This document shows, piece after piece, positions 1 to 64,000 of a DNA stretch of 64,000 nucleotides. Made by a program: the position numbers and the translations under genes. The DNA comes from Leptolyngbya sp. FACHB-261. GTDB lineage: Bacteria > Cyanobacteriota > Cyanobacteriia > FACHB-261. The stretch spans positions 496,001 to 560,000 of the forward strand of contig NZ_JACJPL010000031.1 in NCBI RefSeq assembly GCF_014696065.1. Reading direction: 5' to 3'. The first letter of the stretch is position 1. Each line of letters begins with the position of its first letter. The notes below the pieces were generated by a model. That model did not search any database and was not told the origin of the DNA. It saw only the letters and a program-made list of their open reading frames with translations.

Positions 1-530
1 GGTCGGCTGTTCACGTCTTCGGTTCCTCCAAGCCAAGGTCTAGTGCTCAACTTGAACACGCAACTTACGGTATAGACGTGAAAAAGCTGGGAGAAATTTG
101 GGAGAAGTTAGAGAGAAATCGGGAAGAAATCGGGAAGAAGTTTAAGCGTTTCCCGTGGCGTCAGGCTTACAGGTTTATCTAAGATAGCTGACAGTTGGTC
201 AACTCAATTGAGGCAAGCTCAACTGCCCTTTTAGGCTTTTTTTCTACAGTAGCAGAAGCTACCAGTTCTATTTAAATTCAACTAAATTCAAGCAAAAGCT
301 AACAGGCAGTAATATCAATTCTCTAAACGAGAGCTACCCATCAAAATCCCACTGCTTACGGCTCCTCTGCTTGGCAAGGGGAGGTTGGGAGGGGTCAATC
401 TGTAGCGGTTAAAAAGTGAGTTGGTATAACAGGAGTAGACAGGTCAAGGTTCGGCTTTTCGCTCAGAGGAACAAAGCCATCTGTTCCTAATCGGTGATCT
501 GAGCAGCCCAGCTTGAATTTCAGATTTAAT
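1..530. other. Left-edge stretch without a clear gene
   Basis: No convincing complete gene is seen. The first 84 bases are open on the plus strand and end in TAG, so they could be the 3' end of a gene outside the window, but the peptide is not recognisable. Bases 90-150 are purine-rich with repeated GGGA(A)GAA units. A MITE-like repeat, listed separately, fills 313-428. Confidence 0.5.
313..428. repeat. MITE-like dispersed repeat, copy 1
   Basis: This stretch of about 116 bp is clearly homologous to 30335-30449. Shared blocks include CAATTCTCT near the left end, GAGAGCTAC, CTTGGCAAGGGGAGGTT, GGAGGGGTCAAT and GTGAGTTG at the right end. The outer ends form imperfect terminal inverted repeats (TATCAATTCTC against the complement of GAGTTGGTATA). 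There is no coding capacity. Small size, terminal inverted repeats and intergenic position fit a non-autonomous MITE. No transposase is present in the window. Confidence 0.75.
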
Positions 531-1208
531 TTATGAGGCTTGTCTGAGACGGTAGCCGATGCCGTGGACCGTTTCGATGAAATCCTCTGGTGCCCCTGCG
601 GCTTTCAATTTGGCTCGTAGGGTTTTGATATGAGCTTTAACAGCATCCTCCTCAGGCGAATCTTCTAAGGGCCAGATGCGCTCAATCATGACTGCGCGGC
701 TGAGCACCCGTCGGCCATTGGCCATCAGCAGTTCTAGCAGTGAGAATTCCTTGGGCGTCAAACGCAAAGCCCGACTGCTATAAGTGACTTCGTAAGTATT
801 GGGATCTAGACACAGATTGCCCCAAGTCAAAAGCGGGGGCAGCGTCGTACTGCCCCGACGTAATAAAGCGCGAACCCGCGCTAGCAACTCCTGTAAATCG
901 AATGGCTTGACGACATAATCATCGGCACCTGCATCCAAACCTGTGATCTTATCGCTGCTGGTATCGCGGGCGGTCAGCATCAGAAGCGGTAGATGATAGC
1001 CGCTCATGCGTAAGCGCTGACAAAGACTGATGCCGTCAAGCTTGGGCAGGGTCACATCCAGCAAGAGCAGATCGTAGGTCAAAGCTTTCACCTGAGCCCA
1101 ACCCGCTTCTCCGTCCTTGGCAACGTCCACCACATAGCGCTCGTCCACCAGAGCGTCGGACAGGGCTTCCGCCAGAGTTATATCATCTTCGACCAGCAGG
1201 ATTCGCAT
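531..1208 (-). CDS. OmpR/PhoB-family two-component response regulator
   Basis: A 225-residue DNA-binding response regulator. The receiver domain (about 1-115) carries the acidic pair D8/D9, the phosphoacceptor D51 in LLLLDVTLP, T79 and the conserved K101 in VKPF. The C-terminal winged helix (about 125-222) has the usual TPKEFSLLELL and HGIGYRL blocks. By family knowledge, a sensor kinase phosphorylates D51 and the protein then controls nearby promoters. No partner kinase lies beside it, so it is an orphan within this window. It resembles cyanobacterial regulators such as RppA or ManR, but the target cannot be assigned from sequence. Confidence 0.93.
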   Translation of the reverse strand: MRILLVEDDITLAEALSDALVDERYVVDVAKDGEAGWAQVKALTYDLLLLDVTLPKLDGISLCQRLRMSGYHLPLLMLTARDTSSDKITGLDAGADDYVVKPFDLQELLARVRALLRRGSTTLPPLLTWGNLCLDPNTYEVTYSSRALRLTPKEFSLLELLMANGRRVLSRAVMIERIWPLEDSPEEDAVKAHIKTLRAKLKAAGAPEDFIETVHGIGYRLRQAS

Positions 1209-1399
1209 AATCAGAATGACCTTGCGTCAAGACAGCAGGCAGGCCTTCAGCAAACAGTTCTGCTGCCAAGAGATTCGCCCGAAGTTCAGATCCAGAGTTG
1301 TATTGCCAAATACATTTATCAGTTGAGGACCTGAAAAGGCATGGAGTCCGAGCAAGGCTCAGGCAATAGTCCAGTTACGACCAGCAAAGTATTTAGAAT

Positions 1400-2374
1400 C
1401 TAGCGAGACTCAAGACGCAAATCCATCCGAAGCCTCATGCTAATGGGGGTCCCCTCAGAGCTACCAGGATTGAGCGCACTGCCCTCTTGGTTAGAGTCGA
1501 GCACTAAACTGGAGCGCAAGGGCATGACTTGGTCTAACCGGAAGACCGACTGTCCTTGTCCCTGAGAGGTCAGCGACTTTAGGGCAAATGTGACGCCATC
1601 CGACAAGCTACTGAGGGAGAGCGTTTGCGCTTCGGCGCTGTGCACCAGATTCACATTGAGGGTGGCCGTTCCCTCACGCAGATTGGTCAATTCATAAGTG
1701 GCATTTTGAGTGAGGTTCAAACCGCCAAGCCTCAATGGAGAGGTCACCTGCCAACGAGCTCCCTGACCAACGGCGGCTTCAGGCAAGGGCAACGAGAATT
1801 GCTCAGGCGACTGCGCTATTTGCTCTAAAGTCTGTCGAGTGCTCTGGTCCACTGCTTGAGGAAAGGTCAAGTTTGTTGATTTCACTTGCCCTCGCGAGTC
1901 GGTGACAATAGCACCACCGGCACCAACAATTTTTTGAATCTGCGAGCGAATTGAATTGACAACTTCTCGCGGGACCGTCGCATCAGCAACGACATTGGCC
2001 TCGGTGTAACGAAACTGATAGTGAATATCGCCGTTGGCATCGACTTGATTCACCACCGTTTCCACTTTCATAACTGTGTCCGGTAACTTCACTCTAGGGA
2101 CAACGCCGCCGCCAAAGGAAATTGTTGGGTCTAGCTTAAGACGAATGGTGCTAATCTGCCGGGTATTAACTGCAGGTCTAAAGCGTAGGACTTGCCTTGG
2201 TTCTGCCCCTGCGCTCAACAAATTGACTCGGGATTGAGGTTGGGGTTGGGTGCTGTTTGCGGCTTGAGCCATAACCTGCGCCGGGCTCCCAGGGTCAGCA
2301 GAGACCGTCAAGGACTGAGAGCCCCAACTGGCTACCAGGCAAAACAGAGAACTGGCAAACAGAATTTTTCTCAT
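1400..2374 (-). CDS. Exported hypothetical protein with signal peptide
   Basis: A 324-residue protein if translation starts at the ATG at 2374. The frame stays open to 2485, but the chosen start gives a clean signal peptide (MRKIL, hydrophobic core, LTVSA before DPG), which the longer version would bury. The mature part looks beta-rich with long alternating segments, including VVNQVDANGDIHYQFRYTEA and a conserved RWQVTSPL. It resembles exported DUF6263-like proteins, though this is a weak match from memory. No catalytic motif is seen. Function is unknown and a periplasmic location is inferred from the signal peptide. It is a single gene next to the response regulator on the same strand. Confidence 0.75.
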   Translation of the reverse strand: MRKILFASSLFCLVASWGSQSLTVSADPGSPAQVMAQAANSTQPQPQSRVNLLSAGAEPRQVLRFRPAVNTRQISTIRLKLDPTISFGGGVVPRVKLPDTVMKVETVVNQVDANGDIHYQFRYTEANVVADATVPREVVNSIRSQIQKIVGAGGAIVTDSRGQVKSTNLTFPQAVDQSTRQTLEQIAQSPEQFSLPLPEAAVGQGARWQVTSPLRLGGLNLTQNATYELTNLREGTATLNVNLVHSAEAQTLSLSSLSDGVTFALKSLTSQGQGQSVFRLDQVMPLRSSLVLDSNQEGSALNPGSSEGTPISMRLRMDLRLESR

Positions 2375-2543
2375 TGAGTCCTGCAACTGAAGGCTAAATT
2401 TCAATGTCCTGATTCTAGGCCCTGGTTTTAGCTTCGTCCTTCTGGGACGACTGCATATTGCTCTAAGTTGCCAGAGAAGTCGCAAGCTGCAATAGCTGCT
2501 ATAGGCGTCCCGCGATATTGTTTAGTCACGAGTTTCGCCTGCC

Positions 2544-3041
2544 ATGCTGATTCGCCCTGCTACACCCGTTGACGTACCAGCCGTTCAGGTAATGGTTGAC
2601 AAAATCTGCGCTCTACATGAAGCCTGGGACCCAGCTAAATTTGGTTTTCTGCCTAATCCCGGTCAGCGTTATCAACGCTGGTTAATCGCCCAAGCCAAGA
2701 ACGAGCGGAGTGTGTTTCTAGTTGCTGAGGCAGATCGCATCGAATCAGAGCCGCCGCCACAGCTCATTGCATTTCTAATTGCAACCACGGAAGAGGAAAT
2801 TCCAATTTACCGTCTCCAAGAGTTTGGCTTCATTCACGACTTGTGGGTCGAGCCAGAATATCGAAGTCTTGGCATTGCTCGGCAAATGGTACAAGCTGCA
2901 TTAGCTCGTTTTCGAGAGATTGGAGTTCAACAGGTACGTTTGGATACAGCCACAGCCAATGACACAGCCCGGCACCTCTTTACAACCTGTGGTTTTCGGC
3001 CCAGTAGCGTAGAAATGCTTATTGAATTAGAGGCTAATTAG
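2544..3041 (+). CDS. GNAT-family N-acetyltransferase
   Basis: A 165-residue protein of typical GNAT length. It begins with the usual MLIRPATPVDVPAV strand-helix, and the acetyl-CoA-binding motif A is visible in HDLWVEPEYRSLGIARQMVQ, with the pyrophosphate-binding loop EYRSLGIA at about residue 107. The C-terminal LDTATANDTARHLFTTCGF is the usual motif B region. By family knowledge it transfers an acetyl group from acetyl-CoA to an amine. The substrate cannot be told from sequence. It stands alone on the plus strand, 169 bp from the divergent exported protein gene. Confidence 0.88.
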   Translation: MLIRPATPVDVPAVQVMVDKICALHEAWDPAKFGFLPNPGQRYQRWLIAQAKNERSVFLVAEADRIESEPPPQLIAFLIATTEEEIPIYRLQEFGFIHDLWVEPEYRSLGIARQMVQAALARFREIGVQQVRLDTATANDTARHLFTTCGFRPSSVEMLIELEAN

Positions 3042-3409
3042 GATTGTGCCTCATTCACAAATTGAGCCTCTGTCAGCAGAGTGAGTCGCCATATTTTCTA
3101 TCTCTACCTCTAGGTGAGTGGTCTGCTGAGAAAGCTGCTTTACATTGGTTTATATATAGAGGAAACGCACTGGCTGACCGGTTTACCGCCATTATTCAGT
3201 ATCTTTCCAGCCAGTCTGGCAAGTGAGCAGTCAGTGCATTATGAGAAACACAAGGGGAGTCCTGGCACTAGTTGGGGCTCCTCTTTATGCCTCCTACGCC
3301 AGCAGCTTGGCGGAGGAACTCGATCAAACCTAACTATCAATGCAACTCTCAGTGCGATTTCAATGTAATTTTCGTAATTTTCAATGCAGTTCGTAAGGCC
3401 AATCCTGCT
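3042..3409. other. Intergenic stretch upstream of the DUF4385 gene
   Basis: No gene or structured element is supported. The downstream reading frame stays open back to 3272, but that N-terminal part (proline-, asparagine- and cysteine-rich, low complexity) does not look like protein and is taken as leader DNA. Confidence 0.4.
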
Positions 3410-3910
3410 GTGAAATTCGACTACAGCCAAGATTTCAAAAACACTGATTTCCGAGCCCATCCTGAGCTTTACCAAATTGGCATTGGTGAGCAGGGGGTCT
3501 TAAGTGTGGAACCCTACAAAAGTGAGATCCTGCCTTACTGGCGCTTCAAAACACCTGAGGTTGCTCAAGAGTCAGCTGACGCAATCTACGCTCTGTTTCT
3601 CGATTACAAACAGCAGGGTGATTTTGTGGGCATGGACATGGCTCGCAAGTTTCTGCAAATGGGCTATACCCGTGCTCGACGCTATAGCAACCACAAAGGT
3701 GGCAGAAAATATGCCAAGGGCACACGTGAGACATTGCCGCCAGGATTCGATGCTCAAAAAGCAGCAGCAGCCGAGATCTTTAAGCAGAAATGGCAGCAGG
3801 CCCGGGAAGATCAGACCTATTTGCAACTGAAACAGCGCCATCGTCAGCTGTTTGATCCACCGGGAAAGCGCGAGAAAGCCTATCCGCCGCAGGGCAAATC
3901 AGCGCTCTAG
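3410..3910 (+). CDS. DUF4385 domain protein
   Basis: The frame is open from 3272, but similarity to the family starts at KFDYSQDFKNTDFRAHPELY. I therefore prefer the GTG at 3410, preceded by AAGG about 12 bases upstream, giving 166 residues. Characteristic blocks are GIGEQGVLSVEPYKSEILPYWRFKTPE, GDFVGMDMARKFLQMGYTRARRYSNHKGG and a basic, glutamine-rich tail. These match a family of about 150 residues found in bacteria and some phages, whose function is not known. The many basic and aromatic residues would suit nucleic-acid contact, but that is only inference. It is a single gene, convergent with the flavoprotein gene that follows. Confidence 0.8.
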   Translation: MKFDYSQDFKNTDFRAHPELYQIGIGEQGVLSVEPYKSEILPYWRFKTPEVAQESADAIYALFLDYKQQGDFVGMDMARKFLQMGYTRARRYSNHKGGRKYAKGTRETLPPGFDAQKAAAAEIFKQKWQQAREDQTYLQLKQRHRQLFDPPGKREKAYPPQGKSAL

Positions 3911-3941
3911 ATTGGGACAGCCTAAAACCAATTGGGGCTAA

Positions 3942-5450
3942 TTAAGGCAACCAAAAATTAGGCAAAAGCGCTTCACCCCAGCTCCGGATTGCCTGGTTAA
4001 GGCTGCGAGCGGTTTGAATGTGCGGCTCATCTGCTTCGACGGGCAAAATCGTTGCCGACTGTCCTTGTTTGAAGTAGCCGATGGCTAGATTGGCAGCTTC
4101 CAAACCGGTGACATAAGCCTTTTCTTGAGACCAGGAACCATGCCGATTGGCAATCCAATCCCCACTCATCCAAACATTGGCAACGCTAGTTTGGGCTGGC
4201 AACAAATATTGGTAGCTGCCAGGGGCAAAGTGGGTAACGGCACGCGGCAAACGAATTACACTGCTATCAATAACCTTCGCTCCCGCAAAGGCCGGTACAC
4301 AGGTTGATAGATCGCGTTGGACAAGCGACACAATCTCTGTGTCATCCAGGGGTAGCAGTTGGTTGGCGTGATAAAAGTCAGCTTCAATTACGCTACCGGG
4401 CTCATCTCGATACTCATCGTGCAGCGCGTTGAGATCGAAGAAAGTCCAGCCCGTCGTGGGTGCGAAGCCAAAGCAAGCGTTCGAGGGCAGCGGCACCTGC
4501 ACTTTGCGGTCAAACCATAGCCGGGTTGCCAACACATCCACCGCACCCAAGTTCATGGTGTTGCGAAATTCAGTTCGTTCCCGCAAGGCTGGACTGCCCA
4601 ACACAATCTTCTGCATGCCGCTGACGCCAACTGCAAAAATTACCGCATCTGCAGCGAACACTTCGTCGCCACAGACAACGCTGGTCGCCTGACCCTCACT
4701 GTCTAAACCCAAATCAGTGACACGGCGTTGCGTCAGCACCTTTGCGCCTGCATTTTCCAGCCGCTCAACCCAGGGTCGAAAAATACGCTCGCCCACTGTG
4801 CCCCGGCACCAAACCACATCGAAATCTGGCTGATGCGCCAGGATGAAATAGTAGAGCATGCCCAAAGCGGCAGCCGCCGAACACTGCTCCCCTGGTGCAA
4901 ACAAGCCCACCAGCAGCATCGGCTCGAAGGACTCTTTGTACAGCCGCGCCGAGACAGCATACTGTTTGAACAGTTCGCGAGCGGTCATCGAGTCGTAGCG
5001 TCGCCAGGCAGCATCAGAATTGTCGAAATCGACTACGGCGTAGAGCAAGGGCAAGGCAGAAAGCCGGTCGATCAGAGGCAGCCGCTTAAAGTCGGGATAC
5101 AAAAACGTCCCCAGGGGCATGGGCAGTCGGGGCAGTTCTTGAAAGATCGGCGATTCGACTTCTAGCCCTGCCGGGGAGTATTGAGAAGAGCGGGTCCAGG
5201 GAGTGAAAGGCTGCAACCCTAACCGTTCGACCAGACTGAAAATGTTGCGATAGGGATACCAGAAGCCGTGGATGCCAGCCTCAACCGCTCGCCCACCTTC
5301 GGTTTTCCAGCCCGCTACCAAACCCCCAGGATAGGGACCCGCCTCCAGCAGCGTGACCTCATAGCCTTGACTGAGCAAATGGTCAGCAGCCCCCAAGCCT
5401 GCCCAGCCCGCTCCCACTACCACTACTCGGGGTCGTTGTGATTGTGCCAT
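3942..5450 (-). CDS. FAD-dependent oxidoreductase, carotenoid-desaturase/amine-oxidase-like
   Basis: A 502-residue flavoprotein. The N-terminal Rossmann fold is plain: VVVVGAGWAGLGAADHL, then the acidic end of strand 2 (LLEAG) and the PGG box typical of phytoene/zeta-carotene desaturases and amine oxidases. The C-terminal FAD site is in NVWMSGDWIANRHGSWSQEKAYVTGLEAA. Length and layout match the plant-type desaturase superfamily. It is not clearly crtP or crtQ and may be one of the uncharacterised cyanobacterial paralogues. The substrate is probably a hydrophobic polyene or isoprenoid, by family only. It lies 250 bp from a divergent fatty acid desaturase gene. Confidence 0.82.
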   Translation of the reverse strand: MAQSQRPRVVVVGAGWAGLGAADHLLSQGYEVTLLEAGPYPGGLVAGWKTEGGRAVEAGIHGFWYPYRNIFSLVERLGLQPFTPWTRSSQYSPAGLEVESPIFQELPRLPMPLGTFLYPDFKRLPLIDRLSALPLLYAVVDFDNSDAAWRRYDSMTARELFKQYAVSARLYKESFEPMLLVGLFAPGEQCSAAAALGMLYYFILAHQPDFDVVWCRGTVGERIFRPWVERLENAGAKVLTQRRVTDLGLDSEGQATSVVCGDEVFAADAVIFAVGVSGMQKIVLGSPALRERTEFRNTMNLGAVDVLATRLWFDRKVQVPLPSNACFGFAPTTGWTFFDLNALHDEYRDEPGSVIEADFYHANQLLPLDDTEIVSLVQRDLSTCVPAFAGAKVIDSSVIRLPRAVTHFAPGSYQYLLPAQTSVANVWMSGDWIANRHGSWSQEKAYVTGLEAANLAIGYFKQGQSATILPVEADEPHIQTARSLNQAIRSWGEALLPNFWLP

Positions 5451-5700
5451 CCTGCCAGCCTCTCGCGTCTTTGCTCAGGATGGCACGATTAGCCTAGTGC
5501 AGGGTGCAGCGACCTAGGGCCCGGTACATGATTCCCAAGCCTCGGACCTGGCTACTGATTGACTGATTCGTAGCCCGAGGTAAACAACTGGCTATTAGAT
5601 AAGGCCTCAATCACAAACCGTAAAACAACTGACTATTTGAAGCCTTGGGTTGATATAGAAGTCTCTATGTGGTTAGCTCTTGTCATCCCAGGAGGCTGCG

Positions 5701-6651
5701 GTGCGTTTGCGCGTTGCCAGGAACACCGGAACCATGTCAACGGCGCTCGTCCCAGCCCATGCCCCTCACCGCCTGATCTCACTGGCACAGCTGCGAGTTC
5801 TGGACCAGCGCTCAGATCGCTTGGGGGCCATTCAGATCCTGGGGCACTTGGGTCTCATCGCCCTCACAGGTACAGGCGTGTTCTGCGCAGGCTTTAGTTT
5901 CTGGCTGCTCCCGACCCTGTTGCTTCATGGCATAGCTCAGGTAGCGCTATTTGCCCCGCTGCATGAGTGCAGCCATCGCACTGCCTTCCGTCACGCTGGC
6001 TTGAACCGGGCTGTTGCCTGGTTGGCAGGGCTGATCCTGGTCTTGCCACCTACCTGGTTTCGCCAGTTTCACTTAGCCCACCACCGTTACACCCAATGCC
6101 CCGAACGCGATCCAGAGTTAGCCAGCCCGAAGCCGCAGAGCCTGCGCCACTATCTGTGGCTACTCAGCGGCGTCCCCTACTGGCAAGCCGCTCTAGTTGG
6201 GCTTGTGAGGCAAGCAGCAGGCCAACTTGACGACCTGGACTATCTCCCCAAGCGCCTGCATCCGCAGGTCATTGTGCAAGCGCGCCTGTTTCTAGCGGTT
6301 TACACCAGCCTAGTAGCCCACGCCCTGCTCACATGGACCAGTGCTCCTTTGATCTACTGGCTAATTCCGCTTCTGCTTGGACAGCCTTGCCTGCGCTGGT
6401 TTCTGCTGCCGGAGCATACCGGCTGTAATCAAAGCAACGATGGCCTCACCAACACTCGCACCGTTCTAGCTAATGCAGGACTGCGCTGGCTGAACTGGAA
6501 CATGTCTTATCACACCGAACACCACCTCTACCCCTCGGTGCCATTTCACGCGCTACCCGCATTGCATCAGCTCCTTCGTGCTCGCTTGCGGGTGGTTGCA
6601 GACAGCTACGCAGGGGCTCACCGCGACATTCGCCAAAGCTGGTGCCAATGA
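5701..6651 (+). CDS. Membrane fatty acid desaturase family protein
   Basis: An integral membrane di-iron enzyme with all three histidine boxes: HECSH, HLAHHRYT and HTEHH. Several hydrophobic segments sit between the boxes, as usual for the family. I choose the GTG at 5701 because a full AGGAGG sits 5 bases upstream (5690-5695), giving 316 residues. The ATG at 5734 is an alternative. By family knowledge it uses oxygen and electrons from ferredoxin to introduce a double bond or hydroxyl into a lipid acyl chain or carotenoid. The substrate is not clear, and box 1 differs from the HDxxH of acyl-lipid DesC/DesA enzymes. It is divergent from the flavoprotein gene. Confidence 0.87.
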   Translation: MRLRVARNTGTMSTALVPAHAPHRLISLAQLRVLDQRSDRLGAIQILGHLGLIALTGTGVFCAGFSFWLLPTLLLHGIAQVALFAPLHECSHRTAFRHAGLNRAVAWLAGLILVLPPTWFRQFHLAHHRYTQCPERDPELASPKPQSLRHYLWLLSGVPYWQAALVGLVRQAAGQLDDLDYLPKRLHPQVIVQARLFLAVYTSLVAHALLTWTSAPLIYWLIPLLLGQPCLRWFLLPEHTGCNQSNDGLTNTRTVLANAGLRWLNWNMSYHTEHHLYPSVPFHALPALHQLLRARLRVVADSYAGAHRDIRQSWCQ

Positions 6652-6696
6652 CTGTCCCAATGACCGTCCTAATGCTTTGTTTCTGGAGTGAACCTT

Positions 6697-7656
6697 ATGA
6701 AGTCGATCCGTAATCTTCTGACACTACTGCTGTTGGCAGTGCTGAGTGCAGTGACCGTCTATGCTTGCAGCGGCAGTAGTAGCAGTTCAGACGCTACCCC
6801 TAGCGCTACCTCTGGTGCTGCTTCTCCGGCAGCTACTACAACTGTCAAGGTGGGTTCCAAAGACTTTACCGAAGCCTTCATTCTCGGTGAGATGTACGCC
6901 ATGGCCTTGGAGAATGGCGGTTTCAAGGTCGAGCGCAAGCTGAACTTAGGCGGTACTCCAGTGGCGCAGGCTGGGTTAGAGAGCGGTCAAATCGATTTGT
7001 ATCCGGAGTACACCGGCACCGGCTTGCTCACGGTGCTGAAGCTGCCGAAGATGAGCGACCGCCAGGAAGTCTATGACGCTGTGGCCAAAGGCTATAAGGA
7101 AAAGTTCAACCTGGCTTGGCTGGAACCTGCGCCGATGAACAACACCCAAGCCTTTGCTTTAAAGCAGGAAACTGCCGAGAAATATGGCATTAAAACCATT
7201 TCTGACCTGGTTGCCAAAGGCAGTGAGCTAGCACTAGTCAGCACTGCTGAATTTCAAGCCCGTGAAGATGGCTTGCCTGGCCTCAAAGCGGTCTATGGAG
7301 ATCCTAAATTCAAGAAGCTGATCCCCGTTGATGCAGGTTTGCGCTACCAAGCTTTGCAAAATGGCGATGCTGATGTCGTGGAGGCCTTCTCCACTGACGG
7401 CGAAATCAGCGCCTTTAATTTGGTGGTATTGGAAGATGATAAGGGCCTGTATCCGCCCTACCAGGTTGCGCCTGTAGTGCGGCAAGAGACTCTAGATGCC
7501 AGCCCTCAAATTGGCGACATTCTTAACAGCTTGTCTCCCAAAATCACCGACGCAACTATGCAGCGCCTCAACTATGAGGTGAGTGGCAAAAGTCGTGAAC
7601 CAGCAGAAGTCGCCAAAGAATTTTTGGTTCAAGAAGGTCTGGTGAAGCAGTCTTAG
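6697..7656 (+). CDS. OpuC/ProX-type osmoprotectant ABC transporter substrate-binding lipoprotein
   Basis: A 319-residue periplasmic binding protein. The ATG at 6697 has GGAG 8 bases upstream. A GTG at 6688 is also in frame. The N-terminus is a signal peptide ending TVYAC, a weak lipobox, followed by a long Ser/Thr/Ala linker. The binding domain starts VKVGSKDFTEAFILGEMYA and contains the family block GQIDLYPEYTGTGLL, then the hinge and EAFSTDGEI. Known relatives bind glycine betaine, choline, carnitine or related compounds for an ABC importer. No permease or ATPase gene is adjacent, so it is an orphan here. The next gene, 222 bp downstream on the same strand, is histidine ammonia-lyase. Confidence 0.9.
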   Translation: MKSIRNLLTLLLLAVLSAVTVYACSGSSSSSDATPSATSGAASPAATTTVKVGSKDFTEAFILGEMYAMALENGGFKVERKLNLGGTPVAQAGLESGQIDLYPEYTGTGLLTVLKLPKMSDRQEVYDAVAKGYKEKFNLAWLEPAPMNNTQAFALKQETAEKYGIKTISDLVAKGSELALVSTAEFQAREDGLPGLKAVYGDPKFKKLIPVDAGLRYQALQNGDADVVEAFSTDGEISAFNLVVLEDDKGLYPPYQVAPVVRQETLDASPQIGDILNSLSPKITDATMQRLNYEVSGKSREPAEVAKEFLVQEGLVKQS

Positions 7657-7878
7657 AAGTTGCTGCGCGGTTGCTGCCAAAAGCCATACCGTTGTGTTGC
7701 GAAGCTGTTGCAAAAACCGACCTTGGCTGAAGCTGAAGTGATAAGGTAGGACTCTCCTGCGCCTGACCGTTTCCGGTTTCTTTTCAGCCCCCTCGCAGCG
7801 TTTTTTTCTGACTGGCTTCCTAGATTTTATCTAGGTTTTATGGGGGCTGAGTTCCCAATTGCAGGAGAAGGATGTCCG

Positions 7879-9477
7879 ATGCTGAGCCAGCAACCTATAC
7901 CCGGCCAGACACCTAGCCAGATACTCGACCAGAGCAACAGCTTCGCAGCGTCGGCTGAGGTTTTTGTCGGTAAGCCGCTCACGCTTAAAGAGGTAGTTCT
8001 GGTAGCTCGAGGCGGGGCAAGGGTCAGCCTTGCTCCTGAGGCTCAAACAAGGGTGCTCAAGAGCCGCACTTATGTCGAAGACCTGGTCGCACAAGGTCAG
8101 ACCATCTATGGCCTGACCACCGGTTTCGGCAAACTTGCCAACATCCGCATTGCGCCTGCGGATACCCGGCAATTGCAGCGCAATCTGATCCTTTCCCACG
8201 CGATTGGCCTCGGGCAAGCTCTGCCCCGCGATGTTGTACGGGCCATGCTCCTGCTCCGCGCCCAGAGCCTGGCCTTGGGGTTCAGTGGCATTCGCCTGCA
8301 GGTGATCGAGTTGCTCCTGGAGTGCCTGAATCGCGGTGTTCACCCGGTTATCCCGTCGCAGGGATCGGTCGGAGCTAGCGGGGACCTGGCACCTCTGGCG
8401 CACATGAGTCTCCCCCTGATCGGCGAAGGTCAGGCGGAGTATGCAGGTCAGGTGATGCCCTCAAGCGAGGCGTTGGCACAGGCAGGCTTACAGGCTGTGG
8501 TTTTAGAAGCCAAAGAAGGCCTGGCCTTGATCAATGGCACTCAGGCGATGACGGCGATTGGGGCACTGGTGGTAGCTGATGCGTTGGAGTTGGCAACTGC
8601 GGCTGATATCACAGGCGCCATGAGCTTGGAGGCACTAAAGGGTAGCTTACGGCCCTTTGATGCTCGGGTCACTGCTGTTCGGCCTCATCCCGGTGCGGCT
8701 GAGGTGGCTGAGAATGTGCGCGGCCTTGGTGCCAATAGCCCGATTCATCACTCCCACGCTGACTGCGACAAACTTCAAGATGCTTACAGTTTGCGCTGCA
8801 TGCCACAGGTGCATGGGGCCAGCCGGGATGCGCTGCGTCATGTGCTGGACGTGGTGACTCGGGAAATCAATGCGGTTACCGATAACCCGCTGATTTTCTG
8901 CGAAGACAATGAGGTCATTTCGGCAGGCAACTTTCACGGGCAACCGGTGGCGCTAGTGATGGACTACGCCAAAATTGCTATCGCTGAACTGGCCAACATC
9001 AGCGAACGGCGGATCGAGCACATGCTGGACCCGGCGCTGTCTGGGTTGCCCGCCTTCCTATCTCAGCAGGGAGGATTGAATTCGGGACTGATGATTAGCC
9101 AGTACACCGCTGCTAGCTTGGTGAGCGAAAACAAGGTGCTGGCTCATCCCGCTAGCGTGGATAGCATTCCGACTAGCGCTAACCAGGAGGACCATGTCTC
9201 GATGGGCACGACCAGTGCTCGCCAAGCGGCAATGATTCTGGAGAATGCCCGCTGGGTGATTGCGATTGAGCTGGTGAATGCGACCCAAGCCCTCGACTTC
9301 CATCAGCCCCTGCATCCGGGTCCGGGGGTGATGGCAGCAGTTGAAGCGGTGCGGCGGGTGGTCCCGCATCTTGATCGTGACCGCAGCATGACCGGCGATT
9401 TGGAAGCAGCACGGGGCTTAATCATCTCAGGTGAGTTGCGACAGGCAGTAGAGGCAGCAGTCGGAACTCTGCACTAA
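7879..9477 (+). CDS. hutH: Histidine ammonia-lyase
   Basis: A 532-residue enzyme of the aromatic amino acid lyase family. The start at 7879 is chosen for its AGGAGAAGGA ribosome site. An upstream in-frame ATG at 7840 has none. The self-forming MIO cofactor triad A166-S167-G168 lies in GSVGASGDLAPLAH, and the catalytic tyrosine Y77 lies in YGLTTGFG. The specificity pair is S106-H107 (NLILSHAIG), the form found in histidine lyases. Phenylalanine lyases have Phe-Leu here. It should convert L-histidine to urocanate and ammonia. No urocanase, imidazolonepropionase or HutG gene is in the window, so the rest of the pathway must be elsewhere or absent. Confidence 0.92.
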   Translation: MLSQQPIPGQTPSQILDQSNSFAASAEVFVGKPLTLKEVVLVARGGARVSLAPEAQTRVLKSRTYVEDLVAQGQTIYGLTTGFGKLANIRIAPADTRQLQRNLILSHAIGLGQALPRDVVRAMLLLRAQSLALGFSGIRLQVIELLLECLNRGVHPVIPSQGSVGASGDLAPLAHMSLPLIGEGQAEYAGQVMPSSEALAQAGLQAVVLEAKEGLALINGTQAMTAIGALVVADALELATAADITGAMSLEALKGSLRPFDARVTAVRPHPGAAEVAENVRGLGANSPIHHSHADCDKLQDAYSLRCMPQVHGASRDALRHVLDVVTREINAVTDNPLIFCEDNEVISAGNFHGQPVALVMDYAKIAIAELANISERRIEHMLDPALSGLPAFLSQQGGLNSGLMISQYTAASLVSENKVLAHPASVDSIPTSANQEDHVSMGTTSARQAAMILENARWVIAIELVNATQALDFHQPLHPGPGVMAAVEAVRRVVPHLDRDRSMTGDLEAARGLIISGELRQAVEAAVGTLH

Positions 9478-9557
9478 ATTAAATCTGCAATAAAGATGCC
9501 GCATATAGATGTAGATAGTGGCTGGTCTTTCTCCCCGTTGGTAAGGCTCAGTAGAGC

Positions 9558-10385
9558 TTAGTAGGGTGCCGATAGAGCTTCAAACTGCAGGCCGTTAAAG
9601 TCATAAATCAATTGCACGTTTTTGAGTTTGTGGTGCTGCAAGTTGCCGGTCCAGAGGCTGCCATTGGTTGCCCAAACTAAGCGATTTTGATCCCAGTCAG
9701 CCCATTCCCAATTTGGAAACTTCAAAAGAGTTTCAGAGGCGGAGTGCTCAAGCTCGTGTTCGTCCCAATAGCAGCCTTTACCGGGGGGAGCGCCTATCTC
9801 TGCATGGGCTAGTTTGCGCAGGATCCAGCCTTTTGGTAAGGGTTTCTCGAAGACAGTTAAATCCTGATGCTTGCCCAGTTTGTGATTGCGAAGGTAGGTC
9901 CAACCGTCGCGTTGCAGCCGTGGGTAATACACGCTGAGGCATTCACCGCCGTAGTATTCCTTAACCTGGTAGGTTTCATCACGACGAACCTCGCTAGAAT
10001 TCTGCATGAGACGATGACCATAGCCATCGTTCAGCCAGTAGGTGCGCTTGCCGGTAAACAGGCCGCCGCCATGCCAACAGTCGCCCTTACCGAACAGGGC
10101 AATCGCCTTAAGCCAGGGCGCACGGGAGATGGCAGTCCATGAACCTTTTGTTTCTGAGTTCCAGCGTCCGTTCATCGCAAAGTAAATCATGTATTTGCCA
10201 TCGGGGGACAGGTCACTGCGACGCTCGTAAATTCGTCCTTTCAACCACTGGGCTAAGGTAAATTCATCCTTGCGTCTATCCCATAGCAACGTGCAGACGC
10301 ACTTGGAAGGCCCCCGCCTAATCACAACCCCAACTGGTTCTTGGCTAGCAAGGAGAATATGAATTCTGGCGGGGAAACGTTCCAT
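9558..10385 (-). CDS. Conserved hypothetical protein
   Basis: A 275-residue protein without signal peptide or membrane segment. It opens MERFPARIHILLASQEPVGVVIRRGPSKCVCTLLWDRRKDEFTLGQW-like (here TLAQW), followed by SDLSPDGKYMIYFAMNGRW. It is rich in Trp, Tyr, Gly and His, with repeated short WxW/GWTYLR-type strands suggesting a beta-propeller-like or WD-like fold. I recall conserved hypotheticals of this type in several phyla but no known function. It is monocistronic, 73 bp downstream of the convergent hutH stop. No catalytic motif is recognised. Confidence 0.75.
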   Translation of the reverse strand: MERFPARIHILLASQEPVGVVIRRGPSKCVCTLLWDRRKDEFTLAQWLKGRIYERRSDLSPDGKYMIYFAMNGRWNSETKGSWTAISRAPWLKAIALFGKGDCWHGGGLFTGKRTYWLNDGYGHRLMQNSSEVRRDETYQVKEYYGGECLSVYYPRLQRDGWTYLRNHKLGKHQDLTVFEKPLPKGWILRKLAHAEIGAPPGKGCYWDEHELEHSASETLLKFPNWEWADWDQNRLVWATNGSLWTGNLQHHKLKNVQLIYDFNGLQFEALSAPY

Positions 10386-10711
10386 GTGGAGCAGGCTAAT
10401 TCTCTATTGGGTTGCTAATCAGTGGCGAAGGACCAGTTCATAGGAACGTTCATGGAAACATTCACGGGAACGGATATTGAACTTCATTCTCTAAGTCCCT
10501 AAGCCCCTAAGCCCCTAAGTTCCTAAGCCTCTGATCTACTGCAACACAATGCGATGCTGCTTGTCCATAAAGCTACTGTACAGGGTCATATTTATCCTGT
10601 TTAAAGTACAAGCACCTGCCGGGTTATTAGGTTTTCGATTGACGAGGTAATGCCGTCGTAGCACGTTTCAAACTAGGTCAGCATTACTAGGTCAGCATTC
10701 GACGCTTGCTT
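10386..10711. other. Intergenic stretch containing a short tandem repeat
   Basis: There is no gene in these 326 bases. The only structure seen is the octamer repeat at 10491-10530, described separately. Confidence 0.5.
10491..10530. repeat. Short tandem octamer repeat (CTAAGYYY, five copies)
   Basis: Five consecutive 8-bp units in exact register: CTAAGTCC, CTAAGCCC, CTAAGCCC, CTAAGTTC, CTAAGCCT. Short tandemly repeated repetitive sequences are known in intergenic DNA of many cyanobacteria, usually heptamers. This is an octamer form. No function is implied. Confidence 0.8.
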
Positions 10712-11341
10712 TTAACGTTTGTTGTCAGCTACAGCAACGTAAGTCCCAAGCCCAATGAGGGACCAGCCTGTGAACAGCCGTTGTCTCCGTCTCAACTTCG
10801 CACTGGTTCGCAACCATTGGCCGATGGGGCTAGCCAGCAGCGCAACGCTAATATCTGCACTGGTATTCAGGGCCACTGAGATGCTGCCGAGCAACACAAA
10901 CTGGAGGATGACGATCCCTTGAGGATCAATAAACTGCGGGACGAAGGCCAGGAAGAACAGGGCAGTCTTGGGATTGAGCACTTCGGTAATGATGCCCTGA
11001 CGAAAGGCATTGCTGGCTGTGCTCACGGGAATGTCTGCCTCTAATTCGATCTCATTGTCACTGACCAAGGTGCGAATGCCCAAATAGATCAGGTAGGCTG
11101 CGCCAACGTATTTGACAATGGCGAAGGCAATCGAGGAGGTGGCTAGGATGGCCGAGAGCCCCAAAGCGGCAGCGATGACATGCACAAACCCGCCAACAGC
11201 AGTGCCAAATGACGAAGCCAAACCTTCTGCCCGTCCGCCCTTGAGACTTCGGGTTAAGACATAAAAGATGCCTGGACCGGGTGTAATCGCTAGCAAGACC
11301 GCGGCGGTCAGGAACAGTCCAAACATGGGCATTTCTGGCAT
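10712..11341 (-). CDS. LysE/RhtB-family amino acid exporter
   Basis: A 209-residue inner-membrane protein with about six hydrophobic segments. The family signature near the N-terminus is clear: LLAITPGPGIFYVLTRSLKGGRAEGLASSFGTAVG, followed by the central ITEVLNPKTALFFLAFVPQF block. By family knowledge it exports amino acids such as lysine, arginine, homoserine or threonine by proton antiport. Substrate cannot be predicted. The C-terminus is basic (KLRRRQRLF). It is a single gene, with a stretch of about 660 bp lacking other genes upstream. Confidence 0.9.
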   Translation of the reverse strand: MPEMPMFGLFLTAAVLLAITPGPGIFYVLTRSLKGGRAEGLASSFGTAVGGFVHVIAAALGLSAILATSSIAFAIVKYVGAAYLIYLGIRTLVSDNEIELEADIPVSTASNAFRQGIITEVLNPKTALFFLAFVPQFIDPQGIVILQFVLLGSISVALNTSADISVALLASPIGQWLRTSAKLRRRQRLFTGWSLIGLGTYVAVADNKR

Positions 11342-12000
11342 GGATATTTCCCTAAAGCTGGATAGCTACAGGTAACGATCGAGCCAAGCATAAGGTCTGT
11401 CAAGAGCCAATTTGTCTAGGCTCGGCAGTGCCACTTAGAGCGAGGTGAGGCAAGGTGTAGAACAAAGAGGTGCTCTACGTCCTAGGTTTTGGCAAGCGTC
11501 CTTCGCGCAGTACAAACACAGATAATCCTAAGGGTGTAAGCGGGCATTGGAAGACATTCCAGCAATAAATTCAGTGCTTAAGAAACAATCATAAAACTGT
11601 GGCAAACGACTTTAAGGCACAAGGCCTCGGCGGAATGCAGAAACGCTTCCCCTGAAAGCTCAACAGGGCAGCTTGAAAGCCTAGCGGCAGACTCTGGAAG
11701 CTGATCCGGGTAGCCTGGAAGCCTAACAGTGAACTCTGGAAGCTAATCTAGGCATCCTGAAAGCTTTGCAGTGAACTCTGGAAGCTCAAGAGCGAACTCT
11801 GGAAGCTTTGCAGCCAAGCCTGAATCGATCACTGCTGATATCGAATCAACAGAGCTTAAATGCTTTTTGTCTTTAGAATTGCTTAATAATCGAGCACTCA
11901 GCGGCTCCCCTGCTCGCTCTCAAGGCCAATCGCTCTCCTCCTATGAGTTCTGTCATAGGGGCTCCAATACAAGAACTGGGGCTTTTACCTACCGCTAGCT
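11342..12000. other. Long intergenic region holding a 21-bp repeat array
   Basis: These 659 bases lie upstream of the LysE-like gene and downstream of the cupin gene, both on the minus strand. The outstanding feature is the 21-bp array at 11652-11840. A reading frame at 11771-11998 is not accepted as a gene because it begins inside the array and has no recognisable sequence. Confidence 0.5.
11652..11840. repeat. Nine-unit degenerate 21-bp tandem repeat
   Basis: The core CTGGAAGCT (variants CTGAAAGCT, TTGAAAGCC, CTGGAAGCC, last unit CTGAATCGA) starts at 11652, 11673, 11694, 11715, 11736, 11757, 11778, 11799 and 11820, exactly 21 bases apart each time. The second half of the unit often reads CAGTGAACT. 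The spacing equals seven codons, and on the minus strand one frame reads SFQSSLL/GFQATRI-like heptads with a single TAG in the middle. No frame is open through all units on the plus strand. It may be a decayed coding repeat or a non-coding minisatellite. Confidence 0.85.
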
Positions 12001-12321
12001 TCAAGTGTGCAAAAAAGCGAGGTTGGTCGAAGCTTGTAGCGCGTGAGGTGTATTTGCAGGCATAAAGACAAACACGCCAGGTTCCAAAGTAACTTCCCGC
12101 CCTTCTAGCGTGAGAGTGCCTTGCCCTTCGATCACCGTAATCGAGACATCTCGAGTCGTTGCATGTTCGGCCAGTTCAGTCCCTGCTGTTACACAGATCA
12201 GCGCAAATTGGCTACCCTCAGTCTTAACCAAGGGGATTCTAGTAACCTTCGGCTTTGTATAATCAATCCGCTCATAGAGCTGAGCGGTGATTGCTGAATG
12301 AGGGGAGCGAGTGGTGACCAT
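12001..12321 (-). CDS. Cupin-domain protein
   Basis: A 106-residue single-domain cupin. Motif 1 is weak (GTELAEHATTRDVSITVIEGQGTLTLEG), with one histidine retained. Motif 2 is PGVFVFMPANTPHAL. Short cupins of this kind bind a metal or small ligand and often act with detoxification or redox enzymes. No reaction can be assigned. It lies at the distal end of a same-strand group: 160-residue unknown, zinc-ribbon protein, methyltransferase, then this gene, with a 45 bp gap after the methyltransferase. Divergent from the group is a Crp/Fnr-type regulator that may control it. Confidence 0.85.
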   Translation of the reverse strand: MVTTRSPHSAITAQLYERIDYTKPKVTRIPLVKTEGSQFALICVTAGTELAEHATTRDVSITVIEGQGTLTLEGREVTLEPGVFVFMPANTPHALQASTNLAFLHT

Positions 12322-12366
12322 AATAGATTCCTTCCTGGTTCAGTTTGTAAGTTAAAGGTCAAATTC

Positions 12367-13146
12367 CTACGCTTCTAAAACTGCGCAAAGTACGATGTAG
12401 CCCATATTCTGGCGGTGTTGATTAAACACATGCCGCATGTGCAGAACCCGGTTACGAATATCAGGCTGAGTCAGCACATTCCAGGCAATCCGAGCTGTAG
12501 CGATAATGCCCTCATCCCGCAGCAGCTGGGCTGGATTCAGCAATCCCGTTGGGCCGTTCTTGCTGTGAGTAACCTTCAGTCCAGCACGAGTGCAAGTCTC
12601 GATCCAGCAGGGCTCTGTTAGAGGGGTTGAATTGACCCGAATTGCGCGTGCCAAGTCTTGATGAATCTGCTCTAGATTTTGATGCGCTACTATTTCGTGG
12701 CTGAGCAGCTTACCGTTGGGCTTGAGGTGCTCACGCACTGTCTGCAAAATCTTGTCTCTACCAGTGCTGGATTGCATGGTCAGAATTGCTTCTGCTAACA
12801 CATAGTCAAACCGCTGAGTGATTGACTCCAGATGCAAGATGTTGCCTTGGATGATTTGAACCCGATCCTCTAATCCAGCAGCCCGTATCTTGGCTTGGGC
12901 AATGGCAACGCTATCAGGATTTCTTTCGATGCCCATCACAGTGACGCCATAGCGTTTTGCCAAATCGATAGCAGTGTTGCCTGAGCCGGGGGCCAGCTCC
13001 AGGACTGTTTCTCCAGGTTTAAAGTTGGCCCATTGAAACAATTGCTCGGTTGCGGCTCGTCCACCTGGACGCAGAACGGTTTTGCCTGCGGCAGCTAGAA
13101 CTTGATAGCCTGGGGCCGTTTGTAGATTAAGCGTGGTTTGAATCAT
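12367..13146 (-). CDS. Class I SAM-dependent methyltransferase
   Basis: A 259-residue Rossmann-fold methyltransferase. Motif I is ETVLELAPGSGNTAIDLA, the acidic end of strand 2 is GIERNP, and further blocks are VQIIQGNILHL and FDYVLAEAILTM. The layout matches the methyltransferase-11/25 group that methylates small molecules. The substrate is unknown. The gene sits between the cupin and the zinc-ribbon genes on the same strand, suggesting one transcription unit. No membrane segment or signal peptide is seen, so it should be cytosolic. Confidence 0.88.
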   Translation of the reverse strand: MIQTTLNLQTAPGYQVLAAAGKTVLRPGGRAATEQLFQWANFKPGETVLELAPGSGNTAIDLAKRYGVTVMGIERNPDSVAIAQAKIRAAGLEDRVQIIQGNILHLESITQRFDYVLAEAILTMQSSTGRDKILQTVREHLKPNGKLLSHEIVAHQNLEQIHQDLARAIRVNSTPLTEPCWIETCTRAGLKVTHSKNGPTGLLNPAQLLRDEGIIATARIAWNVLTQPDIRNRVLHMRHVFNQHRQNMGYIVLCAVLEA

Positions 13147-13219
13147 GGTTCGGGCCTCTTTATAGCTGACTACTTCGACAGAACTATTTTGCTCTGTCTC
13201 TCTTGCTGTCCCTCTTGCT

Positions 13220-13432
13220 TTACCTCTGCGCTAGCTCATAGTTCGAAATCATGCTCTGTTCGCGGTTGGAAAATCTATAATCTTTGGAATAGATAGATGT
13301 CGTCTTAATCGTCTTTTCCATCTCAGGCAAGACAGACATATACTCCCAACAATGGGAACAAAACCAGCCAACCTTCTGATGGTGAATCTGCCGCAATAAT
13401 CGAGTTGAACAACAAGGGCATTCATGTGTCAT
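13220..13432 (-). CDS. Small zinc-ribbon protein
   Basis: A 70-residue protein starting at the ATG at 13432, which has GGAGGG about 8 bases upstream. The longer frame to 13474 lacks such a site. Two knuckles, CPCCSTRLL and CSHCWEYM, 16-17 residues apart, form a likely zinc ribbon, followed by a charged tail. Proteins of this shape occur as conserved hypotheticals in cyanobacteria. The role could be nucleic-acid or protein binding, but nothing proves it. It belongs to the same-strand cluster with the methyltransferase downstream and the 160-residue unknown upstream. Confidence 0.78.
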   Translation of the reverse strand: MTHECPCCSTRLLRQIHHQKVGWFCSHCWEYMSVLPEMEKTIKTTSIYSKDYRFSNREQSMISNYELAQR

Positions 13433-13512
13433 TTGAATCCCTCCAGGCTTATAGCTTGAGGTTATGAACAACAATCTTGCGTTGGCAACCTTCAGACTTT
13501 AGGAGAAGACCT

Positions 13513-13995
13513 TTAAGGAAAGACAATCTTCGGTGAGGGTGCCTGTCCCTGATCAAGATAGGCAGCTGAGCGTAGCACAATCTCAGAGTACAGAATCTTC
13601 TGAATCTCTAAGCTAGGGGCACGTTTTGCTATGGCATTGTAGCTAGTTATCTCCCCTTTTAGGCTGAAGTCACTATCGGTCAAATAGTGGTCATAGTCAT
13701 GTAGTGCCTGAAAGATAAATCCATAAATAGGATTAGGATAAATGCTGCTATCGTAGCTGTCAGCAGAGACCCAAAGATGCTCTTGCTCAATGTCGGCGAA
13801 CATCTCTGTTTCATTGCTGTACCGCTCGTAGTCTGAGAACTCTAGATTTAGCGGCAGACTTTGAAATTCGCTCATCAGCCAATCGCAGAGTTCCACGATG
13901 GTTTCGCCAGAAATTTGGGCAGGATTGGTTTCAAAGTAGAGCCTAGCGAGAGCTTGCACTTGGGCTGCGGTTGCATGTTCTGAGGTGATTGTCAT
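13513..13995 (-). CDS. Conserved hypothetical protein, first gene of a minus-strand cluster
   Basis: A 160-residue acidic, mostly helical protein without signal peptide or membrane segment. It has a conserved-looking aromatic/His/Asp cluster (IFQALHDYDHYLTDSDF) that could bind metal, but no known domain is recognised. It is the promoter-proximal gene of the group running to 12001. The start at 13995 lies 86 bp from the divergent Crp/Fnr-type gene, and a 12-bp palindrome sits between them, consistent with shared control. Confidence 0.72.
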   Translation of the reverse strand: MTITSEHATAAQVQALARLYFETNPAQISGETIVELCDWLMSEFQSLPLNLEFSDYERYSNETEMFADIEQEHLWVSADSYDSSIYPNPIYGFIFQALHDYDHYLTDSDFSLKGEITSYNAIAKRAPSLEIQKILYSEIVLRSAAYLDQGQAPSPKIVFP

Positions 13996-14055
13996 ATCGT
14001 TATCCTCGTCAACTGACCTTACTTTGATATTGGCAGCTTCTCTGAGTGGTGTCTT

Positions 14056-14067
14056 TGAGCTAGCTCA
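14056..14067. promoter_or_regulatory. Perfect 12-bp palindrome in divergent promoter region
   Basis: The sequence TGAGCTAGCTCA is a perfect palindrome, 15 bases before the first possible start of the Crp/Fnr-type gene and about 60 bases before the divergent cluster. A regulator dimer could bind here, possibly the adjacent Crp-like protein as an autoregulator. It does not match the classical Crp or NtcA consensus spacing. Confidence 0.35.
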
Positions 14068-14081
14068 TACTGCCAAGCTGA

Positions 14082-14816
14082 ATGGCTGCGGCTTTTGTTT
14101 CTGGCAACCCAACTATGCTGGTCACGACTGAGCAACTCCGACAAATCTCAATCTTTTCTCAGCTTGAACCCGAGCAGCTGGAGCAATTGCAAGCTCATAC
14201 GGCTGTGAAGTCCTATTCACGGGGCGAAATAGTGTTTCATGAAAGAGATCGCTTGCCTGCCAAGCTGTTCGCGGTCCTTAGTGGCCTGATCCAGATCAAA
14301 AAAACAGCTTCAACGGGTAAAGAAACGATTTTGCGGACACTGGCTACTGGGGAGATTTTTGCAGCACCCGCTTTGTTTGGCGATGGGATTTCCCCAGCCA
14401 CAGTGGTCACAGAACAAGATTGTCAAGTTCTCACGGTTGAGCGAGCTGCCCTGCTCGCTCTGATTCAGCAAACGCCAGAGGTAGCCCTACGGATTATGGT
14501 GGTGCTGACTGATCGGCTCCAGCATCTCCACAGCACGGTACATGGCTTGGTCTCGGAGCGGGCAATTGTACGCTTAGCTCGATTCATTCAAACCGAGGCT
14601 ACCGAGCAAGGTACAACGGTGACTGATCAAGGACTGTGTTTGCGTTCGCGCCTGCCCTACTACCAAGTCGCTCGTAGTATTGGCATTACTTATGAGGAGT
14701 GTGTGCGTTTGTTCAAGCAACTGCAAGCAGTGATGAGCTATCAACGAGGCGGTAAGATTCTACTGCTCGATCCAGACAAGCTCAATACAATTGCCAGAGG
14801 TGACTATGAGCTTTGA
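14082..14816 (+). CDS. Crp/Fnr-family transcriptional regulator
   Basis: A 244-residue regulator (233 if it starts at the ATG at 14115). The N-terminal cyclic-nucleotide-binding-type barrel spans the SQLEPEQLEQL helix through GEIVFHERD and LFAVLSGLIQIKK to CQVLTVERAALL. The dimerisation helix is VALRIMVVLTDRLQHLHSTVHGL. The C-terminal winged helix (YYQVARSIGITYEECVRLFKQL) is recognisable but divergent from the usual recognition helix. The barrel lacks an obvious RxS cAMP cradle, so the ligand is unknown. It is divergent from the 13995-12001 cluster and is the obvious candidate to regulate it. Confidence 0.87.
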   Translation: MAAAFVSGNPTMLVTTEQLRQISIFSQLEPEQLEQLQAHTAVKSYSRGEIVFHERDRLPAKLFAVLSGLIQIKKTASTGKETILRTLATGEIFAAPALFGDGISPATVVTEQDCQVLTVERAALLALIQQTPEVALRIMVVLTDRLQHLHSTVHGLVSERAIVRLARFIQTEATEQGTTVTDQGLCLRSRLPYYQVARSIGITYEECVRLFKQLQAVMSYQRGGKILLLDPDKLNTIARGDYEL

Positions 14817-15264
14817 GAGATATGAGCTTCAAGCAGAGATGAGTAGCTTGCCTTTTGTTGTGGAACCTTTGAGAATTTGAGGTTCGACTTTGAAGTTTGA
14901 CAAAGTCTGAGCCAGCAGTATTACTCTGTTGCTTCAAGCTGAATAAGCTGTTCAGCTCGTCTTTATAAAGCTTGACTTTTCAAAGGCTAGCCTCGTTCTC
15001 TTTTTCCCCACCTCTACCCCAAGAACAATCCGACATTGAGGCAATGCGTGACCCTAAACACAAACGCGAGGTTTGGCACAGAGGGGGATTCAAATATAGA
15101 TCAGGCCGAGAAAACCGAGGCACTTTTGCCAGTAGCTTGCCGATAAATCTACAACTAAAAACCTTGGAAAACATCGCATTGGCTGCTGCCAGAAATGAAT
15201 CGATTTCTGCGCTGAAGTAGGTAAAATAGGGGTGAGATAACAGAGTAAAGTTAACCACCTAAGC
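14817..15264. other. Intergenic region, nothing recognised
   Basis: These 448 bases lie between the Crp-like and SPFH genes. Short open frames exist on both strands but lack ribosome sites and protein-like composition. No terminator or structured RNA is evident. Confidence 0.4.
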
Positions 15265-16113
15265 ATGGAATCAACTGGCAGAATCACTAGGGCAAAACCA
15301 ACTAAAAAAGCAGGCGACGAAATATACATCGTCAGCAAGATAATGCTCATTTTGCTTCTAGTTTTTCTGCTCTCTAGTTTCTTTGTGATTGTCAACGCAG
15401 GAGAACGAGGCGTTTTGATGCAGTTCGGCAGAGTACAAGAGAAAGTCTTGGGAGAAGGAATTCACCTGGTTGTTCCTCTAGTGCATACGGTAAAAAAGCT
15501 GACTGTCAGAGTGCAAAACCAAGAGATTTCGGCTGAAGCCTCTTCCCGGGACCTGCAAAACGTCTTTACAGATGTGGCTCTGAACTGGCATATCGTTCCA
15601 GCAGAAGCCAACGCCATTTTTCAGACCATTGGGGATGAAGCTGCCGTGGTTCAGCGAATTATCAACCCCGCGGTAGAAGAAGTTCTAAAGGCTGTAATGG
15701 CGAAATACACAGCAGAAGAAATCATCACTAAGCGAGGCGAAGTAAAAGCTGGGGTAGATCATGGATTGACAGCGCGTTTATCTACTTATTACATTGCCGT
15801 AGATGATATTTCGCTAGTTCATGTCCACTTCTCACAACGATTCAGCGATGCCGTAGAAGCCAAACAAATTGCTGAGCAAGAGGCCAAACGAGCAGAATTC
15901 GTTGCTCTGAAGGCGACTAAAGAGGCTGAAACCAGAGTCAATCTAGCGAAAGGAGAAGCTGAGTCGCAAAGGTTGCTGCGTGAGAATTTGACGCCTGAAC
16001 TTCTACAAAAGCTAGCCATAGAAAAGTGGAATGGTGGCTTGCCCTTAGTGGTGGGAGACGACGCGACGAAACTATTAAATTTAAATCAGTTTGTAAAACC
16101 TACCCAGAAATGA
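15265..16113 (+). CDS. SPFH/prohibitin-family membrane protein
   Basis: A 282-residue protein. One transmembrane helix (about 27-43, MLILLLVFLLSSFFVIV) is followed by the SPFH domain opening NAGERGVLMQFGRVQEKVLGEGIHLVVPLV. The middle contains DVALNWHIVP and an ALKAVMAKYTAEEIITKR-type segment. The C-terminal part is a charged coiled coil (AKQIAEQEAKRAEFVALKATKEAETRVNLAKGEAES in two halves). This is the standard prohibitin layout. By family knowledge such proteins form large membrane rings that scaffold lipids or restrain membrane proteases; cyanobacterial prohibitins sit in the cell membrane or thylakoid. No partner gene is adjacent. Confidence 0.9.
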   Translation: MESTGRITRAKPTKKAGDEIYIVSKIMLILLLVFLLSSFFVIVNAGERGVLMQFGRVQEKVLGEGIHLVVPLVHTVKKLTVRVQNQEISAEASSRDLQNVFTDVALNWHIVPAEANAIFQTIGDEAAVVQRIINPAVEEVLKAVMAKYTAEEIITKRGEVKAGVDHGLTARLSTYYIAVDDISLVHVHFSQRFSDAVEAKQIAEQEAKRAEFVALKATKEAETRVNLAKGEAESQRLLRENLTPELLQKLAIEKWNGGLPLVVGDDATKLLNLNQFVKPTQK

Positions 16114-16195
16114 GAAATGATCCTGCTTTAGCACTCAAGTTTTAGCAGACCACAATTTATTGATACCATTAACATTCAAATTTAAGCTCAGCGGC

Positions 16196-17146
16196 TCAAG
16201 AGGTAGCTACCCGGCTAAGCTGATGGGTGTCCGAAGTCAGCATTTGCTCAAAGACCTTTGATAACCGGGTCTGAAAGCGTTGCCGGTGCTTCAGTTTCAA
16301 AAAAGGGCGAACAATTTCAGCCGGCACCTTAGCCCTGGTTCGGTTATCGACTACTGGAATAGCTCGGAGGGTAGAAAGCTGAAGCTCTTTGTGCACCATT
16401 AATTCTGAGATAGCAGCTGCGCCTACGCCGCCTTCCACAATTGCCTTCACCATCTCGCCACTGCTCAAAACCAAGATCACATCGAGTTCAGTAGGCTCAA
16501 TACCCCAACTGCATAAGGCTTGCTCAAATCTTTGCTGTGTCCCGGAACCCGGCTCTCGCATAACCCAAGCTGTAGTGCTAAGGTCAGTTAGAGAAATGCT
16601 TTCGCGCTCAAACCAAGGATGAGATTTGCCAACAACAATTTGTAAGCGGTCGCTCCCAACAATGTCCTGCTCCAAACTGCTTTCCAATGAAGGCTGAACT
16701 TCCCCTTCTACCAAGCCCAAATCAAACAAGCCTGTCGCTGTCCCTGCACAAATTTCTTCCGTGTTAGCTAGGGTACAGTTTACGAAAATACCTGGGTATT
16801 GACGTTTAAACTGGTTTATTTTGTCAGGTAGCCAGTAGTTGCCAATTGTGAGACTCGACCCAAGTCTTAATTCGCCCCATTGCAAATCGTTCAACTCCCG
16901 CAAGCCCCGCTCCATTAGCGCAACTTGATCGAGAATCCGCTGCGCTTCCACTTGGAGAAATCTTCCAGGCTCAGTGATCTCCACTTGGCGGCCAATCCGA
17001 TGGAACAGTTTTACGCTGTATTCTTCCTCTAAGCTCTGAATGGCAGCACTGACTGCTGGTTGAGTAATGTAGAGCAATTCTGCAGCACGCGTGAAATGTA
17101 GCTGCTGTGCCACGGTGAGAAAAATTCGTAACTGGTCAAGCCTCAT
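16196..17146 (-). CDS. LysR-family transcriptional regulator
   Basis: A 316-residue regulator. The N-terminal winged helix (1-60) is typical: MRLDQLRIFLTVAQQLHFTRAAELLYITQPAVSAAIQSLEEE. It is followed by a linker helix and a two-lobed effector-binding domain beginning GELRLGSSLTIGNYWLP. By family knowledge it is a tetramer that binds near a T-N11-A box and responds to a small inducer. It lies 101 bp downstream of a CysA-type ATPase gene on the same strand, so a role in sulfur or anion uptake is possible, but a CbbR/RbcR-like role is not excluded. Confidence 0.9.
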   Translation of the reverse strand: MRLDQLRIFLTVAQQLHFTRAAELLYITQPAVSAAIQSLEEEYSVKLFHRIGRQVEITEPGRFLQVEAQRILDQVALMERGLRELNDLQWGELRLGSSLTIGNYWLPDKINQFKRQYPGIFVNCTLANTEEICAGTATGLFDLGLVEGEVQPSLESSLEQDIVGSDRLQIVVGKSHPWFERESISLTDLSTTAWVMREPGSGTQQRFEQALCSWGIEPTELDVILVLSSGEMVKAIVEGGVGAAAISELMVHKELQLSTLRAIPVVDNRTRAKVPAEIVRPFLKLKHRQRFQTRLSKVFEQMLTSDTHQLSRVATS

Positions 17147-17196
17147 TCTGATTTTTTAGCAATACATAAACCGCGCACTTCCAGATCAGCCATTTT

Positions 17197-17235
17197 CTGA
17201 TCATCTAGAACCTGTACTCGGCTCCAGATGATCAG
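17197..17235. promoter_or_regulatory. 10-bp inverted repeat between cysA and the LysR gene
   Basis: CTGATCATCT at 17197-17206 pairs perfectly with AGATGATCAG at 17226-17235 across a 19-base spacer. Neither side is followed by a T tract, so it is not a classic terminator. It could be an operator for the LysR protein or an RNA hairpin in the cysA-lysR spacer. Confidence 0.4.
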
Positions 17236-17247
17236 GAACATCCTCTC

Positions 17248-18270
17248 CTATCTAGCGGTTGCTGCGGTTGCTAAGGAGAACGCCTTTGCTTTGCGAGGTT
17301 TGATATAAACATGCTGGCGAGGTTGAAGCTGAAGGTTGTGAAAGTCATCACGGGTCACAAAGGCGGTGAGCGCCTGACCTCCTGCTTCCAACTCAACTTG
17401 AACTTCCCAGCCTAAATGCGCAATTCGGCTAACCTGCGCTGGAGCAAATGCTTCTCCTGGTTTGGTTTGAATCAGAACATCGTGCGGTCTTAGGAAGATC
17501 TGCTCGTCAGTTGCTTCAAAACCGTTGTTGCGGAAGATACCAGAATTACTTGGCAGCACATTTACTGGCCCAACAAAGCTCATGACAAAGGGAGTGGCTG
17601 GCTGATCATAGATCTCGGTTGCTGTACCAACTTGCTCAACCCTGCCCTGGTTCATCACCACAATTTTGTCAGCAACTTCCATGGCTTCTTCTTGGTCATG
17701 GGTCACAAAAATCGTGGTGACATGGACTTCATCGTGCAGACGTCGCAGCCAAGCCCGCAGTTCTTTCCGGACTTTGGCATCCAAGGCACCAAATGGTTCG
17801 TCCAAGAGCAAAACTCGGGGCTCAACCGCTAGGGCTCTTGCTAAAGCTACCCGCTGCCGTTGTCCGCCTGAGAGTTGCGAAGGAAAACGGTTTTCTAGAC
17901 CCTTAAGCTGCACCAGTTCTAGCAGCTCATCGACGCGTCTCTGAATCTTCGCTTTAGGGGCTTTGCGAATTCTAAGACCGTAGCCAATATTCTGGCGAAT
18001 GGTCATGTGTTTAAACAGGGCATAATGCTGAAACACAAAGCCAATGCCTCGCTCACTGACTTGACGGTGAGTAATGTCCTCTCCCTCCAGCCGTATCTTG
18101 CCCCTATCTGGCTGTTCTAAGCCTGAGATCAAACGCAATAAAGTTGACTTTCCAGAGCCAGATGGCCCTAATAGAGCAACCAAAGAATCGCTTTCAATCT
18201 CTAAACTGACATTGTCTACCGCCTGGAAGGAACCAAACTGCCTGGAAACATTTTCTACCGAGATACTCAT
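17248..18270 (-). CDS. cysA: CysA-type sulfate/thiosulfate ABC transporter ATP-binding protein
   Basis: A 340-residue ATPase starting at the ATG at 18270 ([18 protein letters not shown]). The frame continues upstream to 18336 without family similarity. Walker A is GPSGSGKST (35-43), the signature is [16 protein letters not shown], Walker B is [11 protein letters not shown] and the switch histidine is in [17 protein letters not shown]. The C-terminal part (LRPHDVLI onward) is the extra regulatory domain of the CysA/PotA group. It should energise sulfate import with CysT, CysW and a binding protein. None of these genes is adjacent, so this ATPase is orphaned in the window. A LysR regulator follows on the same strand. 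Confidence 0.85.
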
Positions 18271-18418
18271 CGCCTTTGCTCCGAATTGCTTTTTTCTGAG
18301 GGAGTGTCTGGGGGCTTTTAGACACTGGATGCACAAACTTCGAATAGCCTTTAATGGCTTTCCTGACAGAATTTTTGGCTATGTCCTGAATGTTCTGAGT
18401 TCTGGATATTCTGACCTT

Positions 18419-19789
18419 CTATCGACGGGATAATTCTTCGGCTCGACGAGCCGCTTGCTCAGCTGCATCCTGCAAGCCCGACTTCTGATAGGTAGTCGCT
18501 AAGGCTCTCTGAATGGCTGGGATTTGGTTGCGAGTCCGCGCACGCTTTTCGAGCATGACCCGGGCTTGGGCATTGTGCTCAAGTCGAAGCAAAGTATCTA
18601 AGTACACCTGCTCAAACAGGTCTCGCTGGGCATGACTACCGCCAATCTCCTGCAACCGGGGTAGGGCTGTTTGGATCTCGGCACTAGCAGTAGACCAATC
18701 TCCTCGCGCATGAGCTACCAGGCCTCGGGCCATAGGAGCCGCCACTTCGGCCCAAGCAGGTCGAATATAGGGCTTAGCTTGAGCTGCGTAGGTTTGTAAG
18801 CTCTTGAGCATTTCAGTAGCCTGCTCATCCTGACCTGAGCGAGCTAGCGCATAAAGATATTGCAAATCGAGAAACGGCAGAACATGTTCGTGAAGACGAT
18901 TGCTCAGGTAAGCGCTTATTTCCTGCCAGCGATTGCCAACCTCCACGCCGCGCAGTTCTAGACGCAACAGGAGGGCAATAGCATCAATCTGACATTGTGA
19001 ATACTCTTTGCAAGCTCGGCCCCAAACATGTCGGTCATATACGCGCAAAGCGCTCTGAAGATCTTCGCGATCGAGGTAGTAGAGGGCTACATGCCACCAG
19101 TTGTGGGTATAAAACGTGCCGCAGTTCTCCCAGGTGTCGGCTAGAGATTCCATCCAGGCGATCCCTTCATCCAGCCGTCCTTGGGTTTCCATGACGTGAG
19201 CCACAGCGTGATGGGCCCAGGGATCCTGACGGTTCATTTCGGTTGCCCGTCGCCCAGCCACCTCTGCTTCGTCTAAGCGATGGCATTGCTCTAGGCCAAA
19301 AGCCAACATGCCATGGATGTAGTGATTTTCCCGATTAGCAGGTAGAACCTTTTCGATCAGCTGAAGCAAGCCCTGAGATTGACCCAAGTTGAAGTAGTGA
19401 TACTGCCCGATTTGGACGGAGACTAGATCCCGAGGAAATTGCTCTGCGAGCTGCTCATGGTAAACCAGTGCCCGGTCTACCTCTGCTTGCGCCCAAGACT
19501 CAATTGCCGAGAAATAGAGCTTTTCGCGCTGATTGGCATTGGCTAACTGTTGACGGGCTGCTTGGAGATAAGGTTCTGCTTCGCTTGCTGCACTGCCATT
19601 CTCCGCGAAGAGGTGAAGGGCCGCTGCATGCGTATTGGCCAACACAGAGGTTGGATCTGCCTCAACAGCACTCAAAATAATTTCTGGGCGATTGCCATAA
19701 CCCAACAACTGGTCAGCAAACTGATTGATGGCCCCTACGGCTTCTGGTGAGTTCGTCGTGACTTCGAGTCCCTGAGTATCCCTCAGCAT
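18419..19789 (-). CDS. TTC38-like tetratricopeptide repeat protein
   Basis: A 456-residue soluble, almost all-helical protein. It matches the layout of eukaryotic TPR-domain protein 38: an N-terminal RDTQGLEVTTNSPEAV, a central DPWAHHAVAHVMETQGRLDEGIAWM and THNWWHVALYYLDRE, and a C-terminal GGSHAQRDLFEQVYLDTLL. The two aromatic/His-rich motifs are the family hallmark. TPR proteins act as scaffolds; the specific role of bacterial TTC38 homologues is unknown. It starts at ATG 19789, with a long leader upstream on the minus strand. Its stop is 148 bp before cysA on the same strand. Confidence 0.82.
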   Translation of the reverse strand: MLRDTQGLEVTTNSPEAVGAINQFADQLLGYGNRPEIILSAVEADPTSVLANTHAAALHLFAENGSAASEAEPYLQAARQQLANANQREKLYFSAIESWAQAEVDRALVYHEQLAEQFPRDLVSVQIGQYHYFNLGQSQGLLQLIEKVLPANRENHYIHGMLAFGLEQCHRLDEAEVAGRRATEMNRQDPWAHHAVAHVMETQGRLDEGIAWMESLADTWENCGTFYTHNWWHVALYYLDREDLQSALRVYDRHVWGRACKEYSQCQIDAIALLLRLELRGVEVGNRWQEISAYLSNRLHEHVLPFLDLQYLYALARSGQDEQATEMLKSLQTYAAQAKPYIRPAWAEVAAPMARGLVAHARGDWSTASAEIQTALPRLQEIGGSHAQRDLFEQVYLDTLLRLEHNAQARVMLEKRARTRNQIPAIQRALATTYQKSGLQDAAEQAARRAEELSRR

Positions 19790-20582
19790 CTATAAAGATC
19801 CCTCAACCTTACCCCTGCTAGACACAATCACCGGTAAACTGAGCGAGATACCGTAATTGCGCTGACTAAGGGCAAATTGTGACACAGGTAACCTTGGAAA
19901 GCAAGGTTCCAGGCTCCTATGTCAGGGGAAAAAGACTAGATTGGGCTAGCCTCACCGGGTAAGGCTTCTTCGGAGCTACGAACACTAGCTCGAACTTGGC
20001 TTAAAATCGCTCGTTTGAATACAATTTTGAAGGTAATTTTGTGGCGCTTAATTCTTGATTCTAGTTAAAGAAACATACATTGGTTTAACCATTGCGAAGA
20101 TTGATTGACTCGAAGCATTGTTTTCTGGATTCCTGCATCAGGAGCAATTCGAAAAACAATAACTCCTGCAAAATGTCAAAAAGACTAAGAATCGTCAGCA
20201 CTCTGCTTATGTACTTCTCTCAGGGTTCAACCTTAAGACAAAGCTAGATCCTAAATCTCAGGCTTTATCTATGGGCCTTCTAGAGCCGAATTTTAGGAAA
20301 AAACACTGGCTCTTTTGAAAAAGCTTGGTTGATTTGCCGTTGCACAACCCCTCTTGCAGAATCTAGGGCTCAGAGTTTCTGCTGAGAAGCATTGTAAATC
20401 GAAATATATTGACCTGTATAGTCAATCACTTCTATTTATCGTTTCGACAAAAAAGAGTGTTTGCTCCAATTGATTAGATTGCCTAAAGTAAAGCTTGTTC
20501 ATTCATGCAAGGCTTTATAAATTTCTACTGGCAAACCCAGTCTCTGTTGCATCGATCGTAGAACTGTGTATTGAGGACTTAA
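19790..20582. other. Long intergenic region between divergent genes
   Basis: These 793 bases separate the divergent TPR and permease genes. A small perfect hairpin (AACCTTG, loop GAAAG, CAAGGTT, 19890-19908) is the only structure noted. AT content rises towards the permease start. No coding frame, tRNA or known riboswitch is recognised. Confidence 0.4.
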
Positions 20583-21938
20583 ATGACCAACGAAGTGCCA
20601 CTTGAGCAGAGTTCATATGGCTTAAAACGAGAATGTCTTTCCTACAGGGAGGTTCTAGCCCAGTCTGTTGCGGTGATTGCCCCGACCACAACGCCTGCCG
20701 CCAACATGGGCTTGATCTTCGCCCTCTCAGGGAACGGCACTTGGCTGAGTTTTCTGCTCGGCATGATCGGGCTAGTCTTCGTCAGCATTAACATCAATCA
20801 ATTCGCTCGCCGGTCAGCTTCGCCCGGTTCACTCTATTCCTATATTGCTAAAGGCTTAGGCCCGACTGCACGTGTACTCTGTGGTTGGGGCTTGATTCTG
20901 GCCTACTTATTTACCGGCATGTCTGTATTGTGCGGATTTGCTAACTTTGGCCAAGCTTTGCTGAGCCACATTGGTATTCATACTCATATATTTACTCTCC
21001 TGGCTCTCGGTACAGGCATTGCCTGGTATGCAGGTCATCGAGATATTCAGCTATCAGCAAAGGCAATGTTGTGGCTAGAGGGAATTTCGGTTGGTCTCAT
21101 CGCAATCTTAGGGATCATTGTCTGGGCTCATAAAGGCTTTGTGCTTGACCTATCCCAGTTCACTTTGCAAGGCGCAACTCCGGGTGGCGTAGCCATGGGA
21201 ATTGTCCTGGTCGTGTTTAGCTTTTCTGGTTTTGAAAGCGCGACGTCTTTAGGGGAAGAGGCTCAAAAACCGCTCGAGAATATTCCTCGCTCGGTGATGC
21301 AAAGCACACTTCAGGCTGGCTTCTTCTTCATCGTCATGGCTTATATCGAAGTGTTGGGCTTTAGCGGTAGCGCCGCTGACCTGAGCAGCACTGAAGAGCC
21401 GCTCAGTTTTCTAGCGGAACAGGCAGGCGTAGGCTTTTTAGGCACACTAATCAGCTTGGGAGCCTTGCTCAGTTTCTTTGCTTGCATCCTGGCTTGCATT
21501 AATCCAGCAGCCCGAGTGTTATTCACAATGTCACGTCATGGTCTATTACACTCTGCCCTAGGTAAAACCCATGATGCTAATCTGACACCTCATGTGGCTG
21601 TTATGCTGTCCTCCCTGCTCACATTTTTGGTACCTGCCTCCATGAATCTGCTGGGGTTAAAACCCTTCCAAAGCATGGGCTATTTGGGGACGATTTGCAC
21701 CTACGGCTTTCTGCTGGTGTATATCCTGGTCTCGGTTGCTGCACCTGTGTACCTGCGCAAGATTGGAAAATTGCGGCCAGTGGACATCGTGTTTTCTGGG
21801 CTAGCAGTTGGTTTCATGATGTTGCCCGTGGTGGGCATGATTGGGATTCCTGGTAGCAGCCTATTTCCGGTACCAGAGGCTCCTTATAATCTTTTTCCTT
21901 ATCTAGTCTTGCTTTACTTGCTTGCAGGCAGTGGCTGA
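20583..21938 (+). CDS. APC-superfamily amino acid permease
   Basis: A 451-residue membrane transporter with about 12 hydrophobic segments. The first helix region (LAQSVAVIAPTTTPAANMGLIFALSGNG) and FARRSASPGSLYSYIAKGLGP match the APC family, and helix 6 contains the usual VLVVFSFSGFESATSLGEEAQKP block. Substrates in the family are amino acids or polyamines; the one used here cannot be told. The gene lies about 210 bp upstream of two tandem CadD-like genes on the same strand. A shared transcript is possible but not shown. Confidence 0.9.
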   Translation: MTNEVPLEQSSYGLKRECLSYREVLAQSVAVIAPTTTPAANMGLIFALSGNGTWLSFLLGMIGLVFVSININQFARRSASPGSLYSYIAKGLGPTARVLCGWGLILAYLFTGMSVLCGFANFGQALLSHIGIHTHIFTLLALGTGIAWYAGHRDIQLSAKAMLWLEGISVGLIAILGIIVWAHKGFVLDLSQFTLQGATPGGVAMGIVLVVFSFSGFESATSLGEEAQKPLENIPRSVMQSTLQAGFFFIVMAYIEVLGFSGSAADLSSTEEPLSFLAEQAGVGFLGTLISLGALLSFFACILACINPAARVLFTMSRHGLLHSALGKTHDANLTPHVAVMLSSLLTFLVPASMNLLGLKPFQSMGYLGTICTYGFLLVYILVSVAAPVYLRKIGKLRPVDIVFSGLAVGFMMLPVVGMIGIPGSSLFPVPEAPYNLFPYLVLLYLLAGSG

Positions 21939-22150
21939 TTTGCTCTTCAGAGACTGCGTTCTCCCAAAATCGTGATCAGAATGGAGCGGTCTATTGAAGC
22001 CATCCATATCAGATTCAGCGATGTACGCAATCTGTGATCGGCTGCGCCCTTGCTTCCTCAATCAAGGCTGCACTAAGCGATGAGATCTTTCAGATTTTGC
22101 AGGCGGAAACGCAACTATTTTCTCAAGAAAGGACAGGTAGATTGATAGAT

Positions 22151-22864
22151 ATGAGCGGATTATCCACTGCAATTCCCACTGGTTTAACCGCCTTCGCAGC
22201 AACTAACCTTGACGATATTGTTATTCTGCTGCTGTTTTTTTCTCAGGTGAATGCAGTATTCCACCGTCGGCATATCGTCACTGGCCAGTATCTTGGTTTT
22301 GGTGCCTTGGTGCTTGCTAGTTTGCCCGGATTCTTTAGCAATCTCATCTTGCCTCAACCCTGGGTTGGCCTACTGGGCATAATTCCAGTCACGATCGGCA
22401 TTAGCCGTTTGCTAGATCAAGGTATGGACGAAGTGGATGAGGAGGAAGAACCAGAACCCAACGAGGGGAGCTTCCTGACGAGTTTTGTCTCACCTCAAAC
22501 CTACAGCGTCGCTGCTGTCACTTTCGCCAATGGGGGTGATAATATCGGCATCTATGTGCCACTCTTTGCCAGCAGTACCTTGGAGAGCTTGATTGCAATT
22601 CTCGGCGTATTCTTTACGCTTGTAGGACTGTGGTGTTACACCGCTTATCGATTAACTCGCTTGCCTGCCATCGCTGATGCCTTGGCTCGATACGGCAATC
22701 AAGTAGTGCCTTTTGTCTTAATTGGTCTAGGCATTCTGATTCTGATAGAGAGCCACACTTTGGAAAGCCGAGGGCTGACTATCCTGGCTTTGGTGGCTAG
22801 TGGTTTCTGCCTGGCCACTCTGAACAGAAGTAACAGCCAATTGCCTGGATTGGAGAAAGAGTGA
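22151..22864 (+). CDS. CadD/LysE-like cadmium-resistance family transporter, first paralogue
   Basis: A 237-residue membrane protein, starting at the ATG at 22151 (MSGLSTAIPTGLTAFAATNLDDIV). The frame extends upstream without family similarity. Family blocks are ATNLDDIVILLLFFSQV, HIVTGQYLGFGALV, VAAVTFANGGDNIGIYVPLFA and VPFVLIGLGILILIES. An acidic loop (MDEVDEEEEPEPNEG) in the middle could contact metal. CadD relatives confer cadmium resistance in staphylococci; cation export here is inference. It is followed after 22 bp by a clear paralogue, showing local duplication. Confidence 0.87.
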   Translation: MSGLSTAIPTGLTAFAATNLDDIVILLLFFSQVNAVFHRRHIVTGQYLGFGALVLASLPGFFSNLILPQPWVGLLGIIPVTIGISRLLDQGMDEVDEEEEPEPNEGSFLTSFVSPQTYSVAAVTFANGGDNIGIYVPLFASSTLESLIAILGVFFTLVGLWCYTAYRLTRLPAIADALARYGNQVVPFVLIGLGILILIESHTLESRGLTILALVASGFCLATLNRSNSQLPGLEKE

Positions 22865-22886
22865 GAAAGGCAATGGTATTGGAGCA

Positions 22887-23540
22887 ATGAGTTGGTTGGC
22901 TACAGCCGCATTGGCAGGGGTAACGTCCTTTGTGGCTACCAACATTGACGACATCATTATTCTGATGCTGTTGTTTTCACAGGTGAATCGAGTCTTTCGC
23001 CGCCGCCATATCGTTGCTGGACAATATCTAGGCTTCTTAGCCCTGATTATGGCCAGCCTACCTGGTTTCTTTGGTGGCTTAGTGGTGCCAAAAGCCTGGA
23101 TTAGTCTGTTAGGACTCGTTCCAATTGGTGTGGGAATCAGTCAACTTATCAGCCAGAGAACAGAGGAGAATGAAGTCCAGACTGTAGCAACGAGCCAGAG
23201 CCAATGGAACCGCCCCAAAACCACCGGCTCTTTGACATCTACTTTGTCTAGTTTGCTTTCCCCTCAGACCTACAATGTGGCTGCCATTACCATTGCGAAT
23301 GGCGGAGATAATGTCAGCATTTACACCTCTTTGTTTGCCAGTAGCGATCTCCCGAGTTTAGGTATTATTTTAGGGATTTTCTTTTTGTTGATTGGAGTTT
23401 GGTGCTATGTTGCCTACCGATCAACTCACTATCCAATCATTGCTGAGCTCTTGACTCGCCACGGTCGCAGAACAGTGCCTTTTGTCTTGATTGGTCTGGG
23501 GATTTTCATTCTGATTGAAAGTGGTTCTATGAGTTCCTGA
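22887..23540 (+). CDS. CadD/LysE-like cadmium-resistance family transporter, second paralogue
   Basis: A 217-residue membrane protein aligned end to end with the upstream gene: ATNIDDIIILMLLFSQV, HIVAGQYLGFLALI, NVAAITIANGGDNVSIYTSLFA and VPFVLIGLGIFILIES. The central loop differs, being polar and Gln/Thr-rich instead of acidic. Two similar subunits side by side suggest they may work together or have split substrates; this is inference. Spacing of 22 bp indicates one operon. A short exported gene, broken by frameshifts, follows 97 bp downstream. Confidence 0.87.
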   Translation: MSWLATAALAGVTSFVATNIDDIIILMLLFSQVNRVFRRRHIVAGQYLGFLALIMASLPGFFGGLVVPKAWISLLGLVPIGVGISQLISQRTEENEVQTVATSQSQWNRPKTTGSLTSTLSSLLSPQTYNVAAITIANGGDNVSIYTSLFASSDLPSLGIILGIFFLLIGVWCYVAYRSTHYPIIAELLTRHGRRTVPFVLIGLGIFILIESGSMSS

Positions 23541-23637
23541 AGCCGTTTTAGTTTGCTTGTTGTTTTGAGAACTTCTCTCGTTAGAATTACGAGAAAGTTG
23601 ATCGCTAAATCCAACAACCCGATAAAGGAGAAAAACC

Positions 23638-23895
23638 ATGAAACTCTTCAAAGTTGCTCTAGCCGCTTTGATTGTTCTGATCAATTTAGCTGTGGCTCAA
23701 CCCTCTTGGGCCGACAGACCAAACTCACGACAACTCCTGATTATGCTGAGGTCACTCAAGCCCTGAATAGCCTCTTGCAAGCAGAAGGTGCACCCAATCA
23801 AGGCGATTACACCCCGGGGGAGATTCAGCAAAGAATTGGTGAGTTGGCAGGCAGACATTGACTTACAGACACCCAATGCACCGATTGAGGACTAA
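23638..23895 (+). pseudogene. Small exported protein gene interrupted by two frameshifts
   Basis: An ATG at 23638 follows a strong AAAGGAG. It encodes a signal peptide (MKLFKVALAALIVLI, then AVAQPSWA). The same frame stops at the TGA at 23764. The mature part continues in another frame from about 23715 (TKLTTTPDYAEV, QALNSLLQAEG, YTPGEIQQRIGE), then returns to the original frame at 23845 (WQADIDLQTPNAPIED) and stops at 23893. One base lost near 23715 and one gained near 23844 would explain this. The repaired protein would be about 78 residues, periplasmic, of unknown role. It could be a true pseudogene or a sequencing artefact. Confidence 0.72.
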
Positions 23896-23970
23896 AGACC
23901 TAACTGAAATTCAATTTTCCTTTGGGATCTGAACCTGGCTCTCTCTGCCTAGTTGTTGTACAGCCATAGG

Positions 23971-24033
23971 CTAATAGCCGAAGAATCAGAGCAAGCTTGC
24001 ACGGTCAAGAGGCTCTGATTCTTTAGCTATTAG
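23971..24033 (+). terminator. Rho-independent terminator downstream of the CadD-like genes
   Basis: A 22-bp stem with only two mismatches: CTAATAGCCGAAGAATCAGA (continuing GC) at 23971-23992 pairs with 24012-24033 around a 19-base loop. The inner 12 pairs are perfect. A T-rich tract (GTTCTTTTTT) follows, so termination on the plus strand is likely. Confidence 0.75.
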
Positions 24034-24188
24034 TTCTTTTTTAAGAGAAGCTTTTGAAACGGTATTTTTAAGTTTTGTGAGCTAGAAATATACCTTGCGG
24101 CTCTACAAGCAACTTGAGGTAAGTCAAGAGAGAAATGATATAAGTTAAAGATTAAGACTTTTAACAGGGCAATTGCTATTCGAGATTC

Positions 24189-24611
24189 ATGAAAGTAGAT
24201 GTAAATGATCAGGAAAAGGCTATAGAGGAACCCAAGAGGCGAAATCCGTCACGAGTTAGAGATCACTTAGCCAATGAACGGACCTACCTTGCCTGGATGC
24301 GGACTGGGATCGCCCTTATGGGCTTTGGCGTCGTCATTGTCCGCCTTCGTGCTTTTCAGCCCCCTCTTCTGCCTCGCCCCGGTACTGGTTGGAAACTGGG
24401 TTTAATCTTCTCTTTGGTGGGTTTAGTAACTGTGTTGCTCTCGACTCAGCACTATTTTGCTGTTCGTCGGGATATTGACGAAGATACTTATGAACCTGCA
24501 GACCGCTGGGTGATTTTTTTCAGCATCATTGTCACCCTGCTAGGAACTGGCGTGATTTATTTTGTGTTCACGGCTCCCCTCAGTCCTATGAGCAGTGTCG
24601 TCTTTGAGTGA
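24189..24611 (+). CDS. DUF202 (YidH-family) membrane protein
   Basis: A 140-residue protein with three membrane helices. The family signature VRDHLANERTYLAWMRTGIALMGFGVVIVRL begins at about residue 23, after a charged N-terminal tail. The second and third helices are near 66-86 and 107-128. DUF202 proteins are widespread small inner-membrane proteins of unknown function. It stands alone after a strong terminator and faces a convergent PAP2 gene only 17 bp away. Confidence 0.88.
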   Translation: MKVDVNDQEKAIEEPKRRNPSRVRDHLANERTYLAWMRTGIALMGFGVVIVRLRAFQPPLLPRPGTGWKLGLIFSLVGLVTVLLSTQHYFAVRRDIDEDTYEPADRWVIFFSIIVTLLGTGVIYFVFTAPLSPMSSVVFE

Positions 24612-24628
24612 GGCAGTGGCGCAAGTAT

Positions 24629-25357
24629 TCATGATTGCTGTTGAGTGGTTGCTTGCTCATCGTTTGCAGGAGTCACTCTGCTTAGGTGTGGTCTAATCAG
24701 TAGGCAAACTCCAATCGCCCAGGCCACTGAAACCATCCAGCCTGCCAGGATATCACTGGGATAATGAACACCTAAGTATAGGCGCGTCCAGCCAATAGCG
24801 ACTACGAACAAGCTACCACTGAACAGAATCCACCCACACCAGCGCGTTCTCCAGGTCAAAATCACTAAAGCTGCGACCAGGGTCATACTGGACATCGCAT
24901 GACCGCTGGGAAATGCATAATCGGATACAGGTGGGTATTCCCACAGACTAGGCCGCACGCGATGTAGCCATAGCTTCGCGGTACGGTTGATGGCAACGCT
25001 CCCCAGGAGCGTGATCAGCAAGTACGATAGGGCTCGCCATCTTCTGAGACGCAGCAGAACCAGCGAGATCACAGTAGCAACTGGAAATACCCCCCAAAAC
25101 ACCCCGAAATGCGTCAGTGTAGCGGCAAAAGTATCCAGCTGTGCTTGAGCAGTGGCATGGATAGCCATCATGATCGGCGCATCCCAGGGCAGTCCTCCCT
25201 CATTCTTGCCAATCTCAACTGCCAGGAGCTGGAATGCTTGCAAGGGGACATAGACGCCAATCAAGAGCATCAGCAAAGAACGCCAACGGGCTGCAAGAAT
25301 CCGCTTGAGAAAACCACTAAATGATTGGAGCAATTGCCAAGGATGGGAACCCAACAT
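24629..25357 (-). CDS. PAP2-family membrane phosphatase
   Basis: A 242-residue membrane protein with about six helices. The three phosphatase motifs are present: KLWLHRVRP (motif 1), PSGHAMSS (motif 2) and TRLYLGVHYPSDILAG (motif 3), giving the catalytic histidines and arginines of the vanadium-haloperoxidase fold. By family knowledge it removes phosphate from a lipid such as undecaprenyl pyrophosphate, phosphatidic acid or phosphatidylglycerophosphate. Substrate unknown. It is 121 bp from the upstream TauE-like gene on the same strand. Confidence 0.9.
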   Translation of the reverse strand: MLGSHPWQLLQSFSGFLKRILAARWRSLLMLLIGVYVPLQAFQLLAVEIGKNEGGLPWDAPIMMAIHATAQAQLDTFAATLTHFGVFWGVFPVATVISLVLLRLRRWRALSYLLITLLGSVAINRTAKLWLHRVRPSLWEYPPVSDYAFPSGHAMSSMTLVAALVILTWRTRWCGWILFSGSLFVVAIGWTRLYLGVHYPSDILAGWMVSVAWAIGVCLLIRPHLSRVTPANDEQATTQQQS

Positions 25358-25478
25358 ACCTCTTGCCTAACTTGCTTTACCTAATCTGCCTTACCTAATT
25401 TGCCTAAGGAGAGGAGCGCATATCTATTGAGGGAGGAAGATTCTACCTTATCCACAGGCGTAAATATTTCAATTGATT

Positions 25479-26282
25479 TTAACTCATACCTGCATGAACT
25501 AACTTCCAGCTCATCATTGCTAGCAGTGTGTAAATTACTAATCGAAGGGCACGTTGCGGCGCAATTTGACACAATGCTGCACCTACTAACACACCAGGTA
25601 CTGTGCCAAACCAAATGGGTAACACCAGGCTCCAATCAACTGTCCCAAGAGTGAGATGCCCCAAAGAAGTAAACGTCAAGAGAATAGCTGCCTGAGAGAT
25701 GTCTGTCCCTACTAATTTGCGCGAATCTAGCTGAAAAAAAGCCAGCAACACGAGAGCAAACATTGAACCAGAGGACACACTAGTTAGGCCCACCAGGCAA
25801 CCTAAAACAGCGCCTATGCCGACAGTTAAGGCACAACCAGACTTGGTTTTGAGATCAAACTTGGGAGGTGAGTGTAGCTTCAAATCGGGCACAAAAGTCA
25901 AAAGCAGAAATTGGACCAGAGCTGCAAGAGTTACCAATAGCATGGCAACACCGAGCAGACGGAGCAAGAAGTAATCTAGGTTGAGCTTGCTAGAGTGCCT
26001 GATGAAGTGTAAAACGCCTACGCCCATTAGTGAACCCGGCACGCTGCCCAGGGCTAGCCACTGAACAACTTGAGGCTCAAGAGTTTGCTGTTGCCAGTGT
26101 TTGAAACCACCAATCACCTTCATCAAGGTTGCAGCTACGACATCTGAGCTAACTGCAATCGCAGGCGGAACCTGAAACACAAAAATTAGCATGGGCGTGA
26201 TTAAAGCTGCACCACCAATGCCCGTTAGCCCAACGACAATGCCAACCAAAAAGCTGAGAAATGACAGCAAGCAATAGTTCAT
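25479..26282 (-). CDS. TauE/SafE-family membrane transporter
   Basis: A 267-residue protein with about eight hydrophobic helices. The paired family motifs are present: GIVVGLTGIGGAALITPMLIFVFQVPPAIAVSSDVVAATL near the start and GCLVGLTSVSSGSMFALVLLAFF in the second half. By family knowledge it exports sulfite, sulfonates or related organosulfur anions. Which one is not clear. It sits between a PAP2 phosphatase and an uncharacterised membrane protein, all on the minus strand with gaps of about 70-120 bp. Confidence 0.88.
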   Translation of the reverse strand: MNYCLLSFLSFLVGIVVGLTGIGGAALITPMLIFVFQVPPAIAVSSDVVAATLMKVIGGFKHWQQQTLEPQVVQWLALGSVPGSLMGVGVLHFIRHSSKLNLDYFLLRLLGVAMLLVTLAALVQFLLLTFVPDLKLHSPPKFDLKTKSGCALTVGIGAVLGCLVGLTSVSSGSMFALVLLAFFQLDSRKLVGTDISQAAILLTFTSLGHLTLGTVDWSLVLPIWFGTVPGVLVGAALCQIAPQRALRLVIYTLLAMMSWKLVHAGMS

Positions 26283-26353
26283 ACTGCTACCTTAAATAGA
26301 TGAGATGAACTAGGCGCATATACAGAGCCACTGAAAGATTCAAAAAATGAGGC

Positions 26354-26833
26354 TCAAAAAATAGCTCCTCCGATCAACATTGGGATAGAGGAGCCGGAAT
26401 GGGTAGGAGCTTGATTAGAGAACAGAAGCGGCGCGTCGAGAATTTTAAACTGTATTAGTGCCAGAATGATTAGGGTATAAATAGTTGATGAAACCAAGCC
26501 CGTCAACAGCTCTTTTTTGAGGCTAGTTTTTGGTTTGTCTTGAAAGACATCTATAACTCCTAGCTGCATTAGCAATATGCCAATAATGTTCGAGAGCCAA
26601 TAGCCGACAATTGAGCAGGACGAGAGTAAATTTGGCGAAAACCAGCTGCAAAGATAGCCGAAGAAATAGGCGATTGGTAGATTGAAAAACAAATCATTCC
26701 ACCAGCATAGCGGCGATAACAAATAGCCAACAGTGAGCAGAAATCCACCCCTGAGTTTCTTTAGCGACTTAAACCTTCTGGGGCTTTCAGCAAAAGTTGG
26801 CTGCACTAGCTGTAGGGGAATCTGCCCTGCCAA
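26354..26833 (-). CDS. Uncharacterised membrane protein
   Basis: A 159-residue protein with roughly three hydrophobic stretches (near LLTVGYLLSPLCWWNDLFFNLPIAYFFGYLC, VGYWLSNIIGILLMQLGVI and SSTIYTLIILALIQF). A basic N-terminal region precedes the first helix. It looks like a conserved cyanobacterial membrane protein, but I do not recognise a named family. The start is uncertain because no strong ribosome site is seen. It is 71 bp upstream of the TauE-like gene on the same strand. Confidence 0.65.
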   Translation of the reverse strand: MAGQIPLQLVQPTFAESPRRFKSLKKLRGGFLLTVGYLLSPLCWWNDLFFNLPIAYFFGYLCSWFSPNLLSSCSIVGYWLSNIIGILLMQLGVIDVFQDKPKTSLKKELLTGLVSSTIYTLIILALIQFKILDAPLLFSNQAPTHSGSSIPMLIGGAIF

Positions 26834-27090
26834 GCGCTGCTCCCCGACAGTTTCCTCAAGTTTTCCATTATTTGCGCTATCCCGATAGACTTACCGGATT
26901 TTAGCGCTTTGAGGTGTCTTCGACAACCTAGCTGCTGCCAAACTACGTACTTACCAGAGGAACTTTCTCTGACAATGCTGCCGAGCAAAGGTTGACGCCC
27001 GAAGTCTTATTCAGGCCGAGTAACATCTGCCTTAAGATAGTTTTCGTCTGTAAACTTTGACATGAGTAAGCTCTAGACAGCACTAGCAGC

Positions 27091-27450
27091 TTAGCTGCCT
27101 CGGTAAGTGCTGTAGGCCCAGGGGGAGGTTAGCAGTGGCACATGGTAGTGAGCATTAGCGTCAGCGATGCCAAAACGAATCGGTACAAGGTCGAGGAATG
27201 GGGGAGCTGGGCTATTGATTGGCTGTTGGGCAAAATAATCACCTACAGCGAAGACTAGTTCGTAAACACCCACTTTCAACTCCTCCTCAATCAGAGGGCT
27301 AGCAGTGCGCCCATCGCTGTTTGTAGAGGTTGTACTCAGCAAAGTTCTCTGATTGGCTAAACGGTCGACAGCCCACAGTTCTATCACCATGCCAGCAGCT
27401 GGGCGTCCTTGCGCTGTGTCTAAGACATGCGTTGTGAGTTTCCCTGCCAT
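27091..27450 (-). CDS. hiuH: 5-hydroxyisourate hydrolase (transthyretin-like)
   Basis: A 119-residue enzyme starting at the ATG at 27450 (MAGKLTTHVLDTAQGRPAAGM). It shows the family signatures: THVLDTAQGRPA with its histidine, the internal SDGRTASPL with arginine, AHYHVPLLTSPWAYSTYRGS with the conserved histidines and the C-terminal YRGS tetrapeptide that marks hydrolases and not transthyretin hormone carriers. It converts 5-hydroxyisourate to OHCU. It is the last gene of a four-gene minus-strand operon, 94 bp after hpxO. Confidence 0.93.
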   Translation of the reverse strand: MAGKLTTHVLDTAQGRPAAGMVIELWAVDRLANQRTLLSTTSTNSDGRTASPLIEEELKVGVYELVFAVGDYFAQQPINSPAPPFLDLVPIRFGIADANAHYHVPLLTSPWAYSTYRGS

Positions 27451-27544
27451 AGTTTTTGCTGTAGCCTTTTGAAGTTCTTTGTGCGTATTCTTTAGGCCGA
27501 CTCTTCGCACCTACTTCTATCGCGATAGTTCTAGCGCAATAGTT

Positions 27545-28714
27545 CTATCGCAATGGGCCGCCCAGAATCGTTTTGGCGATGGCCTGAGTTACCTCAATAG
27601 GGCTCTCTTGCCTGAGCTGTTCGTACCATTGCTGCGTCACTTCTGGTTCCTTTCCGTGGATCATTTCTGCGCGTCTACGGGCTTTGAGGACAATGGCATT
27701 GGCCCGCTCTTTGCGCTCGGCCTCGTAACGCTCTAGGGCATCTTCAACTCCTAGGTTTGTGCTTAGCAAATAGCGGGTCAGCACCTCGGCATCCTCCATT
27801 GCCTGACAACCGCCTTGTCCTAGGTCTGGAGCTGTAGCATGGCCAGAATCGCCGAGAAGTGCAACCCGACCGCGAACCAGGCGATCGAGTGGGCCTAAGT
27901 CATGGATCTCCAGCCGGTTAGTTTGGGTCGGCTCTAGTTGCTGAATCAGCATTTGCACCGGGCTAGGCCAGCCTGCAAAAAAATCAGCCAATTCGGTATG
28001 GATCTGCTCAGGCTGAGACCGAGTACCAACGGGCAGCGGCACATCAAAAAAGAAGTAGAATCGGTCGCCCCCGACAGGCATCAGGGAAGCCCGTTTGTGT
28101 TCCCCCACATAGACGACCCAGGTATTTCGGGGAATCAAAGTGTTGGTTGCCTGGACCAGGCCATTCCAGTTTACATAGCCAACATAACTGGGTTGAATTG
28201 GCTGAGTTTGCTGGCCCAGAACGTAGGGTCGAAGCGTGGAGTGAATGCCATCAGCAGCAATTAGAAGATCACCGGTTGCTTGATGCCCATCGGCAAAAAT
28301 AGCAGTGACACTTTCGCCTCGATCTTCAACACCAACACACTTGCAATCGAGTTTTACTGTCCCTGGAAATGCTCTTAAAAGCATTTGTTGTAAATCGGCG
28401 CGGGCAACTGGATAGGGGCGTTGTCCTACTGCCGTGATTAAGGGTTGCAGATCGATGTCGTTGAGCAGCTCATCCCTGTGGCCGCGGTACTGCATCCGAT
28501 CCATTTGCCCACCAATTTGAGCGATCTGATCGCCCAGACCTAACTTATTGAGGATTTTGACTCCATTCGACCAAAGTGAAATCCCTGCCCCTGCAGGTCG
28601 GAGTTCTTTGACTTTGTCGTAAATCTCTACCTCATAGCCTGCTTGCTGTAGAGCAATGCCTGCGGTTAAACCGCCAATGCCTGCCCCAATAATCACCGCC
28701 TTCAGGTTATACAA
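27545..28714 (-). CDS. hpxO: FAD-dependent urate hydroxylase, HpxO type
   Basis: A 389-residue flavin monooxygenase. The FAD-binding GAGIGG is at residues 10-15, the DG motif is LLIAADGIHSTLRP and the second FAD motif is VALLGDSGHATAPDLGQGG. Several blocks match Klebsiella HpxO closely, including VGYVNWNGLV, GEHKRASLMPVGGDRFYFFFDVPLP, IHDLGPLDRLVRGRVALLGD and KARRRAEMIHGKEP. It should oxidise urate to 5-hydroxyisourate using NAD(P)H and oxygen, replacing classical uricase. The neighbouring hiuH supports this. It lies 36 bp after the allophanate-hydrolase-related gene. Confidence 0.9.
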   Translation of the reverse strand: MYNLKAVIIGAGIGGLTAGIALQQAGYEVEIYDKVKELRPAGAGISLWSNGVKILNKLGLGDQIAQIGGQMDRMQYRGHRDELLNDIDLQPLITAVGQRPYPVARADLQQMLLRAFPGTVKLDCKCVGVEDRGESVTAIFADGHQATGDLLIAADGIHSTLRPYVLGQQTQPIQPSYVGYVNWNGLVQATNTLIPRNTWVVYVGEHKRASLMPVGGDRFYFFFDVPLPVGTRSQPEQIHTELADFFAGWPSPVQMLIQQLEPTQTNRLEIHDLGPLDRLVRGRVALLGDSGHATAPDLGQGGCQAMEDAEVLTRYLLSTNLGVEDALERYEAERKERANAIVLKARRRAEMIHGKEPEVTQQWYEQLRQESPIEVTQAIAKTILGGPLR

Positions 28715-28750
28715 GTTCCCCTCTTTGGTGAAGTGCTCAAATTCTACCGA

Positions 28751-29158
28751 TCACGATTGAGTGACAGCTGCCTTATAAGCAGCCCAACCGCCGTAGTGGG
28801 AAATATCAGGCCAGTCATGCTGTTTGACTAACTCCTGAGGGTAAAGAATGGCAGTTAGGACTTCACCATCTTCAAGAGTCACATCACCCGGGTACATATT
28901 GGGTGGCTCGGTCGCCAACAAGTGCTCATACTGATCCAGGCTTAGCTCATACACTTCGCCAGGAATGGCAATACCACCTTCCACAACTTCATAAATTGCT
29001 GGATGCCAACCATCCGCCGCAGCATGTAAACGATAACGAGGGCTAGTTTTCGCCGCTCTAATGAACTTGGCAGTCTGCAAGTTATTGTGGTCTGGCTGAC
29101 CGCGTAAGGCAGAACCACAAATAAATACTCGTTTTGCGCTTGCATCAGCTTGCGTCAT
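28751..29158 (-). CDS. Allophanate hydrolase-related protein, gamma-glutamylcyclotransferase-like fold
   Basis: A 135-residue single-domain protein. Its start (KRVFICGSALRGQPDHNNL) and later blocks (HPAIYEVVEGGIAIPGEVYELSLDQYEHLLATEPPNMYPGDVTLEDGE) resemble the C-terminal domain of allophanate hydrolases (AtzF_C), which has a gamma-glutamylcyclotransferase-like fold. The amidase part of a full allophanate hydrolase is absent. Its position between puuE and hpxO implies a ureide-related role, possibly hydrolysis of a pathway intermediate, but no reaction is established. Spacing of 26 and 36 bp shows it belongs to the operon. Confidence 0.75.
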   Translation of the reverse strand: MTQADASAKRVFICGSALRGQPDHNNLQTAKFIRAAKTSPRYRLHAAADGWHPAIYEVVEGGIAIPGEVYELSLDQYEHLLATEPPNMYPGDVTLEDGEVLTAILYPQELVKQHDWPDISHYGGWAAYKAAVTQS

Positions 29159-29184
29159 ATTGGCTTGCGTCCTGTTGATCTGGA

Positions 29185-30126
29185 TTATTGAATTTCTAGC
29201 TCTTTCGCAACTGGGTTTCGGAACGGCTGATGATGCTCATGCCAATGCCGAGCAATATCAACTCGACGGCAGAGCAAAACCCGCTCATGTTGCTGCACAT
29301 AGTCCAAAAAACGGGCTAAAGAAGCTGCTCGTCCTGGTCGTCCAACCAACCGGCAGTGTAGTCCGATGCTCATCATTTTGGCGGTCGTTTCTCCTTCGGC
29401 ATAGAGAATATCAAAAGCATCGCGCAGATAGGTAAAAAATTGATCGCCAGAGTTAAAACCCTGAGCACTTACAAACCGCATATCGTTATTGTCTAGAGTG
29501 TAGGGAATCACGAGATGGGGTTTGCCATAGTCATAGACCCAATAGGGCAAATCATCTGCGTAGCTGTCAGCGTCATAAAGGAACCCTCCTTCTTCAACCA
29601 CTAATCGACGCGTATTGGCGCTGATGCGACCGGTATACCAGCCAAGGGGACGCTGGCCTGTCATCTGTGTATGGATAGCAATTGCGCGGCGTAGGTGTTC
29701 GCGCTCAGTTTCCTCACCGATGTACTGATAGTCAATCCAGCGATAGCCGTGGCTGGCAATTTCCCAATTGGCTTCGAGCATAGCTGCGACAGCTTCAGGA
29801 TTACGCTCTAGTGCCATCGCCACCCCATATACAGTGACAGGAATTCCCCGTTGGGTAAACAGTCGATATAGGCGCCAAAACCCCGCCCGGCTGCCATATT
29901 CGTAGATCGACTCCGTGTTCAGATTTCGTACACCAGGGAGTGGCACAGCCCCAACCGTTTCCGACAAAAAGGATTCGGAGGTGGGGTCTCCATGCAGAAT
30001 ACAGTTCTCGCCACCCTCTTCGTAATTGATCACAAATTGCACTGCGAGGCGGGCTTGATTGGGCCAGCAAGGATCGGGTGGAATTTGGCCATAACCAACC
30101 AGGTCTCGCGGATATTGCTCTGGCAT
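29185..30126 (-). CDS. puuE: Allantoinase, PuuE polysaccharide-deacetylase type
   Basis: A 313-residue protein of the cofactor-independent allantoinase group, built on the NodB/polysaccharide-deacetylase fold. It opens YPRDLVGYGQIPPDPCWPNQARLAVQFVINYEEGGENCILHGD, followed by EYGSRAGFWRLYRLFTQRGIPVTVYGVAMALERNP and the deacetylase-like EIASHGYRWIDYQ, all typical of PuuE. It should hydrolyse allantoin to allantoate. It is the first gene of the minus-strand urate operon (puuE, AtzF_C-like, hpxO, hiuH). The usual OHCU decarboxylase partner is missing here. Confidence 0.9.
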   Translation of the reverse strand: MPEQYPRDLVGYGQIPPDPCWPNQARLAVQFVINYEEGGENCILHGDPTSESFLSETVGAVPLPGVRNLNTESIYEYGSRAGFWRLYRLFTQRGIPVTVYGVAMALERNPEAVAAMLEANWEIASHGYRWIDYQYIGEETEREHLRRAIAIHTQMTGQRPLGWYTGRISANTRRLVVEEGGFLYDADSYADDLPYWVYDYGKPHLVIPYTLDNNDMRFVSAQGFNSGDQFFTYLRDAFDILYAEGETTAKMMSIGLHCRLVGRPGRAASLARFLDYVQQHERVLLCRRVDIARHWHEHHQPFRNPVAKELEIQ

Positions 30127-30609
30127 TGTTGCAGTTTCTGGTTAACAGTTCAAAACCGAATTTTAAGGGCTACCTACCTCACTTACTGATCACCTATTTC
30201 TCTAGGGCCACGAAGAAGCAAAAGAAGCATACGTGACTATTTTTAGCGCTTTAGCATTCACAAACGCCTCATTGAAGTTGAGGAGAAGGACCTGCTTCTG
30301 TATTGACGGATACTCCCTGCTTTGGAAAGGGTTTTATACCAATTCTCTCAATGAGAGCTACTGTTCAAAACCTCACTGCCTCCTAACCTCCCCTTGGCAA
30401 GGGGAGGTTAGGAGGGGTCAATGGGTAGCGATTAAAAGGTGAGTTGATTTTATGAGGCACCCGACACAGAAAATCGGCATAAAAAACTGGCACAGAAAAA
30501 GCTTCTCTGAGGGCGATTAGAAAATGCTTGGGTAGCTTGCCTCGAATGAATGCTCTAGCTGATGGACTGATTGAATCGAGCTAAACGCTGAGCTGCAATT
30601 GCTAGACAA
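30127..30609. other. Intergenic region upstream of the urate operon
   Basis: It contains the promoter region of puuE on its left side and the second MITE-like repeat at 30335-30449. The part from 30450 to 30609 holds no gene or clear terminator. I did not find an NtcA-type GTA-N8-TAC box in it. Confidence 0.45.
30335..30449. repeat. MITE-like dispersed repeat, copy 2
   Basis: Homologous to 313-428 in the same orientation. It has a left end TATACCAATTCTCTC, a central perfect hairpin CCTCCCCTTG / CAAGGGGAGG and a right end GTGAGTTGATT. The two copies differ by scattered substitutions and small indels, so they are not recent duplicates. There is no coding capacity. Confidence 0.75.
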
Positions 30610-31575
30610 TTACACCAACCAAATCCAGGGATGCTCGACAACTGCTCGCTGCCCACCAGGGAATGGATCAGTGCTACTTCGATTGGGACTGCTCAATAGA
30701 GCCAAGCACTTTTCAATATGTTCAAAATCCGGTGATCTACGGCTGTGGGATTTGAGAAATTGGCGAATTGCTCGACGTTGCAGAGCTAAGGGAGCTGCCT
30801 GCAAAGTAGTTCGATTGAGTCCAGCTCGCTCTGGATGCTCGGCCTTGGCTAACCACTCCGCAGCCAATGCCTCCAGACATTGCACATCAGCTTGAAGCAG
30901 CTCGGCAGTTTGGGCCAAGTGCCGTTCAACCTGTGGGTTTAAGTGCTGTTTGAGGTAGGGCAGCAGATCTTGCCGAATGCGGGGACGACGGTAAGCGCGG
31001 TCGAGGTTGTTAATGTCCTGCCAGACCTGCAGACTATGTGCTTGACAGAACTCTCCAGTCTCACTCCGGGAGATTCCCAACAGAGGACGTACCAGTTCTA
31101 CTCTCGCGCAAAGCGGACGTCGCCAGCCTAAAGATTGCAAACCATCTGCACCACTGCCGCGCACTAGGTTGTGTAGCAAGGTCTCAGCCCGGTCGCTCTG
31201 CGTGTGCCCCGTTAGAACAGCACTGCTGCCAGCCTCTTGAGCCATTTCCCCTAACATCTGGTAGCGCCAGGCTCTCGCTTGGGCCTCGCCTCGAGGTGAC
31301 AGCGAAGCTGAGCGTAAATAAAACGGCACACCCCAGTCTTGAGCCAGGTTGTGCACTTGCTCAGCAGCGCCCTGGTCTCCTGGCCAACCGTGATCACAAT
31401 GGGCAACGGCTAATCGCCAATCCCAAGCAGGTTGAAGGTCTAAGAGCAGCCGCAGTAGACACAGGGAATCCTGCCCACCCGACACAGCAACCAGCAGCGA
31501 TTGACCTCTCAGCAGCAATCGTCGTGCTTCCAGGGTGTGCTGAAGCCGTTGATGCAATGGAGAATAGTTCTCCAC
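30610..31575 (-). CDS. tilS: tRNA(Ile)-lysidine synthase
   Basis: A 321-residue N-type ATP pyrophosphatase. The PP-loop is S32-GGQDS in LLVAVSGGQDSLCLL, followed by VAHCDHGWPGDQG and LTGHTQSDRAETLLHNLVRGSGADGL, the standard TilS blocks. It attaches lysine to C34 of the CAT-anticodon isoleucine tRNA so that it reads AUA. Length matches the shorter cyanobacterial TilS without the long C-terminal domains of E. coli. A tRNA with a CAT anticodon lies just upstream (42 bp) on the same strand, a possible substrate of this enzyme. Confidence 0.92.
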   Translation of the reverse strand: MENYSPLHQRLQHTLEARRLLLRGQSLLVAVSGGQDSLCLLRLLLDLQPAWDWRLAVAHCDHGWPGDQGAAEQVHNLAQDWGVPFYLRSASLSPRGEAQARAWRYQMLGEMAQEAGSSAVLTGHTQSDRAETLLHNLVRGSGADGLQSLGWRRPLCARVELVRPLLGISRSETGEFCQAHSLQVWQDINNLDRAYRRPRIRQDLLPYLKQHLNPQVERHLAQTAELLQADVQCLEALAAEWLAKAEHPERAGLNRTTLQAAPLALQRRAIRQFLKSHSRRSPDFEHIEKCLALLSSPNRSSTDPFPGGQRAVVEHPWIWLV

Positions 31576-31617
31576 AGGCTGGTAAGCGTTAGAGAGTACA
31601 AGTTACAGTCTTAAAAA

Positions 31618-31690
31618 TGGCTCAGGCGGGATTTGAACCTGCGACCTTGGGCTTATGAGTCCCCTGCTCTAACCACTGAGCTACTGAGCC
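31618..31690 (-). tRNA. tRNA with CAT anticodon (elongator Met or Ile2)
   Basis: A 73-nt cloverleaf on the minus strand. The acceptor stem GGCTCAG/CTGAGCC is perfect, with A as discriminator. T8-A9 and the D arm GCTC-AGTGGTTA-GAGC are normal. The anticodon loop CTCATAA gives CAT (31655-31657 complement) with T33, and the T arm is GCAGG-TTCAAAT-CCCGC. The anticodon stem has mismatches at 27-43 and 31-39, and the T stem one A-C pair. CCA is not encoded. CAT can be Met or lysidine-modified Ile2; the arm resembles E. coli Ile2, and tilS is adjacent, but identity is not proven. Confidence 0.9.
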
Positions 31691-31777
31691 ATGAGCATCG
31701 CTCACCGATAAATTAACCTATCACAGATAATGCTTGAGGAGAAGCAAATTTTTTCACTTCTCCTCAACAATACCCGT

Positions 31778-34123
31778 TCAAGGCAGGTAAGAGCGCGGAT
31801 TAACCGCTCTGCCACCGCCGGGGCGCACCTCGAAGTGCAAGTGAGGACCGGTGCTAAAGCCAGTACTACCCATTGCCCCGATGTGCTCACCCTGGTTCAC
31901 CTGTTGGCCAACTTGAACCAAGATGCGGCTGAGGTGAGCATAGCGGGTTACAGTGCCGTTCTCGTGTCGGATGTCGATCTTGTAGCCGTAGCCCCCTGAG
32001 TCCCAACCGGCAACGATGATTTCACCACTGGCAGCGGCCATGATTGGCGTTCCTACAGGGGCTGCGATGTCGATACCGGCATGCAGGCGTCCCCAGCGCT
32101 GGCCGTAGCCAGAGGTTAAAACCCCACGAGATGGCCAAATGAACCCTTCTGCTGAGATAGCCGCATTAGTGGCTGTGGCAGCGGGCTCGCTCGGCAGGTA
32201 GGCATGGGCTTCTAAGGCAGGCAGACTGGGAGCTGTTGACTGAGCTTGGCGACGAGTGACTACAGATTGAGCTGATTGACGAGCACGGGTCTCAGCTGCA
32301 GCCTGACGGGCACGCGCTGCTGCTTCCAGACGGGCCTGACGCTCAGTGGCTCGAACCTGAGCCTGCAGCTGTTCGACTTCCCCTTCCAGGGATTGCAAGG
32401 CTTCAGGAGCTGGCGCTGGGTCAGCTACGGTTTCGGCTAACACAGGGCTGCTGGGGCCCGCTGCTGACGCTGTTGCCAGAGTTAGGCTTGGAGCTGCTGC
32501 AGTGACGGGGCGAGGCTGTGCAATAGCTGGCGCTACAGGAGCCGTTGCAGGAGCTGCTTCCGGTGCTGGCGCGGCCGCCAAGGCAACCGGGTTCGCAGCC
32601 TGAGCTGATACTGAGGGAGTAAAGGCTACCTCAGATTCTGAACGACGAGACTCAGCAACAGTTGGCCTAGAGGCTGTCACGTTAGGCGCCTTAGGCACCG
32701 CTGCCGGAGCTACTTCCGGTGCTGGCGCAGCCGCCAGGGTCACCTGACTATCGGTTACTGACGGAGAAATAGATCCACCGACGCTGGCACGAGGCTCTGC
32801 CGCCACAGTGGGTCTGCTAACGGTGAATTTTGGGGCGACTGGTGCCGTAGCACTGGCAGGCGTGGGAGCAGGGGGTTCAGCCAGAGTCTCAATCGCTCTT
32901 GCTTGTGCCTGGCCGGACCGATTAACTAGATCGTTCCAGACAATAGCGCGAGAAGTATCTACTTGAGGTGCCGCAGCCCTGGCTTGGGGTTCCAAATGAG
33001 TGGGGGCAACACTACGAGAAACCTGAGTATTCAAGCTCAGTGGGGCACTAGACGCTTGTCCAGCAGTAGGACGAACTGGAATTTTCAGGATTTGATTCAG
33101 TTGTAGACGGCTAGGGTTGCTGAGGCGGTTCGTTTCAACCAGCACCTGTTGAGAAACACCATGACGTTGGGCAATTACCTCAACAGTGTCGCCCTGCCGT
33201 ACCTGATAAGTGGTCAACTTAGGCTGAGCCGGAGTTTTAGGCTTGGCCGCAGCTTTGGGCTGAGCTGGGGCTACGGGACGGACACCACTAGCATGCAACT
33301 CGGAGAGCCGCTGTTGAAGACGAGCCCGCTCTGCTTCTAACCGACGACGAGCGGCTTCCTCACGAATCTTCAGCAGGTCTGACACATCGCCTGGAATCAC
33401 CAGTTCTTGACCGATGGCAAGGCGGTTGGCATCTGCCAGCTCGCTATAACGGCTGATGTCCTTCTGAGCAACCTTGTAGAACTGAGCAATGCTCTCCAAG
33501 GTTTCGCCTGAATGCACCTGGTGCAGCAAACCGTTAACTGGCGGAATGGCCAGAATTTGTCCCGGCTTGAGTTCGGTGTTGGCGCTAATGCCGTTGGAAA
33601 CCGTGATGGCTGCGGCATCAACTTGGTAAATCTGGGTCAACTGCCAGAGGGTTTGGCCGGGCTCTACTGTGTGCAGCGTTACGCCTTTGACGTCGTCCAG
33701 TTCACCCGCTTCAAGGGCCTTCGCCGCTGCCTCGTACTTGGCTGCTGAGTTCTGGCTGAGCACATCGCCTAAAGTGCGACTTGAGAAAGGGATGGGATCA
33801 ACCTTCCCTTCCCGCTGCTTTTGCTGATTGATCAGCAGGCCAGCGGCACCGACAGAAACGGCTAAACCTAAAACTGCAACTGATTGACGTAGGCCACGCG
33901 TAGGCTCAGGGAGAAGCTGGCGAAGTCGTCGGGCGACTCCATCCACGTCTTGAGCAGAACTAGCACTTGCCACGGCACTCTCCATCACACCCGGAAGAAG
34001 TAGGTCTCCGGTCGGCTGTTCGACCGACTTAACCCTCTGCGGAAACGTCCGTTTCAAAAACGACCTCCTATTGACCAGTTGACCAGTGTTGAACCGTCCG
34101 TAGTATCTGTCTCTACTAGTCAC
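31778..34123 (-). CDS. LysM-containing M23 family cell-wall endopeptidase
   Basis: A 781-residue envelope protein. A single hydrophobic segment near 80-98 (VAVLGLAVSVGAAGLLI) follows a basic N-terminal region. Three LysM peptidoglycan-binding repeats lie at about 150-196, 200-245 and 305-350 (HTVEPGQTLWQL, HQVHSGETLESI, YQVRQGDTVEVI). A long Ala/Pro/Val-rich linker and a short coiled coil follow. The C-terminal M23 peptidase has the zinc ligands in HAGID and HLHFE plus RYAHLS. It should cut peptidoglycan peptides during growth or division, or activate amidases if non-catalytic; the key residues are intact. It stands downstream of a long leader. Confidence 0.92.
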   Translation of the reverse strand: MTSRDRYYGRFNTGQLVNRRSFLKRTFPQRVKSVEQPTGDLLLPGVMESAVASASSAQDVDGVARRLRQLLPEPTRGLRQSVAVLGLAVSVGAAGLLINQQKQREGKVDPIPFSSRTLGDVLSQNSAAKYEAAAKALEAGELDDVKGVTLHTVEPGQTLWQLTQIYQVDAAAITVSNGISANTELKPGQILAIPPVNGLLHQVHSGETLESIAQFYKVAQKDISRYSELADANRLAIGQELVIPGDVSDLLKIREEAARRRLEAERARLQQRLSELHASGVRPVAPAQPKAAAKPKTPAQPKLTTYQVRQGDTVEVIAQRHGVSQQVLVETNRLSNPSRLQLNQILKIPVRPTAGQASSAPLSLNTQVSRSVAPTHLEPQARAAAPQVDTSRAIVWNDLVNRSGQAQARAIETLAEPPAPTPASATAPVAPKFTVSRPTVAAEPRASVGGSISPSVTDSQVTLAAAPAPEVAPAAVPKAPNVTASRPTVAESRRSESEVAFTPSVSAQAANPVALAAAPAPEAAPATAPVAPAIAQPRPVTAAAPSLTLATASAAGPSSPVLAETVADPAPAPEALQSLEGEVEQLQAQVRATERQARLEAAARARQAAAETRARQSAQSVVTRRQAQSTAPSLPALEAHAYLPSEPAATATNAAISAEGFIWPSRGVLTSGYGQRWGRLHAGIDIAAPVGTPIMAAASGEIIVAGWDSGGYGYKIDIRHENGTVTRYAHLSRILVQVGQQVNQGEHIGAMGSTGFSTGPHLHFEVRPGGGRAVNPRSYLP

Positions 34124-34787
34124 TGATTCACATCAACCGTAAGACTGATCGAAATCACCGACCTCAGACAGATACTTGGGTAAGAGTACCCTGCTTCTCC
34201 CGTTCACACAAGTTGGCTTGTTATCACAACCAAAAAAATGAATAACAGATTTTTGGGGAACAGGAAGAAATTTGTGTCCTAGGATGCAGCCACCAACCAG
34301 GGCAAAGGATCCATATTCAGTCCGTCGGCCACAACTTGTAACGCTGAATACAACCCCTGATTATTAGCCGCTGAATCTAGCCTGATCCTAGGAAGCATGG
34401 CAACCGTAGTCGTTTTTTCTCACTGAATTCTCACAACTTGGTCTGGATTCTGGTCTCTAATTGGCAAAACCTATGGGGCCTATATCATCAACTTTTCAGT
34501 CCTTTAATCCTTGTCAAACCCTTGATGAGCAAGGATTACAGAGCCACTGCCTTTATTTTATTGGCGACTGATAGGCAGCACCAACGAAAGCTCCCGAGCA
34601 GCAGCCAGCTAATTGCCAGGATGGTCTTTCCTCACTCGAAAACATAACGCTTAAAGATTTGGAAATGTAATGAGAGTGATTGAGCCAATGGATCTAGGCC
34701 GCCACGGTAACCAAATTGACAGTTTGAGGATTGAGTGCAAGACCCCTATTTCTCCCAAAGCAGAAAAGACAGCTCAATACTGTGTCC
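34124..34787. other. Long leader/intergenic region upstream of the M23 peptidase
   Basis: These 664 bases hold the promoter region of the peptidase gene. An inverted repeat TAATCCTTG (34505-34513) / CAAGGATTA (34530-34538) and two copies of the palindrome TCCTAGGA (near 34277 and 34386) are seen. Some peptidase genes of this kind are preceded by a c-di-AMP riboswitch, but I could not recognise its conserved cores. Confidence 0.4.
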
Positions 34788-35246
34788 TCAAAGCCCTAAT
34801 TGTCGCCGAGCTTCGAATAGCCCCACAGCAACACTTACCGATAAATTTAGGCTGCGTACACCCGGTTCTGCCATAGGAATGTACACCGTGTCATGGCTAG
34901 TTAGAACTCCATCAGGAAGCCCCTCAGTTTCACTGCCGAATAGCAAACAATCGCCACTCTGAAACTTATATTCGGTGTAAGCCTGCTGCCCCCGGACACT
35001 AAAGCAGACCCAGCGTGCCGAGCCTGGGATGGTCGGGCAGGCTTGCTTGAGTTCATCTAGGGAGGGATGAATCCTCACGTTGACATAGGGCCAGTAGTCC
35101 AGCCCAGCACGCTTGAGATAGCGATCGCTCAGCTCAAAGCCCAGTGGTTCAACGAGATGTAAGGGTGTACGAGTAGCAGCACAAGTGCGAGCAATATTGC
35201 CAGTATTCTGAGGGATTAGAGGGTGCACGAGCACGACTTGCAGCAT
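34788..35246 (-). CDS. trmL: tRNA (cytidine(34)-2'-O)-methyltransferase
   Basis: A 152-residue SPOUT methyltransferase of the YibK/TrmL type. The N-terminal VVLVHPLIPQNTGNIARTCAATRTPLHLVEPLGF, the central LLFGSETEGLPDGVL and the C-terminal PMAEPGVRSLNLSVSVAVGLFEA motifs form the trefoil-knot SAM site. It should methylate the ribose at position 34 of tRNALeu isoacceptors. Length is typical for the minimal SPOUT form without an extra RNA-binding domain. It lies 135 bp downstream of gshA on the same strand. Confidence 0.93.
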   Translation of the reverse strand: MLQVVLVHPLIPQNTGNIARTCAATRTPLHLVEPLGFELSDRYLKRAGLDYWPYVNVRIHPSLDELKQACPTIPGSARWVCFSVRGQQAYTEYKFQSGDCLLFGSETEGLPDGVLTSHDTVYIPMAEPGVRSLNLSVSVAVGLFEARRQLGL

Positions 35247-35381
35247 CTGTCAACCGCGTAGATCATAGACAGCCAAAATTGATTTGATCTTTTAATCAAT
35301 CGCTAATGCGCAGGCGTATAGATTTTCTTAATCATTCTCAGATTCTGTTTGAAAAAGTTTTATCGCAAGCCAGAGAGGCTT

Positions 35382-36521
35382 TTAAGCAACTTGCTCCAAG
35401 CCCAGCGATCGCTCCAGCTCTGTTTCTAGCGCGGCTAGATCCTCAATGCTCTGGACCACAATATCCGTCACACTGGCCCCCTGCTTTAGATGAGACAGCC
35501 AGCGCTGGGCTTCATTGCCCTCCCGCAGCAGCGTTTTTAAGGGCAGGAGAAAACAGCTAAAGCCCTGCTGACGAGCAAGCGGTAGGCCAGAGCTATACAA
35601 AGCCTCGATCCAATCGCGAGCTCGAATTGAGCTGCCCGTTTGCCAATGAATCAGCTCTGCATCCAGACTATCGCGGGCGGCAGCGGCTTCGTTCTGGTTA
35701 GCAATTTCTGCCAGCTGGTCGAGAGACAGGGGACTGGCATGCAAGGGGTCTAGATTCACTGGATCCTGCATCAGGGAAATCAGACGAGTCTCTAAGAGAG
35801 CGGTAATCGCCAACAGCGCTAGTGGGTCACTGACCAAATCACAGATACGCAACTCTAGACGATTGAGGTTGTGGGGGCGGTTGGAGCCATTGGGACGCAC
35901 GCTAGACCAGAGGTGGCGCACATTCTGCATCGTTCCCAGGCGTAACTGCTCTTCAGTCCAGGCAATGAAATGGGCATGGCTTTCCCACAAGGGGATAATT
36001 TCGGGGGTACGGGGAAACACTTGCCAGCGCGAGGAGTGCGAACCCGTTGCCTTGCCTTCCAGGAAGGGCGAGGAGGCACTGAGGGCCAGATACAGAGCCG
36101 CTTCCATGCGGATTAGGCGACAAGCCCGCATCAACAACTCAGGATCAGGAATGCCGACATTGATATGAATACTGGCAGTCACCACTCGTGTGCCATAAGT
36201 GCGCTCAATGTAGCTGTGGTAGTGGTTTCCAGGATCAGAGCGCACAAAGTGGTTTTGGCCAACTAGCGGTAGGGTACTACCGGGTAAGAGGGTGTAATTG
36301 CCCAAGTTGTGCAAGTAGGTGCGTAGACGGCGGCGCGGTTGTAGCAGTGCGTAGATGAGCGGCTCATAACGCGTGAAGGGAGCCGTGGTGTATTCAACGT
36401 TGCGACTATCAGGTTCGCGCACAAAACCGCTCAGAGCGGCCACAATCCGATCGGAGAGCCCCACAACTTCGCCGGTTGGGGTGCTTGTATACATTTCAAC
36501 CTCGAAACCTTTGGATAGCAC
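35382..36521 (-). CDS. gshA: Glutamate-cysteine ligase, cyanobacterial type
   Basis: A 379-residue enzyme of the cyanobacterial GshA family. The start is taken at GTG 36521, because family similarity begins at [26 protein letters not shown] and AGGGGA-like sequence lies about 9 bases upstream; the frame stays open further without similarity. Conserved blocks include [58 protein letters not shown] and [13 protein letters not shown]. It makes gamma-glutamylcysteine, the first step of glutathione synthesis, from glutamate, cysteine and ATP. It is divergent from glgA across 122 bp. Confidence 0.92.
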
Positions 36522-36643
36522 CCCGTTTTCCCCTTGCTGAAACGATTTACTTCCAAATTGTATCGACAGTAGAGGTTGGGCCAGAGTCCCCAAAGCTGGC
36601 AGTATGGTACGCAGTACGCTGTGATTGCGCCCGAAGGACAAGC

Positions 36644-38059
36644 ATGAGGATTTTATTTGCCGCTGCTGAGGCTGCGCCAATTGCCAAGGTAGGTGGGATG
36701 GCTGACGTAGTGGGGTCGTTGCCGTCAGTGCTACGTGCAATGGGACATGACGTGCGCATCATCATGCCCTACTACGGGTTTTTGCCGGACAAGGTTCAAA
36801 TCCCGAAACAGAGCGTTTGGCAAGGCAGCGCGATGTTTCAGAATTTCGATGTTTTTGAAACCAAGCTACCTGGCACTGAAGTCCCTCTCTATCTGGTAGG
36901 ACATCCCTCATTTACGCCTCGGCGCATCTACTACGGTGAAGACGAGGACTGGCGTTTCACCCTATTCGCCAATGCCGCTGCTGAGTTTGCCTGGAATTAT
37001 TGGAAGCCTGAAATTATCCATTGCCACGACTGGCATACGGGAATGATTCCCGTGTGGATGCATCAATCTCCTGATATCCGAACGATCTTTACCATTCACA
37101 ATTTGGCCTACCAGGGTCCCTGGCGCTGGCGCTTGGAGCAGATGACCTGGGTGCCCTGGTACATGCAGGGGCACAACACGATGGCCGCTGCAATTCGCTA
37201 TGCCGACCGGGTCAATACTGTGTCCCCCACCTATGCGCAGCAAATCTGCACGGCCAGTTATGGAGAAGGCTTAGAGGGCTTACTGGCGTCCTTGGGGCCA
37301 AGCTTGGCTGGAATTCTCAACGGCATTGACGTCAAAGCGTTTAATCCGACGACCGATCGCTATATCGCCAACACCTTCGACGCTAATAGCCTAGACAAAC
37401 GCCCTCCTAACAAAATTGAACTGCAAGAAGAAATTGGTCTGGAGGTGAACTCTGGCGCCTTTCTAGTGGGCATGGTCACTCGTTTGGTAGAGCAAAAGGG
37501 GTTAGACCTGGTGATCCAGGTGCTCGACCGCTTCTTGGCTTACACCGACGCTCAATTCATTGTGCTGGGCAACGGCGATCGCTATTACGAAACTCAGCTT
37601 TGGCAGATGGCATCCCGTTATCCCGGCCGGATGTCAGCCCAGATTCTTTACAACAATGCTCTAGCTCAACGCATTTACGCAGGCACCGATGCCTTCTTGA
37701 TGCCGTCTCGCTTTGAGCCCTGTGGCCTCAGTCAAATGATCGCTTTGCGCTACGGCTCGGTGCCGATTGTGCGTCGTACGGGCGGTCTGGTTGACACCGT
37801 GTTCCACCACGATCCGGCCAATCATGCAGGCAATGGCTATAGCTTCGACCGTTACGAACCCCTGGACCTCTACACTTGCATGGTCCGAGCCTGGGAAGGC
37901 TTCCGCTACAAGCCGGAATGGCGAGCCCTGCAACAGCGAGGCATGCAGGCTGACTTTAGCTGGGATACTTCGGCGTCGCAGTATGTCCAGCTCTATCGAG
38001 AGACTATAGGCTTACCTGTAGAAGACGCGGTTGCTGAGCTGGCGACCCAGAGCCCCTGA
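36644..38059 (+). CDS. glgA: Glycogen synthase
   Basis: A 471-residue GT5 glycosyltransferase beginning at ATG 36644 with AAGGA upstream ([27 protein letters not shown]). The ADP-glucose-binding KVGG is at K15. Further family blocks are [14 protein letters not shown], the VSPTYAQQI region, [27 protein letters not shown] and [33 protein letters not shown], which carries the catalytic glutamate region. It adds glucose from ADP-glucose to glycogen. Near the stop codon a 7-bp hairpin (38047-38067) is present, without a T tract. A histidine kinase gene follows 65 bp later. Confidence 0.95.
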
Positions 38060-38124
38060 AGCTCTGGCGGGGAATCTACTAGACTCAAGATCGCACCGAT
38101 CAGCTGTAAGCGGGGGCAGGTTTG

Positions 38125-39240
38125 ATGGATTATGAGCGCAGGCTGTTGAACTGCCTGCCGGTGGGCGTCATCCTGACTGATGCCCAAGGAACAATCTGCT
38201 GCTGCAATGAAGTGCTGGCCTCACTAATGGGCCTCAGCGTTGACCAGATCGAAGGGCAGTCTCTCTTCACTTGGTGGCCTGAGCTAGCAGACCTCACCGG
38301 CACCCGTCCTAGCCTGCCCTACCGCCGCAGTGATGATTGGCTGAGTTTTAGGGTGCGAGTGCAGGATTGGGACGCGAGTCATCAATCCTCTGATTCAGCC
38401 TCACCGTCGTTAGCTCAACTGCTGAGGGTGTGGACCTTTCAAGCGGAGGCCTCGCGGGAGCTAGAGCAGACCCAGGCAGATTTCATTGCCACCGTTAGCC
38501 ACGAGCTGCGTACTCCTCTAACCAGCATCAAGGGGTTTGTGGATACACTGCTCAACTCCCGTTCGCAGCTTGGGGAGGTGCAACTCGATCGCTTTCTGCG
38601 CATCATTAAATCCCAAGCCAATCGCTTGACCTATCTGGTGGAAGATATTCTTACAGTTTCACGCATTCAATCAGGACGCCTTAAAAATATCCCTCAGCGT
38701 TTAAGGCTAACGGAAGTGGCTGAGCGTGTACTCGACAAACTGATCGGTCGTTATGATGTGCGACGAGTCTGCTTAGATCTGCCTGCTGGCTTGCCAGCAG
38801 TTTGGGCAGACCCGGACCGTCTGGAGCAGATCTTCACTCATCTGATTGACAACGCTCTGAAGTACTCCGAAGAAGGTACCCCTGTTAAGGTGCGGGGTCA
38901 ACTAGATCCAGAGGATGAGGAGCAGATTCGCATTAGTGTCAGCGACCAAGGAATTGGCATTGCCCCGGAGCACCTGGAGCAGTTGTTCCATCGATTCAAT
39001 CGGGTTGACAGCCCATTGACACGGCAGCGGGAGGGAACAGGGCTAGGCCTATACATCACCAAAGCACTGGTGGAAAGCCTGGGCGGCGCGATTCAGGTGA
39101 CCAGCTGCCTCAGCCAGGGCAGTACATTTACTGTTTGCTTGCCTGCGGCTCAGGTTGTTCCTCAGGCCGATCTGCTAACTGACGAGCAAGGCAGCGAAGC
39201 CTTGCCTCGTTCACCGGGTGGGGTGAGTGCACGCTCCTGA
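38125..39240 (+). CDS. PAS-containing sensor histidine kinase
   Basis: A 371-residue kinase without membrane segments. An N-terminal PAS-like domain (RLLNCLPVGVILTDAQGTICCCNEVLASLMG) is followed by the dimerisation helix with the phosphoacceptor histidine in ATVSHELRTPLTSIKGF (about H126), then the ATPase domain: N box QIFTHLIDNALKYSEEG, G1 SDQGIGIAPEHLEQLFHRF and G2 GTGLGLYITKALVE. It is a soluble sensor, likely responding to a cytosolic signal. A TTG at 38122 is an alternative start. Its 3' end overlaps the next gene by 14 bases, implying coupled translation with the GGDEF-REC protein. Confidence 0.92.
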   Translation: MDYERRLLNCLPVGVILTDAQGTICCCNEVLASLMGLSVDQIEGQSLFTWWPELADLTGTRPSLPYRRSDDWLSFRVRVQDWDASHQSSDSASPSLAQLLRVWTFQAEASRELEQTQADFIATVSHELRTPLTSIKGFVDTLLNSRSQLGEVQLDRFLRIIKSQANRLTYLVEDILTVSRIQSGRLKNIPQRLRLTEVAERVLDKLIGRYDVRRVCLDLPAGLPAVWADPDRLEQIFTHLIDNALKYSEEGTPVKVRGQLDPEDEEQIRISVSDQGIGIAPEHLEQLFHRFNRVDSPLTRQREGTGLGLYITKALVESLGGAIQVTSCLSQGSTFTVCLPAAQVVPQADLLTDEQGSEALPRSPGGVSARS

Positions 39241-40357
39241 TCCGGCAGGGGGCAGGAGTACCTCCTCAGACCATGCTGTAAACGATGGGACAGGAGCCAG
39301 ACTGGAGCTGACCAGTGGTTCCACAGATCCAGTTGCAGCGGCGGCTCCAACCACTGCCCAAACTGACGATCTAGAAACTTGGGTACAAGCTAAATTGGCC
39401 CAGCCCGAACCCTGGGCTTTGCTTTACTGCGACCTTCAGTATTTCAGCCTCTACGAGCAGCTCTATGGGGTTGTGGCTGGTAAGCAAATGCTGCGCACTT
39501 GGTCGGCAATCATTGAGCAACAGGCTGCCGCAGCCCCTACCGGTTGTTTGCCTCTGGGTGGCGATGAGTTTCTGGTATTCACGCCGTTAGCCACTGGAGT
39601 CAGCACCGCCAGCGCCATTGCGGCGTCCTGGCAGTCAGTAAGTTTGCAGTTTTACACGCAGCAAGATCGGCGGCGCTCATTTCTAATTGCCACAGACCGG
39701 CGGGGTATCAGTGGCCGGTTCCCGCTGGTGCAGGTCAACATCGGGGTGGTGTTAGGCCCTCTAAGTGCGGCTAGCACGACTGCCACGCTGTTTTCGACGG
39801 CCATCAAAGCAAATCTTTTAGCCCGTCAGCAGAACAATCGGCAACATATTGCAGTCCTACCCACACAAGCCGAGCCAGAACTGCCTGTGCTTGCGCCTGA
39901 ATCTACGCGAACTGAAGCCATGCGAACTCCTCGCATTTTAGTAGTAGAACCAGACGCGGCTCTAGCGTTTCTGCTACAAACCACTTTGGAAATGCGGGGC
40001 TACTGGGTCACTGTTACCAGTTCAGCTCGGGAGGCTCTGTCACTCTGCCGTCAACCTCAGCAAGTTCCTGATCTAGTAATTATTGATTTGTTTGAGCCAG
40101 GGCAGGTTCAAGGTCTAGAGCTGTGTCAACTGTTCAGCAGTAACCCCGAGTTTGAGAATATCTGTCGGGTTGCGACCGTCAGTGATGCTGATCGAGAGGA
40201 CGTGCTCAATGCTGGGGCTGATCTATTTGTGCCCAAGCCATTTGAAATTCATGATCTTCTGCATTGGATTGACCGGTTAGTGCAGCTCAAGGCCCAAGTT
40301 GTCGATTTACCAGGAATTTGGCCATCCTCGCATTTGGCTCATCCCATTGGTCATTAG
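39227..40357 (+). CDS. GGDEF-REC protein (possible diguanylate cyclase with C-terminal receiver)
   Basis: A 376-residue protein. After a polar N-terminal stretch, residues about 50-215 form a GGDEF-like domain: ALLYCDLQYFSLYEQLYG with an aspartate, then the intact GGDEF at 111-115 in LPLGGDEFLVFTP. An RxxD inhibitory site is not seen before it. A C-terminal receiver domain follows (TPRILVVEPDAALAFLL, LVIIDLFEPGQ with the likely phosphoacceptor D, VPKPFE). The order GGDEF then receiver is the reverse of the common REC-GGDEF layout. It starts at a GTG overlapping the kinase gene, the likely partner. Whether it makes c-di-GMP is not certain because the domain is divergent. Confidence 0.8.
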   Translation: MHAPDPAGGRSTSSDHAVNDGTGARLELTSGSTDPVAAAAPTTAQTDDLETWVQAKLAQPEPWALLYCDLQYFSLYEQLYGVVAGKQMLRTWSAIIEQQAAAAPTGCLPLGGDEFLVFTPLATGVSTASAIAASWQSVSLQFYTQQDRRRSFLIATDRRGISGRFPLVQVNIGVVLGPLSAASTTATLFSTAIKANLLARQQNNRQHIAVLPTQAEPELPVLAPESTRTEAMRTPRILVVEPDAALAFLLQTTLEMRGYWVTVTSSAREALSLCRQPQQVPDLVIIDLFEPGQVQGLELCQLFSSNPEFENICRVATVSDADREDVLNAGADLFVPKPFEIHDLLHWIDRLVQLKAQVVDLPGIWPSSHLAHPIGH

Positions 40358-40543
40358 ATCCCCAGGGGTCCTCAGAGCCTAAGGGGGCAAGGGGACTGGC
40401 GAACAGTTGGAGATCCACGGAGAGATCTCACAGGCGAAGTTTTAACGCAGCAGGGATGCCCCTCCTGAATACTGCGGTTAGAATGAGGCACATCGAGCCG
40501 CGAACCTGCCTTGACTGCCACTCGCTTCCGCCACTCGCGCCTC

Positions 40544-41026
40544 ATGATCGCGGTATTGCCGGATGAAGCCTCTGCGATTCAGGCTTATCGATTGCTGCAA
40601 CAATACGGCATCTCACCAGAGAACCTTGCTGTGGTTGGCGAGGGCTATAGCCCACCCGAGCATGTAGGCCTCGTAGACCCAATACAACTGGCTTGGAAGC
40701 GGGCGAGTTCACTAGCCTTGATTGCTGGTGTTTTAGGCACTGGAATTGGTGCGTTTTTTCCGGCAACCTTGACGGACAATCTCACCTGGGGACCTGTGCC
40801 GAGTTGGGTAGTGACCGCAATTGCCATTGGCATTATGGGAAGCTTTACTGGCGCAGTTCTCGGTGCGATTTCTGGTTTTCTGTGGGAGGGTAGTACCGCA
40901 GCCGTCTACCGTAGCCGTTTGCGGCGGGGCCAGTACCTGCTGATGCTGGAAGGCCCAGAGGAACTTGTGCGCAGGGGACGGGATATTCTCAGCCAGTACT
41001 CAGTCCGTCGTCGCTCTGATGATTAG
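40544..41026 (+). CDS. Conserved membrane protein with glycine-rich hydrophobic core
   Basis: A protein of 160 residues from the ATG at 40544 (171 from a TTG at 40511). The first part, VLPDEASAIQAYRLLQQYGISPENLAVVGEGY, resembles the N-terminal strand-helix of general-stress-type proteins such as GsiB/YflT-like families. Two hydrophobic segments follow (SSLALIAGVLGTGIGAFFP and VVTAIAIGIMGSFTGAVLGAISGF). The C-terminus is basic with a short receptor-like strand (GQYLLMLEGPEELVRRGRDIL). Function is unknown. Its stop overlaps the stop of the convergent acyltransferase gene by 4 bases. Confidence 0.72.
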   Translation: MIAVLPDEASAIQAYRLLQQYGISPENLAVVGEGYSPPEHVGLVDPIQLAWKRASSLALIAGVLGTGIGAFFPATLTDNLTWGPVPSWVVTAIAIGIMGSFTGAVLGAISGFLWEGSTAAVYRSRLRRGQYLLMLEGPEELVRRGRDILSQYSVRRRSDD

Positions 41027-42339
41027 ACCCTGCCAACCGCTTTCTTGAGCCAGAACTGCTCTTCTAATCGCTGATAGCCTAACTCCAACAGCCCACCCAA
41101 GCCACAGGTGATCGAAGTTACTAGAAGTAGATGGGGCCAATAGGAGGGCAGCAGCGGTAAGGATAGTGCCCAGAGGCCCACAAATAAGTTCATGTGCGTC
41201 AGGTAAATCCCATAGGAGTAATGGCCAAGGGGCTTTAGCCAAGGCTGTAACTGGGGAGCGAATGCCAGCATTTGAAACACTAGACAGAATTCGCCAACCC
41301 CGATTAGGGCATCAGCTGGCACTCTTAAAAAAAGCCAGCCTGCGGAAGATGACCAGTGACAAGCAAGCCCTGAGATCCAAAGCGCAACGCTCACTGGCAA
41401 CCATTGACGTTTGCGCAGAAGGGCATGAATCCAGGTGAAGAGATTTGGGTCAAGGCCGAAAATTTGGGTTGTACGCCGCTGAGAAGTAGCGATCGGTTTT
41501 AGCAGGCTAATGGCAAGCACAATGCCAAAGACAAATTCAAATAAGCGAGACGGAAATAGTGCGCCACGCACTAAAACATCTGTTAGCTTCTCAGACAAAG
41601 GCAGAGTAATCACCACCGCTCGATAGAGGCAAGAAAGAAGCAGAGACCCCATCAGGAGCGGGGTCCATCCCCAACGTTTGCCTAGATTAATCAGCAAGGG
41701 GAAAACGAGATAAAGCTGTACCGAAAGACCAACATACCACCAAGCTCCATTCAAGAAAGAATAAAACTCTGGCACAATATTGCGCAACGTAGTCAGGCTT
41801 GCAATAACAGCAGCAATCACTCCCAAGCTTGAATGATTAAAAACCTCATGACCAAATGGCACCCATTCAGCATGAATGAACACGAGAAGCAAGGCTAAGG
41901 CGTGCGCGGCCCAGTAAAAGGGCAAGAGCTTTTGAAGGCGACGCTTCCAGAAGGGAATGACTGCGAATGAACTTGCCTTTTTATCAAGTAACCCGTATTG
42001 CCGCCACCAAGACGCTGCTAAGCCAAAGCCGCTGGCAATTAGAAAGAAATGAACTCCTTGCTCACCTAATAGTGATACAAGATCAAGACATGCCTCAAGC
42101 CAATCTTTCAGACTGCCATTACTGGCTGCCGCTATGATCTGTGCAAAGGACGGATAGTCTTTCGTGTAATTCCAAATGTGATAGATCACAACCATCAGAA
42201 TAGCAAGCCCTTTAATCGAGGGCAAAGCTTGGCTCAGACGAGTATAAAGCTGTGAATTATCGGGAGAAGCTTGGCTATCCATGCGTTTTAACCAACTGGA
42301 AAATCTCTTGGACCGGTGCCAAAAGACAGTTGCCTTCAC
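41023..42339 (-). CDS. Acyltransferase-3 family membrane protein
   Basis: A 438-residue membrane protein with about ten hydrophobic helices. The signature start is SIKGLAILMVVIYHIWNY (with the catalytic-type histidine), followed by GEQGVHFFLIASGFGLAASWW and KRRLQKLLPFYWAAHAL, typical of the Acyl_transf_3 group. Near the end, PLGHYSYGIYLTHMNLFVGLW is also characteristic. By family knowledge it O-acylates a membrane or extracellular sugar or lipid. The acceptor is unknown. The start at 42339 is uncertain; an ATG at 42282 is an alternative. A GT87-like membrane protein lies upstream on the same strand. Confidence 0.9.
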   Translation of the reverse strand: MKATVFWHRSKRFSSWLKRMDSQASPDNSQLYTRLSQALPSIKGLAILMVVIYHIWNYTKDYPSFAQIIAAASNGSLKDWLEACLDLVSLLGEQGVHFFLIASGFGLAASWWRQYGLLDKKASSFAVIPFWKRRLQKLLPFYWAAHALALLLVFIHAEWVPFGHEVFNHSSLGVIAAVIASLTTLRNIVPEFYSFLNGAWWYVGLSVQLYLVFPLLINLGKRWGWTPLLMGSLLLSCLYRAVVITLPLSEKLTDVLVRGALFPSRLFEFVFGIVLAISLLKPIATSQRRTTQIFGLDPNLFTWIHALLRKRQWLPVSVALWISGLACHWSSSAGWLFLRVPADALIGVGEFCLVFQMLAFAPQLQPWLKPLGHYSYGIYLTHMNLFVGLWALSLPLLPSYWPHLLLVTSITCGLGGLLELGYQRLEEQFWLKKAVGRV

Positions 42340-42566
42340 AGTTGCTAAATTCTCCCTAGCTCCGAATTGTCAGGCTTAGGCCTGACCCATTTACAAACAC
42401 CTTACAAATGCCAGCAAATTAAGTCTTAAGCATAAATTGTTCTTGCAAAAACCAGCTTGAAGCGATCCAGTCATGAAACATAAGCAGGGTCGCGCTATTG
42501 AGAGCAGCTCCTACGCCTGAAGCCTCTAAGGAGCTTGGGCACGGGTAACAGGATATTCTAGAATGC

Positions 42567-44015
42567 TCAGTCAGCCGTTCTGACTAATTCTGGTTCAACC
42601 ACTGGAGAAGGCACTGGCCAGCTGCGGCTAAGTTTGGGTGCAAGTAGTAGCATCGTGGCGGGTAGTCCTACCATAACGACACTACTGGCTGCACCAACCC
42701 CCATCAAGGCATAGACACAGCTACTGGATAGGCAAAAGCTCAAAGTAGTGAGGGCAAAGACCCGAGATTCTGGGTTGAGCGCAACGATGGCTAGTAGAAC
42801 AGAAGCATACCAGGGCATCAGCCACGGCGTTGCCAATAAAAATAGAACTAAGGTAATCCAACCAATATCAACAATCAAGTTTGTTTCGCGGTAGCGCTGT
42901 CTGCCATAGACTTTTAGCAAAGTCCAGATGTAGAATGCCGCGAAACCGGCATAGGCAATTAATTTAAATTTTGACAGGAGCAGTTGCTGAACATTAGCGC
43001 TAATGCCTGGAGCAGAATCCAATGACACCTTAAGCAGCTTGTGGAGAGAATTAGCTGTACCAGCCGCTCCTGGATTTAATAAACTTTTCCAAGCGCCCAC
43101 TGTTGGCAAAACAGTCTGTTCTAGAGCGACTGCTGCAATGAGACTGCAAGCAATGACAATAGCGAGGCTCAGCCAGCGGCGTTGCCGGATCAAGAACACC
43201 GAAAGCAACGGCAGCCAGACAATCGGTAGAGTTTTGATTAAGAAGCCCACCCAGGCCACTGCCATTGCCATCGCATAGCGACGGTAGCGAAGACAAGCAG
43301 CAAGCAGCAGCACAACAGTGGAGATCAGAACATCAATATGAGCACTAGCAACTTGCTCAAATAGCAGCAGTGGATTAACGAGATAGGCTGCTGTGATGCT
43401 GCTTCGATAGGCAGAGAACCGCAGCAACCGCCAAACTAGATAAGCATTGAAAATATGAATCAGTAAGCAAAACAGCTTGAACAGATAAACCGCTAAAATT
43501 GGGCTTAAGGACGTGGCTGTAGCTGCTGCCATGAACAGCAATTGGGCCACAGGTCCATAGGTCGAACTCTGACCCCAACGAATCAAAGGAGACAGTTCAG
43601 AAGCAAAGCCGCCAGCACCATGAGTAAAGGGATTAACGCCATTGAGACTCATTAACCCATATTGCAAATACAAGTAGACGTCGTTGCCGACTGGATAGGC
43701 TACAAACGCAATCAGCAGAAAAACCGAAACGTATTTAATAACATCGTTAAAGCAAATGAACTCATAACCTAGTTGCCTATCCGGTTGCCGATTCTGCCGT
43801 CCTCCCAAAAGCCAAATAATATAAACAACGTTCAGGCTGATATAGATAATGCCAATCCGAAGCTGTGTGAATAGATTAGGAAAAGTATGATAATCCCCAC
43901 CTGTATTGTGAGTGATGTCAGTAAACTTATCCCACCCCACCACTAGCAGCTCTATGCATAGAATTAGAGAAAGTATGAGCGCAGAAATAGCTAACTTCCT
44001 TTGAGTTTTTAGCAT
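42567..44015 (-). CDS. GT87/DUF2029-like polytopic membrane glycosyltransferase
   Basis: A 482-residue protein with about eleven to twelve hydrophobic helices. The first extracytoplasmic loop contains DVYLYLQYGLMSLNGVNPFTHG, and LVWRLLRFSAYRSSITAAYLVNPLLLFEQVASAHIDVL is typical of polyprenol-phosphate mannosyltransferase-like proteins. By family knowledge, it would transfer a sugar from a polyprenyl-phosphate donor to an acceptor outside the membrane. The donor and acceptor are unknown. It is followed 227 bp downstream by the acyltransferase gene on the same strand, consistent with envelope glycan modification. Confidence 0.82.
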   Translation of the reverse strand: MLKTQRKLAISALILSLILCIELLVVGWDKFTDITHNTGGDYHTFPNLFTQLRIGIIYISLNVVYIIWLLGGRQNRQPDRQLGYEFICFNDVIKYVSVFLLIAFVAYPVGNDVYLYLQYGLMSLNGVNPFTHGAGGFASELSPLIRWGQSSTYGPVAQLLFMAAATATSLSPILAVYLFKLFCLLIHIFNAYLVWRLLRFSAYRSSITAAYLVNPLLLFEQVASAHIDVLISTVVLLLAACLRYRRYAMAMAVAWVGFLIKTLPIVWLPLLSVFLIRQRRWLSLAIVIACSLIAAVALEQTVLPTVGAWKSLLNPGAAGTANSLHKLLKVSLDSAPGISANVQQLLLSKFKLIAYAGFAAFYIWTLLKVYGRQRYRETNLIVDIGWITLVLFLLATPWLMPWYASVLLAIVALNPESRVFALTTLSFCLSSSCVYALMGVGAASSVVMVGLPATMLLLAPKLSRSWPVPSPVVEPELVRTAD

Positions 44016-44354
44016 ATGAACATCCTCAAACTGGAAGTATTGGCGAGTCTCTATTCCAAAGAATTCGGCTACCCTGGACCTATTTCAGGAGCAGAATTAA
44101 AGAATAAAATCTTTCCAACGGGGGATCTTCCCGCCAGCTATTGTTGGACTAATACATTCAGAAAAACTCTCAGTCTTTAGGTACTACTCATCGACCATCC
44201 AGGCTACTAACTTGGCGGTTAAAGAATCATTCACAACCCAAATTTCCCAGCCTCCTAGGTCAGAGCTGTGGGCTAAAAGCGGTGACAAGCACAGCCAGGC
44301 GGGGCTGGCTACTGGGTAGAAGCTAAGCGGCAAGGCTGAAACCTATCTCAATGA
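44016..44354. other. Intergenic region, nothing recognised
   Basis: These 339 bases lie between two minus-strand genes and contain the presumed promoter of the GT87-like gene. No gene, clear terminator or repeat is seen. Confidence 0.4.
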
Positions 44355-44678
44355 TCAGTCCTGTTGAGCTGTGGGGGACGGGACCTGAGGAACAGGGGTT
44401 GACGGCCTCAAACCACGCCAATCGGCACACAAACGCTGCTCCTCTGGCCAGCCTTTCGGGTACAGCGCACAGACTAAAAACGTGCTGCCTGCGTAGTAGC
44501 GGCAACTGGGGCAGTAGAACTGGGTACCTGCGGCCCGGTGGAGACGGGGATAACTCGTCTCAATCCGGCTGATCGCGTGTTCATGGCGGCGCAAAGCAAC
44601 TCGCAGCAGCCAGTACTGAAGCACGATACAGCCAAGCAAAATCGCAGCAGTCAGAAGCGCGAAGCCAATCGACACCAT
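44355..44678 (-). CDS. Small membrane-anchored cysteine-rich protein
   Basis: A 107-residue protein with one N-terminal membrane helix (FALLTAAILLGCIVLQYWLL). After a basic linker it carries four cysteines in CPSCRYYAGSTFLVCALYPKG and LCADWRG. The spacing resembles the cysteine-rich domain of cyanobacterial DUF6464-type proteins, which may bind a metal or form disulfides; this is a tentative match. Pro/Thr-rich C-terminus. It is isolated, 98 bp downstream-side of the FHA-kinase gene on the same strand. Confidence 0.68.
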   Translation of the reverse strand: MVSIGFALLTAAILLGCIVLQYWLLRVALRRHEHAISRIETSYPRLHRAAGTQFYCPSCRYYAGSTFLVCALYPKGWPEEQRLCADWRGLRPSTPVPQVPSPTAQQD

Positions 44679-44776
44679 GCCGGAAGAGAGTCAGAAGGGA
44701 TCTTTTCTCCAGGATAAGAGAGACTTTCTAGAGCGGCACCCTCCTCACGATCTCGTCAGCTCTTCTAGAGGGCTAA

Positions 44777-46150
44777 TTACGCCTGCAAAGAGGGTGTCCT
44801 GACGCAGCCCAACAAAGCTGCTGCTAAGTCCCGAGCTGTAGTGTAGCGCTTCTCCGGTAACGGATCTGTAACCCTCATGATCACACTACGTAGCTCTGGT
44901 TTGATTCGGGTCGCTTCTGGTTGCCCATCCAGCCAGAGACGCACATTACCCTGGATCTGACGGTAGAAACGACTGGGGCCAGAGCCTGTAAGCAGGTAAA
45001 CCAGGGTTGAGCCAACCGAATACAAGTCCGATTGTAGAACTGGTCGTCCACGATCCTGTTCAGGCGCACTGTAGCCTTCAGCGCCGATGCGAGTGCCCAA
45101 GGCGGGGCTCTTCATTGCACGTACTGCGCCGAAGTCCAAAACCACTAGTTGCTGAGTCCCAACCCGCGACAGCAGGTTACCAGGTTTGATATCGCGGTGG
45201 ATAATCGGCGTTTCGCGGCTGTGTAAGTAGTCAAGCACTTCACAGGCCTGAACCATCCAATCGATCGCCTGTTGTGAGCTGACTGGCCCTTTCTGGAGAA
45301 CCCAGCGTTCAAGGTCCTGGCCGTAGATCATCTCCATCACCAGGTAGCGTTTGCCCGCCTCGGTGAAGAAATCAAAGAAGCGGGGCACACCAGGGTGATT
45401 GAGCTGTTGCAGGGTGTGGGCCTCCCGCTCAAACAGTTGTTGAGCTTTGGGGTTATCAACTAAATCAGCGTTAATTTCCTTCAAAACTCGAATCTGGTCA
45501 TCCTTCCAGGTCAGATAAGTCGTGCCCATACCGCCTCGACCCAGCACCCGAACAACCTGATAGCCTCGGATAATCTGTTGGACCTGCGTAGGTTGACCGC
45601 AGTCTGGGCAAAACAAGCTATTGGCAGCGGTTCGCTGATGCGTGCAGGAGCGGTTCGCTACCTGTTTAGCTTTGGCCTCAGGGCCCCGATCCACATCACC
45701 GTAGTGCTCCTGTGTATTTTGATCGGGTGGGCTATAGTCTGGGGTTACTTGAAGGAGGCTAGGATCCGGCGGACTGGGGCTTGCAGTAGCAGCGTTCTCT
45801 AGCCCAACAGAGGGTTCACCAGGAAACTGAATCTTCAGGTTGGGACCCGAACGGGCCAAACGCAGCACGGAGCCATTGGCGACTATCGATTGCTGTACCC
45901 GCTTTCCATTCAGGTAGGTGCCGTTGGTGCCTAGATTGGTCAGCTCCCAGATATCACCGTTACGACGCAACTCCGCATGGCGGCGAGAGACCACAGCGCT
46001 ATAAAGCACCACGTTATTGTCCGGTGCCCGTCCGATTGAGATTACGTCCTTACCAGAGAAAGTCCAAGTCTGGATAGGAATGGACTGCACCGGATGCAGT
46101 AGGGTCAGCGTAATCACATCGAAGCCGTCCGATGGAAGTGTCACAGGCAA
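44777..46150 (-). CDS. FHA-domain Ser/Thr protein kinase
   Basis: A 457-residue kinase. The N-terminal FHA domain (about 20-110) has ISIGRAPDNNVVL, SRRHAEL and LGTNGTYLNGKRV, the phosphothreonine-binding residues. A zinc-binding stretch follows (CTHQRTAANSLFCPDCGQ). The kinase domain starts at YQVVRVLGRGGMGTTYLTW and includes VLKEIN (ATP lysine), IIHRDIKPGN (catalytic loop), VVLDFGAVRA (DFG) and GAEGYSAPEQ. It is soluble, unlike many bacterial kinases with a membrane anchor. It is the last gene of the VWA, zinc-ribbon/FHA, PP2C, kinase series on the minus strand, implying a kinase-phosphatase module. Confidence 0.93.
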   Translation of the reverse strand: MPVTLPSDGFDVITLTLLHPVQSIPIQTWTFSGKDVISIGRAPDNNVVLYSAVVSRRHAELRRNGDIWELTNLGTNGTYLNGKRVQQSIVANGSVLRLARSGPNLKIQFPGEPSVGLENAATASPSPPDPSLLQVTPDYSPPDQNTQEHYGDVDRGPEAKAKQVANRSCTHQRTAANSLFCPDCGQPTQVQQIIRGYQVVRVLGRGGMGTTYLTWKDDQIRVLKEINADLVDNPKAQQLFEREAHTLQQLNHPGVPRFFDFFTEAGKRYLVMEMIYGQDLERWVLQKGPVSSQQAIDWMVQACEVLDYLHSRETPIIHRDIKPGNLLSRVGTQQLVVLDFGAVRAMKSPALGTRIGAEGYSAPEQDRGRPVLQSDLYSVGSTLVYLLTGSGPSRFYRQIQGNVRLWLDGQPEATRIKPELRSVIMRVTDPLPEKRYTTARDLAAALLGCVRTPSLQA

Positions 46151-46328
46151 AACCGGGCGTTACAGAGTCATCAGCAGAGATAGGCCATTATTCGGGATCA
46201 CAACTCCAGGCTTTGCGGTTTAAAGTGCGTCAGCTCCATTGGATCCCGTCTGAGTCGAACACTGCGCTTGAGGGATCACAGCTAGCAGTCTAAGAACATA
46301 CAGAGCAACGCAATGGTTAGTCTGAATC

Positions 46329-47759
46329 TTACGTCAATTCTGTCGTAGTCGTTCCGTCCTGTGCTTGGGCCTGTGCTTGAGCGGCTTTTGGGGTCGCCTC
46401 TCGGCTGACCTCTGTGGGTGCCGCCTCAAAGTCGAAGCGGATCAGAATTGCAGTGAGATTGTCATGACCGTTATGCTCGTTCCCTAACGCTAACAGCTGC
46501 GCGATGCCTGTCTCCAGATCAGCCTGAGTCGACAAAAGCGGTAGCAAGCTGCTCTGCACATAAGCTTCAATCAAGCCATTGTCACTGAGGCCATCGGAGC
46601 ACAACAGCAATAAAGTTGGCTCTGAGATCTCTAAAAACTGGACTGAAGGTTCAACTGCTTCATCAGCTCGTGGACCCAAAGCTTGGGTCAACTGATAAGC
46701 TTCGGGATGCGCATAGGCAACGTTAGGGGGTAACCCCTCATCTATATTTTGCTGTCCCACTTCGTGGTCGCGGGTGATTTGCGTCAAGCCCTGGTGAGTC
46801 AGACGATAGAGGCGGCTATCACCAACATGCGCAATCGCAACTCGATGGTTATGAACCACTGCCATTACTAGCGTGGTGCCCATGCGACTACTGCCCACCC
46901 GTCCGCTTTCAGCGGGGGGCAGACCCGTAGCGGAACTGCTTTGCCCACCCTCGTTAGCAGAGAAGATGGCTTCATTGGCAGCCCAGACTGCTTTCTTTAG
47001 AGTCAACTCGCCGGGCAATTCAAGGTTGTTCCAGAAGGGCTGAAAGTAATCGCGCAAGGTTTCAACCGCCATCGCACTAGCGACTTCTCCAGCAGCGTGG
47101 CCTCCCATGCCATCACAGAGCACGTATAACCCTCGCGCTGACTCTAGTTGCTTGCCCTCGGGCGTCAGCGCTGTGCTGATTTGAGTCTGAACGTAGAAGG
47201 TGTCTTCGTTGTGATCCCGTCTATGGCCTACATCGGTACCAGCAGCTTGATGCAGCGCGATTAGACGGCGAGCAGAGGTAGGGTGAGGGGATGGTTTGAT
47301 GGTTGGGGTTGCCCCAGCCGAATTTTCTGCACCTGCTGGTTCTGCTGGGAGAGGGGGCTCAGGTAAAGGCTCAGTGATAAGCTCATCAGCTGGAGTCACC
47401 GTTGCTCCAACGGCTGATTCAACAGGCGCTCCAAGGGGGAGGGGCCCTGACGCTATTAGTGGGTCAATGCCTGTTTGCTCGATGCCGAGTTGCTCGGTAC
47501 TCAGTTGCTCAGTAATTGGTTGCTCAGTGATTGATTGCTCGGTACCGAGCCGCTCGACACTTATTTGCTGAATAACTGCTTGCTCGACACCCCCAGGGAC
47601 TTCAGGTGTTGCTGGGGGTGTCTCGGTTGGTAGCGATTCAGTGCCAACCCCTACTAACCCAGATTGGCTTGGGGCTGGTTGGGCTAGGGCCATGCCGCAG
47701 TTCTGGCAGAAGCGATTGGCAACTGGGTTGCTGTAGCCGCATTGAGGACAGTCAATCAT
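46329..47759 (-). CDS. PP2C-type protein phosphatase with N-terminal zinc ribbon
   Basis: A 476-residue protein. The N-terminus has a zinc ribbon CPQCGYSNPVANRFCQNCG, then a low-complexity linker with pentapeptide EQxxx repeats (about residues 55-90) and a Pro/Glu-rich stretch. The PP2C domain starts about residue 170: TDVGHRRDHNEDTF, LYVLCDGMGGHAAGEVAS with its metal-binding aspartates, VAIAHVGDSRLYRL and LLLCSDGLSDNG. It should dephosphorylate Ser/Thr residues using Mn or Mg. It lies directly after the zinc-ribbon/FHA gene with 1 bp between, and before the FHA-kinase, its natural counterpart. Confidence 0.93.
   Translation of the reverse strand: MIDCPQCGYSNPVANRFCQNCGMALAQPAPSQSGLVGVGTESLPTETPPATPEVPGGVEQAVIQQISVERLGTEQSITEQPITEQLSTEQLGIEQTGIDPLIASGPLPLGAPVESAVGATVTPADELITEPLPEPPLPAEPAGAENSAGATPTIKPSPHPTSARRLIALHQAAGTDVGHRRDHNEDTFYVQTQISTALTPEGKQLESARGLYVLCDGMGGHAAGEVASAMAVETLRDYFQPFWNNLELPGELTLKKAVWAANEAIFSANEGGQSSSATGLPPAESGRVGSSRMGTTLVMAVVHNHRVAIAHVGDSRLYRLTHQGLTQITRDHEVGQQNIDEGLPPNVAYAHPEAYQLTQALGPRADEAVEPSVQFLEISEPTLLLLCSDGLSDNGLIEAYVQSSLLPLLSTQADLETGIAQLLALGNEHNGHDNLTAILIRFDFEAAPTEVSREATPKAAQAQAQAQDGTTTTELT
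47475..47594. repeat. 15-bp tandem repeat within the PP2C linker
   Basis: The core TTGCTC (variants CCGCTC and TTGCTG) recurs every 15 bases at 47475, 47490, 47505, 47520, 47535, 47550, 47565 and 47580. On the coding strand it gives a pentapeptide series such as EQSIT, EQPIT, EQLST, EQLGI. It is in frame, so copy changes would alter only the linker length. Confidence 0.85.
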
Positions 47760-47760
47760 G

Positions 47761-48480
47761 CTAGCTAGAAATTTGGAAAATAAAGCTCACCTTGTCTCCC
47801 TTACCTAGAGCAATTCGATCTCCAGGGCGTAAACGGTGGCGGTTGCCCATGGGTAAAGGAATGTTGTTCACATAAGTGCCGTTGGCACTGCCGGTGTCTT
47901 CTAAGTAGTAGGCATCAGCATCAACGCGGATGTCAGCATGAACTCGTGAGACGATCTCAGAGTTAGGAAAGCCAGAGACATCAATGTCGGGAGGAATGCG
48001 GTCGTTAGGTTTACCGAGGTGGATGACGGGCAAGCCTGGTGGCAGTTCCATCGAGGTGTCGGTTTGGACGTGAATCAGCCGAGCGACCTGCTGTTGGAGT
48101 TGGGTCCGAGAGCTGCTAGGAGCGGGCAAAGGCTCCGGAAATGACTCAGGTAAAGTCCCTGCTGCGGAGAGCGAGGGGCTAGCAGAAACCACAACCGGCT
48201 CGGGTGGGGGCGGTGGGGGCGGCGAAACCTCTGGCGAAACCTCTGGGGAAACTATTGGGGAAGCAGGAGTTGCAGGAAACTGAGTTGGAGGCAGAGGGCC
48301 ATTACCTGCCGCCTTGTTGGAGCGCAAGTCGTAGCCACATTGCCCACAGAAGCTAGCATCCGTTTGAATTTGGGCGTGGCAGCTAGGGCACTGTGCCAAC
48401 TGGGGCAGGTCGGTGTAACAGGCCTCGCACTGCACTGCCCCGTCGGGGTTTTGATGAGAGCAGTTCGGACAGACAATCAT
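47761..48480 (-). CDS. Zinc-ribbon and FHA-domain protein
   Basis: A 239-residue adaptor-like protein. Two zinc-binding knuckle pairs open the protein: CPNCSHQNPDGAVQCEACY and CPSCHAQIQTDASFCGQCG. A Pro-rich linker (with a run of prolines near residue 92) leads to a C-terminal FHA domain containing IHLGKPNDRIPPDIDVSGFPN, SEIVSRVHADIRV and GSANGTYVNN, the phosphothreonine-binding residues. It has no enzyme domain, so it probably bridges phosphorylated partners. It lies between the VWA and PP2C genes on the same strand. Confidence 0.9.
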   Translation of the reverse strand: MIVCPNCSHQNPDGAVQCEACYTDLPQLAQCPSCHAQIQTDASFCGQCGYDLRSNKAAGNGPLPPTQFPATPASPIVSPEVSPEVSPPPPPPPEPVVVSASPSLSAAGTLPESFPEPLPAPSSSRTQLQQQVARLIHVQTDTSMELPPGLPVIHLGKPNDRIPPDIDVSGFPNSEIVSRVHADIRVDADAYYLEDTGSANGTYVNNIPLPMGNRHRLRPGDRIALGKGDKVSFIFQISS

Positions 48481-48585
48481 GTGTGTTTTCCAAACAACCT
48501 ATTCTCAGTCATTGATTGGCAAGCTTTCGGGCTTCAAGCATCTATCTCAAGTAAGGCTTTCTAAACAGAGCAGAAAACTAAAGCC

Positions 48586-49848
48586 TTAGCTGGGAGGCTG
48601 AAGGACCGTTTTTGACACAATTCGGGTCTGCTTTCGTTCAGACTCCGATAATGCTTCGCCGCTTTGCAGTCGGGTGGCACTATTCTGAAGCACGGTTGCA
48701 GCGCCTTGATCGCCCATTTGCAAAGCTGTTTTGGCTGCTGCCTGAAGCAGGGTTGCAGCTCCGGAGGTGTCTCCTTGCTGAAGCTTAGCTTCGGCCATTT
48801 GGGTCTGTCGGTATTTTGCCAAAGCCATGATGTGCGGGGCTAGTGTGGGATCAGTATTGGGCCGGAAATCGGCAACAAACTGAACCTCAGCAGACACGGG
48901 ATCAGTTAACACGCTCAGTTGCTGAGTAGCAGGGTTGTCATAGCGCACTTGCACCTGAGCAACAGGCCAAGTAGCGGCTGTAACCATTGCGGGTTGGGTG
49001 ATGTAAAGGTTGATGAGGACTACGCGCTCGGTGTCCGTCATCAAATCGCCCAAACGTACCGACAGGAAATTGCCCTCGGCTTGCACTGGCAGTTCGATTA
49101 CATCCGGCGCGACCTGAGCTACAGGTTTTAGTTCCGCCAGACGGACGCCAGCGCCTAGGCGCAACACCAGGTAGGCATTAGTTAGGCCGACATCCTGAAT
49201 GCGCTGAAACAGCCGTTCAAACTCCAGAACTGCCTGGTCTGGTTCCCGAATATAAGCCATTGCCCCACCACCAGCGTCGGCAATGGACTCTAGGACATCT
49301 TGATTCCAACTGTCGCCGAAGCCCAAGGTGTGCAACGTGAAGTTGTATTCAGTGGCCAAGCGGGCTAGCTTCACACAGCGATCGTTGTCCCCGTGCTCGT
49401 TTTCGCCATCGGTCAGCACGAAGGCTTGAGAGATCGTCCCCTGCTTGCCCTGAGCCAATTGCTCCAGCGCAGCTTTGATACCACAGTCGATGCAGGTGCC
49501 ACCTGCCGAGCGAAGCTTCTGGATGCGAGCTCGTACGGTGGATGGATCCTGCACTGACTGATTGGGCACTAGCACTTCCGCTTGATGATCGAAGGCGACC
49601 ACTGAGATTCGATCTTGAGGCGCTAATTGGTCGATCAGTTGCCCTGCTGCCTGTTTCACAGTTTCTAAGGGTTGACCGGCCATCGAGCCACTGTGGTCGA
49701 GTAGCAGGCACAAATTGAGGGGTGCAGTCCGAGACAACTTACCGCGTTCGGCCCCTGCGGAGACATAAATCGCAAGTTGGCGTTGACTGCTGGCCTGGTT
49801 GCGGTCCAGGTTGGCATCGCTGAGGGACAGGCGCAGATTCACGCTCAT
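48586..49848 (-). CDS. VWA-domain protein
   Basis: A 420-residue soluble protein. The von Willebrand A domain (about 42-210) has the metal-ion-dependent adhesion site in LLLDHSGSMAGQPL and conserved VLTDGENEHGD with the further MIDAS aspartate. The C-terminal half is beta-rich with a long helical tail (LAPHIMALAKYRQTQMAEAKLQQGDTSGAATLLQAA in pieces). There is no signal peptide, so it acts in the cytosol. It is first in the series VWA, zinc-ribbon/FHA, PP2C, FHA-kinase. Association of VWA proteins with PP2C and kinase is known from TerY-P triads. Confidence 0.9.
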   Translation of the reverse strand: MSVNLRLSLSDANLDRNQASSQRQLAIYVSAGAERGKLSRTAPLNLCLLLDHSGSMAGQPLETVKQAAGQLIDQLAPQDRISVVAFDHQAEVLVPNQSVQDPSTVRARIQKLRSAGGTCIDCGIKAALEQLAQGKQGTISQAFVLTDGENEHGDNDRCVKLARLATEYNFTLHTLGFGDSWNQDVLESIADAGGGAMAYIREPDQAVLEFERLFQRIQDVGLTNAYLVLRLGAGVRLAELKPVAQVAPDVIELPVQAEGNFLSVRLGDLMTDTERVVLINLYITQPAMVTAATWPVAQVQVRYDNPATQQLSVLTDPVSAEVQFVADFRPNTDPTLAPHIMALAKYRQTQMAEAKLQQGDTSGAATLLQAAAKTALQMGDQGAATVLQNSATRLQSGEALSESERKQTRIVSKTVLQPPS

Positions 49849-49882
49849 AGAGGCGTCTAGAGGAGAGGCAACTACTCCAGTT

Positions 49883-50614
49883 CTACCCTAGATTAAGACC
49901 TGAGCCCGCCGCCTCATCCAACAGCCAAACGAGAGAGCCTGTTGGCTGAATCAGGCGAGCAGGGTATTGGCGAGCATCCTCTTTAGAAGACAGGATCGCT
50001 TTCAGTGCTGGCAGTTTGCTAGCGCCAGTCACCAAAAACAACACCAATCGCGCCTGATTAATCAATGGATGGGTGAAGGTGATGCGGGGCTGACCATCTT
50101 TGCTGCCCACTGTCACTAGTCGGTCAGTGACATCAAGAGCCGGTGTCCCTGGAAATAGAGATGCCGTGTGACCGTCATCACCGATACCAAGCAAGATCAG
50201 ATCTAGGGCTGGAAACTCGCCGGAAGGGGTGCCGAAAAAGCTCTGTAACTCTTGCTCGTGTTGCTGCGCAGCCTCAGATGGATCAGCTGCACTGGTTGGT
50301 ATGGAGTGAATGTTGCTAGCTGGGATCGGTACGTGGTTCAGCCAGGCCCGACGAGCCATACCCTCATTGCTTTGAGGATCAGTGGCTGGCACATAGCGCT
50401 CATCGCCCCAAAACACGTGGACTTTGTCCCACGGCAGCTCTTGCTTCGCTAAAGCCTGATACAGAGGCTCAGGGGTGCTGCCGCCAGCTAAGGCAATGGT
50501 AAAGCGGTCCCGGTGGGAGAGCGCTTTGTGGGCTTCGGTCAGCACCACCTCTACCGCTCGATAGATCAGGTCAGCTTTGTCAGGAAAAACTTCAATTTGA
50601 GAGTGAGGGCTCAT
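49883..50614 (-). CDS. pgl: 6-phosphogluconolactonase
   Basis: A 243-residue enzyme starting at ATG 50614 (MSPHSQIEVFPDKADLIYRAVEVV); the frame stays open to 50641. Family motifs are FTIALAGGSTPEPLYQAL, VHVFWGDERYVPATDPQSNEGMARRAWL and LDLILLGIGDDGHTASLFPGTPAL. It hydrolyses 6-phosphogluconolactone in the oxidative pentose phosphate pathway, the main dark sugar route in cyanobacteria. No zwf or gnd gene is adjacent. It lies 80 bp after the lipoprotein gene, same strand. Confidence 0.93.
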   Translation of the reverse strand: MSPHSQIEVFPDKADLIYRAVEVVLTEAHKALSHRDRFTIALAGGSTPEPLYQALAKQELPWDKVHVFWGDERYVPATDPQSNEGMARRAWLNHVPIPASNIHSIPTSAADPSEAAQQHEQELQSFFGTPSGEFPALDLILLGIGDDGHTASLFPGTPALDVTDRLVTVGSKDGQPRITFTHPLINQARLVLFLVTGASKLPALKAILSSKEDARQYPARLIQPTGSLVWLLDEAAGSGLNLG

Positions 50615-50693
50615 GCGCAGCGTACGGCAGAAAGCAGGCAACGCTCTGCATCATACCGGAGTAACCAGGTTTAGCCCGTCTACCCTGAGACTA

Positions 50694-51233
50694 TCACCGG
50701 CATTCAGGCCAGTTATAGGGAACTAAGGTGCCTAGATCAATGGCCTGACCTGCTTTCACCTCAACGTTAGCCTCTGCTTGCTCAGGTGGGAGATCTTTGA
50801 GTGCCTCTACCGGCAATTGGTCATCGCCACAGAAAACTACAGAGTAAGATCCCGGCGGCACCTGCAACTGAAAACGGTGTGCCCCGTTGCCCTCGAACTC
50901 AAAGGGGACTTTAAAGACCTGATTGGTGAAGCGGTTCTCAGCCCGGATCACACCGTTGGGAATATATTCACTGGGATAAGACAGTTGACCCTGCAGCCGA
51001 GCCAAACTGGGTTCGACGACTTCCTTTTTCAATTGAACAGAGCTAGACCTAGACAGAGAGGAAGTGGGGGTAGGGGCAACAGCGCTAGGCGTGGGGGCCA
51101 GGCTCGGACTAGCGCTGGGGGTGACAGTCGAGGGCAAGGGCACGGTGGGAGAAGGGGCACTAGTGACTACCGGACGGGCGCAGGCTACCAAACTCACCAC
51201 GCTCCAGCAGATCCAGCCACGCATCCTGCTCAT
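50694..51233 (-). CDS. Predicted lipoprotein with Pro/Thr/Ser-rich linker
   Basis: A 179-residue exported protein. A short signal peptide ends in the lipobox SLVAC, giving a lipidated cysteine. A linker rich in Pro, Ser, Thr and Ala follows (about residues 20-60). The C-terminal domain looks like an Ig- or CarboxypepD_reg-like beta sandwich (GQLSYPSEYIPNGVIRAEN, PPGSYSVVFCGDD). Function is not known. Its start codon overlaps the stop of the upstream S1-domain gene by 3-4 bases (ATGA type), suggesting translational coupling. Confidence 0.75.
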   Translation of the reverse strand: MSRMRGWICWSVVSLVACARPVVTSAPSPTVPLPSTVTPSASPSLAPTPSAVAPTPTSSLSRSSSVQLKKEVVEPSLARLQGQLSYPSEYIPNGVIRAENRFTNQVFKVPFEFEGNGAHRFQLQVPPGSYSVVFCGDDQLPVEALKDLPPEQAEANVEVKAGQAIDLGTLVPYNWPECR

Positions 51234-52120
51234 TCCGCCTGATTTGGCTGTGCTCGGCCCACCCGCTTGTCGGCCTCAGCCATCACTTGCTCAGGGTTCT
51301 CCAGCATCTCACCGGGATAGTTTTCCAGCACCCGGGTAGACAGAGAAACACGCCCTCGTGCCACATCGACTTCGGTCACCACAGCCTTGAGCGTCTGTCC
51401 AACCTTGAAAACAGATTCAATAGACTGCACAAATTGAGCACTAATCGCTCGAATGTGCAGTAAGCCACTACCACTGCCAAACTCAACAAAGGCGCCGAAT
51501 GGTCGAATGCCTGTAACTCGACCTTCTATCAGCTCGCCTGGTGAGAGTGAGCCAGCACCAGCCACACTCGCAGCCTGCCGATTGGAGAGCACCAGCTTGT
51601 CCTGCTCCTGATCCACCTCTAGAAAGCTCAGCATCAGCGTTTTGCCGACCAAGGCATTCAAGTTGCTGCGCTCTACCAGGTGAGAACGAGGCACAAAGCC
51701 GCGCAACCCCTCCACCTCAACCGTGACACCACCTTTGTTGGTGCCCGTGACTCGACCTTCTACGATCTGCTTGGCTTCGTTAAGTTCAGCAATCCGCTCC
51801 CAAGCCCGCAGCAGTGCGATGCGGCGCAGTGACAAGGTGACCTGCCCATCGGCATCCTGACCCCGCAGGATAAAAAACTGATGTTCTTCTCCAGGGCTTA
51901 GAACCTCTGAAGTCTGGTCAGGAGGGTGCAGAGCGACCTCGTTGAGGGGCAAAAAGGCTAGAGACTTACCGCCAATATCCACGAACGCACCACTGTTCTC
52001 GACACTGAAAACCTTACCGGGCACTACCTGTCCTGCCTGAAAGTCATAGTCGTGCTGGGAGAGGGCGCGGGCAAAATCGTCCATTGAAAAGGACGCGTGG
52101 CTGTTTTTCTGAGGACTCAT
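51230..52120 (-). CDS. S1 RNA-binding domain protein, Rps1b-like
   Basis: A 296-residue protein from the ATG at 52120 (MSPQKNSHASFSMDDFARAL), preferred over an upstream in-frame ATG at 52156. Three S1 domains can be traced: GQVVPGKVFSVENSGAFVDIGGKSLAFLP, IVEGRVTGTNKGGVTVEVEGLRGFVPRSHL and LIEGRVTGIRPFGAFVEFGSGSGLLHI. It is shorter than main ribosomal protein S1 and fits the second cyanobacterial S1 protein (Rps1b), thought to help initiation or mRNA binding. Its stop overlaps the lipoprotein start. Confidence 0.85.
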   Translation of the reverse strand: MSPQKNSHASFSMDDFARALSQHDYDFQAGQVVPGKVFSVENSGAFVDIGGKSLAFLPLNEVALHPPDQTSEVLSPGEEHQFFILRGQDADGQVTLSLRRIALLRAWERIAELNEAKQIVEGRVTGTNKGGVTVEVEGLRGFVPRSHLVERSNLNALVGKTLMLSFLEVDQEQDKLVLSNRQAASVAGAGSLSPGELIEGRVTGIRPFGAFVEFGSGSGLLHIRAISAQFVQSIESVFKVGQTLKAVVTEVDVARGRVSLSTRVLENYPGEMLENPEQVMAEADKRVGRAQPNQAE

Positions 52121-52216
52121 GGAACTATTAGACGCAAGAGACAGCCCGCATCTCAAGATGAGAAAACAGGCTGTGGGAGCTGCACCATTGTAGCGAGCAG
52201 TGGGCTAGTGGTGAAG

Positions 52217-52996
52217 TTAACGGCGTTCGCGCACGGCATCAGCCGCTTTTTCCAGGAGCTCGGCTAGCATTTTGCGAATCTGCCCCTCTCTGCGAGCAGC
52301 AGCAGCACCAGCCTCACCAATTCTGCCCTCGAGAGCTGCGATTTTCTCTTCAGGGGGATGCTCAGCCGCTTGGTCGCGGGCCTGCTTGTACCAGTGACTT
52401 GCGTCCTCTAGATAGGCCTTAACCCGGTCTGGAGCAGTCTCCACTCGGGCTGCTAGATTGGCTCGCACTAGGGAAATCTGTCCCTGGAGCTGGGCGTAAC
52501 GTTTCCTGAGTAGGGCAACCTCTTCGGTGTCCTGGAGCGCCTCTAGCGCTGAATCAATCCGCTCTCTGACCTCAGCTGGTAGTTCAATAGCTGAATCTTT
52601 GGCACCTTCAAGACCATCTTGAACGCTGTTGACCAGCTGGTTTTCTTCAGTTTCCAAGCGGGCTTGGAGCTGACGCATTTCCTGCTGAGAGGCTTCCAGC
52701 GTTTGTCGACGGGATTTGCTGATGCCTTCAATGGCCCCTTCAATTGTGGCAATGGCCGTTTCTTTGAAGTCGCTAGTTTCTGTGCGTAGAGTAGACACAG
52801 CAGCGCTCACTGCATCTCTAACGATGCTACGCACATCGATAGTGCCAGCTTTTAGTTCGTCAGTTACCTGAGCAACCGCGTCGCGTACAATCTCACGCAC
52901 CCGATCCGAGCGCAGCTGACCGACCTCTTTGACCCGGCTGAGTTCAGCCGTAACGTGCTCCTTAACGGAGGGCTTGTTTGGGGTGTTCTCGGTCAT
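52217..52996 (-). CDS. Coiled-coil helical protein
   Basis: A 259-residue, highly charged, Glu/Ala/Arg-rich protein predicted to be almost entirely helical. It has repeated blocks resembling apolipoprotein-like amphipathic helices (VREIVRDAVAQVTDEL and VRSIVRDAVSAAVSTL). There is no cysteine, signal peptide or membrane segment. A cyanobacterial conserved protein by appearance, of unknown role; a structural or membrane-associated function is possible. It lies about 100 bp upstream of the S1 gene on the same strand. Confidence 0.72.
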   Translation of the reverse strand: MTENTPNKPSVKEHVTAELSRVKEVGQLRSDRVREIVRDAVAQVTDELKAGTIDVRSIVRDAVSAAVSTLRTETSDFKETAIATIEGAIEGISKSRRQTLEASQQEMRQLQARLETEENQLVNSVQDGLEGAKDSAIELPAEVRERIDSALEALQDTEEVALLRKRYAQLQGQISLVRANLAARVETAPDRVKAYLEDASHWYKQARDQAAEHPPEEKIAALEGRIGEAGAAAARREGQIRKMLAELLEKAADAVRERR

Positions 52997-53163
52997 AATT
53001 AAATCTTTTGAAAGCTATCTTTGATCGTGTCGCACCGGTTGTTGTTCTTGTAACCGCCTGCGGACATAAGTCTTCAAGCTAAGCCCAAAGACAGAAGCGC
53101 TTGCACTTCGCATTACTACCTAGCTCTGTTCAACAAGTTTCTGCTATTACTCGTTGCTACAAA

Positions 53164-53204
53164 CAACCCAGCTACGCGGCTTGTTGAAACCGGCAACTGG
53201 GTTG
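53164..53204 (-). terminator. Possible terminator downstream of sat
   Basis: CAACCCAG (53164-53171) pairs with CTGGGTTG (53197-53204) across a long loop, between sat and the coiled-coil gene. On the minus strand it is followed by TTTG only, a poor T tract. A weak assignment. Confidence 0.3.
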
Positions 53205-53293
53205 AGCGTACTATTGCATGTTGGACTTAGTGACCTCGCTTGCTCAAAAGCTTGGCCTCAGAAGCTGGGTACAACAACCGAAGTAAAAGCAGA

Positions 53294-54538
53294 TCAAATC
53301 TCGTACAGATCGGCTGCTTTAGTGACCTCTTCAATCGCTTGCTTGTGCATGACTCGGGCTAGTTCTGCCGCAACTTCAGGGCGAGAGAATTCAGGCGGGG
53401 GCAGCTCGCCGCGTCGTAGCATCTCTCGAACTTTGGTCCCCGATAAATGGATGCGCTCCTCAGGTGTACTAGGGCTTGTCTTAGTAGTTGCCATACCGTT
53501 TGTGCGTTTGCAGTAAAACGCATGTTCAAACATCAAGGGCATAATGCCCAGTTCCCCAGGTTCAAACTCATCGAAAATATGTTGAGCATCGTAGGTACCG
53601 TAATAATCGCCTACGCCTGCATGATCCCGTCCCACAATGAAATGGGTACAGCCGTAATTCTTCCGAATCAAGGCATGAAAAATTGCCTCCCGTGGGCCTG
53701 CGTAGCGCATAGCTGAAGGGTTAATGGCTAGAATGACGCGGTCCTGCGGGTAGTAATGCTCCAGCATAATTTCGTAGCAGCGCATGCGCACATCAGCTGG
53801 AATGTCATCACTTTTGGTTGCCCCAACCAATGGATGTAGAAATAGCCCATCCACAATTTCCAAAGCACATTTCTGGATGTACTCATGAGCGCGATGAATG
53901 GGGTTACGGGTTTGGAATCCGACTACAGTGCGCCAGCCTTTTTCTTGAAAGAGGCAACGCGACTCTACTGGATCGATTTGATAGGTCGGGAATTGAGGGT
54001 GAGCTTTGCGCTCTAGCAACCAGACCGGACCGGCCAAATTGATCGGTCCCTGCTCATATACCACTTTCACGCCTGGGTGACGCTCTTCATTAGTGCGGTA
54101 GACATGCACTGCCTCATGCAGCTTGTTATAGGCATACTTTTCGGTCAGCTCCAACACGCCTGCAAATCTGCCGTCAGGAGCGTCTAACCGAACTAGGCTG
54201 CCGATGCTTAAACGATCCGCAACCTCCTCGCCAACCGATAAGGTGATTGGGATGGACCAAGCCAGACCATTTGCCAAATGCATCTCTAAAACGACTCGCT
54301 CATAGTCTGCCTGCCCCATGAATCCGTTTAAGGGGCTGAAGCCACCAATGGCGATCATTTCCAGGTCTGAGAGCGCCCGCTCGTCTAATCGCACTCGCGG
54401 TAAGTGCTCAGCTTGGCTCAGGAACTCAGCCCGCTGCTCAGCAGTCGCTAGGCGGTTGATCAGTACCCCACCATGAGGTTGGATTGTTGCTTTAGCAGCA
54501 GACTGACGGGTGACCGGTAGCTGGATAGTCTGGGTCAA
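53294..54538 (-). CDS. sat: Sulfate adenylyltransferase (ATP sulfurylase)
   Basis: A 414-residue enzyme of the single-subunit Sat type, with an N-terminal extension of about 15-20 residues compared with usual cyanobacterial forms. The active-site motifs are visible: [35 protein letters not shown] and [29 protein letters not shown]. It activates sulfate to adenosine 5'-phosphosulfate in assimilatory sulfur metabolism. The PAPS kinase and reductase genes are not here. It stands alone and is divergent from the PD-(D/E)XK-like gene. Confidence 0.95.
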
Positions 54539-54747
54539 AGTTTCTGCCCCTTGCTGAAGTTAGGAAATATTTCTTTTAAATCCTACCGTTGCTCGGTTGC
54601 TGTGCTAAGTAACAATACCCTGATAAATCTCAGCAAGACAAACCTAGACTGTCTCAGTAGCCTGTCTCTGTCTCGAAGCCACAGTACACTGAGCAGTGAG
54701 GTCAGACGGGTTTCTGCTCTTGCTGCCGTCACCTTCTTGGCGCCTTC

Positions 54748-56214
54748 ATGCCTCTGATCCCGGTTCAGCGCTATGCTCTGTTTGCTGCGGCTTCCCGTTT
54801 GCTGTACCGCTACCGGCGATTAGCTGGAGTAGCCCTGAAACCTACTGCAGTTGAGATTGCGCTGGCAATTCAAGCAACCGATCAACTGCCTAAGATTGGC
54901 TCAGCGCAGGGGGTCCCTCTACACGAGCTCGGCCAACTAATTTGTGATCCCTTCTATGCCAAGCGTCATCCTCAGTTGCCAACTGCTGCAGATGGAGCAG
55001 CCTTAATCTGGCCCTTGTTCAATCAGGGGGATGATGGTTATATTCAACCTCTCACTCCTCAACCTGAAGGGAGCCTGGCTAAAGGGGGGCATGAGCAGCG
55101 CTGGTTCAAGGCTTGCAACAGCCAAGCAGGGGTTGGTTGCCATGCTGTGTCCCCACATTTGTGGGAAGACTCAACCTTTCTTAACGGGGACCGGGACCTC
55201 TGCCCTTTTCGTCTTTATGATGGGCGCTATCCCTTAGCCGTGGATCAGGGCCGACAGCGCTGTGGCTTTGATGACAACCCCTGTGGTTGGCAGAGCGGTT
55301 ACCCCAAACTGTTGCAGGTGATTGGACGCTCGCCCAAGGCTGCAGTATTCCAATCTGAGTGGTCAGAGGCGATGTGGCACATGCTCGTGCCCCGTGAGCA
55401 ACGCTTGCCGGTGTATCCCCTGCTTGTAGTCCTCTACTTCGGCAGCGAGATTCTGAATCCACATAGTGAAACGGCAGTCAGTCCAGAACATCTGCAGCAG
55501 GTATTAGCTCTACCATCAGAGCTGTTTGAAGCCGTGTTCGATCTAGATCAAGCGTCGCCGCTCAACCGGCGTCTGCTCTCGATCCAGGCGGATTCAGACG
55601 AAGATTTGGCTGAGCTAGCTTTCCGTCCCTATAGTCACGGTTCGATGACCAGTTTGAGCCTACCAACCGGAGGACGGGTTGTTATTGACCCTGATGAGCC
55701 GCCAAGTTTCAGTGCCAGCGGTTTGCCTAGCTCTGCTCGTCCTGATCCACTCACAGCAGAACGCCGCCGTCGTCGTCAACTAGAACGTACACCAGAGCAC
55801 AATGAGTTGCTGCAGCAGTTCCGCCGTTGGTTTCGTTTAGCAGGTCTCGAGGTGCGTGAAGACAGTAAATTCTTCGATTTTCTAGCTGTTGCTCCGCCTC
55901 AAGTCCTATTGGCCGAGGTCAAACTGCTCTATTACCAGGACATGGCTGAGAGTATCCAAGAGCTAATCGGTCAAATTCTATACTATGAACGTTTTACGTT
56001 GGGACCTTGGCTAGAGCAAGGCTACAGCGTTTTGAAGGCCGGAGTTTTCGATCGACCTCCCTTAGGGGAATATATTCAATTTTTGTCAGAGCTAGGAATT
56101 CATGTGTTCTGGCTGGATGCAAGCAAGCAAATTGATGGTCCAGAGGAAAGCCTCCGTATTTTGCGACAAATTGAGGTTCAAGTCCGTCCAGATCTGGAAA
56201 TTGTAGAATCTTGA
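54748..56214 (+). CDS. Protein with C-terminal PD-(D/E)XK nuclease-like domain
   Basis: A 488-residue protein. The first 330 residues match no domain I know; they include four clustered cysteines around LCPF, RQRCGF and NPCGW. The C-terminal 130 residues look like a restriction-endonuclease fold: EHNELLQQFRRWFRLAG helix, D377 in FFDFLA, E390-x-K392 in LLAEVKLLYYQD and a following GQILYYERF helix with the usual Gln. This is the catalytic pattern of PD-(D/E)XK enzymes, though catalysis is inference. It is single, with no methylase or helicase gene next to it. A defence or DNA-repair role is possible. Confidence 0.72.
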   Translation: MPLIPVQRYALFAAASRLLYRYRRLAGVALKPTAVEIALAIQATDQLPKIGSAQGVPLHELGQLICDPFYAKRHPQLPTAADGAALIWPLFNQGDDGYIQPLTPQPEGSLAKGGHEQRWFKACNSQAGVGCHAVSPHLWEDSTFLNGDRDLCPFRLYDGRYPLAVDQGRQRCGFDDNPCGWQSGYPKLLQVIGRSPKAAVFQSEWSEAMWHMLVPREQRLPVYPLLVVLYFGSEILNPHSETAVSPEHLQQVLALPSELFEAVFDLDQASPLNRRLLSIQADSDEDLAELAFRPYSHGSMTSLSLPTGGRVVIDPDEPPSFSASGLPSSARPDPLTAERRRRRQLERTPEHNELLQQFRRWFRLAGLEVREDSKFFDFLAVAPPQVLLAEVKLLYYQDMAESIQELIGQILYYERFTLGPWLEQGYSVLKAGVFDRPPLGEYIQFLSELGIHVFWLDASKQIDGPEESLRILRQIEVQVRPDLEIVES

Positions 56215-56269
56215 GAAGTGACTGAGTAGTCATGAAAGCAAATTCATTCAAACAGTGAGTTGCGAAAGC

Positions 56270-56608
56270 TTAGGGATGTTTAGCAAAGGCAATGGCTGCA
56301 ATACCGCTGAGCATTAAACCAATTCCTACCCACTGTTCTGTTGGAATTTTTTCCTTCAAGATCACTGCCCCTGATATCGCCGTTGCGGCCACTGTTAGAC
56401 CAATAACCACCGGGTAAGCCACCGATAGATTGAACTTACCTAAAACCAAAACGTAAAAGATAGTACTCAAGCCGTAGGCTGCGAGACCACCCAATAAATA
56501 AAAGTTTAAGGGATTCTGCCCTGAACCTAGCTTCAACAAAGTTTGAGCAAGGGTATTCAAAACAACTGTGATCAGAATGAGTAAACCAAAAAAAATCTGA
56601 GTTGGCAT
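56270..56608 (-). CDS. SMR/EamA-like small membrane transporter
   Basis: A 112-residue protein with four hydrophobic helices, the standard small multidrug resistance size. The second helix holds LGGLAAYGLSTIFYVLVLGKFNLSVAYPVVIGLTV and the fourth VGIGLMLSGIAAIAFAK. It resembles the ArnE/ArnF-like lipid-linked sugar flippases more than EmrE, but the conserved EmrE glutamate in helix 1 is absent. The location beside glycosyltransferase remnants supports a lipid-linked sugar role, by inference. Confidence 0.8.
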   Translation of the reverse strand: MPTQIFFGLLILITVVLNTLAQTLLKLGSGQNPLNFYLLGGLAAYGLSTIFYVLVLGKFNLSVAYPVVIGLTVAATAISGAVILKEKIPTEQWVGIGLMLSGIAAIAFAKHP

Positions 56609-56645
56609 GGTGCGTTTGATGCTCTAGAAGTCGAAATGTCAGAGA

Positions 56646-57640
56646 TTAGCCTACCTCAAAGGTTTCTCGCTTGGGCCGAGCCTCAGCTCTCCTCAGGGCG
56701 TAGAGACAAACTAACACCATCAGGGCCGCCAATAGTAAGTAGGATAAAACCAGGTTGAAGGGTGAGGTGACGGCTCTTTTCAAGAAAGCAAAATAGTTGC
56801 TAGATAAAAAGCAGCTCAACCCCAGATAGGGAATAGTCAGCTTACCAAACAAAGGGCGGCGCCATAGGTAGGGCAAGAGAAAGGCATAGAGCGCCAAAAG
56901 GATGCCGTAGTGGTGTTGCCAGGCAATCGGAGAGGAGATTGTTGATGCAAGGCCCACAATTGCAAAGTCAATGATGTCTCCTTGTTCAGCTCGCTTTGGT
57001 GGCGTAGGGCAAAACCAAAGCCAGAGAACTTAACAGGGTGCCGACGTACACCCACAGGTTAAAGGGTGGCAAGGCATCCTTGGTAAACTTCAGAACACTA
57101 CCATCTAACAGCGAGCGATTGAGTAAGCCATTAATCGACTGATTAGGATGAAAAGTCTCACCGTGTTTAGAAATAAACGATAATACGTTGAGATAATCGA
57201 GGTGATTTGTCAGTCCAAAAAGAGAGATTGAGAGCGCAAAACCAATCCCTATTGTCGCTGAGAAGGCTCCTATAAAAGGCCGTTGCCTACGGAGTATCCC
57301 GACTCGAAGGGAGTAAAGCTGCTGGCAGAGACTTGCCAAACACAAACATTGATAAACTGATAATAACAGCTGTCATTGGCATCCAGAAGTCATTACTGCT
57401 ATGGGGAAGTCTTTCGGGATTACTTAAATAATTCCAGATGTAATCCACCTCAAAGCCACGACCGTCTACCAAATTCTCAGCAACAGTGTAATAGAAAGCT
57501 CGATCTCCGTGCCTCGGATGATGAAGTAAACCGACAAACATCAAACGGGATAATAGTGCTACCACTACAACACCAGCGATCAGAAGGCGGTGGTGTTTCA
57601 AAAACTTTTCTATACTTTTTCTTTGTAGGCTAAGCCACAT
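56646..57640 (-). pseudogene. Chimeric, frame-broken membrane glycosyltransferase (GT39-like N-end, GT87-like C-end)
   Basis: Three overlapping frames make one broken gene. From 57640, the first 112 residues look like a PMT_2/GT39 start (SRLMFVGLLHHPRHGDRAFYYTVAENL, then FWMPMTAVIISLSMF). Near 57300 the frame changes to a part resembling GT87 (LDYLNVLSFISKHGETFHPNQSINGLLNR, ending TKAS). Near 57000 a second shift leads to GDIIDFAIVGLASTISSPIAWQHHYG, the GT87 C-end, ending at 56646. The two halves come from different families, so an internal deletion fused them out of frame and a further single-base shift followed. The product would not be functional. Confidence 0.7.
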
Positions 57641-57704
57641 CGGAACGATCCTTCCCCGCCTTCAGAAGAGAGACTTAATACAAAGATTTGCAGTAAAATC
57701 AGCA

Positions 57705-58211
57705 TCAACCGGATGAATCTAGAGGCCAAAGTTCAAGTTCTGAAGGGTAAGGATAATGAATCCATCGGCCCAGCAACTTTTCCCACCAACGCGCTGGGTG
57801 GGGCAAACTGGCAACTTGAATACTAGAGCAACCTGAAAGCATTGCTCCTACCACATCTGTATGGAGGCTATCGCCAATCACAACTGTTTGGCGGGGTTTG
57901 AGTTGAAGTTGAGCGAATGCTTTGCGGAATGCTAATGGAGATGGCTTTCTTGCTCGCCCTAAGGCTGCAATGTCAAGCCGGTAGGACCAAGATTGTAAGC
58001 GAGCTCTCCGCTTACCATTCGAGAGAATGAAAAACTTAAGACCCTGAAGCTTGGCCTGCTGAATCCAAAGTTCTGCACCGGGAGATAGGTAACAGTCATC
58101 CTCAGAAACGACAGTATTGTCTAGATCTAGAATTACGCCTCGAATTCCGCAAGCATACAACTCATCAAGGTCAATTTTGGCAACAGCAACAATTCGCCTA
58201 TGAAAACCCAC
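57705..58211 (-). CDS. YqeG-family HAD IIIA phosphatase
   Basis: A 168-residue HAD phosphatase from the GTG at 58211, which overlaps the UbiA stop in a TAGTG junction; the frame continues upstream to 58265. HAD motif 1 is VILDLDNTVV, motif 2 is ILSNGKRR and motif 3 is VVIGDSLHTDVVGAMLSGC, as in YqeG proteins. By family knowledge it removes phosphate from a small or lipid phosphate; in related organisms YqeG homologues act on phosphatidylglycerol phosphate. Being joined to a prenyltransferase gene, it could act on a lipid phosphate here. It has no membrane segment. Confidence 0.83.
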   Translation of the reverse strand: MGFHRRIVAVAKIDLDELYACGIRGVILDLDNTVVSEDDCYLSPGAELWIQQAKLQGLKFFILSNGKRRARLQSWSYRLDIAALGRARKPSPLAFRKAFAQLQLKPRQTVVIGDSLHTDVVGAMLSGCSSIQVASLPHPARWWEKLLGRWIHYPYPSELELWPLDSSG

Positions 58212-59155
58212 TAAATTAGTCCCTGGCTCTTCAGAGATAGAATGACAAAGCTGGTAGAGACCCAACCCACAACCGTGAGCAATATCGGTAAGTCCTGTAA
58301 CAAAATCTCTTCTGGACGTTCACTTTGTCCGCCTGTTTCATGGCCCAATTCATCAGTCTTCCGAGCAATCTCTTGAGGATCGCTGAGAAGTTGGTAACGA
58401 AAAACGCCGTATAGTACAAAGGGCAAAGTGAGCATCATCCAGGGCGTTGATGCACCCTGCACCTGAGGGCCGGAGCTCCAGATAGCGTAGGTCATGATCG
58501 CTCCAGTTGTAACTACATTCTCCATCCGATTCAATAAAGGCAGAGAGTAGCGCTTTAGAACAGAACGAGTTCGACCGCCGCGAGTTTCCAACAGGCGAAG
58601 CTCAGCTTTACGCTTTTCAACCCCCAAGAACAAAGCCAGCATGCCTGTACATAGCAGAAACCAGGGGGAAAGCACGATGCGGTCAGCTGCCGCTCCCCCA
58701 TAAGCCCGCAATACGAAACCCGTCGCAATGGCTGTGATGTCTAGGATGACCGTGCGCTTCAAACGCAAGTTATAGGCGACCTGAAGTAACGCGTAGCCTG
58801 TCACAATTCCGCCCAGCGCTACCGAATGCCTCCAAGAGATCAGCAATGAGCCTCCCAAGAGCAACCCTGCCATGCCAAGCGCAACAGGAATACTGACTAA
58901 GCCAGCGGCAATTGGACGCTTACACTTGACCGGATGCCGTCGGTCAGAGTCAATATCAGCAATGTCATTGAGAAGGTAAAAACTGCTAGAAGCGCAGCAG
59001 AACAGCGCGAAGGCTAAGGCAGCAGCCAAAGAGTCCTGCACGGTGAACCGTGAGGCAAACAATGGCGCTGCAAAGACGATCAGGTTTTTCGTCCACTGGC
59101 GTGGCCGTAGAGCCATCAAATGTGGCGACAACACCGAGGGCAGCGAGGTAATCAT
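58211..59155 (-). CDS. UbiA-family prenyltransferase, decaprenyl-phosphate phosphoribosyltransferase-like
   Basis: A 314-residue membrane protein with about eight or nine helices. The first aspartate motif is YLLNDIADIDSDRRHP (NDxxDxxxD) and the second lies in LRLKRTVILDITAIATGFVLRAYGG, both typical of the Rv3806c-like group that transfers phosphoribose to a polyprenyl phosphate. The opening ALRPRQWTKNLIVFAAPLFA is also characteristic. It may start lipid-linked arabinose or ribose synthesis for an envelope glycan; a quinone or other prenylation role is less likely. It is co-transcribed with the HAD gene. Confidence 0.85.
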   Translation of the reverse strand: MITSLPSVLSPHLMALRPRQWTKNLIVFAAPLFASRFTVQDSLAAALAFALFCCASSSFYLLNDIADIDSDRRHPVKCKRPIAAGLVSIPVALGMAGLLLGGSLLISWRHSVALGGIVTGYALLQVAYNLRLKRTVILDITAIATGFVLRAYGGAAADRIVLSPWFLLCTGMLALFLGVEKRKAELRLLETRGGRTRSVLKRYSLPLLNRMENVVTTGAIMTYAIWSSGPQVQGASTPWMMLTLPFVLYGVFRYQLLSDPQEIARKTDELGHETGGQSERPEEILLQDLPILLTVVGWVSTSFVILSLKSQGLI

Positions 59156-59890
59156 GAAAGTTACACTCTAGGTTGTGGAATTAGATGATCTTCTACATGT
59201 AGAGCTTGCAGGTTTTGATTAACAGGAAGATAAAGGGCAACTGGAGATAACATTAGTGCCTGAGACGCTCGGGGAACTGGCTATAGTTTCTTCATCAGCC
59301 ATACTAAGTTCTGAGATTGCTCCGATATGCTAGATCAAGGCCGTAGATAAGCTGAGAACTGTGCAAATTGGGCAGTAAGTAAGTGCGCCACGAGACACAA
59401 GCTAGTAGCAGCGAATACATCAAGAATTAAATGGCTTAAATAGGCCTTTGAAACTGTACCTGAAACTCTAGAACCTGCAGAACTAGTCAGAACAGCTCAT
59501 TATCAGAGCTTTTTCAAAACTTCTCACTATTGAGATAAGTGTAAATTTAAGATAAATTTCCCATATTTATTTGGGTAAAGGCCTGACCGGCAAGAGGTTT
59601 TTCGCCAATCAATCACATACTGGCTAAGTATTTAGCAGCGGATTAAGTTGGTTTTTTGACTATCTCATCTCTTACTTGCTGAGAGTTTCCCGATACAGTC
59701 TCTTGTCCTTGGGTAGAACTCAGAAGGTTTCACTCCATTAGGAACTTGGTTCTGACTTCTAGCATCTTGGACCGATATTATTGAATTGACAAGACCACCA
59801 AGCAGCGGCATTGGCACAAATCACCAAAATCTTGGTTGAAGCAAGACTACCTCAACCGCTATTCTAAGCGGACCTAGGAAGGAGCGTGCC
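59156..59890. other. Intergenic region between divergent genes
   Basis: These 735 bases contain both divergent promoters. Nothing coding, no terminator and no known RNA is recognised. A strong ribosome site (AAGGAG) sits 7 bases before the downstream ATG at 59891. Confidence 0.4.
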
Positions 59891-61327
59891 ATGCCCGTAG
59901 ATTATGATCTTGTCGTCATTGGAGGTGGTTCTGCAGGCTTGACAGCGGCTCGGGAAGCAGCTTTACTCAAAGCTCGTGTCGCCCTGGTTGAGAAAGCTCA
60001 GATCGGCAACCACCTCTATAGAAACTGTATTTCTAGCGGAGTGTTGGCTCAAGCTGGCCATGTTGCCTGGACAGTGCGTAGCGCTGTTGATTTTGGTATT
60101 GCTGTTGACAATACTAGCGTCAAATTTCCTGAAATTAGTCGCCGTATACAAGGCGTAATTGAGACAATTACTGAGGCAAACTCTTTAGAGTCTCTTGCTA
60201 GGCTAGGTGTAGATGTAATTTTGGGCAGTGGTCAGTTTATTGATCGCCGCACCTTTGCTGTTAACGGACGACAATTGCAAGCTCGTGCTTTTGTTATTGC
60301 CACGGGTTCTAGTTCTAGTCGGCCTGAAATTGAGGGCTTAGACGCTATTGATTATTTAACTAATGAGCGAGTTTTTGGACTAACAGAAGCACCTGAGACC
60401 CTCACTATTCTTGGAGGAGGATCCACGGGAGTCGAATTAGGTCAAGCTTTTGCCCGACTGGGTTCTCAGGTCACTATACTGGCTGCTGGTCTCCACGTGC
60501 TGGACCGAGAAGATCCAGAGGCAGCTCGTTTAGTGCAAGCTTGCCTCGAAGCCGAAGGCATTCGGGTGCTTGGCCAAACCCAGGCAGTACGGGTTGAACT
60601 ATGGAACGGTAAGCAACGTGTTTACACCAATCATCGAACTTTTGGCCCAATTGATGCAGACAAAATTTTAGTTTCTACTGGGCGTTGTCCCAATATTTCA
60701 TCTTTGGGTCTGGAGGCTGCCGGTGTAAGAGTTGGTCGGCACGGCGTTATGGTAAACGCATATCTCCGAAGCAGTAATCCTCGCATCTATGCCTGCGGCG
60801 ATGTTATCGGTGGTTACTGTTCTACTCATGTGGCTACTTACGAAGCCAATATTGCCTTACGCAATGCCTTATTCCTTCCGCATCGCAAATCTAACTACCG
60901 CTCTATTCCAAGAGTAGTCTTCACCTCACCTGAATTTGCTAGCGTTGGCTTCACCGAGCCCGCCGCTCATCGTCGATATGGCAAAGATGTTTGGGTGCTC
61001 AAACAAAATTTTAAAGACGTTGATCGAGCACAAACGCAAGCAGAAACCACGGGTTTCTGTAAACTGATTACTCGGAGCAATGGTCAAATCCTCGGGGCTC
61101 ACATCGTTGGCCCTAGTGCCAGTGACCTAATCGCTCCGATTACTTTGGCAATGGCCCATCGGCTTCCAGTGGGCGCATTTGAGCAGCTCGTCACTGCCTA
61201 TCCTACATTGATGGAGATCAACTTAATGGCAGCGCGTCAACTAGCTCAACGACAGTACCATCGCAATAGATTGCTCCAGAACCTGTTCGAAGGATTATTC
61301 AAGCTTTGTCGTGCTTGGGGAGCTTAG
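59891..61327 (+). CDS. Pyridine nucleotide-disulfide oxidoreductase homologue lacking the redox-active motif
   Basis: A 478-residue flavoprotein of the dihydrolipoamide dehydrogenase/mercuric reductase group. FAD motif GGGSAGLTAA is at 11-20, the NAD motif is ILGGGSTGVELGQAFARLG and the second FAD motif is NPRIYACGDVIGG. In place of the redox pair CxxxxC the sequence is GNHLYRNCISS, so the first cysteine is H41 and only C46 remains, and the PSK that normally follows is SSG. The C-terminal HPT motif is replaced by AYPTLME. It therefore probably has no classic disulfide chemistry. Its stop overlaps that of sigF by 4 bases, on the opposite strand. Confidence 0.85.
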   Translation: MPVDYDLVVIGGGSAGLTAAREAALLKARVALVEKAQIGNHLYRNCISSGVLAQAGHVAWTVRSAVDFGIAVDNTSVKFPEISRRIQGVIETITEANSLESLARLGVDVILGSGQFIDRRTFAVNGRQLQARAFVIATGSSSSRPEIEGLDAIDYLTNERVFGLTEAPETLTILGGGSTGVELGQAFARLGSQVTILAAGLHVLDREDPEAARLVQACLEAEGIRVLGQTQAVRVELWNGKQRVYTNHRTFGPIDADKILVSTGRCPNISSLGLEAAGVRVGRHGVMVNAYLRSSNPRIYACGDVIGGYCSTHVATYEANIALRNALFLPHRKSNYRSIPRVVFTSPEFASVGFTEPAAHRRYGKDVWVLKQNFKDVDRAQTQAETTGFCKLITRSNGQILGAHIVGPSASDLIAPITLAMAHRLPVGAFEQLVTAYPTLMEINLMAARQLAQRQYHRNRLLQNLFEGLFKLCRAWGA

Positions 61328-62154
61328 TCTTCAGTCACGTCCATCAAGTCTTGCAGAGATTCCAAGCCTCGCTTCACCCGTCGAGACACGGTGACAGCAC
61401 TAATACCCAAGCGTTCTGCCGCTTCTTTCTGTGTCAGATCTTGTAAAAAGACGAATTCTAGAACTTGTCGGGTGCGTTGCTCGAGCCTAGCAAGTGCTTG
61501 TTGGAGACGAATCCGGTCTTCTTGGGCCAGTTGAAAGCTGCGATAGCCAGCATCCGGAACCATATCTCCCAGCGAGGTTGTGCTGTCCTCCTCATCTCGA
61601 ACTGGGGCATCCAAACTCAAGGGAGAGCGGTTCTGGCAGGCTAGCTTGATTTCTTGCCACTCGGATAGCTCGATTTCCAGAGCCGCTGCCAGTTCTTCAT
61701 CAGATGGCTGGCGGTGTAGCTGGCCACGCAATTCTCGTACGGTCTTGCTAGCCTGCCTCTGGAGAGCTAACCAACGGCGAGGAATACGTACGGTTGGGCT
61801 TTTATCTCGCAAATAATGCTGGATTTCGCCCCGAATGTAGGGAATGGCGAAAGAACTAAAGGCATGCCCCCTTGACATGTCAAATCTCTCGATGGCTCGA
61901 ATTAGACCAAGCGCGCCCACTTGCACGAGGTCGTCATAGCTCTCTGTACATTGATTAATCCAGTGGTGAGCTTCCTTACGTACCAGACCCAAGTTGAGTC
62001 GGACTAGCTCGTTGCGGAGTTGGGCAGTGGGATAGCGCCGATACTCCTGCAAAATTTGTAGGCTCTGGCTCTTTAAATCCGCAGAGACAGGTGTAGGCAT
62101 AACGAACTTTACAGAGTTAGAGAACTGAGCATCGAGTAAGTCTTCAGGTTTCAC
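61324..62154 (-). CDS. sigF: SigF-type RNA polymerase sigma factor (sigma-70 group 3)
   Basis: A 276-residue sigma factor (258 if translated from the ATG at 62100, MPTPVSADLKSQ). Region 2 is LVRLNLGLVRKEAHHWINQCTESYDDLVQVGALGLIRAIERFDMSRGHAFSSFAIPYIRGEIQHYLRD, region 3 KTVRELRGQLHRQPSDEELA and region 4 LEFVFLQDLTQKEAAERLGISAVTVSRRVKRG. The blocks match cyanobacterial SigF, which in relatives controls motility, pili and stress responses. No anti-sigma factor gene is adjacent. Neither possible start has a good ribosome site. Confidence 0.9.
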   Translation of the reverse strand: MKPEDLLDAQFSNSVKFVMPTPVSADLKSQSLQILQEYRRYPTAQLRNELVRLNLGLVRKEAHHWINQCTESYDDLVQVGALGLIRAIERFDMSRGHAFSSFAIPYIRGEIQHYLRDKSPTVRIPRRWLALQRQASKTVRELRGQLHRQPSDEELAAALEIELSEWQEIKLACQNRSPLSLDAPVRDEEDSTTSLGDMVPDAGYRSFQLAQEDRIRLQQALARLEQRTRQVLEFVFLQDLTQKEAAERLGISAVTVSRRVKRGLESLQDLMDVTED

Positions 62155-62707
62155 TTAATGTGTCACGGAAAAAGTCCGCTCAGCATAATGGAAACCTGAG
62201 GAGTAATTAAAGATTTGATGAAGAGCCAGAGTCCCTAATATCCATGTTGAGAATCGAACCGTGCGCCTTCAAATAACCTTTGTTGCTGCTGAGGCACTGA
62301 CCAATTGGACTGCTCATCTTGATCAAACGAAGTTCGTACAGCCAGCTTGTGTAGAACTTTTGACTCTGAACTATAGATTAAAAGCTTGCACGCAGAGCAA
62401 CAACGGCATTTTCACTGAAAGGTTCACAGGCCTTGGTGGGTGATGATGCTGATGGTTGAAGCTGCTGCCAGATGTAGGCTGAATCAATGTCTTTGGTTGG
62501 TGAAACATGAAAATTTTTGTAGTAGCACCTCCACACAATACGCTGACCTTTAAGAACCGTATTCAGGATCGGACCGTCAGATATGGCCAAAATGCTAGGT
62601 GTTAGAGTGAGCTGACAACAAAAAAGAGGAGCACTTGCTCCTCTCACCTAACGTGCTGAAGGCACGCATTGAAAGCTATTGAAAGCCCTAGATTAGACCT
62701 GTTGATT
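62155..62707. other. Intergenic region between sigF and psbO
   Basis: This 553-bp stretch holds the sigF promoter region and the psbO terminator (listed). A tRNA-like run at about 62230-62330 (a T-loop-like GGTTCGATTC on the minus strand and a D-arm-like CAATTGG) lacks pairing acceptor and anticodon stems, so it is not called a tRNA. Confidence 0.4.
62620..62644 (-). terminator. Rho-independent terminator of psbO
   Basis: The minus strand reads AGAGGAGCA, AG, TGCTCCTCT followed by TTTTT: a perfect 9-bp stem (62625-62633 with 62636-62644) and a T tract at 62620-62624. It lies 63 bp after the psbO stop codon. Confidence 0.88.
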
Positions 62708-63535
62708 CTAGGCCTCAGAGGGGTCCACACGAGCGTAGAATAGCCCACGGATTTTGACTTCTCTAGGTTCCTCTGCACCCATATCAGTGTCCGAGGTTTG
62801 CTCACTCTCGAAGGTACCGGCGATTTCACCTGTGGAGTTATCTACACGAGCGACTTGAAGAGACAGATGACCAGGCAATGTAAGTTCACGCTTGATATTC
62901 TTCTCTGTCAAATCTTCCCGATCAGACTGAGCAGGAAGGGCAACCGCGTTGTCATAGCCAGCAGTTAAACCACGGCCTTTGGGATCGAGAAAGTTAGCAG
63001 TACGATAGGTGTTGACTCTGAAATCGCCTTCAAAGTCTGTAGAGGTGCTAATTGCAGACAGACCCGGTTGCGTTTCAGCCACCAATCCCTTCACCGTAAA
63101 TAGCAGAGCAACGCGCTCACCACCAGGTAATTGAACTGTGATCGGCTGGTAATCAAGGCCATCTTCTTCAACGAAGCGCAGAGTACCCGCTTGGGTAGGC
63201 TCTAACTTGCCTTTCACATAGGCAATCGTTGAGGTTGAACGGGTCAGTAATTTACCAGGGACGAATTGGGCAGCTTGCCGCTTATTGGTCGGTTCTTCCT
63301 TAACGAAAAATTCGGTGGGCTGGAGGCACAAATCAGAGATTTGGTAGGACTTGCCAGAATCAATAGGAATGTTGCCTCGGCTGACGCCCTCAAGCTGAGG
63401 GCAGTTGTTAGCGAGACCAGTTCCTCTGATCTGGTCGTAGGTTAGGGGACCACTACTGGTTGGAGCATCACTGCAAGCAGTCAACAGGCCAAAACACAGA
63501 GCAATCAGGGCGGTGATTAGAGCGCGATACCTCAT
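62708..63535 (-). CDS. psbO: Photosystem II manganese-stabilising protein PsbO
   Basis: A 275-residue lumenal extrinsic protein of the oxygen-evolving complex. The signal peptide (MRYRALITALIALCFGLLTACSD) ends in a TAC cysteine, suggesting a possible lipid anchor as in some cyanobacterial PsbO. The mature start LTYDQIRGTGLANNCPQLEG, the CPQLEG/ISDLCLQP cysteine pair, EEPTNKRQAAQFVPGK, EEDGLDYQPITVQLPGGERV and GSFESEQ-type (here GTFESEQ) motifs are diagnostic. It stabilises the Mn4CaO5 cluster. It is the best organism marker in the window. Confidence 0.97.
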   Translation of the reverse strand: MRYRALITALIALCFGLLTACSDAPTSSGPLTYDQIRGTGLANNCPQLEGVSRGNIPIDSGKSYQISDLCLQPTEFFVKEEPTNKRQAAQFVPGKLLTRSTSTIAYVKGKLEPTQAGTLRFVEEDGLDYQPITVQLPGGERVALLFTVKGLVAETQPGLSAISTSTDFEGDFRVNTYRTANFLDPKGRGLTAGYDNAVALPAQSDREDLTEKNIKRELTLPGHLSLQVARVDNSTGEIAGTFESEQTSDTDMGAEEPREVKIRGLFYARVDPSEA

Positions 63536-63709
63536 GACAACCTCTCAACAGAACTGAGATAGAGCCGACAGAGCAGATGATTTCAGGCGACCACAGCTAG
63601 GTCGGACCTTATTTTACACGGGCTGTGTAGCCTTTATTTGCCCTTCTTTCAAACCTGGAGATCATGGCGAGATCACAGATTTGGAAGAGGCAACCGATAC
63701 AATGTCGAT

Positions 63710-64000
63710 ATGTCTAATGCCCCTTCTGGCTTGTCTGAAGACCTGAACAGGCTGAGTTCTGAAGTTCACTCTCTCGCTCAGTCGTGCCAAGGCAACGCTG
63801 TAGAATTACTGGCGCTGCTGCGCTTGCTTGAGAATCTGCATCACGAGATTCGAGATACGTTCTTTCAAGAGGCGCTACCCAGCAATCGTCAGGCTCTATA
63901 CAGTCTGCTCCGAGATATTGAGAATGCTGGAGGCTGGCCTAGCATTCCCCGATTGAAACTGCGTGAACTACTCATCCGCCTTCAAGCGCAAGAGATCTTC
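63710..64000 (+). CDS. Partial conserved hypothetical gene running off the right edge
   Basis: An ATG at 63710 starts a frame that stays open for 97 codons to the end of the window. The sequence (MSNAPSGLSEDLNRLSSEV, SLAQSCQGNAVELLALLRLLENLHHEI, then DTFFQEALPSNRQALYSLLRDIENAGGWPSIPRLKL) is helical and leucine-rich, and looks like a real protein of a cyanobacterial hypothetical type. No domain is recognised. It is divergent from psbO across 174 bp. The C-terminal part is outside the window. Confidence 0.72.
   Translation, partial: MSNAPSGLSEDLNRLSSEVHSLAQSCQGNAVELLALLRLLENLHHEIRDTFFQEALPSNRQALYSLLRDIENAGGWPSIPRLKLRELLIRLQAQEIF

Follow-up and report, generated by a model that had tools for sequence, protein, structure and literature searches.

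A solo array of degenerate 21-bp repeats in a cyanobacterial chromosome and its relation to arrays upstream of a small basic protein family

Why does a gap between two genes hold a repeat whose sequence drifts from unit to unit while its spacing stays at exactly 21 bp? The question is raised by a locus of Leptolyngbya sp. FACHB-261. The window analysed is a stretch of 64,000 nucleotides (G000:C31:496001-560000) of the 6.95-Mb genome, and positions given without a contig are those of the window. A LysE-type translocator gene (10712-11341, minus strand) and a gene for a small cupin protein (12001-12321, minus strand) are separated by an intergenic gap of 659 bp, measured from the start of the former to the end of the latter. 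The array lies in this gap, 310 bp upstream of the start of the LysE-type gene, and the 3' end of the cupin gene points toward it.

The array occupies 11652-11819 on the plus strand and keeps the exact 21-bp spacing over eight consecutive units, with the family consensus CTGGAAGCTTAACAGCGAACT, in which positions 2-3 are invariant. The core CTGGAAGCT is exact in four of the eight units, and the remaining units differ from it by 1-3 bases. When as many as three mismatches are allowed, the window has six occurrences of the pair pattern CTGGAAGCT-N12-CTGGAAGCT, all within the array, while 100 shuffles gave a mean of 0.15; the repeat array reported in an earlier note on this DNA is thus borne out. 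The nine units counted there are slightly generous, as the ninth in-register position (11820) retains only CTGAA. A degenerate 3' tail beginning with CTGAATCGA follows on the plus strand (11820-11889). It is common to the tail of one sibling array (C22), with a likeness that extends to about 11889, and in part to that of another (C26). A higher-order 42-bp pattern is also present in the array. A CRISPR array was ruled out, since the 21-bp unit is a degenerate motif without unique spacers; cas genes were judged solely by reading the ORFs around the array. Short tandem repeats are found elsewhere in the window at 25362-25405 (14 bp), 27515-27554 (14 bp) and 47489-47544 (15 bp).

A search with a 63-nt model of the window array gave strong matches at five loci of the genome only, the window array itself (C31:507652), C26:842806, C15:93301, C31:409342 and C22:220864, which are called type A. 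When the 44 units of the five arrays are pooled, CTGnAAGCY...CAR is kept and the other columns drift. The column dispersion is 7.7 times binomial: deviations from the majority number 0 at positions 2 and 3, 2 at positions 6 and 13 and 4 at positions 1 and 7, and positions 4, 9, 10, 12, 16, 17 and 18 deviate in 20-24 of the 44 units. Unit identity is 0.626 within arrays and 0.594 between them, and no strongly standing-out diagonal was seen when unit order was compared between the arrays (best 0.61-0.71). The near-equal identities, the invariant columns and the lack of a clear unit order suggest that the motif is kept unit by unit. The sole break of register among the type A arrays is a 1-bp insertion in C15. 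Dyad symmetry in the pooled units is only modest (P=0.039).

The type A array at C31:409342 precedes a 129-aa gene (C31:409645) by 160 bp, and this gene belongs to a family of small basic proteins of about 130 aa, named X here. The X consensus starts with MxRxKRxSxxLEKAERR and has YGKDSxEYEMAGGVRKSERKRP near its end; an alignment of the family took in 30 of 43 X proteins. The mean pI is 9.6, and the net charge is about +4.6 over the first 20 residues and +3.9 over the 30 residues past the YGKDS motif (42 of the 43 proteins, as L165 has no usable start). The middle of the protein is probably helical. The X protein of C31:409645 has no match in Pfam, and the matches that it and two homologues gave in NCBIfam, PHROGs and PADLOC all stayed below threshold (E 0.009-0.08). 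No known DNA-binding domain was matched in family libraries or solved structures, the latter giving just weak coiled-coil or chance matches. There are 12 copies of X in this genome, and of the 388 class genomes 79 have the family, which is roughly one in five of the cyanobacteria sampled. It was found neither in phages nor in viral_contigs; a single plasmid record, Kovacikia minuta pA (L194), has a copy of X, and a 42/84-bp array is located upstream of it at about 307-478 bp. A 515-aa gene, labelled TIR-like from a reading of its sequence, is divergent from X at C31:407500-411500 (L032 198-1745), and the type A array lies between the two.

Is the neighbourhood of X and a 21-bp array a general one? 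This was addressed with 43 X loci, which comprise the best locus of each of 30 genomes (one being this genome), 11 further copies from this genome, and L126 and L129, both reached through their arrays. In the 600 bp upstream of these loci the mean identity is 0.366 at lag 21 and 0.36 at lag 42, whereas other lags give about 0.25. Among lags 15-27, lag 21 ranks first upstream of 38 of the 43 loci and downstream of 9. Under a strict test, in which a lag-21 segment must exceed all 60 shuffles, such a segment lies upstream of X at 34 of 43 loci (31 of 40 when the three that were found by way of arrays are set aside) and downstream at 3 of 43; ten other lags gave 0-4 of 43 upstream, and the same lag-21 test on the window genes gave 3 of 44, with the window array as one of the three. 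The segments mostly stop 135-260 bp before X. Some X-linked arrays have periods of 62, 63, 83, 84, 105 or 147, which are near multiples of 21 and not always multiples of 3, and 63- or 83-bp periods also occur at some of the nine loci without a significant lag-21 segment. Dyad symmetry reaches p<0.05 in only 7 of 34 X-linked arrays.

The array is shared by X orthologues together with the gene. Comparison of 684 cross-family X pairs, with L165 left out, showed that 11 of the 14 pairs with an identity of at least 0.75 share the upstream array, all in the sense orientation, and that none of the 14 shares downstream sequence. No pair below 0.75 reaches the threshold for array sharing. In the best cross-family pairs the common block spans the start of the array to the stop codon of X and the flanks are unrelated; one such block between two families is 83.5% identical over 776 bp. 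X pairs inside one family can have a longer shared stretch. Paralogue pairs of this genome share no array (0 of 56), so that the unit sequence tracks X orthologues across families and differs between paralogues. The array and X thus form a cassette of about 0.8 kb in which the array diverges with X, and in many cyanobacteria an array of this period is a regular component of it.

A scan of other genomes' contigs with the exact pattern gave two matches, both isolated sites without an array, and viral_contigs gave none; the 38 other genomes drawn as relatives were no closer than the same class. The pair pattern is matched in 43 of the 388 class genomes, including this one, and the matches listed, assessed from the matched strings alone, lack the type A linker and often resemble coding repeats. 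A model of the repeat (R1) matched 8 of the 388 genomes at E<=1e-4, including this one. Array-like intergenic matches outside this genome were found only in G102 and G070, and those in G021, G117, G222, G225 and G226 were read as coding or single matches. X homologues lie downstream of arrays in G102, where one array is 460 bp upstream of X and two of identical unit type lie elsewhere, and in G072, a genome from a 96-genome scan that has a homogeneous 21-bp array inside an open frame upstream of X. The flanks of the two solo arrays of G102 (L193, L127; another genus) are conserved, and one of them adjoins a 42-bp repeat with GTTACTCAATAA-like palindromes.

Siblings of X-linked arrays were sought in this genome for 3 of the 12 X copies, and all three have them elsewhere. 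Those of the type A array C31:409342 are C26, C22, the window array and C15. The type B array C2:65794 has one sibling (C28:96612-96813, 88% identical), with a weak match at C2:88627 (E 0.007) left out of the counts, and the type C array C27:10904 has three (C31:786843, C27:929538 and C1:203895, 80-87% identical). Five of these eight siblings (C26, C22, C28, C31:786843 and C27:929538) are located upstream, at no more than 1 kb, of a gene from a second family, Y; judged from its sequence, the small Y protein resembles a winged helix. About 21 copies of Y were counted here, whereas 290 other genomes of the class gave none; a 21-bp array lies upstream in 4 of the first 16 copies, and at C31:238 kb an array is located between divergent X and Y genes. 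Most Y copies are preceded by another small gene, Z. These loci of adjacent small genes are L195-L210, L176, L178, L232, L233 and C27:62582-63369, and a stretch of about 300 bp upstream of Z/Y is conserved at 70-88% in most copies. The other three siblings, including the window array, have neither X nor Y nearby, and no X, Y or Z gene was found anywhere in the window. Arrays of this kind normally sit immediately upstream of X; the window array is one that stands alone.

An unselected 400 kb of contig C27, chosen without regard to arrays except for the known X there, contains seven strong segments at lag 21 and seven at lag 12, while every remaining lag in the range 12-45 has 0-3. Those at lag 21 include one X array and two segments inside genes. 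Two others are long intergenic arrays without X, 171405-171605 and 317854-318074, the second of which adjoins a Z gene, and the remaining two are shorter, one with a 22/43-bp period. The presence of 21-bp arrays without a nearby X suggests that they are a wider feature than X alone.

The reading that we favour, and hold with moderate confidence, is that the window array is a stand-alone row of degenerate protein-binding sites spaced two helical turns apart and probably recognised by a cognate X protein. Of the origins raised in the earlier note, an array of sites for a DNA-binding protein is the best supported, by the motif-like conservation, the period of two helical turns and the association with a family of small basic proteins. 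With a site every 21 bp, the bound proteins would line up along one face of the DNA, and a conserved motif with free linkers, a small basic protein and the co-diversification of the two argue for DNA recognition. X, or a partner made with X, would bind its own array cooperatively, regulate itself and also act on distant arrays that share its type. In this scheme the window array would be one of the distant targets, with an effect on the LysE-type gene or on the architecture of the surrounding DNA. The LysE-type gene is a candidate target of regulation; no match to a sigma-70 promoter was found between it and the array. A promoter role has its counterpoint in the solo arrays C15 and C27:171405, which sit between convergent gene ends and are thus unlikely to control promoters. 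Further points against the favoured reading are that X matches no known DNA-binding domain, that nine of the 43 X loci show no significant lag-21 segment, that dyad symmetry is weak, and that 21-bp arrays in the 400-kb sample can lack a neighbouring X.

It is also possible, although unlikely, that the arrays are non-functional minisatellites, formed by slippage with a bias to 21 bp and decaying neutrally, and that the linkage to X reflects transfer as a common cassette. The copy number is variable, the similarity at lag 2 (42 bp) suggests block duplication, solo arrays are found in many contexts, and LTRR-type repeats are known from cyanobacteria (PMC2408588). However, invariant columns stand next to nearly random ones, the array is retained with X orthologues across families when the downstream flanks are lost, and the unit sequence changes while the period stays at 21.

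Somewhat more doubtful is a role in RNA, in which the array would form the leader of X or Y mRNA and be bound there by the basic X protein. The position of the array about 135-400 bp upstream of X, its constant orientation among orthologues and the basic termini of X are compatible with this. Sibling arrays fold better than shuffles (z of -5.4 for C22, -3.2 for C26 and -2.8 for C15), and 12 of 26 X-linked arrays have a z below -2 in the sense direction. However, antisense folding is equally good, with 10 of 26 below -2 and no strand preference over the 26 arrays (Wilcoxon p=0.99), and the window array folds no better than its shuffles (z of -0.37 and -0.80 on the two strands). Rfam gave no match at E<=1 for 11342-12000, and some solo arrays lie between convergent genes. 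The suggestion that the array is part of an RNA therefore fares poorly. Compensatory pairing between neighbouring units, inspected by eye, was not upheld.

A further reading, which we regard as rather improbable, is that the arrays serve a mobile cassette (array and X, or Z-Y) as its recognition part, and that each solo array is the footprint of a copy that was lost or is non-autonomous. The flanks are unrelated across families, X is multicopy, Y was seen in about 21 copies here but in none of 290 other genomes, and the tail of the window array is similar to the tails of Y-linked arrays. Against this, neither X nor Y is recognised as a transposase or recombinase, an unsystematic look found no terminal repeats or target duplications, and the arrays of paralogues are unrelated, which copies of a single element would not be. 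The cassette may well have spread by transposition, and this is compatible with a binding role.

That the array is the relic of a heptapeptide-repeat protein gene, as the earlier note had proposed, is very improbable: a period of 21 suits heptapeptide coding, and the sibling arrays C26, C31b and C22 each have at least one open frame, but the window array has stops in all six frames (4, 4 and 3 on the plus strand; 1, 4 and 1 on the minus strand, in agreement with the interrupted frames and the minus-strand frame with one stop described before), as one of two such arrays among the five of type A, the 44 type A units show neither codon-phase bias (P=0.91) nor a heptad phase (P=0.58), related arrays have frame-breaking periods of 62, 83, 20 and 41 bp, and C15 carries its 1-bp insertion. 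The array therefore does not qualify as a heptad-repeat coding sequence, which would have an open frame under codon-phase constraint.

If the arrays are protein-binding sites, a more specific proposal can be made tentatively, as a possibility short of probable: each X paralogue would have upstream an array phased at 21 bp whose sequence is private to it, and a remote array, before Y or solo as in the window, would respond to a paralogue only if it had the sequence of that paralogue's array. Such an address system would provide up to a dozen orthogonal channels per chromosome; the helix would fix the period, and the sequence could diversify freely.

How do these arrays compare with known systems? 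The iteron arrays of plasmid origins are direct repeats of about 17-22 bp with helical phasing that lie beside the gene of their binding protein, with further solo arrays elsewhere. The likeness is in the 21-bp direct repeats beside X at 34 of 43 loci, with putative binding by X, and in the solo arrays. However, the window array has no X nearby, the arrays are chromosomal and degenerate, there are 12 X paralogues, most with arrays of their own sequence, and X matches no Rep family in Pfam, NCBIfam or PHROGs. In PMC7250471 a BvgA-type promoter is described with six weak degenerate dimer sites at 22-bp spacing on one helix face. Both cases have degenerate sites two helical turns apart, although here the sites are predicted and the spacing is compatible with such an arrangement; BvgA is another protein with fewer sites, whereas the present arrays have a spacing of 21 bp and are found at places other than promoters as well. 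STRR are dispersed tandem repeats in the intergenic DNA of cyanobacteria. LTRR are described likewise, as dispersed tandem repeats of cyanobacterial intergenic regions, in PMC2408588. The arrays resemble both in being dispersed tandem repeats between cyanobacterial genes, but their period is fixed, their sequence varies by locus and they are linked to one gene family. Membership was rejected, as LTRR and STRR have one fixed repeat sequence and none of the 56 own-genome pairs shares units.

In the open-access literature no description was found of a 21-bp cyanobacterial repeat family or of a cassette of array and X. An apparently meaningless degenerate repeat thereby becomes one element of a widespread cassette, in which an unannotated protein family is tied to arrays with conserved spacing and unconserved sequence. 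If X binds its array, the family would be a supply of orthogonal DNA-binding pairs, and some of the repeats in cyanobacterial intergenic DNA would have an explanation. Near two of the solo arrays, C15 and C1, there are small HTH-type genes (L031 730-1080 and L234 1798-2034, respectively) whose products share a similar ending, ELPDxFGP.
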